A program made the translations under genes and the position numbers. From Heterodera schachtii (lineage: Eukaryota > Nematoda > Chromadorea > Rhabditida > Heteroderidae), in NCBI GenBank assembly GCA_023374025.1, contig SIJG01000015.1, forward strand, positions 49,497 through 113,496: 64,000 nt of DNA. The letters are read 5' to 3'. The notes below the pieces were generated by a model. The model saw only the letters and a list, made by a program, of their open reading frames with translations. It was not told where the DNA came from and made no database searches. Position 1 is the first letter of the stretch, and the number at the start of each line of letters is the position of its first letter. Positions 1 to 64,000 of the stretch are shown piece by piece.

Positions 1-272
1 TGAACAAGCACATGTAAAATCACACTAAATTAAATATTTTAGAAATTGCAAAGAACCCATAGACATAATATTAAAGTTTCATCTCGATTTTCTTGTTTAA
101 AAAATACTTTTCAATATAAATCACTTAAATTGGAAATATTAAAATCTTTTTTAAAAAGTGAATAAAGACCAAATACAAAAAATTAAAAAATATAAAATTG
201 ATTATCAAAAATTAAGAAAATTACTATTCTTAGAAAACCAAACAAATCTTTTTTAACATATAAAAATATAAT
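1..272. other. AT-rich non-coding sequence
   Basis: Very AT-rich DNA with no open frame of note. I see no recognisable element here. Confidence 0.5.
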
Positions 273-299
273 TTAAATTTTTTTCACTATGCCGGAGAA

Positions 300-905
300 A
301 TGAATCCCAGTGATTGAAATGCTGTTGGGTTGAGTCCCAGTGATTGGAATGTCATTGGAATGCCGGAGAATTAGTCCCAGTGATTGGAATGCTGGTGGGT
401 TGAGTCCCAGTCCTTGGAATGCCGGAGAATTGAGTAATAGTGATTGAAATGCTGGTGGATTGAGTCCAAGTGATTGAAATGTCATTGGAATGCCGGAGAA
501 TTGAGTCCCAGTGGTAATTGGAATGTCATGGAATGCGGGTGAATTGAGTCCCAGTGATTGAAATGCGTGATTGGAACGTATTGAGAATTTAGTCCCCCCA
601 GTGATTGGAATGCTGGTGGGTTGAGTCCCATTTATTGAAATGCTGGTGGGTTGAGTCCCAGTGATTGGAATGTGATTGGAATGCCGGAGAATTGAGTCCC
701 AGTGATTGAAATGCTGGTGGATTGAGTTCCTTGGAATGCCGGAGAATTGAGTCCCAGTGATTGAAATGCTGGTGGATTGAGTCCCAGTGATTGGAATGCA
801 TGAGAATTTCGTCCCAGTGATTGGAATGCTGGTGGATTGAGTCCCAGTGATTGAAATGCTGGTGGGTTGAGTCCAGGCGATTGGAGAAAAAGACAAGAAA
901 AGAAT
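300..905. repeat. 30-bp minisatellite array
   Basis: About twenty degenerate copies of a 30-bp unit built from the blocks GAGTCCCAGTGATTG and GAATGCTGGTGGGTT. Units vary in length through short insertions and losses, so the array is old. Long minus-strand frames across it only reflect a repeat without stop codons (recurring ITGTQ and SISITG peptides) and are not genes. Related words (GAGTCCCAGTG) recur near 21340 and 62470. Confidence 0.85.
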
Positions 906-909
906 GCGA

Positions 910-1009
910 GGCCGCGAAGCGGCCGAGCCAATCGATTTTATCATTCATAATCCTACAATACAATCGTACTACCTAGCGGGGGATGTGCCGAAGGCGCTGA
1001 CCCCGCTAG
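910..1009. other. Two GC-rich hairpins at the minisatellite edge
   Basis: Positions 910-924 form GGCCGC-gaa-GCGGCC, and CTAGCGGGG at 973-981 is complementary to CCCCGCTAG at 1001-1009. They stand out in sequence that is otherwise about 80% AT. They may mark the end of a mobile element, but no second terminus was recognised. Confidence 0.45.
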
Positions 1010-2794
1010 TAACTATAAATGCTTAAGTTATTATATAATTATATATTTTCAGCATGTTGAACCCTTCAATAAAAAATATTTTAAGTGTGTATGAAGAAGA
1101 ATTTTTATATCGTAGATCTTCTTGCAATTCCAATAATTATTAATCTTATTTAATCTTTTCATAATCTTTTAAAATTTTTTGTTTTTATTTGGATTCCTTT
1201 AAACTCAACTCTTGCATCTATCTTAAAATTTAATTATGTCAAAATTGTTTAGAAAAATTTTCTTTGTTTTTATGTTGAAATTTTACTTTAAAATATTTCG
1301 TGCTTAATTTATTTAAACCTAAAATACTGTTTCTTTTTTTCAATTTATTTTCATATATTGTTCATTCATAATTTATTTTTTAAATTACAACTACAATCCC
1401 CCACAAAATTGTTTATACTCTTTATTTTTGAAATTTTATTTTTTAATATTTTTATAAAGTGATTTATTTATAATAACTTTCAAGAATTATGTTGTTAACT
1501 TTTAAAAGCTTTAGTTTTGCTCTAACAATCTGAAATTTTCATATTATTATTATTTATTATTATCATTAATAAATTGATCAAAAATGATAATATATTATTA
1601 TCCCTCGTAATATAAAAAAGCATTCATGTAATGTAAGTAAGGCTTATCATTATTTTAAATTGTAATTTATTACTATTTTTAATGATAACTTTTAATACAA
1701 GAATAATCTTCATCCGTGAAAAGTTTTGTAAAGAAAATTTATATTTTGTTAATTTTAATGTTCCATTCATTTTAGTTTTTTAGAAATATTTATTATTAAA
1801 ATTTATATATTTTATTAATATTTAAAATTAAGTTTATCTTATATCTTTGATTTTAAAGACGGATAATTTAGAATTTGTTGGTATTCAAGCTGATTTTCTT
1901 GGCCTTTGACGGCGGTGGTTCGTCGTTGTAAGCTCACGCTGACGAACGGCTTCGGCTGCAGCAATTTTGGGTTTTAAAATTACAAAAAAATGTTAAAAAT
2001 ATTATTTTTTACTCATTTTAGCTTTTTCTATATATTAATTTTAATTTTTACTATAGTAACATAAATTATGAAGAAATTTTAAGTTTTTAAGGTATATTTT
2101 TCTATGATTTTACAATTGTTTGATTTTTATTTTTTCTTTAGGCTGGTAAATTCGTGTTAATTTGCTTTTAATTGCATATTCATTGCTTGTCTCAAGAGAT
2201 TCGATGTTACGAATGATTTTTACACCACATTGAAAATGCAGCATGAAACATATTTAAAAAAAATTGTTTTTTTTTAATTACAAATTTTTATTTTTGTATA
2301 GGTGGAATTGAATAATGGGCATAATTGATTCTAATTCCTTTTATTAATTCAACTCTTTTTTTATAATAATTTCATAAAGAATTTAATGATGTTTTATTTC
2401 AATAATTATCTTATAACCCATAAAATTAATTAACACACATAAATTTGTATCAGTTTACATTAAACAAATAAACTTGAGTTAGATCTTTAATGCGCAATAA
2501 ATTATAAGTTTTTTTACACACTAAATGGGCAGGTCTGTTCTGTATTACTGGACCTGATTAAGTTGCATTTTATATTTGTTATTTAATGGTTTTATATCAT
2601 ATTTAATTCAGTTCTTTGTGTTGCGCTTAAGCTGGTTTAGCTTCATATTTCTTATTCCTTGCAGAATGAGGGTTTTTAGTTTCTTGCAACCAGGTGTGGC
2701 TAAATTAATTTTTAATTTGAAAGATTACGGTTCATAATTTGATTTATTTTATTAAGTTTATAATAAAATCATTAAAAAGAATTTATTATTATTA
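1010..2794. other. AT-rich intergenic stretch with one GC island
   Basis: No gene is recognised. A small GC-rich island at 1900-1970 has an open minus-strand frame (KIAAAEAVRQRELTTTN) and could be an isolated exon or remnant, but no supporting splice context was found. Confidence 0.35.
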
Positions 2795-2802
2795 GGGTTC
2801 GA

Positions 2803-3274
2803 AGTTATATGATTTTGCATATTTTCTGCACATATGCTATAAAGAAAGGGCTTAAAAATAGCATTTTTACGTTAAAATTATTTGATTTGCTGAAGGTTTT
2901 TAGTACATATAAAAGCATATTTTGGTTTCCAAGAATAAATGCATATTTGCCATTTTTGTGCTTTTAAAGCAAATTTTGGTCATTTTTTGGAAATTTTCAC
3001 AAAAAAATGCGAAAAAAGCCAAAAATACACCCCTATGGATCGACTTTTTGGGAATTTTTTTAAAAAACCCACCATTAAAAATCGAAAGTATTTTAACTTT
3101 TGTAAGAAGTTTGGAAAAAAATTATTTATTTGAAAATGTAATCATTTTTTGGCAGTTTCTTAGGCATATTTTAGTGCATATTTGTCCATTTTTCGGGTTT
3201 TAGGGCATATTTGGCTGATTTTTAGTGCATTGCGAATATTTGACATTTTTTAGTGCATACAACTTTGAACCCTA
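2803..3274. mobile_element. 472-bp hAT-like MITE with 8-bp TSD
   Basis: The ends form a terminal inverted repeat, TAGGGTTCRAAGTTRTATG, at 2803 and 3274. The 8-bp word ATTATTAT occurs directly outside both ends (2795-2802 and 3275-3282) as an apparent target duplication. The interior is made of ATATTTGCATTTT-like words and encodes nothing convincing. An 8-bp duplication fits the hAT superfamily. Because the duplication is low-complexity AT sequence it is weaker than a mixed word would be. Confidence 0.6.
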
Positions 3275-3282
3275 ATTATTAT

Positions 3283-5530
3283 ATATTTTAGAAACGAAAA
3301 AATAAAATGAGTCAGTTAAATTTTGTTATTAAGTTTTGTATTTGATGCTTTAAATTAATATTTTTTATTATTTTAAACCAAAATATTGTTTTTAAATTAA
3401 ATTATTTTTGTCATTTCACTGCAACCGCCTGTTTTCAATTGAATCCAACTTTGTAACAATGTTCTGGATATTTCAAATTAATTTTATTATTCATTTATAT
3501 AATTTCTTAAATTAAATAAAAAATAAATTGTTTCAAATTATTTTAAATTATTATACAATCATTTTACGATTATAATAATTTTTTTAACTTTGAAATAGAT
3601 AAATTTTCCAAAACATTTTGATAAAAATAATTTAAAGCCTAAGCTTTTTAATGCTCTTTCAGACCATGTGAATATCAAGTATAAGTTAAAAATTACAGAG
3701 TTTTAATTCTTATAAATATTGGTTTAATTGATTTTTTGTAACCACTTCTTCAATTAGGTTTTTTAAGCAGCAGAAGCTGCTTGAATTTGCAGAACTTGCA
3801 TTCTTCAACTGACCTTCCGTACTCATCAAAGCAGTAAGAAATATGTACTATTTTTTCGAATTGATTTGCAAAAAAAAAAAATTAAATATTTTTATTATAA
3901 TTTATAGAATCAATTTTCTATTCTTTTGTTAAAAGGCACTTTGTCATTTTATTTAACCATGTCATTGAACTAATTATTCATATTGTTGCTTTCACATTTA
4001 AAATGACTTCTTCCAATGTTTTCAATTTTATCTAAATTTTTTTTGTTTATTGAATTAATGAATTAAGTGGGTGCAATCAATTCAACGATCGGATATTTAT
4101 GAATTTATTTTATGCTGTTTTAAATTCAATCGATATTTAATATTAAAAATATAAATACATATTTTTCATTTTTAAACTTGAACTTGAATTTCTGTTTAAT
4201 ATTTTCATTATATTTTTTTTATTAAATCCATAAATCTTAACATGTTAAAGTTTTTCAATTTATTGAAGAAAAAAGTTATTTTTAATTTAATCTTGACCCG
4301 GGTCATTCGTTGTCACGGATCAAGTATTTGTTTAAAAAACTTAAATTTTTTATAAATTTTAATTGTTCAAACTATAATTAATTATCTTTTTTGCTTTGAT
4401 AATTAATTTTTCTTTTATCCTTGCTTTTTATGCGTTTTTTTCTTTAGGCCTATGTTCTTTTATTGAATATTTTTTTATTTAGAAATATTTAGCTAATAAA
4501 ATGATTTTTTTAATTTAATCTTCTGCTAAACAATTAAATACATTTTTGTTTTATATTCCCCCCAGTTTATATAATATAAAAGACAATTTATGATTTATAA
4601 GGTATATAAAACATACTCGTAAAATAAATATTTAATCAATCAAATTACTTAAGTATTTCATTTTAAGTAAAGGCACAACAATGATTAATTTTTTCTTATA
4701 TCACGAAAATAATGGTAAAATTAAAAAGATTGTTATGAATTAATCTACCAGAAAATTAATTTATTTATTATCACTTAAATTGGAATTTAATGAATTATCT
4801 TTTATTTACAAACATTACTAAAATTATTAAGTTTTCCTTTGTTGTTGAAAAAATTTTCATGCAGTTAAAATAATTTGCAATTATCTATTTTTTATTCTAG
4901 TTAAAATTTTTGTATGTAATCGTCTGACCGAAATCTGTATTTGTTTATTTTTAATTATAATAATTAATAATCATTTTTAATTTCTGCTTAGCTATTTTTT
5001 CATATGCTTAAACTATTACAGCTTTTTATCAAATATTAAACTGGTGGTTTTTCATTTTTAAACAATAAAATTTACTTATTATCCAGATTTATCTACTTGG
5101 CTTATATATTTGTTTCTTTTTAACCCAACTTTTTCTTCGATATTAACTTTAAAATTTTCAGTGCTTTCTTATTTTTAGAGAATGAAAAAAAGTACCAAAA
5201 ATGGCAAAAAAGGCACTATAAAAGGCACCAAAATTTCAAAAAAAGGCATAAAAACCATCAAATTTGCATAAAGAAGACATTAAAAAAATTTTTTAAATTT
5301 TTTGTGAGCAAAACACGTAAAACTTAACCAAAAAAATTACTTTAAAAGGCACGAAAACCTTAATAAAGGCAATAAATGCATAATAAAAGTTTTAGTTAAA
5401 AATCTCGGATTTAATGAGATCCATTTAATTTCCATTCTTATTATTGTTAGTCTTTTTCCAGATTTTCTACGAACTTTTTTTTACAAATGTGTAAATTTAA
5501 TTTCTTTTTCAATAAAAATTATCGTAAATT
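3283..5530. other. AT-rich intergenic stretch
   Basis: No gene is recognised. 5180-5400 carries repeated AAAAGGCAC words resembling the interiors of the MITEs elsewhere in the window. A palindromic spot (CTTGACCC..GGATCAAG) lies near 4294-4323. Confidence 0.3.
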
Positions 5531-5564
5531 TCAGGTATTTTGTCTTTTAAATTGTTTAAAATCA

Positions 5565-5912
5565 ATGGCCCGTCTCGAACCTGCACCATATATATTTGTG
5601 CGTTTCTGTTTATTAACCATTTAATTTTTAGGGGTAATTTCTAAATTTAGATGATAAAATCAATTCCGCACGATGCTGTTGGACCTCTTCAAAAACACGA
5701 ACTGGTTAAAAAAATATTGGAGAACTACAAACTGAAATCGAAAAAACATGTAATAATGACAATTTTTTTATATATTTTATTTAAATTTTATTTAATTTGT
5801 TTAGGTCATTTCCCGAGTCAAAAAGACTCTGCGGACCTACGTTGCTAATGGTGAGCTCGCAGTCGAGGCTGGAAGATATTCGGTGGCCGCATCGGGCGGT
5901 GGTGATAAATGA
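5565..5912 (+). CDS. Linker-histone-like protein (globular domain only)
   Basis: Three exons, all phase 0: 5565-5597, 5651-5749 and 5805-5912, giving 79 residues. The product begins MARLEPAPYIFMIKSI and continues with HELVKKILENYKLKSKKH and RVKKTLRTYVANGELAV. This matches the order of a linker histone H1/H5 winged-helix domain: a PPY-like start, a helix ending in NYKL, then the R-x-LK..VANGEL helix and wing. Introns are 53 and 55 nt with GT..TTTAG borders. A TTTCAG at 5529-5534, 30 nt before the ATG, could be a spliced-leader acceptor. The usual Lys/Ala/Pro-rich C-terminal tail is absent: the protein ends SVAASGGGDK. The family call is inference from motif order; a chance resemblance of a short basic protein is the alternative. 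Confidence 0.55.
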
Positions 5913-8519
5913 ATGGTTTGACGGTTCCATTTGTTATTTTCCATTTCTTAATTGTTAATAAAAAATTGAAAAATATTTTAAGGGAAAGCAAAAATGTTTA
6001 ATGAGAAAATGGGGAAAACGGGAGACCAAAGAATTGATTAAATGAAAGTTTAATAAGATTAGCAAATTTTTATTTTTTTCCAAATAACAAAAAAGATAAT
6101 AATAATAATAAAGATTAAAAAATAGTGATGCCAAATGTAAAAAAATCTTATACAAATGAAAATAGAAACTATGACAAAAACAAATATAATATCTGCAAAA
6201 TAAGGAATTTTAATAAAAAATAATTTATAGATAAAAAATGATAATGATGAAAATAGTGATGCCAAATGTAACAAAAAGCTTATACAAATGAAAAAATTAT
6301 GCATTACCACCATGTCCGAGCTGGGCTCGTCCCTCTCAGCAAAGGTGCGCATGGGGGACGTTCGAAGGCGTGAACCCCAAACACGCCATCCCCCGAGGGG
6401 GCTTAACTCGAACACCTGCACTGAGAGAGCGAAACGGGCGCATAACCACTACGCCACAGAACACTTTGATGACGAAAAATAAATGTGAAATTTGAAATAA
6501 ATTTTTTGATCAAAATCGGAGATAATGCGCGAGCGGCGACGGGGGGAGTGGAGAAGGAGAGGGAGGGGGGCCAAAAAATAATGGAGAATTGGAAAATGGG
6601 GGGACCAAATAATTGATTCAATATGATGTTTAATTATTTTCACAAATAACAAAAAGATAGCAATTTTTTATTTTTTTCTTCCACATAACAAAAACATTAG
6701 CGATTGGGAATAATGCGAAAAGGCGCGCGAAATTTTTCCATTTCTTCCGTATCCATAAAAAATCAATTACATGGAAAAGGGTGGACCCGGATATGGGTTT
6801 AGGTGCGGGTATGCAGCGGGGCATCTTTATACCCTTACATGAGTGGCTGTCAATAACACCCCCCCATAGGGTTTTCACCCTTAAATTTACCTTTGTTCTT
6901 GCGTTTTTCAGCTCTTTTCACCTTGTTTTTTGACCTCTTTTCACCACTTTTTTCACCTTTTATAGAAAATTCCAGCCCCGTGTGTACACCGGTTTCGCTC
7001 GATGGTTCGTGGTGGGGTGGGCGGGGTTGAGCGGGGTTGGGGCAATTTTAGGGCAAAAAAATGTACTCATAACTACTCCCATGCATGAAGTTGGAGCTGT
7101 ACAGGCTGATTGCGAACCCATAGCTGAAATCTAATGCCATTTTTGGACTCAGCGTGCTTGATTTACTCGATATTATGTAAATTCAGTGTTTTCAAATGGC
7201 ATTACAAAAAATTTGCTAGCGGTGGTTCCGAAAAATTCTGTTTTTGGAGGCCACTTTCAGACTCGGCCCTACAATAATTCATTTAATAAAAAAATTATAA
7301 ATTATGAACTTTTTTAATAAAATTTATTTTCCATTAATATCTGAAGGCATCGTGAATAAAATATTAAAATAGAAATCAAAAATATATAAATAGAAATATA
7401 ATAAGCGAGGTACATTTTAAAAAATACAAAAAAACATATTTAAAATTACATACAAACGAAATATGGAGGACAATTTATGAATAATGAATTATAAATGACT
7501 AATAAAAATAAAAATAAACTAAACGTCGATATAAATAACTTTATAAGATAAGCAATCGCAATGACAACAGAATTAGATCATTTCACAAAATATCCCCTTT
7601 TCGGGTCTATTGCATTTACATAAACACAAATAAAGACATTACCATAATAATTTGATAATTTCAACCTTTGTAATCTAATAAGCAAATAACTAAATAAATA
7701 ATCATTTAATTACGAACAATTTGTAAAGATTTTTTAATCTTTATGTAGAAAAAACTAGAAATAAAATATCTCAATAATTATTCATCTGATTTATATTAAA
7801 CAATAGGCAACAAAAAAAATCTAGGTTTTGAAATGTTTAAAGCGTCCAATAAGCATCAAATGCCAAAAATGACTTAATTATGCCGTTTTATAACTATTTT
7901 GAACATGCATAATCGACGAGAAAATATGTATTTATTAATTGTACCCTATATATAAAAACAATCCAACAAGAATCTATATTTCTTTATTTTAAAAATACAT
8001 TTAAAAAAATTTATTGTAAATAAATGTATACAAAAAGATTACTAATTAAACATAATCACTTAACGAGTTATATAGAAATACTAAATTTTCATACATTAAA
8101 TTCATGTTTGGAATTCTTGCAATCGTGAAGGGATTCGTCTAATTCAATAAACATACATTATTAAATCTTGGACAAAGTGTTATTATATCGATTGGCTAGG
8201 CCACGAAAACAAGATTTTAAATAAAAAGAAGTCATAAAATTTCTTTAATGAATCACTCAAATAAAAAATAGAAGAAAATATTATGAATATAGTTTAACAT
8301 ATAAATCCAATTTAAATCGAATATAAAATAATTAATTAAACAAAAAACTATTTAAAAGTAGTTTCGTGCGTATAGTGAATTGAAAAAATCATAGATTCTT
8401 TCTCCATCACAATTTTAATGAAATGAACATTTTAATTAGAGAGCGTGATTTTGAGAAAATAAAAATACTGACCCGTACATGGATCAGGGTTTTTTTTATT
8501 TTTTATAAAAAAACATTTT
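5913..8519. other. AT-rich intergenic stretch
   Basis: Contains a direct repeat of GATGCCAAATGTAA at about 6128 and 6257, the tRNA-related remnant below, and a GC-rich patch at 6780-7090 without a credible frame. Nothing else is recognised. Confidence 0.35.
6391..6463 (-). tRNA. Degenerate tRNA-derived element (pseudo-tRNA or SINE head)
   Basis: Read on the minus strand, TGGCGTAGTGG (6456-6446) matches an internal A box and GTGTTCGAGTT (6415-6405) a weak B box at tRNA-like spacing. The D arm is plausible, but the T stem and acceptor stem do not pair, so this is a decayed tRNA or a tRNA-derived SINE promoter rather than a working tRNA. Confidence 0.35.
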
Positions 8520-8820
8520 TTACTTTATACCAATATTCCGCTGATTTCTAAAAGAAAAGCCTTCTTTATTTCTTGTAATACAATGAAGAAGCACTTTAAT
8601 TTGTTGAGGTGCGATCAATGACTGGACGGTTGGATAGTCCACCACTTTGAATGAACTTCGTAGACACCAAAAAATTGACCACCTTTTTGTCCATAAAAGT
8701 GAGAGTGCTTTAAATGTTTTTGTGAATAAAGTAACTTCATTTTTCGTATTACTGCTTGAACAAGGAAAAAATGCTGAGAGTTTTTTCTGAGATTCATTCT
8801 TCTTTGATTTTTCTTCCACG
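8520..8820. other. Unresolved flank of the retrotransposon remnant
   Basis: Moderately GC-richer sequence directly before the integrase frame. The frame of the downstream ORF is closed by TGA at 8788-8790. A minus-strand frame of 104 codons covers the region, but I recognise no family in it. It may be decayed retrotransposon sequence or a different insertion. Confidence 0.25.
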
Positions 8821-10077
8821 GATGAGAACATCAAATTTGAAGAGGACCCACGTTATACTGTGGACCAGGAAACTTATCTCCAAGCTTTTAATGAAAATCT
8901 GATGGAAATCATGGGACACGCACGCAAAAACGCTGAAATTGCACGCGAAAAAAGCAAATTGGAATTTAATTCCCGCCCAAACGTGACGCGCGAAAAATTT
9001 AAGCCGGGGGACAGAGTTATGATTGTCGTCCATTCAACGAAAGCACAAGCCTCACACCGAAAATTAGCTTGGAACCATTTTGGGCCTTACCAAAAAATCA
9101 TTGAAATGACCGAAAGTTCAGCTAAAGTGGTCCCTGCTGATAAATTAGAAGCTGATCCAATTTCTGTGCCAATTGAAAGAATGATTCGTGTTCCCCCTGG
9201 GATTCCAAACAATTCAATTTTGCCAAAAGGAAAAGCCAAATTTAAGAATTTAATTGGCTTAATTTGTGTCTCGGAAGAATTCAAAAATGGCGAGATTAAT
9301 TTTGAAAACGAGACTGAAACGGAAGTGGTTTATTCATTAGGGACAATGAATTTTTCAGGGGCGGACGGAAAAGAAGCGGTGCGACGAGTACTGTCTTGGC
9401 GACGGAACTTGTTTTTGGACCACAATTTGCTCTGGGAAGGCCATGAGCACTGCACGCAGTTGGTCGTTGCCGATTTTGATGCCGTCCTAAATCGCAAAAT
9501 CGGAATTGGCGCAAAAGAGGTGACAACGCCGCTTCAAGCACTGTTCTGTGCATTTCTGCTCAAAAAATTCGGTTCGACAACGGCATCTCGTCGTTTGGTG
9601 GAAACGATCATGGATGGCACAGCCGGCCAGGAATTTCTGCTGTTTATTGGTGCCCGTGGCGACATGGTGCCTTCGGACATGCTCCCGTCCGCAGAAAATT
9701 TGATGGAAGTGATTGAAATGCGCGTTCGTTCGTGCCGGAAATTGTGGCGAACTTTGGAAGAAAGCAGCTATCAGCTTCTCCAAATTGCGCCGCCAAAACT
9801 GCCATTCGGAGAAGAAAGACAAACTGAACAATTGGCATGGCAAGAATTCTTTGCAAAAGCGCCGTGGGCATTTGAAGTCATTCGAGCCCAACTCATCCAT
9901 CGCCGACGTTTGATCGAGAAGCCAAGAGTTGTGATGGGCGATTCGACTGCCAAGCAGTTGGTGAATTTCACTGAGATGACGGCCGTCGAAATGCTGATAA
10001 GTGAAGAAGAAGGCTTGGCTGGGCTCGTGCGCAACTATGACAATGCCGTTCTCTCCAGCAAAGTAAAGCATTGCTAA
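8791..10077 (+). pseudogene. Retrotransposon Pol C-terminus: integrase tail plus SGNH-like region
   Basis: The frame is open from just after the TGA at 8788. The first part carries the post-core integrase signature: KFKPGDRVMIVV, then RKLAWNHFGPYQKI, which is the basic GDxV..W..GPY module that follows the catalytic core in Ty3/gypsy integrases. The core itself is missing. The middle part (GTMNFSGADGKEAVRRVLSW onward) is conserved-looking but unrecognised. Near the end, RVVMGDSTAKQLVNF resembles the GDS nucleophile block of SGNH hydrolases. The frame stops at 10075-10077, and the sense continues in another frame, so a one-base shift around 10040-10077 probably breaks the gene. Confidence 0.55.
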
Positions 10078-10697
10078 TTGTGTGTGGACGCGATGCACTG
10101 CTGGCCAACGAGACGATGGAAACGATTTGCGAATGCTTTGAGCGATTGAGGGCCATTTGTGAGCGCTATGGCCACGTTTTCATCTACTGGGCCGTGCCGC
10201 CGTACATTCACTCCCGAAAAGCGCAATTTCTCGAACTTGTTCGACGTTTGGCCAACCTCTGCGACGACACTCACATTCGGTTCGGAGCTGTGACGGAAGA
10301 AGGAAGAAGCCTCATGGAAGTGTTTCGCTACGGAGGAACAAACGCGGGAAATCGAGTGAACCAGTCGGGACTCTTGACTGAACAAGGAGCGAAGACAATG
10401 ATGGCTTGGATTTATGAAGTTGGGAAGTTTCCTGGTGAGAAGGAATTGGGTCGCCCGCGACCGCGTTCTCAAGTTGTGCGACCTGATGTTAGTACTTCTG
10501 AAGAACGCCGCCGCCCCAACATTAGCCGCGGGTTTGGTCTTGTCGACCAACGTCGGCACAGCTTTTCTCGTCCATCTACGAATCGTGAAGGACACCAGCA
10601 GGAATGGCGTGGACGCGACCGCTCGGAATGGGCTTCGGCGTCTTGGCGACGTCGTGGTTCTGACCAGTTTCGTAGCTCTCGACGTGGGCAACAGTGA
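10071..10697 (+). pseudogene. Continuation of the retrotransposon protein after a frameshift
   Basis: This frame overlaps the end of the upstream one, and its sequence runs on smoothly if a -1 shift is allowed just before 10071 (LLIVCGRDALL follows the GDS-type region). IYWAVPPYIHS and NQSGLLTEQGAKTMMAW fit the later blocks of an SGNH-like fold, although the usual Asp-x-x-His pair is not evident. The last 70 residues are Arg/Ser-rich (RGRDRSEW, SWRRRG) and look like a nucleic-acid-binding tail. The TTG-initiated start is artificial. Confidence 0.5.
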
Positions 10698-10815
10698 TCT
10701 CTGCTCATCCGCCACCCAAAGCCTTTTGACACTGCCGAATTGCCTATTTTTGATTTATTTTTGATCTCTTGACTCTCATTCTCAACAGGGACGTTGATAT
10801 TTTAAAGGGGTGGGA

Positions 10816-11130
10816 TGTGATACTTGGTATTTATTTAAATTAGTGCTTTATTGTGTGGCATTTTGTCTCTTTTAATTTAGTTATTTTCTTTTCTCAGTTT
10901 TGGACCATTATGTTTTTATGTTGTCTTCTCATCTTCTCATTAATTTTATTGTTTTGTGCTAAATATAATTTGGATTCTAATCCGCCATCAATTGACTGAG
11001 TTTGGAATTTTGGAAAGTTGAATCAAAAGTGAACTGTTTAAAAAGTAATCGAATTGTCCCTAATTGCTTTCCATTGACATTGCCGCACCGACATCTCATT
11101 TCGCCCCAAAATTGTACGACAAACCATCTG
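10816..11130 (+). repeat. Probable 3' LTR
   Basis: Begins TGTGATACTTGG immediately after a polypurine tract and ends near ACAAACCA (about 11128), where composition returns to AT-rich. No second copy occurs in the window, so both limits rest on signals rather than comparison. Confidence 0.45.
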
Positions 11131-14100
11131 ATTGTTTATTAGTTATTTCGTTTTTTTTATTTTAAGAAATTAAAATTATCAAATCCTTCTAAAATGTAAT
11201 AATGCTTTATTATTTTAAAAATTGCAGTTTTGTTATTAAGTAATCAAGAATATAAAATAATAAAATGAAATAAAATTTAATTAATATGTTTTAAAGAATT
11301 TCTTAAAGAAGTTTTTAAATTCATTTCGATTTTTTTTTTTGGAAATAAAGCTCGTTTTTAAGTTTGTTGTTTCTTTTTTTCACATTTTTACAATAATTGA
11401 GGTTTACTATGATTCGAACAGGAATTTGTTTAAATGTTTTGCTTAAAAAGGCTAAATTCTAACTTAATTGTTTATTTAATTTATATGTGTAATTCCTACT
11501 ATTAAGTAAAGAATGCGAATTGATTTACAAATTCATTTCTGACTATAAATAATAATTCCCTTTAAATATATTAAATGTTTTTTTACATTAGATCATTTTT
11601 TATTGATTAAACGCAGCTTACTTCAAAATTAATCTTTTTGTTTTTATAAAATACCTTATATTTTTTATCTTAATTGTTTCTCTGCGTGGTCCATCCTGAG
11701 CACACAATATTTCTTTTTTAATTATTTTATTAACTAATTTTATATTTGATTGCTTTTATTTTAACACGTGAGATGATCGACATACAGTTGAAATATACAC
11801 ATAGTTGGAAGTTTTATTCGAGTTATTTTAGTAATTAATTTTATTTCATTGAATTATTTTACCTATACAGCAGAACTCAGTGCCGACGGACCGCCCACAG
11901 GCGCCATGCCACCACTATTTTCTATGAAAATATTTTAGTACATTTTTTAAAATTCTGTCAATACAGGAATTATTTTCTCTTATTTATCTATTTTTATATT
12001 TCGAGTAGTTTTTCAGTAAAATTTTGTATTTATTTGCATTTATTTTAACACTTGGGATGATGCATAAGTGATTATTATGTAGTTGGATAAGGCGAGAGCG
12101 AATTGGACAATGGTTGCGTATAATGGTGGATTAAGAAAAGCAATGGACATGACCTTTACAATTTTACATTATCTTCTTGTATTTATATGATTTTAGTTTA
12201 TATATTCTTAACCATTAAAACGTAATTTATTGTCTTAGTTTTTACCTAAATTAATGTTTTTATTCTTATCATTTTTTATATAATAATCGGAATTATTTAA
12301 TATGTTATTCTAGGAAGATATGCTTATTTAATTTTGTAAAAATAATTTTTTCAACAACTATAATCATTTCATATTTTTTCCAATTTTTGAGCGCACGATT
12401 ACACATACATGTTCAAGGGTTCCAAAACCATGGTTTGAAAATTTTAATTTAATTATTTTTTAGGCAGCTCAAGAAAAAAACTAGGAAAACTGCTGAAAAT
12501 GAATTAATTAATGACACAAATGCTTTGGTTTATCCATCTTAAAATTAAATACCGTATTTTCGGGAACTTATTTTTTATATTTTATTTTATATTCATCTAT
12601 TTTTATAAAGGAAGATATGATTATTTCTTCACAAAAATTGTTAACTACATTTCTAAATAATTTAGGTTGCCAATATTTAAATTTATGTCAATATATATTA
12701 ATACAATTAAAACTTATAATTTATTATAAATATTATTTATATATTTAGATACTTGTTCAATTTTAATCTTTATTTTTATATAAAAAAAACTTCGCTTTTA
12801 TTTTTAAAAATTAAATTTTTTGTTATTTTGACAATTCATTTAGATAGCTACAAAGTATTTTAATTTTATGATTATATTTATTTTATCAATTTTCTATGTT
12901 TTTAGTAATTAAATTATTCAGAGTATATTTGTTTTAAGTTGTACTATTTTTTCAAAAATTATTTATAAAATTTTTTATTCAACTCATGCCCTAGGTAGGT
13001 TTGTTATAATATACTTCATATAATACAATAATTAAGTATTTTCAGAATTTGTAATTATATTTTGTCTTAAGTTCTTCTATTTTTATAAGGAAAATATGTT
13101 ATTTTGAATTGTTTAATTAACTACCAAATTTCAAAATAGTCTATTTGGCAACGCATTTCTAAAGTTTAGTGTAAAAGTACAAATGAATTTAAAAGTGGGA
13201 AAAAGCAACAACATGCGATCCAAGTTGGAAGAGAGTTTTTATGAAATTTATTATACATCTTTTTATGCGCAAAATCATAATAATTTTAATTTATCATTAT
13301 GCTTGTTTTTTAATTTAGTGAAAGAAGATGGAAGATAAAAGTAAATTTGAGTTGAAATTAAAGTACAAAATTACAAATTTATATTTTTTGATAAATTTAA
13401 ACTTTTTCACGGTTTATTTTTATTTTTGTGAACTATCGTTTGCAATAATTATTTAATGCGTTTTTTATAACAACAGATAGCTGATTGTTATTTTTTGTGC
13501 TAGCTTTTGACTTTTAGGAAATTTTTTTCGGCGGTAATCCGAGGAGCTTAGTACGGAACTGGCATTCTTTAGGTTCTCGGCCCCGGACCCGGATTCGAAC
13601 ACTCAGAAAAATTTTGGAAATTTCTTTCGAAAAATGAGGGCTGCCATCGGTACTATTGCCAAGGCATTGATCGAATTGTACAATAATATGAAGAAAAGCA
13701 CAAGGGATTTTCTACAGTTAAAAGGAAGATGTGCTTATATTAATTTTTCAAAATTAATTTTTTCAACAACTAATAGTCCATATTTTTTCCAATTGCTCAG
13801 CACAGAAGTACACATGTGCTCGGAGTCCAAAACCATGGAATCAAATTGCTTACAATAATTATTTAATGCGTTTTCAGTTTTTATAGTTCTTTTTAAATTA
13901 TTTTATTATAACAAGAGATAGCTGATTAATCTTAGTTACTTATTATAATATCTTTTGATTGTGCATATTCATTAATAATGCTATTTATTATATTAGTTTG
14001 AAAATTAATGTTTGTTTAATTTTATTAGCTTTTTAGGCAGCTGAAGAAAAAAATTAGAAAAACTGCCAAAATTAATTAATTGATTAGCCAAATGCTTTGG

Positions 14101-15440
14101 TTTGTCAAACTTTAATGTATTCTTCTTTTACATGGTTAGTACCAAAATTAAATTTATATCATTTTATGATTAATATATTTTATAACTCAAAAAATATATG
14201 TATTTAAATTTTTATTAAAACTTCCACGCTAAAAACTCCTTGTTTTCTTCGGAACGCAACATTTCTTTCCTCAAATGAGTTTTAGATTATAAGTACAAAA
14301 AAAAATCATTTAAAAAACAAAATGCTCTTTTGTTATTTTGTTATTTTTTAATTTTTTATATTTTTTTAATTTTTTGTTAAATAATTTTTTCAGTTTATTA
14401 AATATGATCTCATACGAAAACTTAGTTATAAGTAATTTAATTTTATGATTATATTTTATTTGATCAATTTCTCTGTTTTTTATTATTTAAATAGTTCAAA
14501 ATTTGTTTATTTAAGTTGTACCAAATTTTTCATATTGTTTATGTTTAATTTTATTTTATAATTCAAAATAATTTAAAATTTTAGATTTTTATTTAAAAAA
14601 ATTCCTAACTCAAGGCGTCTTTATTCGCTGAGCATATTCCTCCTTTTCAAAATTCAATATTGTGGTTTATTATAATAGATTATTTTATATAATACAAAAA
14701 CTATGATGAATTTTAATTTTAATTTTACAATATCATTGAAATGCTTCAAATTGCGACTCGCGATGCAAGTGGGAAAAAGCAACTACATGTGATCCAATTT
14801 GGAATAGAATTTATGAAAATTAAAAAAAAATTTATTATACATATTTTTATGTGCAAAATCAAAAATAATTTGAATTTATCATTAATTAATAAATGGTTTT
14901 TTATTTTAATCTTGAAATCTTCGGGCAGTATCCAGTCTTTTTGGTAGTTTTCTGTTTTAATATGTTTGATAAAGATTTAATTTGGTTGCTATCATTTTGA
15001 TGGTATTGTTCGAGCTTTATCATAAAATTTTATTATACGATAAACTACTTATAAATTGGAATTTTCTCCTCTATAAATTAATTTGTGTTTTAATATTACC
15101 TGAAATGATTTATTCTATGTTTATTTTTGTTTTAAGAATTCTGTTTTTATAATATAGATGGATTAAAAAGAACTAAATTTTGATTTATTAAAAAATAAAA
15201 TTATAAATTAAATAATTTTTGAAATGGATACCTAATTAATTTGTGGAATAGAGAGAATGTTACTAAATTAATGTTTTTAATTACATAGGTAAACTAATTA
15301 CAATATAAATATTTAGTTTTATTTAGATTTATTTTCAATATTTATTTAATTTACAATCAGAATTATAAAGACATTTGCATCTTGGCTCAGCAGTTTTTCT
15401 CTTAAATTATTGTAAAAAATATTTTAAATTAAATTTTGAG
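11131..15440. repeat. AT-rich region of diverged internal duplications
   Basis: About 80% AT. Pairs of diverged segments recur: 12340-12540 with 13755-13850 plus 14030-14110 (shared GGCAGCTCAAGAAAAAAA, AAACTGC, AAATGCTTTGG); 13190-13310 with 14765-14885 (shared GTGGGAAAAAGCAAC); 11690-11830 with 12000-12130. A 75-codon plus frame at 13634-13858 starts MRAAIGTIAKALIELYNNMK but has no family match. No gene can be defended. Confidence 0.5.
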
Positions 15441-15468
15441 TTTTTTTGAATTATCTATTTCCCCATTC

Positions 15469-16034
15469 AGATTATTGATAGTTGTTTTTTATTTTTATTT
15501 TAATCTTGTGTATTCCGACATCACACAGTATCGGTTTCGGTAAATCTGGTTGCGGTCACTTTGATGATATTGTTCGAGCCTTATAAAAAATTTTTTTTAA
15601 TTGTAAATTTATTTGTTTAATTGATCAATCTAAATTTGCAATGTAGATTTGAATATGATATCTATATTAAGTATTTTTGTATATAATAATTTCATTAATA
15701 CAAAAATTAGAATTGAATTTTTGGTATGAAAAGATATTTATAAAATAGTTTGTTTTTCAGGTTTTTTCTCATTTGATGTGAAGTTTAAATCTGTTTATTA
15801 TGCTCTAAGAACAAACGATGTCTTTTGTCAATCCCGTGTGGGACTCTGTTGGCGTATGTTTTTTTCTCATTGTTTTGTTTTGGAGTAATATTAGCATACT
15901 TCTTTTATGAGAATTTCTCTTTATTTGATTTATATCTCTCATTCAAAAATGATTTAAAACATTAGTGCTGTTTGTTAAATTTAATTTCATTTTATTAAGC
16001 ATTTTTATTTAATTATTCAAAATATTTGATTTTT
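15469..16034 (+). repeat. Direct duplication, copy 1
   Basis: Nearly identical to 16531-17094 (offset about 1061 bp; differences are mainly T-run length). The copy is bracketed by TTGAATTATCTATTTCCCCA at 15447 and 16035. It contains two GC-richer islands that look like exons: 15529-15590, preceded by CACACAG, and 15818-15852, MSFVNPVWDSVG followed by a GTATGT donor. Confidence 0.8.
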
Positions 16035-16530
16035 TTGAATTATCTATTTCCCCATTTTCCCTGGAGAAAATTGATCGAATCGCTATTAAGTTAATTATTT
16101 TTAAAGTTGCATTACTAATATTATTTTATATAGTTTAAAAAATCATTTCATTTTGTCTTAAGAATAAAAATTTTCTTATTTTTGATAAAAATGTCAACTT
16201 TTTATTTAAATACATTTATTTTTTAGTGTATTTTGTCATTTATTTAATTTTAAAGAAGATTTTATATTTAAATTGTAAATTATCTTTATTAACGATGTTT
16301 TTTAAACAAGAAAATCATAATGAAAGTTTTTAAATTAGTAAAACACTTTTTTTCTCGCTGAACTGACAGAGCTTTTTTGATGTTCCAGGTCAAGTATTTT
16401 ATCGACTTTTGGTTAATATTTTATAATATTTATTTTAATTTCTTAACTAGTCTGTATATTTGAAATTTTTGTTTATTTTAAAACATTTTTTAAATTTGTC
16501 AAAATTTAAACCCAATTTACATTAAATAAC

Positions 16531-17094
16531 AGATTATTGATAGTTGTTTTTTATTTTTATTTTAATCTTGTGTATTCCGACATCACACAGTATCGGTTTC
16601 GGTAAATCTGGTTGCGGTCACTTTGATGATATTGTTCGAGCCTTATAAAAATTTTTTTTAATTGTAAATTTATTTGTTTAATTGATCAATCTAAATTTGC
16701 AATGTAGATTTGAATATGATATCTATATTAAGTATTTTTGTATATAATAATTTCATTAATACAAAAATTAGAATTGAATTTTTGGTATGAAAAGATATTT
16801 ATAAAATAGTTTGTTTTTCAGGTTTTTTCTCATTTGATGTGAAGTTTAAATCTGTTTATTATGCTCTAAGAACAAACGATGTCTTTTGTCAATCCCGTGT
16901 GGGACTCTGTTGGCGTATGTTTTTTTCTCATTGTTTTGTTTTGGAGTAATATTAGCATACTTCTTTTATGAGAATTTCTCTTTATTTGATTTATATCTCT
17001 CATTCAAAAATGATTTAAAACATTAGTGCTGTTTGTTAAATTTAATTTCATTTTATTAAGCATTTTTATTTAATTATTCAAAATATTTGATTTT
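16531..17094 (+). repeat. Direct duplication, copy 2
   Basis: Second copy of the 565-bp segment at 15469-16034. Both exon-like islands are conserved at 16591-16650 and 16880-16914. A first-type exon from copy 1 followed by a terminal-type exon from copy 2 would be in the natural order for a small gene, but the intervening sequence shows no clear middle exon. Confidence 0.8.
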
Positions 17095-19585
17095 ATTCTT
17101 AAATTCATTCATGATTAAGTTTTCTTTTGTTTATATTTTCATTTGGTATATTTTTAATAGATTAATTCGAATTTTCATTTCATTAGCATCGGAGCCATAA
17201 TGTATTTATAAATTACATAAAATATTCTGATGTAATTTTATTAATTTTTTTTTGAAGAATTATTCTTTTGATTCTATTTTTATCTTTGACTATTCTTTGT
17301 CCAAACTCTTGCCCAGAAATTTCTCTGCTATAGATGAAAACATTGTTGCGTTTTAAACTAATTATCTCTTTTAAATTCTTGATTTATCCATTTATTTAAA
17401 ATTCTGTCTTTTAATTCTATTCAATATTGACTAAAATTTGTCAATTTCTTAACACAGAAATTCGAAAATTTCAATGTGAGAATTTTTTAACCAATATGAA
17501 AATAATTATATTTCTTTTATTGTTTAATTTATTTATGGTTTTTGAGATTATGAATTTTTTTTTTACTGAATATTTTAAATTTTTGAAAAATATTTCAAAC
17601 CGTGTGTCTTCATAATTTTTTTATATGTTATGTTATTTATTTATATTTAATTAAAAAATTCTTTTCAATGAATAATATTTTTTTTCGGTTTTACTTTAAT
17701 AATTTAACTTTGTATTTATCTTTGTTTTCCAAGAAACTATATTATTTAATGAATCTTAGTTTCTAAAAAACTATGATCAAAAAATTTACATAAATATGTA
17801 AGAAAAATCCCTAAATATGTAAGAAAATACAAAAATATGTAAATAAAATTTTTTAAATGGTTATTTTTTGGGAAAAAATTCTTCGTAATGGGTGAAATAG
17901 GAACAAAATAACATAAAAATGACCTAAATAATCTTAGAATCACATTTTTGTACATTTAAAAATTAATTATTGGTTCTCCTTTTTAAAAAAAAAACGATTT
18001 TTAGGGGTACATTTTCAAAAAAATTTTTAAGTTTTCACAAGAAATTTTTAGAAATTCTAAAAAATTTTAAAAAATGCTAAAACTCCAAAATATGTAAATA
18101 AAAGTCCCGACTTTTGTTCGCAAACATAAAGACCTTTTTGTCACCATTTATTAAGAGAAAAATTCATGTTGCCGATTCTTTATGATTTTTCAAATTTGCC
18201 AATATTTGTTTATTTCATTATTTTGTATCTTTCTCAATTATTCTTATAGACATTAATTTTTGCTTTATTTTAAAATACTCTTTTTATTATTTTTTATTAT
18301 ATTACTTGTATATGAGTTGATTTTGTGTAAGTCCAAAATTATGGAAGTACTTTGTAGTGAATTATAAAGCAATATTGTTGAACTAACAAAAAATGAAATT
18401 TTACATTTTGGAGTATAAATTCGATTTTTTAAATTTTAATATGAAAAATTGATACCCAACTGCGACCAGCATTTATTTCAGTCGAGTACAATTGTATTAT
18501 TTGGTTTACTGGATAGAATTTCCAATGTTCTTTTCGTTAATGTTTCGTTTAAGGTATAATAATAGGTCTATTTCTAGCTATATAATCGGATTAGTAAAGC
18601 TTATAGTTTTGTGAAATTTTTTCTTAGGCCGCTAGCTCTTTTTTTAACAATTTAATAAAAACTTTTTGAGAAATGATTTTAGAATTATTGTTTTTAATTT
18701 TTCATTTATATTGTTTATCATTCTTATATTTCAATATATTTGTAAATATTTATTGATGGATCATCCATGGATCCGTACTGATTGTATGAAAACTTGAATC
18801 TTTATTATAAGTAATTTTATCTATTAAAATAAAAAATTCCTATTTTATGTGTACACTTTTGCATCTCACATAGCAATTTTTTATGTTTTCATTTCATAAT
18901 CCATTATAGATTTTTGTGCTAATATGTAATTAAAAATTTCACTAATACCATGACTTTTAGTTCTTTTTTTCTCGATTTCTAATTTTATTTAGTCACTTTC
19001 TTATTGTTGCCGTGCTTGAAGGCATCTATCAAAGCCGCTTTTTCTTAGAATTAATTTCAAATAAAAGTTTAAAAAATTGGTATTTTATCCTCTTTAATTA
19101 TTGCATTAATATACGCATCATTCATAAGATTTTCATACAGTTTCTATTTACAGAGAGTTATTTTATTACCATGTCAGCAGAATCGACAGCAAAAAAGTTA
19201 AAAAGTAAAAAATAAATCAAAACAATAACTAAATCCTCGCTCACCGAAATTTGTAAGTAATAAAATAATATTTAGCTGAAGATTGACTTAAAAATATTTA
19301 AAATAAAGCTAATAATATTGATCCAAATGGATTACAAAGAAAAAGGCAGCATTTATTCATCATGTTTTATTCATTCATTTTTAAAAAAGAATTTTTTTCA
19401 ATAAAAAATTGAAAGTCTAACATAAAATAATTAGCGTTAAAGGATTTTGTTGGAAAGGGTCTTAATTGCAAAAAAAAAAAAAAAATTGTTTTTTCATGTT
19501 TTGATTACTTAATTTTGCTGGGAAATTTTGGTTTTATCCTTTTTATTCCTTGTTTTGTGAATCCATCCCTGATCTAAATTAAGAG
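17095..19585. other. AT-rich stretch with MITE-like debris
   Basis: 17770-18150 is rich in AAATATGTAA words and ends with AAAGTCCCGACTTTTGTTCG, a tail also found near 20860, 29960 and 39650, so this is a fragment of a dispersed element family. A tiny frame at 19170-19215 (MSAESTAKKLKSKK) is too short to judge. No gene is recognised. Confidence 0.4.
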
Positions 19586-19933
19586 ATGAAGTCCAATTCT
19601 GACAATCCGCTTCTTCATCTCTTCAAATGCGCAGTGTGCAGTCGACCGAGCAATTATTTGTACTATGGCGTCAAATGTTGTGAAAGTAAAACAAATTAAA
19701 AGAACGGGCTTTATCAATTGAAAAAATTAGAAATTAAAAATACGTAATTCATAGGAATACCTATGCACATTAATATTTATTATTTTAGCCATTTTTGAAA
19801 CTAAATAATTCAATAATACCCTTATTATAATTCAGGATGCAAACATTTTTTTCGCAGAACAATTTCACTACTGAAGGAATACAAATGCAAAAATGGCGGA
19901 CAGTGCGACGTCGAAAAAGGCAAAAAATACTAA
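19586..19933 (+). pseudogene. Nuclear hormone receptor DNA-binding domain, truncated
   Basis: Exon 1 (19586-19685) encodes a short leader and the first zinc-finger module: CAVC, then NYLYYGVKCCE. A 150-nt intron (GTAAAA..TTCAG) follows, and exon 2 starts at 19836 and continues RCKHFFRRTISLLKEYKCKN, then GQCDVEKGKKY before TAA at 19931. The C-x2-C, YGV-x-C-x2-CK-x-FFRR and C-x5-C spacing is diagnostic of the family. The last two cysteines of the second finger (usually CxxCR) and the ligand-binding domain are missing; only a TGCCGT remnant is seen in frame after two stops. It is probably a pseudogene. Confidence 0.7.
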
Positions 19934-20387
19934 TAAAAAATGAAATTAGAAATTTGCCGTTAGGCGCCGTGAAAAAAAAAATTAATGAATTAATGATTCT
20001 GAATGTTGTTAGCCCTTATATTTTCCCTGGAAAAATTTTAAGTCATTTTGAAAACGATGAACGCAGTTACAAAAATTAAATTATTTCCCAAATTTATTTA
20101 TTTTCATTTCTTCACAAATTTAATCAAAAAAAAACAAATAAGAAATAAAATTAAAAATTTTTAAAATAAGTTTTTTTTCTAAGTTATACGTGCCCTGGAA
20201 AATGTATTGGAAAACAAACTTGTCTCGGTATATTTTTAAGTTCTAAAATTCTTATCGTTCAGATTTTATCAAAAAAAAAAATTAAAATTTTAAAGCACAG
20301 ATAAGGCATTTTCGAATTTATCCTTTTCGGGAAATTTTCGTCCGTATTCTTTTTGAACCGCTTTGCATCGTTCGTAAGGCTAATTAC

Positions 20388-20972
20388 CAGGGCTGCAAAA
20401 AATATGCACGAAAAGTGGCCAAAATATACGCATAAATATGCAAATAAAGTCGTGAAATATGCACTAAATATGCACAAAAATCGCAAAATATGCACCAAAT
20501 ATGCACAAAAAAACTTGAAAATTAGGGGTGCAAATTAACTTTAAAAAATTTTTTCATAGTACACTTGACAATGAGCTACAGTTCTTTTATAAAATTCTCT
20601 TAGCAAATATTGACATTTTTAAATCAAAAATTTTGTCATGAAAAAAAAACATTTTGGGGAAGAATTTTTGAGAAAATTTTCCAATTCTTAGTGATGTGTT
20701 TTTTAAAATTTTCGGTCGATTCTTAGGGGTGTATTTTCCGTTTTTATTGCATTTTTGTTAAAAAATTTTCGAGAAAATGGCAAAATATGCATAAAAATGC
20801 AGAAAAAACCAAAATATGCAAAATATGCATAAAGGCCCAAAATATGCAAAAATATGCAAATAAAAGTCCCGATTTTTATAAGCAAACACAAAAAAGAAAG
20901 TGTTTTTCCTACTATTTAGAGCATGGAGAAGCCAGGAAAAAAATATGCTTTTGCATATTTTTTGCAGCCCTG
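20388..20972. mobile_element. 585-bp hAT-like MITE
   Basis: Terminal inverted repeats CAGGGCTGCAAAAAATATGC (left) and its complement (right end) are flanked by the 8-bp duplication CTAATTAC at 20380-20387 and 20973-20980. An 8-bp duplication with a CAGGG terminus is the classic hAT signature. The interior is a run of AAATATGCA words without coding capacity, so it depends on an outside transposase. Confidence 0.85.
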
Positions 20973-20980
20973 CTAATTAC

Positions 20981-21896
20981 CATGATAAAATTCATTCAAA
21001 AAATCATTATCATTTTTTTCAGTCAGTCATTTAATTGAACAAAATATTTGGTAAATATCCATCATAGGTCCCAGACTCAAAATCGCATAAAAACACTTTT
21101 ATAGGTTTTCTTAGGTGCTGAAAACGCCTAAACCGTCAAAAAACTGCGCGGCAAAGCGTTTAAACCGGTTTTTGAACCGGTTTAAAACTCGAAAATTTGA
21201 GTGAAAAGGGGGGGGGCTCCTGACCTTTTAAAACGTTCAAAATCGGACAAATTAGGTATCATTCGAAAGCTCTTGACGAGCTAAGTCTAAAAATCAAGGA
21301 ATTAAGTCGAACCAATGCCATCTAGGCACTGGGACAACTGAGTCCCAGTGAAAATGAACACTTCAGTACCAAAATGGAAATTTATAAAAATACAACAACC
21401 TTCAATAAAAATCAAAATGCCCATTTGTAGTAATTTTAAAAAAAGGCACCAATGAAAAGGTGCTTATTTCTAAGATTTGGGCTCAACTTCTGCGTGCTTA
21501 TTTTGCGCTCATTTTTCAATATTCAAATAAAAATTTAATTTTAATCTAAAAATTGNTTCCCAATTGTCTCTTCCCGGGTGAACTATATATAGTCAAGGCC
21601 CCATTAAAAAATGGCACAAATAATATACCAATCGATTCGTCTCGACGAGTTATGCATGAAAAAGTAGGTCTCCAGTTGCGGACAAATTTGGTATCATTCG
21701 AAAGCTCTTGACGAGCTAAGTCTAAAAATGAAGGAATAGTTCAGTTGTTTTTATGTTTTATCTTCTGCAGTTCTCTTAATTTTATTCGTCTATCCTTTTT
21801 GGACATCACATTCTTTGGCCCATCCCAAATCCCCCATAATATCCATATATTTCGTATTCCCGTAGACCCCGAACCCTCCTTTTGCACTACTATTTT
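20981..21896. other. Intergenic stretch with a 56-bp direct repeat
   Basis: 21245-21300 and 21680-21735 share a near-identical segment containing GGTATCATTCGAAAGCTCTT. AAACCGGTTT and its complement flank a short spacer near 21158-21184. CACTGGGAC-aactGA-GTCCCAGTG at 21328-21350 is an inverted repeat related to the first minisatellite. There is one ambiguous base (n) at 21556. Confidence 0.5.
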
Positions 21897-23395
21897 GGGT
21901 TTAATTTTTAATTGCCAATTCGAAAGAGTTTTCCATGTTTAAATCAAGCAAAATTTTCCCAAAATTATAATTCTTGTGTGTTTTTCTGAAAAATTTCAAC
22001 CCAGTTCTGATGAAAATTTCTATTCTACTGAGGAATTTTTTTTTAATTTTTGCAGGATAATAGAATTCACTTATGCTACATATAGGCTACATATCGAAAT
22101 ATATCAAAATTATTAAAATTTGATTCATCTTGGACGAAGTTATGAATAATTTTCTGCCAAAAATTTTCCTTTTGATTGTTTTTGACTAACGTCCAGCACC
22201 TTAAAATTTGGCTAAAAACATTTTTGAAAAACCAGAGCTTGATTGATTTCTTTTGGCCATAAACAAATAAAATTTTCAACAGATTTTTATGCAAATGGAA
22301 ATGAAAAAATGAATTTAAATTTATAAAAAAAAAATAAAACAAATTTATGACGACAGCTGACGTGAAAAAAAGCAAAGACAGCCAAAAAAGGAAAAAGATT
22401 TTGTGTTAAAATTGAAACGAAAAATGTTTAATGCTAACGGGAGGAAAATGGGGCCATCTTTTTGGGAATGCCACGGATGTTTTTAAATCCGCTATGTATG
22501 GTTTAAAAAATCATTGGATTTCGCAAAATTAATAGCAAGAAAATGTTAAATTCTTGACCATTTTTGGTTACAGCTTTTTGAAAAAAGCTAATTAATAGAA
22601 CTCTGATTATTATGTGCTAAAAATCTCGAAATAAATAATAAAATATATGCTGAAAACCAAAAATGCCAAAATATGTGCGAAAATATGTATAATAAAAAAA
22701 AAAGATTTTTTTTTGAAAATATGTACAAAAAATTAATTTTTAAGCGTGTATTCTTCAATTTTCTTGTATTTTTCTTACAGTCTTTTTTTTCTCAAAAATG
22801 CCAAATTGTGCATTTGAAAACCAAAAAAACCAAAATATGTGCGAAAATGCCAAAATATATGCCAAAACGCCAAAATATGTGCGAAAGAATGTATAATAAA
22901 AAAAAAAGATTTTTTTTTGAAAATATATATTTGAAAACCAAAAAATGCCAAAATATGTGCGAAAATGCCAAAATATGTGCCAAAACGCCAAAATATGTGA
23001 TTTATGTTCTATAATTCTCTCAAAAGCAAAAATTGTTCGGAGAAAATGCTATCTTTGGAGTTTATCGTCATAAATAATGTAAGCCACAGAAAAAAATAGG
23101 TAAAACCATAAAAATACGGGCTCTACTAATTAACTTTAATTTTTTTTGGCTAATACAAAAAAAAATCTTCCAATTTTGTAATGTACAAAAATTTGCCAAT
23201 GAATGCGCGCAATTTACAAAAATGTTTTCAGTCTCCTCTTTTTTCCCTATTCTTTCCCGTTTTTCTTTCCTTTTTCAATTTGTTCCATGTAAACAATGGA
23301 ATCCTTCACAATTCCATAAGCATTCAGCATTTTTCCATTCTCAAGCCAAAAAATAGCACAAACGGTCACATGGCTTACGGTAGGTCAGTGATTTT
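21897..23395. repeat. Segmental duplication, left copy
   Basis: Matches 24498-25880 over most of its length, with small indels and a longer AAAATGCCAAAATATGTGC-type tandem patch at 22660-23000. Its right end corresponds to the 3' end of the ubiquitin-like gene in the other copy, so this copy carries a decayed tail of that gene on the minus strand. Confidence 0.8.
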
Positions 23396-24046
23396 TGAAA
23401 AAAAAACTATTTTCAACTATTTTGGCGTTTTGCCCAAAATTTGTTAACAAAAATGCAAAAAAAAAAAAAGAAAAATACCCCCCTAAAAATCGACTTAAAT
23501 TTTTTTTCAAAAAATACACCCCCTAAGAATCGACCCAAAAATTTTCAAAGCTGCACCCCTAAGAAATGAAAATTTTTTCAAAAAATCATCTCCAAAATTA
23601 ATTTAATTATTTTATTGACGAAAATTTTTGATTTTGAAAATTATGTATCTCATTAATGGTTTGGCATAATATTTTTGTTTTTTGAAGAAAATTACGATTT
23701 TACACCCCTAAATTTGAAAATTTTTAGCAACTATTTACCTATTTTATCAACTATTTTGGGGGTTTTTTATAAACTAAAAACTAACTATTTTGGCACTTTT
23801 TAGCAACTATAAATTGCATCCCTACTAATGATGTGATTTTTGAATAGGAATCGGATTGAAGCATATGCTAAATTTTCACTAACTATGAGCTAGATTTTTA
23901 AAAATACAATTGGCTGTAAATGGAACAGTTGAATAGGTCCGGAAAAGTACTAACCAGAAAGTGAGTAATAATACCATCGTAACGAGGGTTTTTGACATTT
24001 TGGGGACCTGACATAAGGGAATTTTTTTTTCTAAAATGAAAAACGG
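23396..24046. other. Intergenic, CCCCTAAG-rich low-complexity sequence
   Basis: Repeated CACCCCTAAGAATCGAC-like words and AACTATTTT words, also seen reversed at 52200-52700, mark a dispersed non-coding element family. No gene is recognised. Confidence 0.4.
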
Positions 24047-24394
24047 GTCAATGGCAACTCATACACAGGACAACTCGTACAAAAAAAATTTCTAAGAATT
24101 TTCAACGAAAACTTAGAATTTTTAGACAAAAAAAAACTAAGTGGATTTTTTAGCCTAGAAAAACTTTAAAAAAATTCTTGAAAGTTTTATTAATTTTTCA
24201 GCTGATTTTTTTAAATTTCTTAAATGTTTTAAAAAGTTTTTCTAGGCTAAAAAACCCATTTAGATTTTTTTAACTAAAAATTCTAAGTTTTACTTGAAAA
24301 TTCTTAGAAATTTTTGTACGAGTTGCCCTGTCTACGAGTTGCCTGTGTACGGGTTGCCTTTGTACGAGTTGCCTTTTGTACGAGTTGCCATGAC
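24047..24394. mobile_element. Foldback MITE with GGCAACTCGTAC-type ends
   Basis: Left end GTCAATGGCAACTC and right end GAGTTGCCATGAC are inverted. Inside, about 110 bp on each side pair again (GGACAACTCGTACAAAAA against TTTTTGTACGAGTTGCCC, and TTTTTAGCCTAGAAAAACTT against its complement). The right end has three further copies of the GTACGAGTTGCC word. Related copies sit in two introns, at 39257-39395 and 46757-46950. Confidence 0.65.
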
Positions 24395-24497
24395 ACCATG
24401 AAAAACATGGGTATCGCAAAGATCATGCTTTTTTACGGGCGTTAAATTGCAGCTCGTGTTTTTTTAATAATGCTTAGAATGAGTTTTTTTTTTTTGG

Positions 24498-25880
24498 TTT
24501 AATTTTTAATTGCCAATTCGAAAAAGTTTTCCATGTTTAAATCAAGCAAAATTTTCCCAAAATTATAATTCTTGTGTGTTTTTCTGCAAGATTTCAACCC
24601 AGTTCTGATGAAAATTTTTATTCTACTGAGGAATTTTTTAAAAATTTTTGCAGGATAATAGAATTCACTTAGGCTACATATCGAAATATATCAAAATTAT
24701 TAAAATTTGATTCATCTTGGACGAAGTTATGAATAAATTTCTGCCAAAAATTTTCCTTTTGATTGTTTTTGACTAACGTCCCAACACCTTAAAATTTGGC
24801 TAAAAACATTTTTGAAAAACCAGAGCTTGATTGATTTCTTTTGGCCATAAACAAAAAATTAATTTTCAACAGATTTTTATGCAAATGGAAATGAAAAAAA
24901 ATGAATTCCAATTTATAAGAAAAAGAAAACAAATTTATGACGACAGCTGACGTGAAAGGTGAAAAGCAAAGACAGCCAAAAAAAGGAAAAAGATTTTGTG
25001 TTAAAATTGAAACGAAAAATGTTCGATGCTAATGGGAGGACAATGGGGCCATCTTTTTGGGAATGCCACAGATGATTTTAAATCCTTAATGTGTGGTTTA
25101 AAAAAAAATCAAAAAATCATTCAATTTCACAAAATTAATAGCAAGAAAATGTTAAATTCTTGACTATTTTTGGTTACAGCTTTTTGAAAAAAGCTAATTA
25201 ATAGAACTCTGATTATTATGTGCTAAAAATCTCGAAATAAATAATAAAATATATGCTGAAAACCAAAAATGCCAAAATATGTGCGAAAATATGTATAATA
25301 AAAAAAAAAGATTTTTTTTTGAAAATATGTACAAAAAATTAATTTTTAAGCGTGTATTCTTCAATTTTCTTGTATTTTTCTTACAGTCTTTTTTTTCTCA
25401 AAAATGCCAAATTGTGCATTTGAAAACCAAAAAAAACCAAAATATGTGCAAAAATGCCAAAATATGTGATTCATGTTCTATAATTCTCTCAAAAGCAAAA
25501 TTATTCGGAGAAAATGCTATTTTTGGAGTTTATCGTCATAAATAATGTAAGCCACAGAAAAAAATAGGTAAAACCATAAAAATACGAGCTCTACTAAATT
25601 AAATTTTAATTTTTTCGGCTAATACAAAAAAAAAAGTTTTTATCTACGAAAAATTTGCCAAGAATGGCGCGCATTTACAAAAATGTTTTCATTCTCCTCT
25701 TTTTTCCCTATTCTTTCCCATTTTTCTTTCCTTTTTCAATTTTGTTCCATGTAAACAATTGCATCCTTCACAATTTCATAAGCATTCAGCATTTTGTCCA
25801 TTCTCAAGCCAAAAAATAGCACATTCACTGTATTTTCGTGGCATACGGTCAGCAGAAGGCTTACGGTATGTCAGTGATTG
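24498..25880. repeat. Segmental duplication, right copy
   Basis: Counterpart of 21897-23395. It merges directly into the 3' end of the ubiquitin-like gene, so this is likely the parental copy. Confidence 0.8.
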
Positions 25881-26446
25881 CTTTGTGGGCTCAATTTGGG
25901 TGGCATTTTTGATCTTTTGCTTCAACATTTGCACAGTGTCTGTGCCATTCACCCAAATGGTCAACTTTATCTCTTCTTTATCCTCTTTTCTCTCTCTTTT
26001 CTCCTCTTTCACCTCTTTTTTCTCTTTTGTATAAATTACGGTAATTTGAAATTCATCAATGGACAAATGAACAGATGACTGATTTACAATGCGAGAATTG
26101 TTCAATGCTTCACTGTCTTTCAACACACCAAATGGGAAGAATTGAAGGGTTTGTCTCGTGGGCTCAATTTGGGTGGCATTTTTGATCTTTTGCTTAAACA
26201 TTTGCACAGTGTCCGTGCCATTCATCCAAATGGTCAACTTTATCTCTTCTTTCGCTTCATTCCCTTTTTCCTCTTTCACTTCCTTCTCTTTTTTATCTTT
26301 TTTCTTTTTCTCTCCTTTCTCTTCATTCTCTTTTCCTCTTTCTCTCCTTTCTCCTCATTCACTTCTTTCTCTTTGTATAAAGCACAGAATTTGAAATTCA
26401 TAATGGACAAAAAATTGTGCACCTTCCCGAATGCCATTATATTCCT
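25776..26446 (-). pseudogene. Degenerate third and fourth ubiquitin-like repeats
   Basis: This lies directly downstream of the secreted ubiquitin-like gene, on the same strand. The frame at 26279-25776 contains two diverged ubiquitin-like units, each with KLTIW[M/V]NGTDTVQM, KQKIKNATQIEP and a beta-strand region, separated by a Lys/Glu-rich linker (KEVKEEKRERKEDKEE). The stretch 26446-26280 continues the upstream frame after its TGA with a similar pattern (KFCALYKEKEV and Lys/Glu runs). The simplest reading is that one longer tandem-Ubl gene was split by a stop and a frame change in low-complexity sequence. Alternatively, the gene really ends at 26447 and this is decayed DNA. Confidence 0.5.
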
Positions 26447-27067
26447 TCATAGTTTGCTGTCATCGAGCACAACTTTATCTGTTGTGCCATGTTGAAGTTT
26501 CAGTCTCTGGACATCCGATTCAATATGCTCTTTGATCTTTGTATCCAATCCGTTTTTAATGACCAGCTTCTTCAACTGTTTGACTGTGAGTGTGCCCGTT
26601 ATCTTGACCGAAATTGTGTTCGTTTTCGAGACTAAATGCCTAGTGAATATTTTTTCATCAGTTGTCACTTCAATCTCAAAACAATTAGTGGACCGATTAA
26701 TCAACATTAGCTCATAATCCACGAACATTATAACTTCACTATCTTTTACAATGCCATAATCGGCCAGTTTCTTATCGTCCTCAAGCTCTTCAGGTTCTTC
26801 AACCGCTTGATATTCCACTGTTTGCCTTATTGGCTCAATTTTAGTCTTTTCTTGGATCTTTTGCTTCAACATTAGCACAGTGTCTGTGGCCACAACCTCA
26901 ACAGTTACCGTATTGCCGTGACCAGTAAACTTTCGATAATACTTCACTGTAATTTCAAAATCATCAGCAGCTGAGGATGATGGCATTATCATCAGCATGA
27001 GCATTGTGATTAGCCAAGCAGAAATGCCAACGGAGAACAGTGAAAGGCCAAAATGCTGCTTCATCAT
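26447..27067 (-). CDS. Secreted tandem ubiquitin-like protein
   Basis: 206 residues in a single exon. Residues 1-34 form a signal peptide: MMKQ, a hydrophobic core ITMLMLMIMP, then SSSAADD. Ubl 1 (about 36-115) shows ATDTVLMLKQKIQEKTKIEP, matching the helix of ubiquitin, followed by EDDKKLADYGIVKDSEVIMF, matching the loop and last strands. Ubl 2 (about 119-206) has TLTVKQLKKLVIKNG and ends DKVVLDDSKL at the stop. No C-terminal Gly-Gly is present, so conjugation is unlikely. Cyst nematodes are known to secrete ubiquitin-type proteins into host plants; a signal peptide on a ubiquitin fold fits that idea, but host delivery is inference. A diverged Ubl pair follows downstream. Confidence 0.7.
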   Translation of the reverse strand: MMKQHFGLSLFSVGISAWLITMLMLMIMPSSSAADDFEITVKYYRKFTGHGNTVTVEVVATDTVLMLKQKIQEKTKIEPIRQTVEYQAVEEPEELEDDKKLADYGIVKDSEVIMFVDYELMLINRSTNCFEIEVTTDEKIFTRHLVSKTNTISVKITGTLTVKQLKKLVIKNGLDTKIKEHIESDVQRLKLQHGTTDKVVLDDSKL

Positions 27068-27929
27068 TTGGAGAAATTTGGTGGCAAATTCAAATGCCTA
27101 ATGGGGGAGGGGATAAATAATGTGAATGAATGTTGAGAATGATGCTTCACCTCCCTTTTATGGGGAAGAATTCCATTGAAATTTTGTATTTTGTAGCATT
27201 AAAATGATTCGCTTTAGGATTTGGCATTTTCTAATCAAATTTTGTGTTTTGTAGCATTAAAATGATTCACTTTTTCGGCACTTTTTATTTTGTAGCATGA
27301 ATGAATGAATGCCATGCCAATGAATGATCCCATGATTTCTAAATCCATAATTCTCATGCAATAATATTTTTTATGTCATCATAAGATATTAAAAACGCAC
27401 GCTTTTTTCCAATTGTATGTTTTCAAAAATTGGTGAATTTTATAAAATTTATTAAAACTAATAATCTCATAATTATTCATTCACATTTTAACTATTGCTG
27501 GACGAAATAAATTCCGGGTTAACAATTTTTCGAAATTTCAGCAAATAGTGAGCACTTAATTAGGGCTATCGAATCGAGGAATATCTTATTTTTGATGAGT
27601 GGATGGGATCATCTTCATTTTTTGAATTGAATTTTCTCAGCTCAACTCCCGGCCCAAGAAAGTAAAATTAGGCAACGAAAAGCCACCAAAAATCATTCAT
27701 TTTGCATTAAATTAGCACTTTGTTTTCATGAAAATATTTTAGTTTTTTTGTTTTTCTCTGATGGCATACAAACAATTAAAAATGCCAATAAACTCAAATC
27801 AAATTTTAGAAGTCCAAAAATGTTTTATTTATTTAACATAAAGTTAAAAATAAATTCTATTCCAATTAATAATTCAAAAAGAATCGATCATTTCTCCGAT
27901 AATTCATTCATTCATTTTCATTCGGCTGA
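27068..27929. other. Intergenic stretch between the Ubl gene and an F-box-like gene
   Basis: Contains a short direct repeat (GTGTTTTGTAGCATTAAAAT and relatives at 27185, 27240 and 27285) just upstream of the Ubl start. No gene is recognised. Confidence 0.35.
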
Positions 27930-29189
27930 TCACTGCTTGGCCCCGCGGGACTGGAGAACACTGCTCGAATACAATGGCCTAAATCAAATGGCACAATTTA
28001 ATTTGCTGAAAAGCAAAATTTAGCAATGGCAAATGCCATTGATCCAATGGCTTACACACTTACCCAATCGAATTGTTGAAGCCATTCAAATTAAAAAACA
28101 CGTTGTTCAAATTGGCATCCAAATTTTCGTCGTCTTCCCACTGAACCGCCGCCGCCGCTTTGTCCCCAATAATTGGGCATCGCTTCAGCAGCCAATAAAA
28201 GCCTCGTTCCAATGTCAGCTTCTCATTGGTCCGCGCATTCACCAATTCAAATGGCTCAATTGGCACTGGCACATAAAAGTCGGCAAAGCGAACGGCATAA
28301 CTGACAGAAGTGCGGGCACGGACAAAAATCTAAACAAAATCAAAATGTCAAATCGGGGACGGGACAAAATTCGCCGGCCGAAATTTCGCCGAGACAAAAT
28401 TTCACCGCAAAAAAATATGAAAAAAAAATTAAACTTATTTTTAAGAAAAAATCTTAGATTTTTTAAGAAAATTTCAAAAAAAAAATTTATAAAAAATGTT
28501 CAGCGATTTTTTTTATTGAAATTTATGATAAATTCGTAAGTTTTTTCGAAAATTTTTCCAAAAAATCGCTAAAAAAGATTCAAAATATATATGGAAATGA
28601 GGACGACCTGACCTCCTTGAAATTGTTGAGCCATTCAGGGTTTTCGGAGTTCGCTGAATTCACAGCAATGCAATCGCTTTGGTTGTCCGTCTTTTCGCGG
28701 TGTGTGCAACCATTTGGCCAATGCTTGGCCGGCAGATGTTGAAGCATTTGGCCCATCAAAATCAGCAGCAGCAATTGCACCGGGAAACAGAGTGCCGGAA
28801 TTGATGGAATTGATGTTGAGATCGGAGAGAATTGTTGGCGAAGTGATGCGCAGCAAACAGTCCAAATAAGCACCATCGGCAAACGACAATTTGTGCAGTT
28901 TTGTCGTCGTAAAAATGGGCCAAATTTGACGGACAAAAACATCCCAAATCTGCTGAATGTCGTCGCTGTTGTTGCAGCCAGACAAAGCCAAATCCAAATT
29001 GGTGCCATTTCTGTCCCAAATGTGCTGATTGGAACGAAGAAATGCGAGCACGGAGTGGTCAATGTAACTGAAAAAGGGCCAATATATTCAGACCAAATGC
29101 ACTTTGATTATGGATGGACAGGACTGCCAATTTCTGATTTCAATGAGTCAATTGAATCGCTTTTGGACATGGATTTTGGCAAAAAACGA

Positions 29190-29340
29190 ATTGCAAATTG
29201 TTGTTCGAATTCGGTTCCGGGGTTTGAAATTAGTCGAAATGGATGTGTCATACTCGTGATCAGCGACCCCGAATACCCATGGAAACATCTTTACGGAAAA
29301 AATTTTATGTGGTCCAAACTGTACAAGTACCAAAATCCTT
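29190..29340. repeat. Dispersed repeat fragment in intron 2
   Basis: Contains GATCAGCGACC and CATGGAAACATC words shared with the MITE at 38159-38612 and with fragments near 34265-34330, 35250-35380 and 41945-42020. It is a remnant of that element family. Confidence 0.5.
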
Positions 29341-29439
29341 AAAATTGCCTGTTTATGTAAAAATGCTACCAAAAACTCCCAATTTTCAAACTTTCTCCCG
29401 ATGGCAGCGCCGGCCCCAAAATATTTAGTTTTTCTTAAA

Positions 29440-30030
29440 AAATTGGCTCATGTAATAAGAAATATGTATAAAAACAAAAATGTACGAAAATATGCAAATA
29501 AAAATTTTTTAAATGGTTATTTTTTGGAAAAAATCTTTGTAAGTGAGTTAAATAGGCACAAAATGGCAGAAAAATATACCTAATATAAGGTTTTGAATCA
29601 TCATTTTAACATTTTAAAATTATTTTTGGTATTTTTAGGGGTACATTTAAAAAATATATTTTTTAAATTTTTAACAAGAAATTTCTAAAAAAATTTTCAA
29701 TGTATAAAAAAATTGAAAACCGAATTTTGAATTTTTCTTTTTGTTGTTGAGATTTCCAAGATTTTCCGTAAAAATCCTCAAAATATGTAAAAAATGAAAT
29801 TATGTAAGAAAAAGTCCAAAATATGTACCAAATATGTATACCAAATATATATAAAATTCCAAAATATGTACCAAATATGTATAAAATCCCGAAATATATA
29901 CCAAATATGTATAAAATTCCAAAATATGTATAAAATCCCGAAATACATAAAAATATGTAAATAAAAGTCCCAACTTTTGTTCGCAAACACAAAAAAGAAA
30001 GAGAAGCATAGAGAAGTCAGGGAAAAAAAT
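29440..30030. repeat. ATATGTA-rich MITE debris in intron 2
   Basis: Tandem AAAATATGTACCAAATATGT words end in the AAAGTCCCAACTTTTGTTCG tail shared with fragments at 18100 and 20860. It is non-coding. Confidence 0.5.
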
Positions 30031-30679
30031 GTTATTTACATAAAATTGACATCCCAACTGATTACGACGGATTACTTACTTAATGTGAAGGCTCTCAAAG
30101 CGGAGATTGTCGGGCAGCGGACGGTCCGGGAATGGAAACTCAGCATGTTCCCAATAGACGCATAATTTTGATTTTCCTCCTTTGCCCTTGCTAATCCTTA
30201 TCCATTGCCAAAGTGCCAATTCTGTTTTGCCATCAAAATGCGTGTCCACCAAACAATCAAAACGTGGCGAAATCAGTGCCATTTTGAGGCCGAGTTCAGG
30301 ACGATCCAAATGAGGGAAAATGTCCATCCAAACGTCGTTACAAATCCAACTGAATACATAAAGCGTAAAAATCAGTTGAGATGGATGAAATCGGCACTTT
30401 TGCAGTTGAGTGGGCCCAATGAAAAACAATAGGGGAAGCTAATTTAAAAATTATTTTAATTTTTATTTTTTGCTAAAAATTGGTTCCTAGCTAATTTAAT
30501 AAAGTATTCTTTCAATTATTTTTGTTAAAAATTGGTTTTTGGTTAATAAAGTATTTTTTAAATTACAATCCAAAATCCGTCCCCCACCCCTGTGTTTTCG
30601 TAAGGGCTCACTAAACTGCAAAAGTGCCAAAAAATTTCATTAAATAATTTTCTCACATTTTCCTTAAACGTCGGTTCAT

Positions 30680-31670
30680 TTTGTGGCAATTAGCAGCAGC
30701 AGCAGCAGCACTTTTGTCGTAAATTATGTGATTGCAAAAATTAATTTATTTGTCACTTTTCTCTAAAAACATGGTTCTTACAATTAGCGTTTTTTCGGGG
30801 TTAAATTGGGAAAAGGAGGTCATTAATTTGTAAATTTATGTATCAATTGGAACAGTATGTATTGACATTGCAATTAATAGGGCGGGGAATTATATGGATA
30901 TAAAATCGCAAAATATGGCCATAAAATATGGACCAAAAATCGCGAAATATGGACATAAAATGGCAAAAATATGGACCAAAAATCGCGAAATATGGACATA
31001 AAATGGCAAAAATATGGACATAAAATATGGACCAAAAATCGCAAAATATGGACATAAATGGCAAAAATATGGACCAAAAATCGCAAAATATGGACATAAA
31101 TGGCAAAAATATGGACATAAATTTTTCCAAATTGAGGGTATAATTTTTCGAAATTTATTTAAATTTGTTAAATATAAAGTAAAACCTTCAAAAATTGAAT
31201 AAATATGGTATTAAAAATCATCTTAGAAGAAAAAAACACAAAGCTAAAATTTACTCATTTTTAGCGAAAAATTAACCCGAAAAGCGAAATTTTCGCTTTT
31301 TTGCTTATATTGACATAAATTTATAAATTTATTCAATATTCTCGAGAAAATTTTGGCAAAAATGATTTTTTTTTTTTTTTAATTTTCTGGTTTTTGGGCT
31401 CAAAAAGACCATTTTAGCTGCTGGGGGCCGTTCTAATATAGGTTTTTTGGAAAATAAAAAATGCCAAAACATGGACAAATATGGAAATAAATCGCCAAAT
31501 ATGGAAAAATATTGAAAATATAATAATGAGAAAAAATCGTTGGACGGGTCAGAGAATGATTATTCAAACAAAAAAATATTTTCCTCTGTTCAAAGAAAAT
31601 GGACAAACAAAAAGCACACAAATATTTATCGGCTTTATTGCACTTATGAGTCCAATTGACTTTTATGAGT
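30680..31670. repeat. Intergenic stretch with TATGGACATAAAATGGC tandem repeats
   Basis: 30890-31125 is a degenerate tandem of about 23-bp units containing AAAATATGGACATAAA and ACCAAAAATCGCG. (CAG)n-like AGCAGCAGCAGCAGCAGC lies at 30691-30710, upstream of the F-box-like start. No gene is recognised. Confidence 0.5.
31540..31625. repeat. Dispersed repeat containing TTGGACGGGTCAGAGAATG
   Basis: A near-identical 90-bp copy occurs at 32372-32462, and a reversed fragment lies near 35738-35765. Confidence 0.6.
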
Positions 31671-31671
31671 C

Positions 31672-31992
31672 CAATCAATTAACAAAACCTGGTTTTTGTA
31701 CATTAATTTTGTTCATGTTCGAACAAACCCTATATTTTGAGCACAAAGTCTGAATAATGTAATGATACAAGAAAACAAGAAAAATGCAAACAGTTAAAGA
31801 AAGTTACGAACCAAAATAATCAAAAATTACTTAATTAATCAAATCTTTTTTGGCAATTGCCCAAACGCTGAGATTTTAAATATTTTAGCTTTTTTAAACT
31901 TTTGGTGCTTTCGAATGATACCAAAAAGATAGGGTTTGTTCGAACATGAACAAAATTATTGTATAAAACCAGGTTTTGTTAATTGATTAAAG
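31672..31992. mobile_element. Foldback element with ~65-bp arms
   Basis: Arms 31672-31745 and 31925-31992 are inverted copies (left contains ATGTTCGAACAAACCCTAT, right contains ATAGGGTTTGTTCGAACAT). The interior shows no coding capacity. No clear target duplication was seen. Confidence 0.55.
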
Positions 31993-33780
31993 CCGCGATA
32001 TTCCGACATTTGGGGACTTGCGTAAACTGTTATTGGATGGGACATATAAAAAAATGATGGGAAGCGTATAATGCCATGGGGCGAGTAAAATGGCTCTATT
32101 TAAGTATTCAGACCAAAATTTGACAGGCTTTTTTTACCCACACGGTCACAAAAAAAACAGAGATGAAACAATGAATAGAGAGTGCCATTTTGGTATCCTA
32201 TAAAAAGTACAAAATGAAAGGCATTTTGGGCGGTGCCATTTGGGTAGTGACTCTTGAAGGTGGTGGTTGGAGATCGACCTGGACCTGGATCCAGGCCTGG
32301 ATTTTTCATGGCTCCAGGTCCAGGCTTTTTTCAAAATGTCGATCTCTAGTGGTTGTGTTTTGGTTAAAAAATTGTTGGACGGGTCAGAGAATGTTTATTC
32401 AAACAAAAATTCTTTTCTCTGTCCAAAGAAAATGGACAAACAAAAAGCACACAAATATTTATCGCCGGAGGGAAAGAAAGGCACAACATCTGCTGAAGGA
32501 AAATGATATGTATTTTGGTGAATTCATTCAATTGATTTTGTTCAATAAAATTATAAAAATATTATGTAAATTGCACATAAAATTGTAAAATATGCGAACA
32601 AAAAAAATATGAAAATATGCGCATACATTTTTCCAAATTGCTGACGAGGGTAAAATTTTCAAAATTTTTCTTCAATTACGGTAAATTTCAGCGTGGGAAA
32701 ATAAACCAAAATTTAAATTTTGATATCATTCAATAGCCCTAACTTTCGATTTTTCTACAAAATTTCATAAAATTCGTTACATAGAGCTATCGAGTTAAAT
32801 AATGTTACCAAAATATTTGTGGGTCAGTATTGGATGGGATGTGGAAAATGCCATGGGGATAATAATTAAAGTGCCATTGAACGCAGTAAATATAAGAAAG
32901 AAAAAAATGAAGGAGAAATGAACGAACTCTTCTGCTGTCACGGATAAGTCAATAATTATTATTAATGAGGGGGCATAAAGCAATTAAAAAAATTTCATAA
33001 AAAGTGTTTGTATCCAAGTTGTTCTTGAGGCTTGCTCCTTCCGAAACGCAAATTAGTCATGGCAATTTTTTTTTAAATCAAATTCTGATTTTATTTGAAA
33101 ATTCAAAAAATCAAAGAAAATTGGACGGAAAAATCTGTGGGAATTTGGTAATTTGCATTTTTAATTTTTACATTGCTTTTGCCATTTTTTCCTTCCCGAG
33201 TAATAAAAAAGCCTTAACAAAATTTGTGTAATTAATTATCTGTCTCTTGTCTTCTTTAATTATGCCCTAATTATTCTGCGACCTTTTGCTTCATAATTGT
33301 GCCATCGTTTTTTGCCTCACTTTTTCCCCTCCGTCTTCCCATGCCCTCCTCTCTTTTTTTTTTTGCCGTGCCACTCAATTCAAAATGTGACGCCGGATTT
33401 TATACTTTTTTTGCTGGTTGATTAATGACCCCAACCAATGCCGGGGAACAGGACAAATTAATGCCGGACGAAATAACGCAAAATATTGAGTCGGTAGGGT
33501 GTGGCACTTTTTTCGGCCTAAAATCACATAAATAATAATTAATTCCATATTTTCCAAACTTTTTCAATATTATGATTTGATAAATTATTTTTTATTTTAC
33601 CTATTCAAATGATTTCAGAAAATTTTTATGGAATGAATTAAATTTGAAAATTAATTTAATTATATTTATCGACAATCAGTAAATAAAGATTTTCTAAAAA
33701 ATGAATATTTTAAAAAATCATTCATTATTACCTTTATGCTTAATTTCCCAGATTATTTATTGTTTTCTATATTTACTATA
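31993..33780. other. Intergenic stretch
   Basis: Contains the second copy of the 31540 repeat (32372-32462) and an imperfect inverted pair CTGGACCTGGATCCAGGC and CCAGGTCCAGGC at 32277-32325. No gene is recognised. Confidence 0.35.
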
Positions 33781-33891
33781 ATGTGGCCTAGCAGTATTAC
33801 CACAAACAATTCTTCTTCCATTGGACAACAAAATGTCCAACATTCGTTCACCAAATTAAACGATTGCACATCAATTGTTGAAAAAATTCTG
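33781..33891 (+). CDS. Possible orphan first exon
   Basis: An ATG-initiated frame of 37 codons begins MWPSSITTNNSS and ends DCTSIVEKIL at a strong GTAAGT donor (33892). Base composition is more coding-like than the flanks. No following exon could be matched, and directly downstream lies MITE debris (33940-34200, ATTTACATAT-type words reversed). The family is not recognised; it may be a gene head cut off by that insertion. Confidence 0.3.
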
Positions 33892-34667
33892 GTAAGTTTT
33901 ATAGTAATTAATCTTAAAATTTAATTCCTCACATAATTAATTAGGGCTGCCAATTTTATGCAAATACATTTTTTTCCCCTCTGGCTTCTCCATGCTCTAA
34001 TTAGTAGGAAAAACATTTGTTTTTTGTTGTTTTTGCATATAAAAGTTGGGGCTTTTATTGACATATTTTTTTTACATATTTCCGCTTTTTCTACCTTTTA
34101 CCGTTTATATTTTTCTACATACCTATTTGGTCTTTTTCGCACTTTTTCGTACATATTTCGCAATTTTTGTGGATTTTTAAGCAAATTTTTGGAAATGGTA
34201 AAAAAAAAGCCGGCAATCCTAAAGAATGGGGGTTCCTAATTTAACTCTTTTTTATTTTGGGCTCAAAATCAGTTTTCGAGGGTGCTGGTTACGAATCCGA
34301 ACTTGGAATTTCCAAATCCCGAATCCCGGAACCGAATTCGAACAAAAAGTTTAAATATTTTTTCCACACAATATACGTTAAAACCGGTAAAATTTTGGCG
34401 CAAACTCATTTTAACAAAAGGAGTTTTTGAAAATTTATAGAAATTTCTTGTAAAAAAATTTTTTTTAAAAATGGTACTTTTCCAAAAAGGGGTCCGACGG
34501 TGCCTATAATTTTTTTTTGGAAATTTGAATAAAATATAATAAAAAATTATGCAAAATTCTTTAAAAAATTCCATTAATTCTCTTTGAAAAAATATTTAAT
34601 TTTTCATTTCACGGGCGCGGGGGGGGGGGGATACGTTCCCTCCTCCCCTCCCAGGATATGGTCTTGG

Positions 34668-35010
34668 ATGGAGATGTCTAAATGGGTCCCAGTGTCGGTC
34701 GGTACCATGACAGAGAATAAAACATTACGAATATCGGAATCGAACGAATTGCATATGGAAATCAACAATTTAGGAGAACGATGGATGGAAAATGGAGACA
34801 GAAAAAAATGCAACAAAAAATGCCACGAATTTTAAAACAGAATTTGAAGCGGAGGAGGGCGAGCCGAAAGAAGCATCAAAGACATTTCTCGCTTTTCCTT
34901 ATAACAAAACTCCGGCATTGGTTGTGTTGTCCGTGTTGGGTCGAAGGACAAAAAGTGCAAAATTTGCTAAATTTTTGACTAAATCTAGAAGTTCCAGCCA
35001 AAAAAAATGA
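34668..35010 (+). pseudogene. Unrecognised coding remnant in two frames
   Basis: One frame (34668-34835) encodes MEMSKWVPVSVG, then ELHMEINNLGERWME; the next frame (34792-35010) takes over with KTEFEAEEGEPKEASKTFL and PALVVLSVLGRR. Both look like ordinary protein and abut, so a frameshift is likely. The last part runs into the foldback arm at 34938. No domain is recognised. Confidence 0.35.
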
Positions 35011-35183
35011 AAAAATTGTCATAACTTTTGAAAAACTTATTTTGAAATTTGGCATGCTAATAGAGAATTCTTTGGGCTATCGTATGATACCAAGATTGTA
35101 CAATTAGATTGCGTCTGAGAAAAGTTATGAGAGTGGATTTAGTCAAAAAATTAGCAAATTTTGCACTTTTTGTCCTTCGACCT
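34938..35183. mobile_element. Foldback element, ~49-bp arms
   Basis: 34938-34986 and 35135-35183 are inverted copies (GGGTCGAAGGACAAAAAGTG on the left, CACTTTTTGTCCTTCGACCT on the right). Its interior is about 150 bp with no gene. Confidence 0.6.
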
Positions 35184-35928
35184 AGCACCGTGTTGTTGTG
35201 TGCTTTAGCCATGATGATCAATCTAATTTTGTGTGATTTTAAGGTTCTTGTTCCCGAAAAATCGACAATTCGATACGGCGGTTCGGGTCAGGGATTGGAA
35301 ATTGGCCAAAACGGATGTCGTCGTATCCATGGTCAGCGACCTCGGAAACTCACCGATTTTTGTTATTTAGAGGACCAAAGCAGTGAAAAGGGCGTCTAAT
35401 TATGTGGACAAATGAATTTTTGGCACTTGAGAAATTGGTCGATCATTTTTTTTTGATTTGTTGAATTAAAATTGTTGTTTTGAACTTTAAAAATTGTTCA
35501 TTTTTATTGCTTTTTAAAAGAGAAAGTTGTTTTGATTAACTTTTAAGTGTGTTTTGTTCCTTAAAAATTAATAATAAAAAATTTTAAATGCCTTTTAAAT
35601 GTGAATTTTTATATTATTCTTATTGTTTTTAAATTTATTTCTATTAGTAGTATAACTAAATTCATTGACCCCGTTTTATATAATTATATTAATTATTTTT
35701 TCAATCTGAGTTTTTTTCGAATCGTCACATCACGCTTTCTGACCCGTCCAACAATGTTTTTCTTATTTATTAATTGCAATGTCAATACTGTTCCAATTGA
35801 TAAATAAATTTAAAAATTAATTACCTCCTTTTCCCAATTTAATCCCGAATAAATAAATTTAAAAATTAATAAAAGGTATTAAAATTTGTTAATTATTTCT
35901 TTTAAAGGAAATTAAAATTTGTTTTTTA
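35184..35928. other. Intergenic stretch
   Basis: 35250-35390 is a fragment of the GATCAGCGACC element family. The remainder is AT-rich without a gene. Confidence 0.4.
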
Positions 35929-36029
35929 ATGGCATCACCCGTCGAAAAAAAGAAAAAAATTTCCTATGAATACAACAGCAGCCTAATTGGTGAAAATCAG
36001 CAGAAAACGCTGGGTTCTTTTGTGCCATT
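35929..36029 (+). pseudogene. Interrupted N-terminal coding fragment
   Basis: ATG at 35929 opens MASPVEKKKKISYEYNSS and runs to about 36029, where the 387-bp tandem repeat starts and soon brings a stop. A related start (MAPSVEKKQKF) occurs at 55070, and both lose similarity after a GCCATTG word. It may be the original 5' end of the F-box-like gene resuming at 37021, because both are in the same frame modulo 3, or a separate gene head. Confidence 0.4.
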
Positions 36030-36071
36030 GAAACATATGAACGAGCGGGGAAGCTTTTGAGGGAAAAACTA

Positions 36072-36143
36072 TGGGGCGGGCCGGCTTTGAACCGGCGTCT
36101 CTGGCTTTCCGGACCAGTGTTCTACCAGCTGAACTACCGACCC
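36072..36143 (-). tRNA. tRNA-like gene, copy 1 (anticodon loop CCGGAAA)
   Basis: Read on the minus strand: acceptor GGGTCGG pairs with CCGCCCC with one T-C mismatch; D arm GTTC-AGCTGGTA-GAAC; anticodon stem CTGGT/GCCAG with loop CCGGAAA; short variable loop AGAC; T arm GCCGG-TTCAAAG-CCGGC; discriminator A. The loop geometry gives anticodon GGA (Ser), but a Ser tRNA should have a long variable arm and position 33 should be U, not C. It could be a mutated tRNA of another isotype, a SINE-type tRNA, or a pseudogene. Confidence 0.65.
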
Positions 36144-36458
36144 TGCCCTCTCCAGCTCCCCACTTTGCTCGACCATATAGGATCAATTGTTGCCTCAATT
36201 GATCCATTAATCTTCCTCTCGGGGAAGCTTCTTCTTCTCTATCTCATTCCGGACCTCTCTTATGGACGTCCTCGTCCATTTTCTGCTTCTCTGCGTCAGC
36301 TGCTGCTCGGCTGAAGGTTGCAGATTCGATCACTTCCAGTGCCAGCTTTATCCTCTCTCTTCTTTTTCGCTTCTCTGCTGCTGCTGGGTGAACTGGAAGC
36401 CGCCAAGGGTCGCCATGAAACATATGAACGAGCGGGGAAGCTTTTGAGGGAAAAACTA

Positions 36459-36530
36459 TGGGGCGGGCCGGCTTTGAACCGGCGTCTCTGGCTTTCCGGA
36501 CCAGTGTTCTACCAGCTGAACTACCGACCC
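36459..36530 (-). tRNA. tRNA-like gene, copy 2
   Basis: Identical to the copy at 36072-36143, one repeat unit (387 bp) further on. Confidence 0.65.
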
Positions 36531-36845
36531 TGCCCTCTCCAGCTCCCCACTTTGCTCGACCATATAGGATCAATTGTTGCCTCAATTGATCCATTAATCT
36601 TCCTCTCGGGGAAGCTTCTTCTTCTCTATCTCATTCCGGACCTCTCTTATGGACGTCCTCGTCCATTTTCTGCTTCTCTGCGTCAGCTGCTGCTCGGCTG
36701 AAGGTTGCAGATTCGATCACTTCCAGTGCCAGCTTTATCCTCTCTCTTCTTTTTCGCTTCTCTGCTGCTGCTGGGTGAACTGGAAGCCGCCAAGGGTCGC
36801 CATGAAACATATGAACGAGCGGGGAAGCTTTTGAGGGAAAAACTA

Positions 36846-36917
36846 TGGGGCGGGCCGGCTTTGAACCGGCGTCTCTGGCTTTCCGGACCAGTGTTCTACC
36901 AGCTGAACTACCGACCC
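36846..36917 (-). tRNA. tRNA-like gene, copy 3
   Basis: Identical to the copies at 36072 and 36459. It lies in the last, incomplete repeat unit. Confidence 0.65.
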
Positions 36918-37943
36918 TGCCCTCTCCAGCTCCCCACTTTGCTCGACCATATAGGATCAATTGTTGCCTCAATTTATCCATTAATCTTCCTCTCGGGGAA
37001 GCTTCTTCTTCTCTATCTCACCATCATCATTTGGAACCAAAAAGAAATGTCGTTTAAGGAAAATGTGAGCAAAATTTTTGCTTTTTTTTTTGATTGGGAA
37101 TTTTAATTTTTAACTCCGTTTAATTATTTTGTGATTTTTCAACAATTCCAGTTGGATTTGCACTGATGTGTGGATGGACATTCTGCCATTCTTTGATCGT
37201 GCTCAACTCTGCCTCAAATTGGCACTGCTTTCGCCCCGTTTTGATTGTTTGGTGGACACGCATTTCGACGGCGGCAAAAGCGATTTGACTCTTTGGCACC
37301 CAATCGCGATTCGTAAGGACCATTGCGCGGGAAAAGCAATGCTTTTTGCACACATCGATGCCAATTCTGAGCAATTTCCATTGCCCGACCGTCCGCTGCC
37401 CAACAAAATTCGCTTTTTTAAGCATCTTCACATTCAGTAATTCAATGATTGATTAAAATTTTTCTTAATTTAAGGCATAAAAGCATTCCATTTCAGGTAC
37501 ATTGACCATTCCGTCATCGCATTTCTCCGTGCCAACAAGCACATTTGGAACAGAGGCACCAAATTGGATTTGAATGTGAATTCACCTAAAATTTGGGATG
37601 TTTTGGCCCAACACATTTGGCCCATTTTTGTGCCAAACATACGTCATTTGCTCCTCCCTAATGGTGCGTATTTGGACAATTTGCGTCGTTTGATTTTGCC
37701 GACATTTCTCACTGATCTCAATCAATTGAATTCAATCGATTCCTGTGATCTGTTCCCCGGTGGGATTATCAGTGCTGCTGCTGCTGATGATGGACCAAAT
37801 GCAACTTCTGCTGGCCAAGCTTTGTCCAAATGGCTGCACAATCCAAGAAAAGATGGACAGCCCAAGCAATTGTGTTGCAGTTCTTATAATGAGTCCGAAG
37901 CAAAGGAATGGGTCAACAATTTCAAACAGGTCAAAATACCGTA

Positions 37944-38111
37944 CCGTATTTCCTAAAATATAGCCCCCAGCTCCCCTTAAACTATAGAAACCCCCCCCCC
38001 CTGAAATAAAGCCCCCCTTTTGAGGGGGGGGGGGGGTTGAAAAATAAAGCCTTGAGGGGGGGGGGGGGTGAAAAATAAAGCCCCCAGGGGACTCTATTTT
38101 AGGAAATACGG
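37944..38111. mobile_element. Tc1/mariner-like mini-foldback with TA duplication
   Basis: Terminal repeats CCGTATTTCCTAAAATA and its complement face each other, with TA directly outside both ends (37942 and 38112). The interior is made of poly-C and poly-G blocks that also pair. At 168 bp it cannot encode a protein. Confidence 0.7.
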
Positions 38112-38158
38112 TAAGCCAGTTTTAAATGCAATGAATTGTTTTGTTGAGATGAATTTTG

Positions 38159-38612
38159 GGTAATACTTTGGTTTGTCCCCCCTATTGTTCGAAAAGTTTT
38201 GTTTTCCAAAGTCATGAAAACATGTTTCCATGGGTTTTGGGGGTCGGTGATCATGAATCGGACATCCATTTCGACCAATTTCGAACCCCAGACCCGAATT
38301 CGAACAAAAAGTCGAAAATTCAAATTTTTTTATTTTTCCATTTTTAGTTTAAAAATGGTTTAAATGATTTTTTATGGAAGCATTAATGATTTTTAATTCA
38401 TTTTCGTGTAATTAAACAAATTTTAAAGAAAAACAGAAATTTGAATTTTTGACTTTTGTTCGAATGCAGGTCTGCGGTTCGAAATTGGTCGAAATGGATG
38501 CCCGTTTCATGATCAGCGACCTCGAAAACGCATGGAGACATCTTTCCATGACTTTTTAAAACAAAAACAAAAAAATTTCGAAAAAATAGGGGGGACAAAT
38601 CAAAGTATTACC
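38159..38612. mobile_element. 454-bp MITE with 8-bp TSD in an intron
   Basis: Ends GGTAATACTTTG..CAAAGTATTACC, extended by TTTGTCCCCCCTATT and its complement. The 8-bp word GAATTTTG flanks both sides (38151-38158 and 38613-38620). Subterminal regions of over 100 bp also pair. This size and duplication suit a hAT-type or similar family. It ends about 40 bp before an F-box-like exon whose acceptor is missing. Confidence 0.8.
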
Positions 38613-39256
38613 GAATTTTGTTTTTGATTTTTCATTTTCTTTCTTTTTTTTTTTGTCATTTCTACGTGCCGTCACTTCTGCCACTTATAACATTGGATTT
38701 GAACTGTGTACGGCTTCAACAGCAACCATTGAGCAATTTGAGTTGGTGAACGAACGAACCCAAGAAAAGCTGACACTGAGCAAAGAAAGGGGAAAAGCAT
38801 GGGAAAGCCGATGGGTGATGAAGCGATGCCCAATTAGTGGGGAAACGGCGGCGGTTCAGTGGGAAGACGAAAATTTGGACGAATTGATGAGCACTGTGTA
38901 CTTTGATTTGTATGATGGCAATGCCAATAATTATCTTGGGTGAGCAGCAAATAATTAATATAATTATTTTACAAAAAAACTATTAAATTCAATTCACCGG
39001 CGCTTTTCTCATTAGCGGATCCAATTTTTCAACAAAAAAAGGGGAAACTTATATTAGTGGCCAGGGAAGTGATCATAATGTACATAATTGAGAATCCTAA
39101 AGACAACTCAGCTGACTGATGAACAACACAACTCAGTTTTATGAGAATTTACAAAAATTATAAAAATTGAACAATAATTAAATTTAAAAAATTAAATAAT
39201 TTATTCTTACAAAATTATGAATAAACTATTAAATCTTTTAAAATTTAAGAGTTGTC

Positions 39257-39395
39257 TTTCGGGTGTTATGACAACTTTTACACAGATAACTCGTACAATG
39301 GCTTAGGCTTGCATTGGCCTTGGCTTTGGCTTTATTTAAAAAACAATTATTGTACGGCTGAGTTGTCCATCAGCCGAGTTGTCCTCGACTGACAG
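39257..39395. mobile_element. Fragment of the GTACGAGTTG MITE family
   Basis: GATAACTCGTACAATGGC on the left and ATTGTACGGCTGAGTTGTCC on the right are inverted, with a GGCTTAGGC/GGCCTTGGC-like core. It lies in the last intron of the interrupted F-box-like gene. Confidence 0.5.
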
Positions 39396-39825
39396 TGCGA
39401 ATTCGTCAATTGTCTTGGCATTAATTAGTGTTTTATCGATACGAAAGTCGCCATAGAATTTTTGAATAGGGACTCGGAAAGACTATTTATTTATTTTTGT
39501 TCTTTGTCTCAGAAATTTTGGCTCCCTATCATTTTATCACTGATCAGCAGGGCTTCCATTTTTATGTAAATACATATTTTTTTCCTGGATTCTCATTAGC
39601 CTAATTAGTAGGAAAAACACTTTGTTTTTTGTGTTTGTGAACAAAAGTTGGCACTTTTATTTACATATTTTGGGATTTTTCTACATATTACATATGTACA
39701 TATTTTTATACATATTTTGGAGATTAAATTGCATTTAATTTAGGCCATTGTCTGAAACGGATAAAAGCAACGAAAAAGTGTTCTCGAGTCCCGCGGGGCC
39801 AAGCAGTAATCAGCGGAAAGAATGA

Positions 39826-40389
39826 ATGAATTTTTGAGAAATGATCAGTTTTTTTTTTGAATTCTTAATTGGAATATCTATAATTATTTTTTCTCTGTTA
39901 AATAAAAAATTTGGATTATATTGCAGTTAACAAGAGCGCGGATATTTGGAAATTCCGGATAAGCAAGGATAAGAGAAATAAATCTGTAATTTATTTTGAT
40001 TTTTTTTGGCAATTAAAAAGAAAAAAACCAAGCGAAAATTTAAAAACAGAATGAATGAATGAATTATTTCAAAAATGATTGATCCTTTTATGAATTCCAA
40101 ATTGAAATTGAATTTGTTTTTTATCTTTATGTTAAATAAAAAATTTAATTATTGCACATTTCCGGAAAAAGTCAATTTTCGAGAATTAGAAAAAAAATTT
40201 AGGCCAAAAGCATCGAAATGAATTGATTTGTAATGTGCTAGTAAAATGATAAAAAAAAAACTTTTTTGAGCATTTTTTTCTTGACATATTTTAGTTTTTT
40301 GGGATGTTTTTGTGACATTTTTTGGGAATTTTTGGCACAAATTATGTGCATATTTGGCCTTTTTTTGGCACATGTAAAATCCGCGTGCC
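39826..40389. other. Intergenic stretch
   Basis: A-rich sequence. A tandem TGAATGAATG motif follows the upstream stop, a feature shared by the 3' ends of all type-1 paralogs. No gene is recognised. Confidence 0.4.
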
Positions 40390-40740
40390 CTGCTGTTGAT
40401 CAATGATCAGCAACAAATCCTTTTCAAAAAAGGAGTCTTTTGCACTTTTGCCAACTTTGGGTCGGTGATCAAATCGTTCGTCCCAAAGGAATTTTCCCGT
40501 TTTTCCACCTTTCCCGTGACCCCTCCCCCTTAATCTCCGCCTTTCACCATTTATCCCATAAAAAAGTATTCTCCAATTTTGCTCCATTGATCTCTTGGTG
40601 TTCTTCTGTCTTCTGCCGCCGCTCATCCGTGCCAGGAACGCCTTTGCCCCGTTGGAAGAGCCTATAAAAGAACCATTTGAAGAGCCATTCAAAGCCATTC
40701 TCTCTCTCTCTCTCTCTCTTAAAGCCTCCCACCCCTCCCC
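40390..40740 (-). repeat. Dispersed repeat, copy 1 (inverted relative to 57000-57405)
   Basis: The reverse complement matches 57000-57405. It includes a CT/GA microsatellite (40697-40722) and a shared peptide on the coding-like strand (GAKAFLARMSGGRR, FEKDLLLIIDQQQ). It is probably a fragment of one mobile element inserted twice in opposite orientation. Confidence 0.7.
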
Positions 40741-41187
40741 TGAAATTAATATAAAAATATTTATTAATAATCTTATTAAGAGATGGGCATGGGATTTGCC
40801 GGGATCTCAGCATTCCGCAATTCCTTTCGCTTTAAGCAGGGCTCCCATCGTCCATTCTCTTATGCCGATCTGCATAAATAATTTTAAAAATTAATGGTCA
40901 ATTACGAAGATTTTTAAAACCAAAAAAATCGCTGAAAATTTTCGAAAATTTTTTTGGAAATTTTCTTAGCAAAAACCAATGTTTTTTCTTTTTATATTTC
41001 ATGCAATAAACTTTGTGCCGGTCTTACCTGGTGCCGTGTTCGGAACCGCATATGTTGTTCTCGTCGTTTGTCTTCGGCACAAAATTTGCATTTGTCATGT
41101 TTCCCCCAACGGCACCAAAAAAGCACGTACATTTCCAAAATCCGACTTTTCACCAAAAAATGCGGATTTTGAGATAATGTTTTTTGT
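40741..41187. other. Unrecognised stretch with a GC-richer island
   Basis: 41010-41150 is more GC-rich and open in several frames (for example SSFVFGTKFAFVMFPP), but no frame is clearly preferred and no family is recognised. Confidence 0.3.
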
Positions 41188-41197
41188 AAAAATCCAG

Positions 41198-41287
41198 GAA
41201 TTTATTATGGATCCGGACAAAGGATTGTATGACAGTGACGAGGACAAAGTGACATTGGCCATTGATTTAACGGTGGAAGAAAAATAG
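41198..41287 (+). pseudogene. Orphan terminal exon of a MATH gene
   Basis: Identical to the last exon of the BACK-MATH gene (46982-47071): an AATCCAG acceptor, then EFIMDPDKGLYDSDEDKVTL and a stop. No MATH exon precedes it here, so it is the tail of a lost or deleted neighbouring gene copy. Confidence 0.7.
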
Positions 41288-42211
41288 ACAAAGCGAAATT
41301 TGAAGAAATTGAATTTATTTTATCTTTATATTAATGGGTTTTCCATTAAATCGGACTGACTTTTTTAAATTTTATTTTTCAAATTTATATAATTACCAGG
41401 GCTGAAAATTTAATTTTGCTGACTATAAATGGCCTTAAAATGAGTTAAAAATGTTTGAAACTTTGTTTGAAACTTCTAACATTCATTTGTTTGTGACTTT
41501 TTTTGACTTTTTTAAAATGACGAAATTTTGCGATTTTTTTCTGAGAAAAACGAAGAGTTTCTTTTCGAGTTACACCTGGAAACGAAAATAAAGAAAAATT
41601 ACATACAAAAGTACAGATTTTATTGAATTTTTCAAAAATTTGGAGGCGGAGAAAAATGGGCATAAAAAATGATCAGCTAATCAATTGGTCCATTCAATAA
41701 AAATCTCCAAAATTGCCGATCATTTCTCTGTTTTATTTCACTTCAGCAGCACATTTCGACGGTTGAGAGAATGGCCTAAATAAGTGCAAATATTGAATTT
41801 GATGAACACTTTAGTAAAAAGCAAATTAATTAATTGATTTGAAACAAAATGCAAACATTTTTTAAATTTTCACTAAAAACATGAACAATACTGACGGAGG
41901 TCCCCCTTTAAAAAATTCAATTTTTTACAAGTTTATTTAGTGAATTTCAAGGTCGAACCGTAGAAGAGGATTCTGACATACATTTCCGGCCATTTTGAAC
42001 TCCGAATTCGAACAAAGTCGAAAATTCAAATGAAAAAAGAAACGAGTTTTTTGTTCGAGTTTGGGTTAGAATCTTTTCAGTAAATTTTTCAGAGGGGTCA
42101 AAATGAATGCCCAACAAATCTTTTGTCCTGATTTGACAGATTTGTCATTATTTTGAGATAGTGACCAAAATTATGCTTTTTGGCATTTCAAATTACTCAA
42201 TTCCAAGTTTT

Positions 42212-42385
42212 TTAATGCGAATTGTGTTGGGCAACGGACGGTCCGGCGGTATGATTGGTCGCCAAATTGTCAATTCTGTTTTGGCATCGAAATGCGTGTC
42301 CACCAAACCATCAAAACTGGCAAAAGCAGTGCCAAATTGAGACCAAGTTGAGGACGGCGAAAAGATGGGAAAATGTCCATCCAGC
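42212..42385 (-). pseudogene. F-box-like exon remnant (copy 1)
   Basis: The minus strand reads WMDIFPSFRRPQLGLNLALL, then continues in another frame as FDGLVDTHFDAKTELTIWRP and PDRPLPNTIR before a GT donor. It is exon 2 of the type-1 family with one frameshift. It sits head-to-head with a plus-strand C-terminal exon of the same family. Confidence 0.65.
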
Positions 42386-42729
42386 CCTTTGAATGCTCAA
42401 ATTCTTTTTGGGGAGAAAGATGAAAATATGGATGAGACGTCGGCGACGTTTGATTGGGAAAACTGCGAAAGTTCGGGTGCCAATTTGAACAATGTCCGTT
42501 TGTATTTGACTGACTTCCAAAATAGAATTGGGTAAGTGTAAGCATTGGGTCAGCAGCCATCAATGGCATTTGCCATTGCCAAATTTCTAAATTCCTTTTT
42601 CATCCAATTAAATTGCATTTAATTTTTAGGCCATTGTCTCCACCAGCAATCCACCAGCAAATAAAAGTGCCGAAAATGTGTGCTCGAGTGCCGCGGGGCG
42701 AAAAAGTGATTGATCAGCGCAATGAATGA
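42386..42729 (+). pseudogene. F-box-like C-terminal exons remnant (copy 1)
   Basis: A partial exon ending at 42531 (FDWENCESSGANLNNVRLYL) and a last exon at 42630-42729 (GPLSPPAIHQQ to DQRNE, stop). The FELVNERT part is missing, replaced by the inverted F-box exon upstream. It is a rearranged remnant and not a gene. Confidence 0.65.
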
Positions 42730-43069
42730 ATGAATGGATTATTATTTGAGAAATGATCAATCGATCCTTTTTTCTGGATACAATTTAAGCTTATGTTTTC
42801 TCTTTATGATGTTATATAAATAAAAAAAGAGTTTAAAAAATTTGAGGGGAAAAGTGGGAAATGTTGCTTTTTATACTTTTTCCTCACACTAATTTTTCCT
42901 CTATTCGTTGACACACCAAATTCAATGCTCGTTGACTGCCCTATATAAAGGGAACGGTTCAAAACATGACCACTAGACACTTTTGAAGTAGAAAAACAAA
43001 AAATTAATCAAAAAATTAGTATTGATTATATATTTCAATTTGGGAGGTCAATTTAGTAAATATTTCATA

Positions 43070-43536
43070 AATGTATTTTTAGCATCATCATCGCTTAGAG
43101 CCTAAGCATAGAGCCTAAGCCTAAGCATAGAGCCTAAGCTAGAGCCTAAGCTTGAGCCTAAGCCTAAGCTTAGAGCCTAAGCATAGAGCCTAAGCCTAAG
43201 CATAGAGCCTAAGCTAGAGCCTAAGCTTGAGCCTAAGCCTAAGCTTAGAGCCTAAGCCTAAGCATAGAGCCTAAGCTTGAGCCTAAGCCTAAGCTTAGAG
43301 CCTAAGCCTAAGCTTAGAGCCCAAGCCTAAGCTTAGGGCATAGCCTAGGCCTAAGCTTAGAGCCTAAGCCTAAAGCCTAGGCCTAAGCTTAGAGCCTAAG
43401 CCTAGAGCCTAGGCCTAAGCCTAAGCTTAGAGCCTAAGCCTAAGCTTAGAGCCTAAGCCTAGGCCTAAGCCTAAGCTTAGAGCCTAAGCCTAGGCCTAAG
43501 CTTAGAGCCTAAGCCTAGAGCCTAAGCCTAAGCTTT
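43070..43536 (+). repeat. Telomere-like GCCTAA array (half foldback)
   Basis: After the boundary word GCATCATCATCGCTTAGAGCC, about 450 bp consist of GCCTAA and AGCTTAGA units (for example GCCTAAGCCTAAGCTTAGA). GCCTAA is the complement of the nematode telomere hexamer TTAGGC. This matches the left arm of the large foldback at 48845, without the right arm. Confidence 0.9.
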
Positions 43537-43659
43537 CGAATTGAAGGTTGGAAGGACAGATTTAAATTCATATTTTAATATATATCCCCCTAATTTAAAA
43601 GGATCAATTTTTATTTTATTTTTTTGTATAATTTTGATAATTTAATTATATTTTTTAAG

Positions 43660-46600
43660 GATTTTGCCAACAAATGTCTGTCTTATATTTGTCAAAATGC
43701 GGCCCATTTGTTCAAGTCAGATGACTTTTTGGAAATTAATCAGAAAATCTTTTGTGTGCTTCTCGATCTTGATCGTTTGTTGCTAAGCAATGAATTTGAA
43801 ATTTGGAAAATTGTAATTTCGATTTTTTCTTTTTTTCATTTGCATTATAATTTTCGTTTTTTTTTCAAATTTAGACACTCCGTTGGGCCGATGAAAAATG
43901 TCGTCAGAATGGCATTGATGAATGCTCCTCGGATAATCGTCGTTCTGTACTTGGTCCGGCATTGTTCAAAATTCGTTTTCCAAATATGCTTGAGGAGGAT
44001 TTCTCAAAATTCGTTGGTAAAATCGGACAATAAAAAATTGAATTAAATTTTTACATTTTTTTTTGATGAAATTTTTTCAGTTCCATCTGGTCTGTTAACA
44101 ATGGAAGAAGTGCTTGGCATTTATCAGTTCAATTCCCATCCAAATCTTTCTCTTCGTGGAGTGCCGGAGCTGTACTCCTTGAAATTCCCAAGCCATGGAC
44201 GAATTTCGGATTGGAACACAGCCAAGCGGAACGGCAGAGGGACACTGGCGTTGAAAATTGAAAAAGTGTCGGAATTTGCGGGAAAGTCTGTCGGGGGTTA
44301 CCGACTCAGTGATACCGTATACATCAACGGATTGGCATGGAATATTCAAGCAGAAATCAGGGAAGGCACTGCTGCTGATGATGAGAAGAAATATTTGGGA
44401 TTTTTCTTATGGTATGAGCGAACAAAATACGGTACAACAATTTTAATTAAAAAAAATAAAAATTTAATTATTTTTTTTTTTTTTTACAATAATAGAAAAA
44501 CCTTTGAACTGCCTTTTTTCGGCAACATTTCGAATTGTATCGGAAAAAAACGAAACGGAGAATTCCATTGGGAAACTTTGTGATTATAACAATCAAATGA
44601 ACAGCAGTTGGGGATTTGGAAATTTCATTAGCTTTGAGGTGAGTGCCAAATTGTTTTCTTAATTTATATAATTAATAATTATGGCTAATTAAGGAAGTGG
44701 TCAACCCGATCAATGGTTATTATAACAGAGAAGAGGACAAAGTGACACTGACCATTGATGTCATGACTACTGTTGATGAACCAAAAATGGACAAATTCAT
44801 GTTGGATCAAAGCAAATCAAAAGGGACACTTTTTATGGAAATTGAAAAAGCGTCGGAATTTGCGCGAGAAGTCTTTGGAAGTGATCGAAAAAGTGAAACT
44901 GTGCACATCAACGGATTGCCATGGAAAATATTGGCAAAAATTACAATGCAAAATGGAAGCGTTTCCAATGAGAAATGGTTGGGCATTTACCTTTCGTGCG
45001 GTGCTCCAGAAAAAGGTGTAAATTAATTACCTACCAATTATTGCCTAATTGATAGCTTTAATTAATTGCCATTAAGATTTGCATTGGCGCTGCTTCGTTC
45101 GATCAGCAATTTTTCGAATTATTAATCGAAAAAATGGTGCTGAGAATTCCACTGTTGGGACACTTTGTGATCGTGTTTTTGACAACAATTCAACCAACAG
45201 GGGATTTCCTAATTTCATTTCTTTTGTGGTGAGTGACAATTAAACTGGCCCCCCTTAAATGATTCAATTAATGGACAATTAAGGAATTGATGGACCCGGA
45301 AAAAGGCTTTTACACCAAATGCGAAGACAAACTGACATTGACCATTGATGTCATCACTGTTGATGAGCCAAAAATGGACAAATTCATTTGGGATCAAAGC
45401 AAATCGGAAGGGACGCTTTTGATGGACATTGAAAAAGTGTCGGGATTTGCGATGGAAATCCTCGAGAGCGAACGTAAAAGTGAAACTATACAAATCAAAG
45501 GATTGCCATGGAAAATTTGGGCAGAAATAAATCAGCGGAAGGAAAGCAGTGACAATAATGAGAAATGGTTGGGCATTTACTTATGGTGCGATATGCCAAG
45601 AGAAGGTGCCAATTAAAAGTTATTTGCAGGGAAACGGATTTTTAGGTGCTAAAAATAACGCGAAATATGTACCTAAATAGTTGCTAAAAAAGTTGCCAAA
45701 AATTGGAAAAACATGTCAATAAATGTGTGAATTTTCCAAAATTTCCTCATCTTTGTCCTTTTCGGTTGCACAAATTGTAAATCAAACACATTTGAAGTTT
45801 TCGATCATCCGCCAAATCATGGCCAGGGTTTTTGCTTTTTGAAAATCGATTCTTAGGGGGGTGCATTTTTTGAAAAAAATTAATGCCGATTCTTAGGGGT
45901 GCATTTTGCTTTTTTAAAATAGGTGAAAAGCTAAAAATCCGTTCACTGGTTATTTGACAAATAAATTTAATTGAGTTTTTAAGACAAAAATTGGAGTTGC
46001 AAATGTTCGGCGATTCTTCGAATTGTTTCACAAATGGCGGATTACCGAAGAGAATTCAGTGACCAATTTTTTGACAATAAATCCAACAGCTGGGGATATG
46101 ACAATTTCATTTCATTTTCGGTGAGTGCCAATTCAAATAAATAAAATGCCAAATAAAAATTAAATGATTATTAATTAATAAGGAACTGATGGATCAGAGC
46201 AAAGCATTGGTCAACCAAAATGAGGACAAATTAACATTGGCCATCGATTTCACTGTAAATGAAGCAAATACGGAGCTTAAACCATTGGAATTTCAATGGC
46301 ATGGACGAATTTCTGATTGGATCATAGCCAATGCTAATTGGGGGACACTGACGATGAAAATTGAAAAATTTTCTGAATTTACGAAAAAAGTGGGAAATAG
46401 ACGGAACAGCGAAGCCGTGCAAATGAAGGGATTTGAGTGGAAAATATCGGCAGAAATAACAACGGATAAGGAAGACGGCACCGACAAATATTTGGGCTTT
46501 TATCTTTTGTGCTTCGCTCCGCCGAAAAATGGTGAAAATATGAGAAAATTTCTAATTGCATTCATTAATTTTTGATTGCTAAAGATGGCATTTGTTGGAG

Positions 46601-47071
46601 CTGCAAATGTTCGGCAACCCTTCGAATTGTTTCACAAAACAGCGGAACGGCGGATTTTACTCAAAAATTTGACAGAATTTTAAATAACAAAGCTAACAGC
46701 TGGGGCTTCCCAAAATTCACTTCTATGGTAAGTGTCACCAGTCAACTTTGTTTGGATCGATGGCAACAATCGTACACTGTTGTACAAAGGCAACTCGTAC
46801 AAAAAACAATTAAAGTTCTTAAAAGATAAAGCCTAAGCTTAAACCTAGGCCCGAGCAAGCCTAAGCTTAGGCCTAGCCTAAAGCCTCGGCTCGGCTTAAC
46901 CTAAAAAATTGTACGAGTTGCTTTTTGTACGAATTGGCATGATACACCACTTTCTTTGCTAATTTTTTTGTAAAAATCCAGGAATTTATTATGGATCCGG
47001 ACAAAGGATTGTATGACAGTGACGAGGACAAAGTGACATTGGCCATTGATTTAACGGTGGAAGAAAAATAG
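43660..47071 (+). CDS. BACK plus four tandem MATH domains (BTB end missing)
   Basis: Eleven exons: 43660-43812, 43875-44016, 44081-44431, 44496-44638, 44694-45015, 45077-45228, 45284-45605, 45984-46120, 46183-46531, 46585-46727 and 46982-47071. They sum to 2304 nt (767 residues) with all phases consistent. Residues 1-110 are BACK-like (DFANKCLSYICQNAAHLF, then TLRWADEKCRQNG, GPALFKIRFP, VPSGLLTMEEV). Four MATH units follow, each with KIEKVSEFA, a KSETV.I.GLPWKI-type strand, KWLGIYL, LRIVSQ and SNSWGY.NFISF blocks, and the next exon pair in the same phase. BTB-BACK-MATH proteins act as Cullin-3 adaptors that bind substrates through MATH. Here no BTB exon or start codon is found: the telomere-like array ends only 124 bp upstream. 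The gene is therefore 5'-truncated, or its first exons lie outside the window. Confidence 0.75.
46757..46950. mobile_element. GTACGAGTTGC MITE with telomere-like core, in a MATH intron
   Basis: ATGGCAACAATCGTACAC and GGCAACTCGTACAAAAA on the left are inverted to GTACGAGTTGC and GTACGAATTGGCAT on the right. The core is a short run of GCCTAAGC and TTAGGCCT words like the large arrays. The left copy of the flanking duplication (41188) lacks it, so it inserted separately. Confidence 0.6.
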
Positions 47072-47995
47072 ACAAAGCGAAATTTGAAGAAATTGAATTT
47101 ATTTTATCTTTATATTAATGGGTTTTCCATTAAATCGGACTGACTTTTTTAAATTTTATTTTTCAAATTTATATAATTACCAGGGCTGAAAATTTAATTT
47201 TGCTGACTATAAATGGCCTTAAAATGAGTTAAAAATGTTTGAAACTTTGTTTGAAACTTCTAACATTCATTTGTTTGTGACTTTTTTTGACTTTTTTAAA
47301 ATGACGAAATTTTGCGATTTTTTTCTGAGAAAAACGAAGAGTTTCTTTTCGAGTTACACCTGGAAACGAAAATAAAGAAAAATTACATACAAAAGTACAG
47401 ATTTTATTGAATTTTTCAAAAATTTGGAGGCGGAGAAAAATGGGCATAAAAAATGATCAGCTAATCAATTGGTCCATTCAATAAAAATCTCCAAAATTGC
47501 CGATCATTTCTCTGTTTTATTTCACTTCAGCAGCACATTTCGACGGTTGAGAGAATGGCCTAAATAAGTGCAAATATTGAATTTGATGAACACTTTAGTA
47601 AAAAGCAAATTAATTAATTGATTTGAAACAAAATGCAAACATTTTTTAAATTTTCACTAAAAACATGAACAATACTGACGGAGGTCCCCCTTTAAAAAAT
47701 TCAATTTTTTACAAGTTTATTTAGTGAATTTCAAGGTCGAACCGTAGAAGAGGATTCTGACATACATTTCCGGCCATTTTGAACTCCGAATTCGAACAAA
47801 GTCGAAAATTCAAATGAAAAAAGAAACGAGTTTTTTGTTCGAGTTTGGGTTAGAATCTTTTCAGTAAATTTTTCAGAGGGGTCAAAATGAATGCCCAACA
47901 AATCTTTTGTCCTGATTTGACAGATTTGTCATTATTTTGAGATAGTGACCAAAATTATGCTTTTTGGCATTTCAAATTACTCAATTCCAAGTTTT

Positions 47996-48169
47996 TTAAT
48001 GCGAATTGTGTTGGGCAACGGACGGTCCGGCGGTATGATTGGTCGCCAAATTGTCAATTCTGTTTTGGCATCGAAATGCGTGTCCACCAAACCATCAAAA
48101 CTGGCAAAAGCAGTGCCAAATTGAGACCAAGTTGAGGACGGCGAAAAGATGGGAAAATGTCCATCCAGC
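47996..48169 (-). pseudogene. F-box-like exon remnant (copy 2)
   Basis: Identical to 42212-42385, carrying the same frameshift, so the damage predates the duplication. Confidence 0.65.
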
Positions 48170-48513
48170 CCTTTGAATGCTCAAATTCTTTTTGGGGAGA
48201 AAGATGAAAATATGGATGAGACGTCGGCGACGTTTGATTGGGAAAACTGCGAAAGTTCGGGTGCCAATTTGAACAATGTCCGTTTGTATTTGACTGACTT
48301 CCAAAATAGAATTGGGTAAGTGTAAGCATTGGGTCAGCAGCCATCAATGGCATTTGCCATTGCCAAATTTCTAAATTCCTTTTTCATCCAATTAAATTGC
48401 ATTTAATTTTTAGGCCATTGTCTCCACCAGCAATCCACCAGCAAATAAAAGTGCCGAAAATGTGTGCTCGAGTGCCGCGGGGCGAAAAAGTGATTGATCA
48501 GCGCAATGAATGA
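48170..48513 (+). pseudogene. F-box-like C-terminal exons remnant (copy 2)
   Basis: Identical to 42386-42729: a partial exon ending at 48315 and a last exon at 48414-48513. Confidence 0.65.
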
Positions 48514-48844
48514 ATGAATGGATTATTATTTGAGAAATGATCAATCGATCCTTTTTTCTGGATACAATTTAAGCTTATGTTTTCTCTTTATGATGTTATA
48601 TAAATAAAAAAAGAGTTTAAAAAATTTGAGGGGAAAAGTGGGAAATGTTGCTTTTTATACTTTTTCCTCACACTAATTTTTCCTCTATTCGTTGACACAC
48701 CAAATTCAATGCTCGTTGACTGCCCTATATAAAGGGAACGGTTCAAAACATGACCACTAGACACTTTTGAAGTAGAAAAACAAAAAATTAATCAAAAAAT
48801 TAGTATTGATTATATATTTCAATTTGGGAGGTCAATTTAGTAAA

Positions 48845-50970
48845 TATTTCATAAATGTATTTTTAGCATCATCATCGCTTAGAGCCTAAGCATAAGCCTA
48901 AGCCTAAGCATAGAGCCTAAGCTAAGCCTAAGCTTGAGCCTAAGCCTAAGCTTAGAGCCTAAGCATAGAGCCTAAGCCTAAGCATAGAGCCTAAGCTAGA
49001 GCCTAAGCTTGAGCCTAAGCCTAAGCTTAGAGCCTAAGCCTAAGCATAGAGCCTAAGCTTGAGCCTAAGCCTAAGCTTAGAGCCTAAGCCTAAGCTTAGA
49101 GCCCAAGCCTAAGCTTAGGGCATAGCCTAGGCCTAAGCTTAGAGCCTAAGCCTAAGCTTAGAGCCCAAGCCTAAGCTTAGGGCATAGCCTAGGCCTAAGC
49201 TTAGAGCCTAAGCCTAAAGCCTAGGCCTAAGCTTAGAGCCTAAGCCTAGAGCCTAGGCCTAAGCCTAAGCTTAGAGCCTAAGCCTAAGCTTAGAGCCTAA
49301 GCCTAGGCCTAAGCCTAAGCTTAGAGCCTAAGCCTAGGCCTAAGCTTAGAGCCTAAGCCTAGAGCCTAAGCCTAAGCTTAGAGCCTAAGCCTAGGCCTAA
49401 GCTTAGAGCCTAAGCCTAAGCTTAGAGCCTAAGCCTAGAGCCTAAGCCTAGGCCTAAGCCTAAGCTTAGAGCCTAAGACTAGAGCCTAAGCTTAGAGCCT
49501 AAGCCTAGGCCTAAGCTTAGAGCCTAAGCCTAGGCCTAATCTTAGAGCCTAAGCCTAAGCTTAGAGCCTAAGCCTAAACTTAGAGCCTAAGCTTAGAGCC
49601 TAAGCCTAAGCCTATGCTACCGAATTGCTTTAGGATTTATGGAGCTATAGCTTGTACATGTAAAATCATATTTGGTAGAAGTTTGATGATTAAAAATTTA
49701 TTTTCTAGCGTATTCAAGTCGAATTGCCCTAGGCTTAGGCTTTAGGCTTATGTTCTAAGCTTAGGCCTAGGCTTAGGCTTAGGCTCTAAGCTTAGGCTTA
49801 GGCCTAGTCTTAGGCTCTAGGCTTAGGCTCTAAGCTTAGGCCTAGGCTTAGGCTCTAGGCTTAGGCTCTAAGCTTAGGCCTAGGCTTAGGCTCTAGGCTT
49901 AGGCTCTAAGCTTAGGCTCTAGGCTTAGGCTCTAAGCTTAGGCTCTAGGCTTAGGCTCTAAGCTTAGGCTTAGGCTTAGGCTCCAAGCTTAGGCTTAGGC
50001 TCTAGGCTTAGGCTCTAAGCTTAGGCCTAGGCTTAGGCTCTAAGCTTAGGCTTAGGCCTAGGCTTAGGCTCTAAGCTTAGGCCTAGGCTTAGGCTCTAAG
50101 CTTACGTTTAGGCTCTAGGCTTAGGCATAGGCTTTAGGCTTAGGCTCTAAGCTTAGGCTCTAAGCTTAGGCTTAGGCTTAGGCTCTAAGCTTAGGCTTAG
50201 GCTCTAGGCTTAGGCTCTAAGCTTAGGCCTAGGCTTAGGCTCTAAGCTTACGTTTAGGCTCTAGGCTTAGGCTCTAAGCTTAGGCCTAGGCTTAGGCTCT
50301 AAGCTTACGTTTAGGCTCTAGGCTTAGGCATAGGCTTTAGGCTTAGGCTCTAAGCTTAGGCTTAGGCTCTAGGCTTTAGGCTTAGGCCCTAAGCTTAGGC
50401 TTAGGCTCTACTTACGTTTAGGCTCTAGGCTTAGGCATAGGCTTTAGGCTTAGGCTCTAAGCTTAGGCTTAGGCTCTAAACTTAGGCTCTAGGCTTTAGG
50501 CTTAGGCCCTAAGCTTAGGCTTAGGCCCTAAGCTTAGGCCTAGGCTCTAAGCTTAGGCTTAGGCTCTAAGCTTAGGCTCTATGCTTAGGCCTAGGCTTAG
50601 TCTTTTGGCTCTAAGCTTAGGCCTAGGCTTAGGCTCTAAGCTTAGGCTTAGGCCTAGGCTTAGGCTCTAAGCTTAGGCCTAGGCTTAGGCTCTAAGCTTA
50701 GGCTTAGGCTCTAGGCTTAGGCATAGGCTTTAGGCTTAGGCTCTAAGCTTAGGCCTAGGCTTAGGCTCTAAGCTTAGGCTCTAAGCTTTAGGCTTAGGCC
50801 CTAAGCTTAGGCTTAGGCTCTAGGCTTTAGGCTTAGGCCCTAAGCTTAGGCTTAGGCTCTAAGCTTAGGCTTAGGCTCTAAGCTTAGGCTCTATGCTTAG
50901 GCCTAGGCTTAGTCTTTTGGCTCTAAGCGATGATGATGCCAAAAATACATTTATGAAATATTTAATAGTA
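48845..50970. mobile_element. 2.1-kb foldback element with telomere-like repeat arms
   Basis: The outer ends are a unique inverted repeat: ATTTCATAAATGTATTTTTA..GCATCATCATCGCTTAGAGCC on the left and GGCTCTAAGCGATGATGATGCC..AAATACATTTATGAAAT on the right. The left arm (48875-49615) is GCCTAA/AGCTTAGA repeats. The right arm (49730-50930) is the reverse orientation, TTAGGC/TCTAAGC. A centre of about 110 bp (49616-49729) is unique. The arms could pair over hundreds of bases as DNA or RNA. No protein is encoded, and no target duplication could be made out. Confidence 0.85.
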
Positions 50971-52883
50971 CATTTCTTACTAATTCACTCAAAAATGAAG
51001 TGTTTTTTTAAATTTCAAATGCTGATAAAAAAATTTTCAACATATCTCGCCATTTTTTTAAATATTTTTTCGTGAATAATATTCAATATTAAGCAGTTTT
51101 GTAACAAATTCATTTCATTTCTTGTTGGGGCTGAGTTCAATTCTTACTCTGTCCTGTTTGAAGATTTTTTATTTTTCAAAAAAAATTACCAAAAATCGTA
51201 AAAAAACATTACAGCCCATAGGTCCATGGGAAGTCGTTATCCATGGTGTATATCTGTTTGCTATTCTTTACTGTTTTCTATTAATTTATTGTAAAAATTT
51301 CAAAAATGTGGAAACATTCAATCATTTAAAAACGGTGACGTTTTATGAAATATCTTTTGAAAAAAATGATCATTTTTTTTCGAAAAAATGGCTATAATCT
51401 CCACCCCCACTCATGTTTTTTCTGGTTATGGACTGCCTTTTTTTCTCAACTAAATTGTCCACACTGAAATGACGCAGTCCGAATTGATTGATTGAACGCA
51501 TAAACAGCAGAAATAGAAGAGTACAAAAAGCAAACAATGTTTTTAAACATCTCCGAATGTTTTTCCCAAAAATATGCTTTTTGGTGAATTACACATTCTG
51601 CTGTTTCAAAATTGCTTTTGCTGCATTAGTAATTATTGTATTATGTTCTTGCTCTCTCTAATTTTCTCTAATTAAATTCATTTAAAAAATTTGATTTTTT
51701 CTCCCATTTTTAGGCTTTTTCCAATGCTTCTTCTCCGCTTTCTCTCCACTTTTTGCTTCACTTTTGTCTGTCCTTTCCACTTGACTTCGTTGTGCCATTT
51801 GATCACTTTTTTATTGATCAGAGACGGCGCGGCGCATTCATTCCGATGCCGGCGAATTTTGCTGAAAATGTCATTAAATATGTTCTTTTGCTCTCTCATT
51901 TTCAAATTGTCTCTATTTTAAGTTAACAACAGATTTTTTTGCCATTTGTGACACAACACAAAACAATTGGAAAAAAACGGGAAAAGTGTGCTAATTGAAC
52001 AATAAAAAAGAACAGAGGGTAAGGAATTACTTAAAAATTAGAAATTTTTATTTATTTTCAACATTTTTTTGATTAACAAGCCTCTGTTCGAGAAAAAAAT
52101 TTCAATTTTTTACTGGAGAAATTTATTTCATTTTTTTAGAAATTTTCATTTATTGGCAACTTTTTTTTTTGTGATTAATAGGGATGGGATTTTTAGTGAT
52201 AAAAAATCCCAAAATAATTAACTAAATAGTGACAAAAAAATGCCAAAATAGTGGCAAAAATAGTGGCGAAAAAGTTCCAAATTTAGGGATGTAATTTTTT
52301 AAATAGCTGTTTTTTAATTTGTAAATAATTTAAAATTAAGGCAAACAATTTTATTACTGATTGCAGTTGCAAAATATTTTCTTAGCAAATATTGAGCAAG
52401 AAAAAAAATTGGGGAAGAATTTTTGTGAAATTTTTCTAATTCTTAGGGGTGTATTTTTGAAAATTTTTAGGTCGATTCTTAGGGGTGTATTTTTTGAAAA
52501 GTTTTTAGGTCGATTCTTAGGGGTGTATTTTTCGTTTTTATTACATTTTTTTGGGGAAATTTTCCAAAAAATGCCAAAATAGTGGCAAAAATAATGACGA
52601 AACGCCAAAATAGTGGCAAAAAATTATTTTAGTGGCCAACTTCCAAAATAGTTTTTTTTTAGTGGCGAAGCTCCAAAATAGTGATTTCTAGTGATGAATA
52701 GTGGCACTAAAAACGAAAAATTTTCGAAAAAGAATGTGTTTTTCGTGCATTTCTCGTCAAATTTATTTCGTTTTTTTTTGTCCGAGCCTCGGTAAACAAT
52801 TAATTTTTTAGCTGATTGACCTTCATAGCATTATTTTAATTGAAAATTTGCTAATTTTTAACTGAGTTTTTTGTGTTTTTCAG
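50971..52883. other. Intergenic stretch with low-complexity repeats
   Basis: A minus-strand frame at 51905-51678 (MKMREQKNIFNDIFSKIRRH, Lys/Arg-rich after) could be a small exon but is unrecognised. 52190-52730 is made of AAAATAGTGGCAAAAA words and a direct triplet of TTCTTAGGGGTGTATTTTT, the reverse of the 23460-23770 family. Confidence 0.35.
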
Positions 52884-52974
52884 TGGAGCCGCCACTCGTC
52901 CGGCCATCAGTTCCAACAAGCGAATTAAGAGGCCCAAAATTGGAGTTGTCTATTACAAATGTCCAGCAAATTTG
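52884..52974 (+). CDS. Orphan exon, unrecognised
   Basis: TTTTTCAG acceptor, 91 nt encoding SNKRIKRPKIGVVYYKCPAN in one frame, then a GTATGT donor. Composition and both splice signals suggest a real or recently real internal exon, but neighbours on either side are repeats and no partner exon was found. Confidence 0.35.
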
Positions 52975-53330
52975 GTATGTTATCTTCCGTGAAAATTAAC
53001 TCATTTTTGCGATAAGCATTCACCATTCCAGTAAACATTTCGGCCACATTTCCCGATTTATTTCCATACTCTACATTTTCTAAAAAAAAAATTTTTATGC
53101 GTTACCAGTTAACTCTATCAATTTTCAAAATTTTTTTTTCGAATTTTATATTTCGCATTGTTACATAAGTCCATCATTCAGTAAATTTTTCAAAATTTTA
53201 CCACAAAAATCACCAAAACTCTAAGTGATTTTTTGTCCCATTTTTAGAAATTATGACCAACTTTCTCGGCTTTACACCACCAATAAATAGCTGTTTATTT
53301 GTCATCCAATTCAAATTGCATTTAATTTAG

Positions 53331-53450
53331 GCCGCTGTCTCCTCCAATAGGACAAAACGACAGAAAATGTTTCTCAAATACCGTGAGCCTAGTGATCAGT
53401 GGAAGAAGAAGTGATCACTTGACAAATGACCGATCATTTTTGAGTCATGA
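53331..53450 (+). pseudogene. Orphan last exon of the F-box-like family
   Basis: TTTAATTTAG, then GCCGCTGTCTCCTCCAAT, matches the start of the last exon in the paralogs (GPLSPP). It no longer ends at the usual stop. It is a remnant. Confidence 0.5.
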
Positions 53451-53577
53451 ACTTACCATTTCGTTATTGTGTATAATTTGTTTGTATGTATTTGACCTTT
53501 GCTTGCTCACAAATTCGACATTTCCATTGTATTTTATGCGTGCGTAAAGCAGGGGATTCGTGGCGAAAAAAAAAATT

Positions 53578-53702
53578 CCCGCTCCAAAAATTGGGAAAAT
53601 TTGCCAATTTTTGGAGCGGGGGACAGTTCAGTACCAGAAACGGGCCAAAAAAAAGCCCCCGCTCCAAAAGTCGGGAAAATTTCCCAACTTTTGGAGCGGG
53701 GG
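53578..53702. repeat. Twin GC-capped hairpins in a 79-bp tandem duplication
   Basis: 53578-53620 pairs CCCGCTCCAAAAATTGG with its complement around an 8-9 base loop; 53656-53702 is a second version with compensating differences (CCCCGCTCCAAAAGT against ACTTTTGGAGCGGGG). Both are followed by GGGGGACA-TT-AGTAC words. The stems look structurally conserved. Confidence 0.7.
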
Positions 53703-53959
53703 ACAATTGAGTACAGCCGGTTCAGTACCGGGATCGGGCCCCAAAGGGGCCAAAAATCGGCCCACAATGAGGCACAAATTACTTATACACGACGCAACCC
53801 GTCATGTTGTTCGTAAGTGTACCAAAACAGACCACCCGGACAGGGGGTGTCACGTACCCTGCCCGGGCTTGCTGCCGCCTCACGGCTACGGGCTTGGTTT
53901 GCCCGAAAAAAACAGAAAACAATGGTGGTGGACGAGACGAGCATGTCGTTGGGCGGAGT
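53703..53959. other. GC-rich unrecognised stretch
   Basis: GC-rich flank between the hairpins and the trinucleotide-like array; no domain or splice structure is recognised. Confidence 0.3.
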
Positions 53960-54725
53960 TTTTTGTGTCGTCGTTGTGTGATGGTCGTCGCCGTTCTGTC
54001 GTCGAGGTCTTGCGTCGTTCGTGCGTCGCTGTGCCGTCACATTTTTGTGTCGTCCTCGTCGCAGTGCCGTCGTCGCTGTGTCTTCGTGCGTCTCTGTGCC
54101 GTCGTCGCGATTTTTTTGTCGTCGTTGTGCCGTCGTCGTCGCTGTGCCGTCGTCGCCATTTTTTGTGTCGTCGTTGTGCCGTCGTCGTCGCTGTCGCCAT
54201 TTTTTGTGTCGTCGTTGTGCCGTCGTCGTCGCTGTCGCCGTGCCGTCGCCATTTTCTGTGTCGTCGCTGTGCCGTCGTCGCGATTTTTTTGTCGTTGTTG
54301 TGCCGTCGTCGTCGCAGTGCCGTCGCCATTTTTGTGTCGTCGTTGTGCCGTCGTCGTCGCTGTGCCGTCGTCGTCGCTGTGCCGTCGTCGCCATTTTTTG
54401 TGTCGTCGTTGTGCCGTCGTCGTCGCTGTCGCCGTGCCGTCGCCATTTTTTGTGTCGTCGTTGTGCCGTCGTCGTCGCTGTCGCCGTGCCGTCGCCATTT
54501 TCTGTGTCGTCGCTGTGCCGTCGTCGCCATTTTTTGTGTCGTCGTTGTGCCGTCGTCGTCGCTGTGCCGTCGTCGTCGCTGTGCAGTCGTCATCGTTGTG
54601 CAGTTGTCGTCATTGTGCTGCGTCTGTGTCATGGTCGTCGTCGCTCTGTCGCGTCATCACTGTGCCGTCGTCGTCGCTGTGTCTTCGTCGTCGTCGCCGT
54701 GCCGTTGTCGTCGTCATTTTCGGGT
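53960..54725. repeat. GC-rich GTCGTCGCTGTGCC minisatellite
   Basis: Nested repeats: GTC triplets, GTCGTCGTTGTGCC and GTCGTCGCTGTGCC units, and a higher-order unit punctuated by CGCCATTTTTTGTGTC about every 50-60 bp. All long frames on both strands here (Arg/Ser/Val-rich on plus, Asp/Thr/Gln-rich on minus) come from the repeat and should not be called genes. Confidence 0.9.
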
Positions 54726-55069
54726 CGGCTGTGCCACCCATCCTGGCACATAAGCAAATTGCAAATGGCAAAAATAGTGAATTTGGGGCTCCTTTTATTC
54801 ACCCAAAAGGGATGGGCGGAGCCTAAATCAATTGCTGCGTGGCATTCTCCAGAAGCGCGCGCTTTTTTGGCGCCAATTTCATTTTACTGGCGCGTCTGAT
54901 TCCGTTCAATACTTTCATTTAAATTTTGCCGGGGTTACGCAAGGGCATCAAATTTCAATTTCGTCATTTCCCCTTCCTTTCAAAATTCAGTCGACACCTT
55001 CCCCACCCCCCTCCTCTTACAAATGTTAATTTATTTAACTTTTTCTTCTGTTTAGCAAAATAATTTTTT
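54726..55069. other. Short intergenic stretch
   Basis: No gene is recognised. The CTGTTTAG at 55048-55055, just before the next ATG, could be a splice acceptor. Confidence 0.35.
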
Positions 55070-55361
55070 ATGGCACCGTCTGTCGAAAAAAAGCAAAAGT
55101 TTTCTTCCTACAACCGCCGACTCCCATCAAAACTTCGCCGTTGGCCATTGCAAAAGCATTACACTCATTGGAAAGGACTCAAAAAGTGGCGAATTCGGCG
55201 TTTTGTTCGACCAGGACAAATGGCTCAGCAACCAACTGCTGTTCATGATGAGCAGCACCAATGTCGAACCAATTGAAGAACAGCAACAACAATTCTTGGA
55301 CGAATTGGCCGCGAATTTGCCTTCCGCTGGACTGTATTCCGACAACGGTCGGACAGCATAA
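55070..55361 (+). pseudogene. Unrecognised coding region with a frameshift
   Basis: ATG at 55070 starts MAPSVEKKQKFSSYN, similar to the fragment at 35929. From about 55120 a different frame becomes the convincing one: NFAVGHCKSITLIGKDSKSG, FGVLFDQDKWLSNQLLFM, then QQQQFLDELAANLPSAG to a stop at 55359-55361. No known domain is recognised. It is adjacent to an F-box-like remnant downstream and may be its original N-terminal neighbour. Confidence 0.45.
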
Positions 55362-55414
55362 ACCTTTCACAAAAATGAATGAAATTTTTTTGTTTTTTTT
55401 TTTGAGATTTCAAT

Positions 55415-55766
55415 TTGAATTGTGTGAACGAACGGACGAATGAGAAGCTGACACTGAAACAGAAGAGCGAAGCATCATCCAACAAAATAATATATAATTG
55501 GATGTTGAAACGGTGCCCAATTGAAGAAACGGTGACGGGGCCAGAAATTAAATGGGAAGACTGCGAAAAGCCGAGTGCCAATTTGAACAATATCAATTTT
55601 GATCTGTGGACTTTAAATAAATGCATTGAGTGAGCAGTTAAAACAGCAATTTTCGGTTTTGTCGAAAAATAAAAAACAATTAATTAATTTTAGGCTATTA
55701 TCGCCACCAGCGGAAGAAGAAAAAGAAGAAGATGAAGCGGATCAAAGCAACAAAAATGTCATCTGA
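55415..55766 (+). pseudogene. F-box-like family C-terminal exons, broken
   Basis: Carries the C-terminal domain (NERTNEKLTLKQKSE, WMLKRCPIEETV, IKWEDCEKPSANLNN) with a GA|GTGAGC donor at 55628, and a last exon at 55694-55766 (ELLSPPAEEEKEEDEADQSN, stop). One extra base in TTTGAATTGTGTGAAC just before the NERT motif breaks the frame, and the F-box-like and middle exons are absent. Confidence 0.65.
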
Positions 55767-56265
55767 TTAAGTGTACGGAAGTGATTAATTAATTAGTTGT
55801 ATTTGAAAAATGATCGATCTCAATTTGTTGTGCTTATTTCCTCTCAAAAATGCTTTGTTAATTCTTTTGTTCTATAATTTACACACTTATTTTATTAGTT
55901 TTTATCGCGGTCGCGCATTTAGCAAATTTTCCAATTTTTTAAACCATTTTTCTTTTTAAAAAACTATTTTTAGCTTTTTTGTCCATATTTCGGGCATTTT
56001 TAGTCCATATTTTATGTCCATACAATTTCTAGCCCTGATCATTAGCCATTTCTAACAATCATTATATCACAATGAAATGTTTATATACATACACATAAAA
56101 TACAATAGAAATGGACGAATTCGCGAGCAATAAAAGATCATACATATATATACACCAACAAAATATACAATACAATATTGAAATGGCACAATGCCAACAC
56201 ATCATTTCGGTCACAGACTACAATCAAAAATCAATCAATTAGGTAATTCATCTCTGATCACTCGG
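55767..56265. other. Intergenic AT-rich stretch
   Basis: Contains GTCCATATTT words of the element family at 30890 and a CTAGCCCTGATCATTAG end-like word at 56030. No gene is recognised. Confidence 0.35.
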
Positions 56266-56750
56266 CCGGGAGAAGCGGCGTCGAGAAGACTGAAAAAACA
56301 AAGATTTGGTCGATGTAACTAAAAATGGAAATGTTGCCTTAAATTATTTTATTACAAAGTCTCCAATTTTACAAGATGATGATCTGTTGGAATCCGGTGA
56401 CTTTGCGAGGCAATTGCATTTTCGGAATTGGCAATGGCTTTCCATGAAAATTGCCAATTTCCATTTCTTTGGTGCCATTCTCCCTGATTTTGCTTCGAAT
56501 TCGAATATGTTTCAGTGGCCATTTGCGTGTTTTGAAGTGTTCGTCCACGTAAAAGTCAAATCGGTGGCTGATCAGTGCAATTCCAAGGCCAAGTTGAGAA
56601 GGCGCAAGGAAATCGAACACTGAAAGCCAACAATCGCCGGAGATAAAACTGAGAAAAAAGGAAAACAAAATTTAAAATTGGCATTTTTAATTTTAATTTT
56701 TACATTGCTTTTGCCATCTTTTCCTCCGCTTCTTTTCGGTTGTCTGACAT
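56266..56750 (-). pseudogene. F-box-like gene, type 2, 3'-truncated
   Basis: Exon 1 56750-56704 (MSDNRKEAEEKMAKA) and exon 2 56648-56373 (SGDCWLSVFDFLAPSQLGL, ALISHRFDFYVDEHFK) have exactly the same lengths, 47 and 276 nt, as in the intact type-2 gene at 61840. Exon 3 starts correctly at 56318 (YIDQIF) but within 30 bases the sequence jumps to what resembles the start of the last exon and ends. About 190 codons are missing. Confidence 0.6.
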
Positions 56751-56999
56751 TTCGTTGCGACAAATTAATAAGACAGTTTTTGACGGATTTTAATTGGGCT
56801 AGCAATCTTAAAAAATGAATATGTGAAATTGCTCAGAAACTTAAAGCGGACTGTTGGGCAAATCCAATGCCCTTTTCACCATAAATTTGCGATTTTGGTG
56901 AATTTTAGGGCCGGTAGGCGCCGCCGCGGGCAAACTAGAGATTTTAATGAATTTCTTAACAAAAAGAATAATTTTTCAGCAATTTCAGGGGAGGGCCGG

Positions 57000-57008
57000 A
57001 AGGCTTTA

Positions 57009-57067
<59 letters not shown>

Positions 57068-57405
57068 AAGAGAGAGAGTGAGAGAGACAGAGAGAGAGAG
57101 AGAGAAAGAGAGAGAGAATGGCTCTTCGAATGGTTCTTTTATAGGCTCTTCCAACGGGGTGAAGGCGTTCCTGGCACGGATGAGCGGCAGCAGAAGAACC
57201 AACACCAAGAGATCATGGAGCAAAATCGGAGAATACTTTTTTTTGGGATAAAAGGCGGAAAGGCGGAGATTAAGGGGGAGGGGTCACGGGAAAGATGGAA
57301 AAAACGGGAAAATTCCTTTGGGACGAACGATTTGATCCGGCTCCAAAGTTGGCAAAAGATTTCTTTTGAAAAAGATTTATTGGTGATCATTGATCAACAG
57401 CAGTG
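57000..57405 (+). repeat. Dispersed repeat with (GA)n tract, copy 2
   Basis: 57009-57118 is a GA microsatellite. 57119-57405 matches the reverse complement of 40390-40700 (shared peptide KAFLARMSG and FEKDLLVIIDQQQ). The coding-like frame is not open throughout, so it is a decayed mobile element. Confidence 0.7.
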
Positions 57406-57683
57406 TCCAGTTTTATGTCCTAAAAACCTTGTGTGCCAAAAAACATCGCCACACCACCTGAAAGCTCTCCTTCGTTTAATTGTGTGAAACGGATCATGAA
57501 ATTTTTAATCCCGAAAACCGGTCCGGGTCAAAGTTCTCTTATCCTTACTTATCTGGAATTTTCAAGAGTCCGGGCTCTTGTTAACATCAATATAATCCAA
57601 ATTTTTTATTTAATATAAAGATAAAATAAATTCAATTTCAATTAACAATTCAAAAAAGAATTGATCATTTCTCAAATATTCAT
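57406..57683. other. Short intergenic stretch
   Basis: No gene is recognised; this is the downstream flank of the next gene. Confidence 0.35.
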
Positions 57684-59219
57684 TCATTCTTTCCGCTGAT
57701 TACTGCTTGGCCCCGCTGGGCTCGAGAACACTTTTTCGTTGCTTTTATCCGTTTCAGACAATGGCCTAAATTAAATGCAATTTAATTCGGTGGAAAGAAA
57801 CATTTAACAATGGCAAATGCCACTGAATCATTCATTGGCTTACACTTACCCAATGCAATTTTGGAAGGCACACAAATCAAAAAAGACATTGTTCAAATTG
57901 GCATCCAAATTTTCTTCAAATTTCCACCGAACCACCGCCTCCGCCGTCCCCCCAATTTGGCATCGCTTCAGCAGCCAATCATTAAACGAGTCATAACCAC
58001 CATGTTCATTAAGTTTAAGCGCTTTAAGTGTCAGCTTTTCGTTCGTCTGTTCGTTCACCAATTCAAATGGCACAATTGGCATTGACATATGAGAATTGGT
58101 AAAGTGAACGGCGTAACTGACAGAAGTTCGGGCACGGACAAAAATCTAAATAAAAATAAAAATATTGTTTAAAAAAATTATGAAATTGTGCCGGCGACCT
58201 CCTTGAAATTGTTGATCCATTCAAAGTCGTCATATCCCTTAAAATCGCCCCAAAACAATTGCTTCGATTGGCCATCTTTTTTCGGTGTGTGCAACCATTT
58301 GGACAGCACTTGGCCAGCAGAATTTGCATTTGACTCATCAAAATCATCGCCATCAATCAGCAGCAGAACACCGGGCAAAAGACGATGGGAATGGATGCAA
58401 TTCAACTGATTGAGATCAGAGAGAATTGTCGGCGAAATCAAACGACGCAAATTGTCCAAATGATCGCCATTAAGAAGGCCCAAACGGCGAATGTTTGGCG
58501 CAAAAATGGGCCAAATTTCCCGGACAAAAACATGCCAAACTGGCTGGACGTCGTCGCCGTTGTATCCATATCCATACAAAGCCAAATCCAAATTGGTGCC
58601 AATTCTGTCCCAAATGTGCTTGTTGGAACGGAGAAAAGCGATCATGGCATAGTCAATGTAACTGCAAAAAAATGAATTGCTTTTTTTAATGAAATGTGCT
58701 TTTTGGCAACTCAATTCGAAGTTTCTTAAAGCGCATTTTGTAGGGCAACGGACGGTCCGGCGGTGGAAATCTGTGCTCTTCGAAGGCTGTCCAATTAGCA
58801 TGTCTCGGATTTGGTCTGTGGTCCTTGCGAATAATGATTGGTCGCCAAATTGTCAATTCTGTTTTGCCATCAAAATGTTTATCCACTAAACAATCAAAAC
58901 GTGGCGAAAGCAGTGCCATTTTGAGGCCGAGTTCAGGACGATCAAAATGAGGGAAAATGTCCATCCACACATCGTTACAAATCCAGCTGAAATTCGTAAA
59001 AAGATATACTTAAATGAGAAATCGGTGGCTTATTTACAGTTTGATGGGACAAATAAAACAAAAAATAAATTAGTTAATAGGGGGGGGGGGGGGCTATAGG
59101 TCAAAATAAATCATAAGCCCATCGTGGTTTTTCTTCGGGCACATTAAACTGCAAAGGTGCCGAAAAAATCTTTCATTAAACAATTTTTCTCACATTTTTC
59201 TTAAACGCCGTCGTTTCAT
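57684..59219 (-). CDS. F-box-like family protein, type 1 (intact)
   Basis: Five exons: 59219-59194, 58986-58711, 58661-58199, 58145-57850 and 57765-57684, totalling 1143 nt (380 residues) with consistent phases. Residues 1-9 are a basic leader (MKRRRLRKI). Residues 10-100 hold the F-box-like block (WICNDVWMDIFPHFDRPELG, ALLSPRFDCLVDKHFDGK). Residues 101-255 run from YIDYAMIAFLRSNKHIWD through WPIF, LRRLISPTILSDLN and GQVLSKWLHTPKKDGQ. Residues 256-353 contain VRARTSVSYAV, FELVNEQTNEKLTLK and WLLKRCQIG. A proline/serine-rich end follows. F-box proteins link substrates to SCF ubiquitin ligases; the Skp1-binding role here is inferred from the helix pattern only. No signal peptide or membrane segment is seen. 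Confidence 0.7.
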
Positions 59220-59964
59220 TGCGCGGCAATTAGCAGCAGCACTTTTTTGTCGTATGTTGTGATTGCAAAAAATATCAAAATACTGATAAACAAATTAAAA
59301 TGACAAAATTATCAATAAAAAAGTTTAAAAATATTTTCTTAAATGCAATAGATTTGTACATATGCAGGTAATTATATTTATGGATATTGACGTTTTTTCG
59401 TTCATTTCTCAACAAAATAAATCGGGGCAGAAAAAATGTTTAAATAAATAACAAATCGCAGCCAAAAGTCAGCAGCTACTTGGAAAATGAACAGAAAAGA
59501 AAGTTGAAAAAGGCAGATACAACGAAAAGGCAGCAAATTTATTTGAAATGGAAAGGCAAATGATGGCCAACAAATGAAACAAATTGGCCATTCCGTGCAT
59601 TTAAATCAATTTTGGCCAATTATTATAAAATAGCGATGAATGCAAAAAACATGGATATAAAATCGCTAAACTGGCCATATGGTGCAGAAAAATCACGTGA
59701 ACATAAAAATGGACATAAATTTTGTAAATTGAGGGGTAAATTTCAAAATTTTTTCTTCAAACGCTAAATGCAGGAATAAATAGCGAAATATGAAAGTATG
59801 GAAAACAAAATTGGAAAGATTGGCGCGACAAAAATAAATGGACGCATAAATTCACTGCCAAAAAGTTCAAATTTTTCATTTAACAAAGAGGAAAATACAA
59901 GCATAAGCCTATTTCAATTAATATATAATTCAAAAAAGGATCGATTATTTCTCAAATAATTCAT
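59220..59964. other. Intergenic stretch between two F-box-like genes
   Basis: Contains a poly-G run at 59079-59092 and ACATAAAAATGGACATAAA words of the 30890 family. An AGCAGCAGCAC word lies just upstream of the start of the gene at 57684-59219, as it does upstream of the 30679 start. Confidence 0.4.
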
Positions 59965-61319
59965 TCATTCATTCCGCTGATCACTGCTTGGCCCCGCGCG
60001 ACTCGAACATCCTTTTACGTCACTTTTATTTGGTCGAGACAATGGCCTAATAAAAAATTAAAAGCAATTTAATTAGATGAAAAAGAATTTAGCAATGACA
60101 AATCCATTGGCTCACTGCTTACACTGACTGACTTACCCAATGCAGTTTTTGAAGCGTTCAAATAAAAAAAACACATTGTTCAAAGTATTCGCCGAATTTC
60201 CATCTTTTTTCTCACCAACAATCGGAAATCTTTGCATTATCCACCAACGTAAAGAGCTGGTATCCGATTTTGTCTTCAATGTCAGCTTTTCCTTGGTCCG
60301 TTCATTCACCAATTCAAATGGCACAATTGGCGTTGACACGTGAAAAGTAAAGTTGACAGTGTAACTGACCGAAGTGAGGGCACGGACAAAAAGCTAAACA
60401 AATTCAAAATTTCAAAAACCCAAAAAAAAAAATTATGAAAATGTGACGACGCCCTGCTTGAAATTGTTGACCCATTCAACGTTTGTGGATGCCCTCAATT
60501 CATAGCAAGACAATCGCTTCTTCGACGGATGACCATCTTTTCTCGGATTGTGCAACCATTTGGCCAATGCTTGGCCGGCAGAAATTGCGGCATTTGGCTC
60601 ATTAAAATCAGCAGCAGCAATTACACCGGGGAACAGAGTGCCGGAATTGATTGAATTGATGTTGAGATCAGAGAGAATTGTTGGCGAAATGAGACGCAGC
60701 AAATTGTCCAAATGATCACCATCGGTAAAGCACAAATGGCGAATGCTTGTCGTAAAAATGGGCCAAATTTGACGGACAAAAACATCCCAATTTGGCTGGA
60801 CATTTGCAATTGACAAATCCAAATTGGTGCCCATTCTGTTCCAAATGTGCTTGTTGGAATGGAGAAATTCGATGACGAAATTGTCAATGTACCTAAAGAG
60901 GAAACAAAATGAAAAGCATTGGATACACGATATGTAGTGAATTAAACAGTACTTAATTCGAAGGTAATAAAAGCGAATTTTGTTGTGCAGCGGCTGTTTC
61001 GGCAATGGAAATTTCACTAAAATGCCACCGACGCACACAGACAATTTCGGTGTTGGCTCAATGTCGTCGTCATTGTCATTGTCAATTATCATCCATTTCC
61101 AAATTGTCAATTCTGTTTTGCCATCAAAATGTTTGTCCACTAAACAATCAAAACGTGGCGAAACCAATGCCAATTTGTGGCCGAGTTGAGGACGACCAAA
61201 AAACGGAAGAATGTCCATCCAAACATCGGTGCAAATCCAGCTAAATGTTGTTGAAAAGGGTAATTAAAATTTTTAAATTGTGTAAAAATTCCTTACATTT
61301 TCCTTAAACGTCGATTCAT
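59965..61319 (-). CDS. F-box-like family protein, type 1 (intact)
   Basis: Five exons: 61319-61297 (MNRRLRK), 61240-60953, 60892-60451, 60393-60137 and 60046-59965, totalling 1092 nt (363 residues), in phase. The F-box-like block reads VWMDILPFFGRPQLGHKLAL. The middle domain runs from YIDNFVIEFLHSNKHIWN to VEWVNNFKQG. The C-terminal domain has FVRALTSVSYTVNF, FELVNERTKEKLTLK and IMQRFPIVGEKK. The last exon ends SSDQRNE. The exon 3 donor is shifted by one codon relative to paralogs because CAG is followed by GGC GTC. Intron 2 is only 60 nt and open, so a simple ORF reading would miss it. It is the nearest intact paralog of the 57684-59219 gene and likely a tandem duplicate. Confidence 0.7.
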
Positions 61320-61488
61320 TTTGCGGCAATTAGGCCAAGCACACTAGTCGTAAATTATGATTACGAAAAATTATGACATTAAATGTTAATTTTCTTTGCC
61401 TTTTATTTATATGGGTTTTTCTCAAAATTGTCACTCTCTTTTTATAAGTTTTTCGATTCGGTGCGCTACGCTTTTATTTTAGTATAAA

Positions 61489-61677
61489 ATGCCTTTGTTT
61501 CGCTTCCTCCTCCTCATCATTCCATTCATTCATTCATTACTGGTCCATGCAAATGCTTTTAATTCTTTGCTTTTGAACTCCTCCATTTTGCTTCTAAATT
61601 CCAAACACTCTTTGTTTGATTTGAATGGACTAAAATTGGTTTTTTGTTTCACACACAAAGCAGACGAAATTGACTAA
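61489..61677 (+). CDS. Possible small secreted peptide
   Basis: 62 residues starting MPLFRFLLLIIPFIHSLL, a good signal-peptide pattern with likely cleavage after VHANA, followed by Leu/Ser-rich sequence and an acidic end (KADEID). It lies between the divergent F-box-like genes. It has no recognised family and low complexity, so it could be chance. Confidence 0.3.
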   Translation: MPLFRFLLLIIPFIHSLLVHANAFNSLLLNSSILLLNSKHSLFDLNGLKLVFCFTHKADEID

Positions 61678-61839
61678 TTCAATGATTTTTCTCGCATCCT
61701 GGATTTCATTTTCAACCATTTTTGGATTTTATGTTAAAATTTTAAAGTATTTTTCTTTTTAATAATTGCTTTTAACTTTTCAAGTATTCCAATTAATCCA
61801 TTAATCTCTCTTCTAAGTCGCTCAATTGGCATCCACAAA

Positions 61840-63617
61840 ATGTCGGACAATCCAAACGAAGCGGAGAAGCAAATGAAAAAAGAAATGTAATAATACAGTT
61901 TTAAAAAATGGCTTTTCCTTATTTCAAAAGCAATTCCACCCGCTTTTCAGCTTCATCTCTGGCGACGCATGGCTTTGTGTGTTCGACCTGTTGCCTCCCC
62001 GTCAGCTTGGCCTCCAAATTGCGTTGATCAGTGACCGATTTGACGCACGGGTGGACGAACATTTCAAGTCTCGACGCCGCGCGTTGGGCTTCATCCGAAT
62101 TTGGCACAAAATTGGCGAGGATGGCAAAATGGAGACGCAAATTGTCAATGCACGTGGTCAACCGTTGCCAATGCCGACCGTACCGGTGCCCAACAAAGTG
62201 GTCGCCTTCAACGGCATCGTCATCAAGTAGAGTTGACACTGGAAACTACCTTCACCATTTTCAGCAGGCGACAATTCGGATTAATGGGACTGAAAAGTCC
62301 GTTTGCCAACGACGAGACTCAGTTGTCCACAAAATAACATGGCAAGTTTAACGCTTCACAAACTTTTGAAGAAGCATTTTGCTTCTAGAAAAATTTATGA
62401 AGCGTTCAACTTTTGTCATGTTATTTTGTGGTCGTATGAACAGAGATAACATTAGAACAATCCGACTGAGTCCCAATGGCAATTTGACTTTTCAGTCTCG
62501 GCTCCTTTAACTTGACTAAAAATTGTCGCTGGTCACTTAAAATGGCACATCATTCTTCGTTCCTCTTCATCTTGTTTTCCCCCTTTTTCAGTTATTTGGA
62601 CCGCAATGGCATGGAATTTCTCGAACATTTTCGCCGTCTGTTCACCACTTGTGGCACTTTGGCGATCAAAACGAATTGTGCTCGCCTCTTGGACTTCATT
62701 CTGCGCAACATCCCGTCAACTGCTGGTGTCCATGCCAATTCGCCTTCCTCTGCTGTTGCTGCTTCTGATCACCAACCGTTGATGCTCAAATGGCTGTGTG
62801 CGCCGTCGCCCCGATCGCGTGACGCTAACATTTTGCCGCCAAAAATGCTCTCTTTGGACGTTGACACTGAATGGACCGTCACAACAATTAACCAAATCAA
62901 AGCGGTGTGCATTTTTTTGATGATTCATCAACAATTTGTTGCAATTTTTTGTCATTTTCCGGCTTCTAAGCATTTTTTCCTCCCTTTTTAGGCATTTCTC
63001 AGTGCTTCGTCGCCGGCCACTTTTGTTTGCGTTTTCCGCGACCCACGCTTTGAATATTGGTTCGAACCCATTTATTGGGGTGAATTTTTTGCTCAATTTT
63101 TTCCCGCGACAAAACAAAAATAATTTTTTTTTTCAATTTTTCAGGTGTTTTTTACGAGCACTTGACAAACGGAAGGACTGAGGAACAACTGATCATTGAA
63201 CGCCGTGCCGATGATTACCTTCTGCTGGTCCGTTGCCCGATTTCGCGTGATTCGGACAAATGGACAACTTGGGAGGACGAAGCAATTGGATGGTTTTCTG
63301 ATGAGCCTCTTCACCAGCGCCGCAACCGTATCATTGTGTGCATGCGCGATGAACGCTCTGTCGGCGATAAGTACAAAATTTCCGAAAATTTCCGGAAAAT
63401 ATTTTTTTCCATTTTTAGTCTTCTTGACAACAACAACGACGACGCGGCAGCATCAGATCCTGGTCCGAGTGTTCAGCAACAATTGCAGGCGGAGTCGGTT
63501 TACGATGACGAAAACGAAATGAATCAGGACGACGACAACGATGAGGAAGATGACGATAACGACAGTGCCGACGACAGTAATGATGATGATGACGACATTA
63601 ATGATGATGATTCGTGA
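61840..63617 (+). CDS. F-box-like family protein, type 2, with acidic tail
   Basis: Six exons: 61840-61886, 61951-62226, 62592-62904, 62992-63079, 63145-63370 and 63419-63617, totalling 1149 nt (382 residues), in phase. Exon 1 is MSDNPNEAEKQMKKEI. The F-box-like block reads FISGDAWLCVFDLLPPRQLG, ALISDRFDARVDEHFK. The middle domain begins YLDRNGMEFLEHFRRLF and includes LMLKWLCAPSPRSRD. The C-terminal domain has GVFYEHLTNGRTEEQLIIER and LLLVRCPISRDSDKW, equivalent to the ELVNERTxEKLTL..LLKRCPI block of type 1. The last 65 residues are almost entirely Asp/Glu/Asn (DDDNDEEDDDNDSADDSNDD), absent from type 1. Intron 2 carries a hairpin element. Codon use is more GC-rich than in type 1. Confidence 0.7.
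62287..62497. mobile_element. Hairpin element in intron 2 of the type-2 gene
   Basis: Outer ends GACTGAAAAGTCCGTTTGCC and its diverged complement (GGCAATTTGACTTTTCAGTC) enclose an inner stem: CCACAAAATAACATG at 62327 against CATGTTATTTTGTGG near 62432, continuing into AACGCTTCA..TGAAGCGTT. It is non-coding. Confidence 0.65.
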
Positions 63618-63690
63618 TTGTAATGATGATATTGTGATAATGATGATTAGTAATTGTAATGATGATGATAATGATGATGATTAGTGATGC
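63596..63690. repeat. GATGAT microsatellite at the 3' end
   Basis: Runs of (GAT)n and AATGATGAT continue from the Asp-coding end of the last exon into the 3' region, suggesting that repeat expansion shaped the acidic tail. Confidence 0.7.
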
Positions 63691-64000
63691 TCGTGCAAAT
63701 TGTGACCTTTTTGACTTGTTGGATAAAAAAAAACTAACAGTTTTGCCAGCAGAGGAATGAATGGGATGGGATAGAGGAGGGCACGACTTTGGCCTCATTG
63801 GATTACACCCGTTTTTGATTTCATTCATCGTTGTTATTGAAATTCAACTCTCATTATTCCTCTGATCACTCCAATCAGTATGTTTTTCCCCTCTGATCAG
63901 TCTGATGTGCTTTTCTTCATTTCCTCCATGAAAAAAGTTTCCTATCACTGATGCCTCCTCCTGTTCAGCTTCACTCTCTCCCTGATTAAAAAGTCATTTT
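63691..64000. other. 3' flank
   Basis: No gene is recognised. Three TCTGATCA words (63860, 63892 and 63901) occur close together. Confidence 0.35.

Follow-up and report, generated by a model that had tools for sequence, protein, structure and literature searches.

How does the interior of a nematode contig come to hold two long arrays of telomere-like repeats that face each other across a short centre and end, on both outer sides, in the same sequence? Nematodes are well known to carry interstitial telomere sequences, and foldback inversion is a known type of event; a structure of this shape could be read as a mobile element, as a fragment that once received telomere repeats, as a source of hairpin RNA, as an assembly error, or as the product of a local inverted duplication. 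We have approached this question in Heterodera schachtii with a window of 64,000 nucleotides (contig C15:49497-113496), searching the parts of the locus against the whole genome assembly of 178,491,932 bp in 356 contigs. Positions given without a contig name are those of the window.

Anatomy of the inverted arrays

The foldback structure is real, and its parts are collected in Table 1. On C15, a contig of 2,337,963 bp, it occupies 98.3-100.5 kb, so that this TTAGGC-type tract is internal and away from the contig ends. The initial annotation had described arms of opposite-facing telomere-like units, enclosed by a matching, non-repetitive inverted boundary and separated by about 110 bp, with regular AAGCTT insertions, and our measurements bear out each of these points, including its coordinates, at which the boundary pair encloses both arms. 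The inverted boundary is 46 bp long with a single mismatch, its first 38 bases being non-array sequence, and the centre measures 114 bp. The left arm contains 64 GCCTAA and no TTAGGC, the right arm 102 TTAGGC and no GCCTAA, while AAGCTT occurs 25 and 37 times, respectively. Judged from these counts rather than against shuffled sequence, so strict a strand split over some 1.9 kb would be far from chance.

Two of the words that recur in the arms are self-complementary: CTAAGCTTAG, found 22 times in the left arm and 32 times in the right, and TAGGCCTA, found 10 and 16 times. Reading frames contribute little to the element, as only two in the stop-to-stop list (at least 45 aa) touch it, of 53 and 66 aa, each running across the end of an arm. 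Throughout, we use the term telomere-like as a description of the repeat unit only. We also agree with the annotation that a simple telomere scar cannot explain boundaries that match on both sides.

Table 1. Features of the inverted arrays, their surroundings and the upstream duplicate, in window positions
Feature	Position	Strand	Details
Segmental duplicate of 46960-49322	41175..43535	+	98.8% overall; terminates within the array or at its edge
One-armed copy, left boundary and 441-bp array	43056..43535	+	array 43095-43535; joined to the stretch ahead of the BACK/MATH-like gene
Other copy of the segmental duplication	46960..49322	+	98.8% overall against 41175-43535
Left boundary inverted repeat	48841..48886	+	38 bp non-array and first array bases; 45/46 against 50964-50919
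Left arm, GCCTAA/AAGCTTAGAGCC array	48879..49614	+	736 bp; TRF array 48883-49614
Near-identical arm stretch, 137 bp	49282..49418	+	inverted partner 49946-50082, at most 2 mismatches
Centre, truncated copy of dispersed repeat X	49615..49728	+	114 bp; X homology to ~49714, then short joint before right arm
Right arm, TTAGGC/CTAAGCTT array	49729..50929	-	1,201 bp; TRF array 49730-50912
Right boundary inverted repeat	50919..50964	-	pairs with 48841-48886, 45/46
Dispersed repeat R, approximate limits	50941..51147	+	contains the R-derived 24 bp of the boundary

Dispersed repeats, arm similarity and an upstream duplicate

A DNA search with the left flank and boundary returned three matches in the genome: both boundaries of this locus and, 5.8 kb upstream, a further left boundary. 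The pattern of the array edge, with up to 3 mismatches, was found in the same three places only. The A+T-rich half of the boundary, taken as a 24-base pattern, matched 96 places when up to 3 mismatches were allowed (44 forward and 52 reverse; reversed control, 19 and 31). Only three of these are exact, all at this locus or its duplicate, and the others, where listed, carry 2 or 3 mismatches; no array was present within a 3-kb stretch around any of the 27 examined among the 93 inexact matches.

A genome search with the right flank produced 23 matches. Three are the flank itself and the two left boundaries; the other 20 belong to the dispersed repeat R. We examined 13 of these 20, and 12 are free of arrays, the exception being a copy on C122. 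The R-derived 24 bp of the boundary are covered by 8 of the 12 array-free copies; 4 of the 12 extend at least 35 bp beyond the point of the array joint (one of them being the source of the R query), and 4 start further in. Judged by these alignments, the boundary is inner sequence of R, interrupted by the array. Because the right boundary belongs to R and array-free copies of R run through the boundary, the left one is most readily taken as a short reversed copy of the array-R edge, cut off early. On the right side R goes on, whereas on the left it breaks off after the 24 R-derived bp; the inverted copy stops abruptly while its source extends further. The copy on C122 carries a 56-bp, 79% match to the left-flank gene, then a TTAGGC array of ~130 bp and then R, and its alignment with the right arm crosses the array-R joint (79% over 276 columns). 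We take this as a one-armed counterpart of the C15 element.

Counting itself, the centre matches 15 places in the genome, and by alignment it represents a second dispersed repeat, X, in truncated form. Among the 10 of these 15 copies that we examined, the array ends at the same point of X in four (the C15 element, two copies at C10 and one at C13), and in six distant copies the repeat passes through this point with no array. In the C15 element, the word CGAATTGC adjoins both array joints of the centre. The common array-X joint at C10, C13 and C15 points to shared descent of the joint; because it recurs at C10 and C13, the order of events (array joined to X and then inverted, or inverted and then copied elsewhere) is not fixed.

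The two arms, unequal in length, are ~84-87% alike in long BLAST alignments. Their 137-bp ungapped stretch of near identity includes 98 bp that are perfect and sits almost symmetrically, its distance to the inner end being 196 bp in the left arm and 217 bp in the right, and a 144-bp inter-arm pair is 98% complementary. By comparison, nine array segments of seven other loci share no ungapped stretch (up to 2 mismatches) longer than 78 bp with either arm, setting aside the 43-kb duplicate, which matches the left arm over 257 bp. As the segments from other loci are shorter (144-285 bp), overlapping 250-bp pieces of the arms (step 50) served as a size-matched control: 12 of 20 right-arm pieces and 5 of 10 left-arm pieces (17 of 30 in total) share more than 78 bp with the opposite arm, the remaining 13 sharing 78 bp or less. 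Thus, the 43-kb duplicate apart, each arm has its longest near-identical stretch in the other arm, and by this measure the two are each other's closest relatives. Sharing of 25-mers does not show the same: scaled to the smaller set, a measure that favours short arrays, the right arm shares 0.27 with the left arm, 0.45 with the array at C50 and 0.44 and 0.39 with those at C20.

The second left boundary lies in a 2.4-kb segmental duplication that covers the left flank and extends into the left arm. Its non-array part differs by one gap and no mismatches in 1,918 columns, and because the inverted boundary has one mismatch in 38 bp against none in these columns, the inversion is suggested, weakly, to be older than the duplication; its age is poorly bounded, since just one mismatch in 38 bp is available. 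The array seems to have acted as a breakpoint a second time, because the duplication ends in the array or at its edge and is joined there to the stretch ahead of a BACK/MATH-like gene.

That gene (43594-46820) starts right after the truncated array copy and comprises a BACK exon (E 3e-6) and MATH-like exons (E 0.0014, below the Pfam cut-off); among translated frames of at least 45 aa, no BTB exon was recognised between the array and BACK. The MATH-type exon of the window has only two protein matches, one in Heterodera trifolii at 60% identity and one in Heterodera schachtii at 71% over 42% of the query. Another gene, with an exon at ~48125-48316, has partial matches ~0.1-0.5 kb from telomere-like arrays at C122, C50 and C39, in either orientation.

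The window contains further repeats. A small telomere-like array (46831-46881) lies between inverted TTGTACGAGTTGC motifs at 46789-46938; the motif is a dispersed minisatellite with 629 matches, and it also occurs at 24314-24389. Because this motif, as GTACGAGTTGCC, also sits in the centres of other palindromes, we considered it as a shared border of arrays, and rejected it on account of its dispersed occurrence: allowing up to 3 mismatches, 313 of its matches are forward and 316 reverse, whereas the control had none in either direction. A tandem 387-bp unit is present in 2.6 copies, 99% alike, at 36024-37020, and a frame at 38590-38940 matches Tox-GHH below threshold (E 0.037; 14.4 bits, the cut-off being 25), probably by chance.

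Origin of the inverted pair

We propose that the locus probably arose through a local inverted duplication at a degenerate interstitial minisatellite of telomere-like units, and not through the jump of a mobile element. A break or a stalled fork in or beside the array would let a strand fold back, aided by the many self-complementary words of the array. Synthesis would then produce an inverted copy of the array and of a short part of R, stopping there; X would form the loop, and the left flank would receive the new end. The arms would subsequently change in length through ordinary tandem-repeat turnover and, probably later, an upstream duplicate would have been made of the left flank and the adjoining portion of the left arm, with a breakpoint in the array or at its edge. 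The anatomy can be read directly from the locus; the priming step is proposed by analogy with yeast, in which foldback-primed inverted duplication has been described (PMC10622511).

The confinement of the boundary repeat to this locus and its duplicate supports a local inversion. Moreover, each arm by itself has a better predicted fold than its shuffled versions (z -8.0 and -7.3, with -0.5 for a flank control; 20 shuffles each, the right arm being represented by its first 740 bases), which makes the foldback plausible, though unproven. Some observations count against this reading, among them the 25-mer values and the 13 size-matched pieces that stay within 78 bp. The array-X unit exists elsewhere, in both C10 copies and at C13, so the left arm could have come with X. 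One of the C10 arrays is nearer to that of C13 (177 bp) than to its own partner (121 bp), and neighbouring arrays at C30 lie in the same orientation.

The initial annotation had drawn a different conclusion from the shape, that of a mobile foldback element that had adopted telomere-like repeats, and had proposed to look for further boundary copies, empty sites and target duplications. The shape indeed fits a non-autonomous foldback transposon whose terminal inverted repeats were enlarged by telomere-like units: the inverted ends consist of tandem units, the arms are unequal and a distinct centre separates them, and foldback-like Tm1 elements with ~14-bp tandem units in their ends are described in root-knot nematodes (PMC3169594). 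However, searches of this genome with the left flank, the boundary (two pieces, up to 3 mismatches) and the right flank led us to reject the idea, since no further copy has this terminus apart from the duplicated left flank, the terminus itself is inner sequence of R, and the element has no long reading frame. No empty site was found in this genome either, as the only match of the 80-bp left flank is its duplicate and the right-flank matches are partial copies of R. The longest exact direct repeat at the borders is AAATATTT, of 8 bp, a length reached by 57 of 1,000 random pairs; as a target duplication it is uninformative, being a self-complementary word within both boundary copies that the inverted repeat brings about by itself. 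Outside the boundary palindrome, the longest is TAGTA, whose 5 bp are reached by 597 of 1,000 random pairs, and the border pair TAGTAAAT/TAGTACAT is 8 bp long with one mismatch; no informative target duplication stands above chance. Shape apart, then, the testable features that define a transposon family were not found in this genome, and because the full boundary occurs only at this locus and its duplicate, no informative target duplication exceeds chance and the boundary is part of R, we regard a mobile origin as quite unlikely.

A DNA fragment that was given telomere repeats at both ends and then inserted would account for other aspects of the locus. Read outward from the centre, both arms have the true telomere polarity, with TTAGGC towards the outside, and the same CGAATTGC word stands at both joints of the centre; but this history leaves the inverted R fragment at both outer ends unexplained, the units are mixed rather than plain TTAGGC, and the arms at C10 point the opposite way, which together make it very unlikely. 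Foldback artefacts of long reads have been described (PMC12870357), and an inverted join created by sequencing or assembly would mimic the structure. This concern is weakened by arms that are neither equal nor identical, and the non-palindromic centre, the differing outer flanks and the mismatch within the boundary also speak against an artefact, which we consider highly improbable. The possibility of a hairpin-RNA locus, also raised by the annotation, concerns function and is compatible with a local inverted duplication: a transcribed palindrome would give long double-stranded RNA and feed small-RNA silencing. Such a hairpin is physically possible, with a predicted fold of the plus strand at 48838-50965 of -1678.5 kcal/mol and 724 arm-to-arm pairs (raw values, not scaled to shuffled sequence), and a TATA-like word, CCCTATATAAAGGG, ~115 bp upstream is a candidate promoter. 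Yet a comparable fold is expected of any long inverted repeat, and we hold a silencing role to be very doubtful.

Other arrays in the genome and comparison with known systems

A 23-mer of the C15 unit, searched with up to one mismatch, has 111 matches, and the 100 of these that were listed group into at least 13 loci, 3 of 13 (C10, C15 and C20) having both orientations, in two separate blocks each. The inverted stretches within loci measure 121 bp at C10 and 149 bp at C20; with these two also being inverted pairs, such arrays may be recurrent foldback sites. In a set of 20 array loci, mostly best-scoring matches rather than a random sample, blocks of both orientations were found in 8 (C10, C20, C136, C7, C30, C170, C45 and C21), and the other 12 have one orientation only, bar a few opposite words from self-complementary units.

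The last six of these eight loci carry another GCCTA-type unit and have flanks in common, and the two that were compared with the C15 arms, C136 and C7, share almost no 17-mers with them. In all six, the unit forms the centre of long palindromes. Their flanks gave 16 matches on 8 contigs, with inverted pairs at C45, C7, C30, C21 and C136 and up to 100% identity over 300 bp, and the palindrome arms at C7 match at 99.6% over 2.2 kb. Frames in these flanks have a weak Pox_A32 match (E 0.013, below the cut-off) and six database relatives, two of them from Globodera and one carrying PF04665. From these matches the flanks look virus- or Maverick-like, and a mobile foldback with telomere-like repeats describes these loci better than it does the C15 element.

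Short arrays also occur inside other sequences. On C5, C135 and C20, three copies of another dispersed repeat carry, by eye, a ~50-60 bp array of the C15 unit at the same place, which could be a route by which arrays are seeded. At C11:1-400, the start of the contig consists, again by eye, of tandem units of ~95 bp, which may be a satellite or an end repeat. In a genome search, perfect (TTAGGC)5 occurred only at C2:1187265-1187366 and C56:956874-956993, both internal. None of the 15 readable contig ends among 16 sampled carries TTAGGC, and one has a single GCCTAA. A search for telomerase with PF12009 had no match anywhere, and its controls were likewise without a match, so that it carries no information. 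The TTAGGC telomere repeat is reported to be conserved in most of clade IV (PMC10844300).

It is tempting to speculate more widely, although we consider the following possible rather than probable: that cyst-nematode arrays with self-complementary words of 8-10 bp are recurrent foldback sites, as at C15, C10, C20 and the six GCCTA-type loci in virus-like sequence, and at the same time breakpoints at which members of expanded gene families are copied and truncated. Should telomere-like arrays indeed give rise to inverted duplications, they would generate structural change beside gene families in crop parasites and offer a natural test bed for how foldback inversions begin. In addition, the locus illustrates that an inverted duplication can mimic a foldback transposon when its edge falls in a dispersed repeat. 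In the open PMC literature that we searched, we found no description of inverted telomere-like arrays in Heterodera.

Among known systems, the foldback inversions of yeast (PMC10622511) resemble the C15 element in having an inverted copy beside its source, a loop between the two and a non-homologous far joint. They differ in that the H. schachtii arms are a tandem array and that the event is deduced here from sequence, not observed. The Tm1 elements of root-knot nematodes share the long inverted ends of tandem units in variable number; these Mutator/Foldback transposons have defined end motifs, many copies and, in 45 of 53 complete copies, target duplications of 8-10 bp (PMC3169594), whereas the C15 element shows neither a detected target duplication nor further copies in this genome. 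The interstitial telomere tracts of nematodes, of which 1,229 are cited for C. elegans in PMC9071541, are likewise degenerate TTAGGC-type tracts within chromosomes and numerous in each genome. The C15 arrays, for their part, are long, have regular AAGCTTAGA words and form two strictly inverted arms. Finally, the C. elegans TALT sequences (PMC4595603) also place a block of other sequence between telomere-like tracts; the tracts of TALT1 run in the same orientation, whereas the two arms of the C15 element are inverted.
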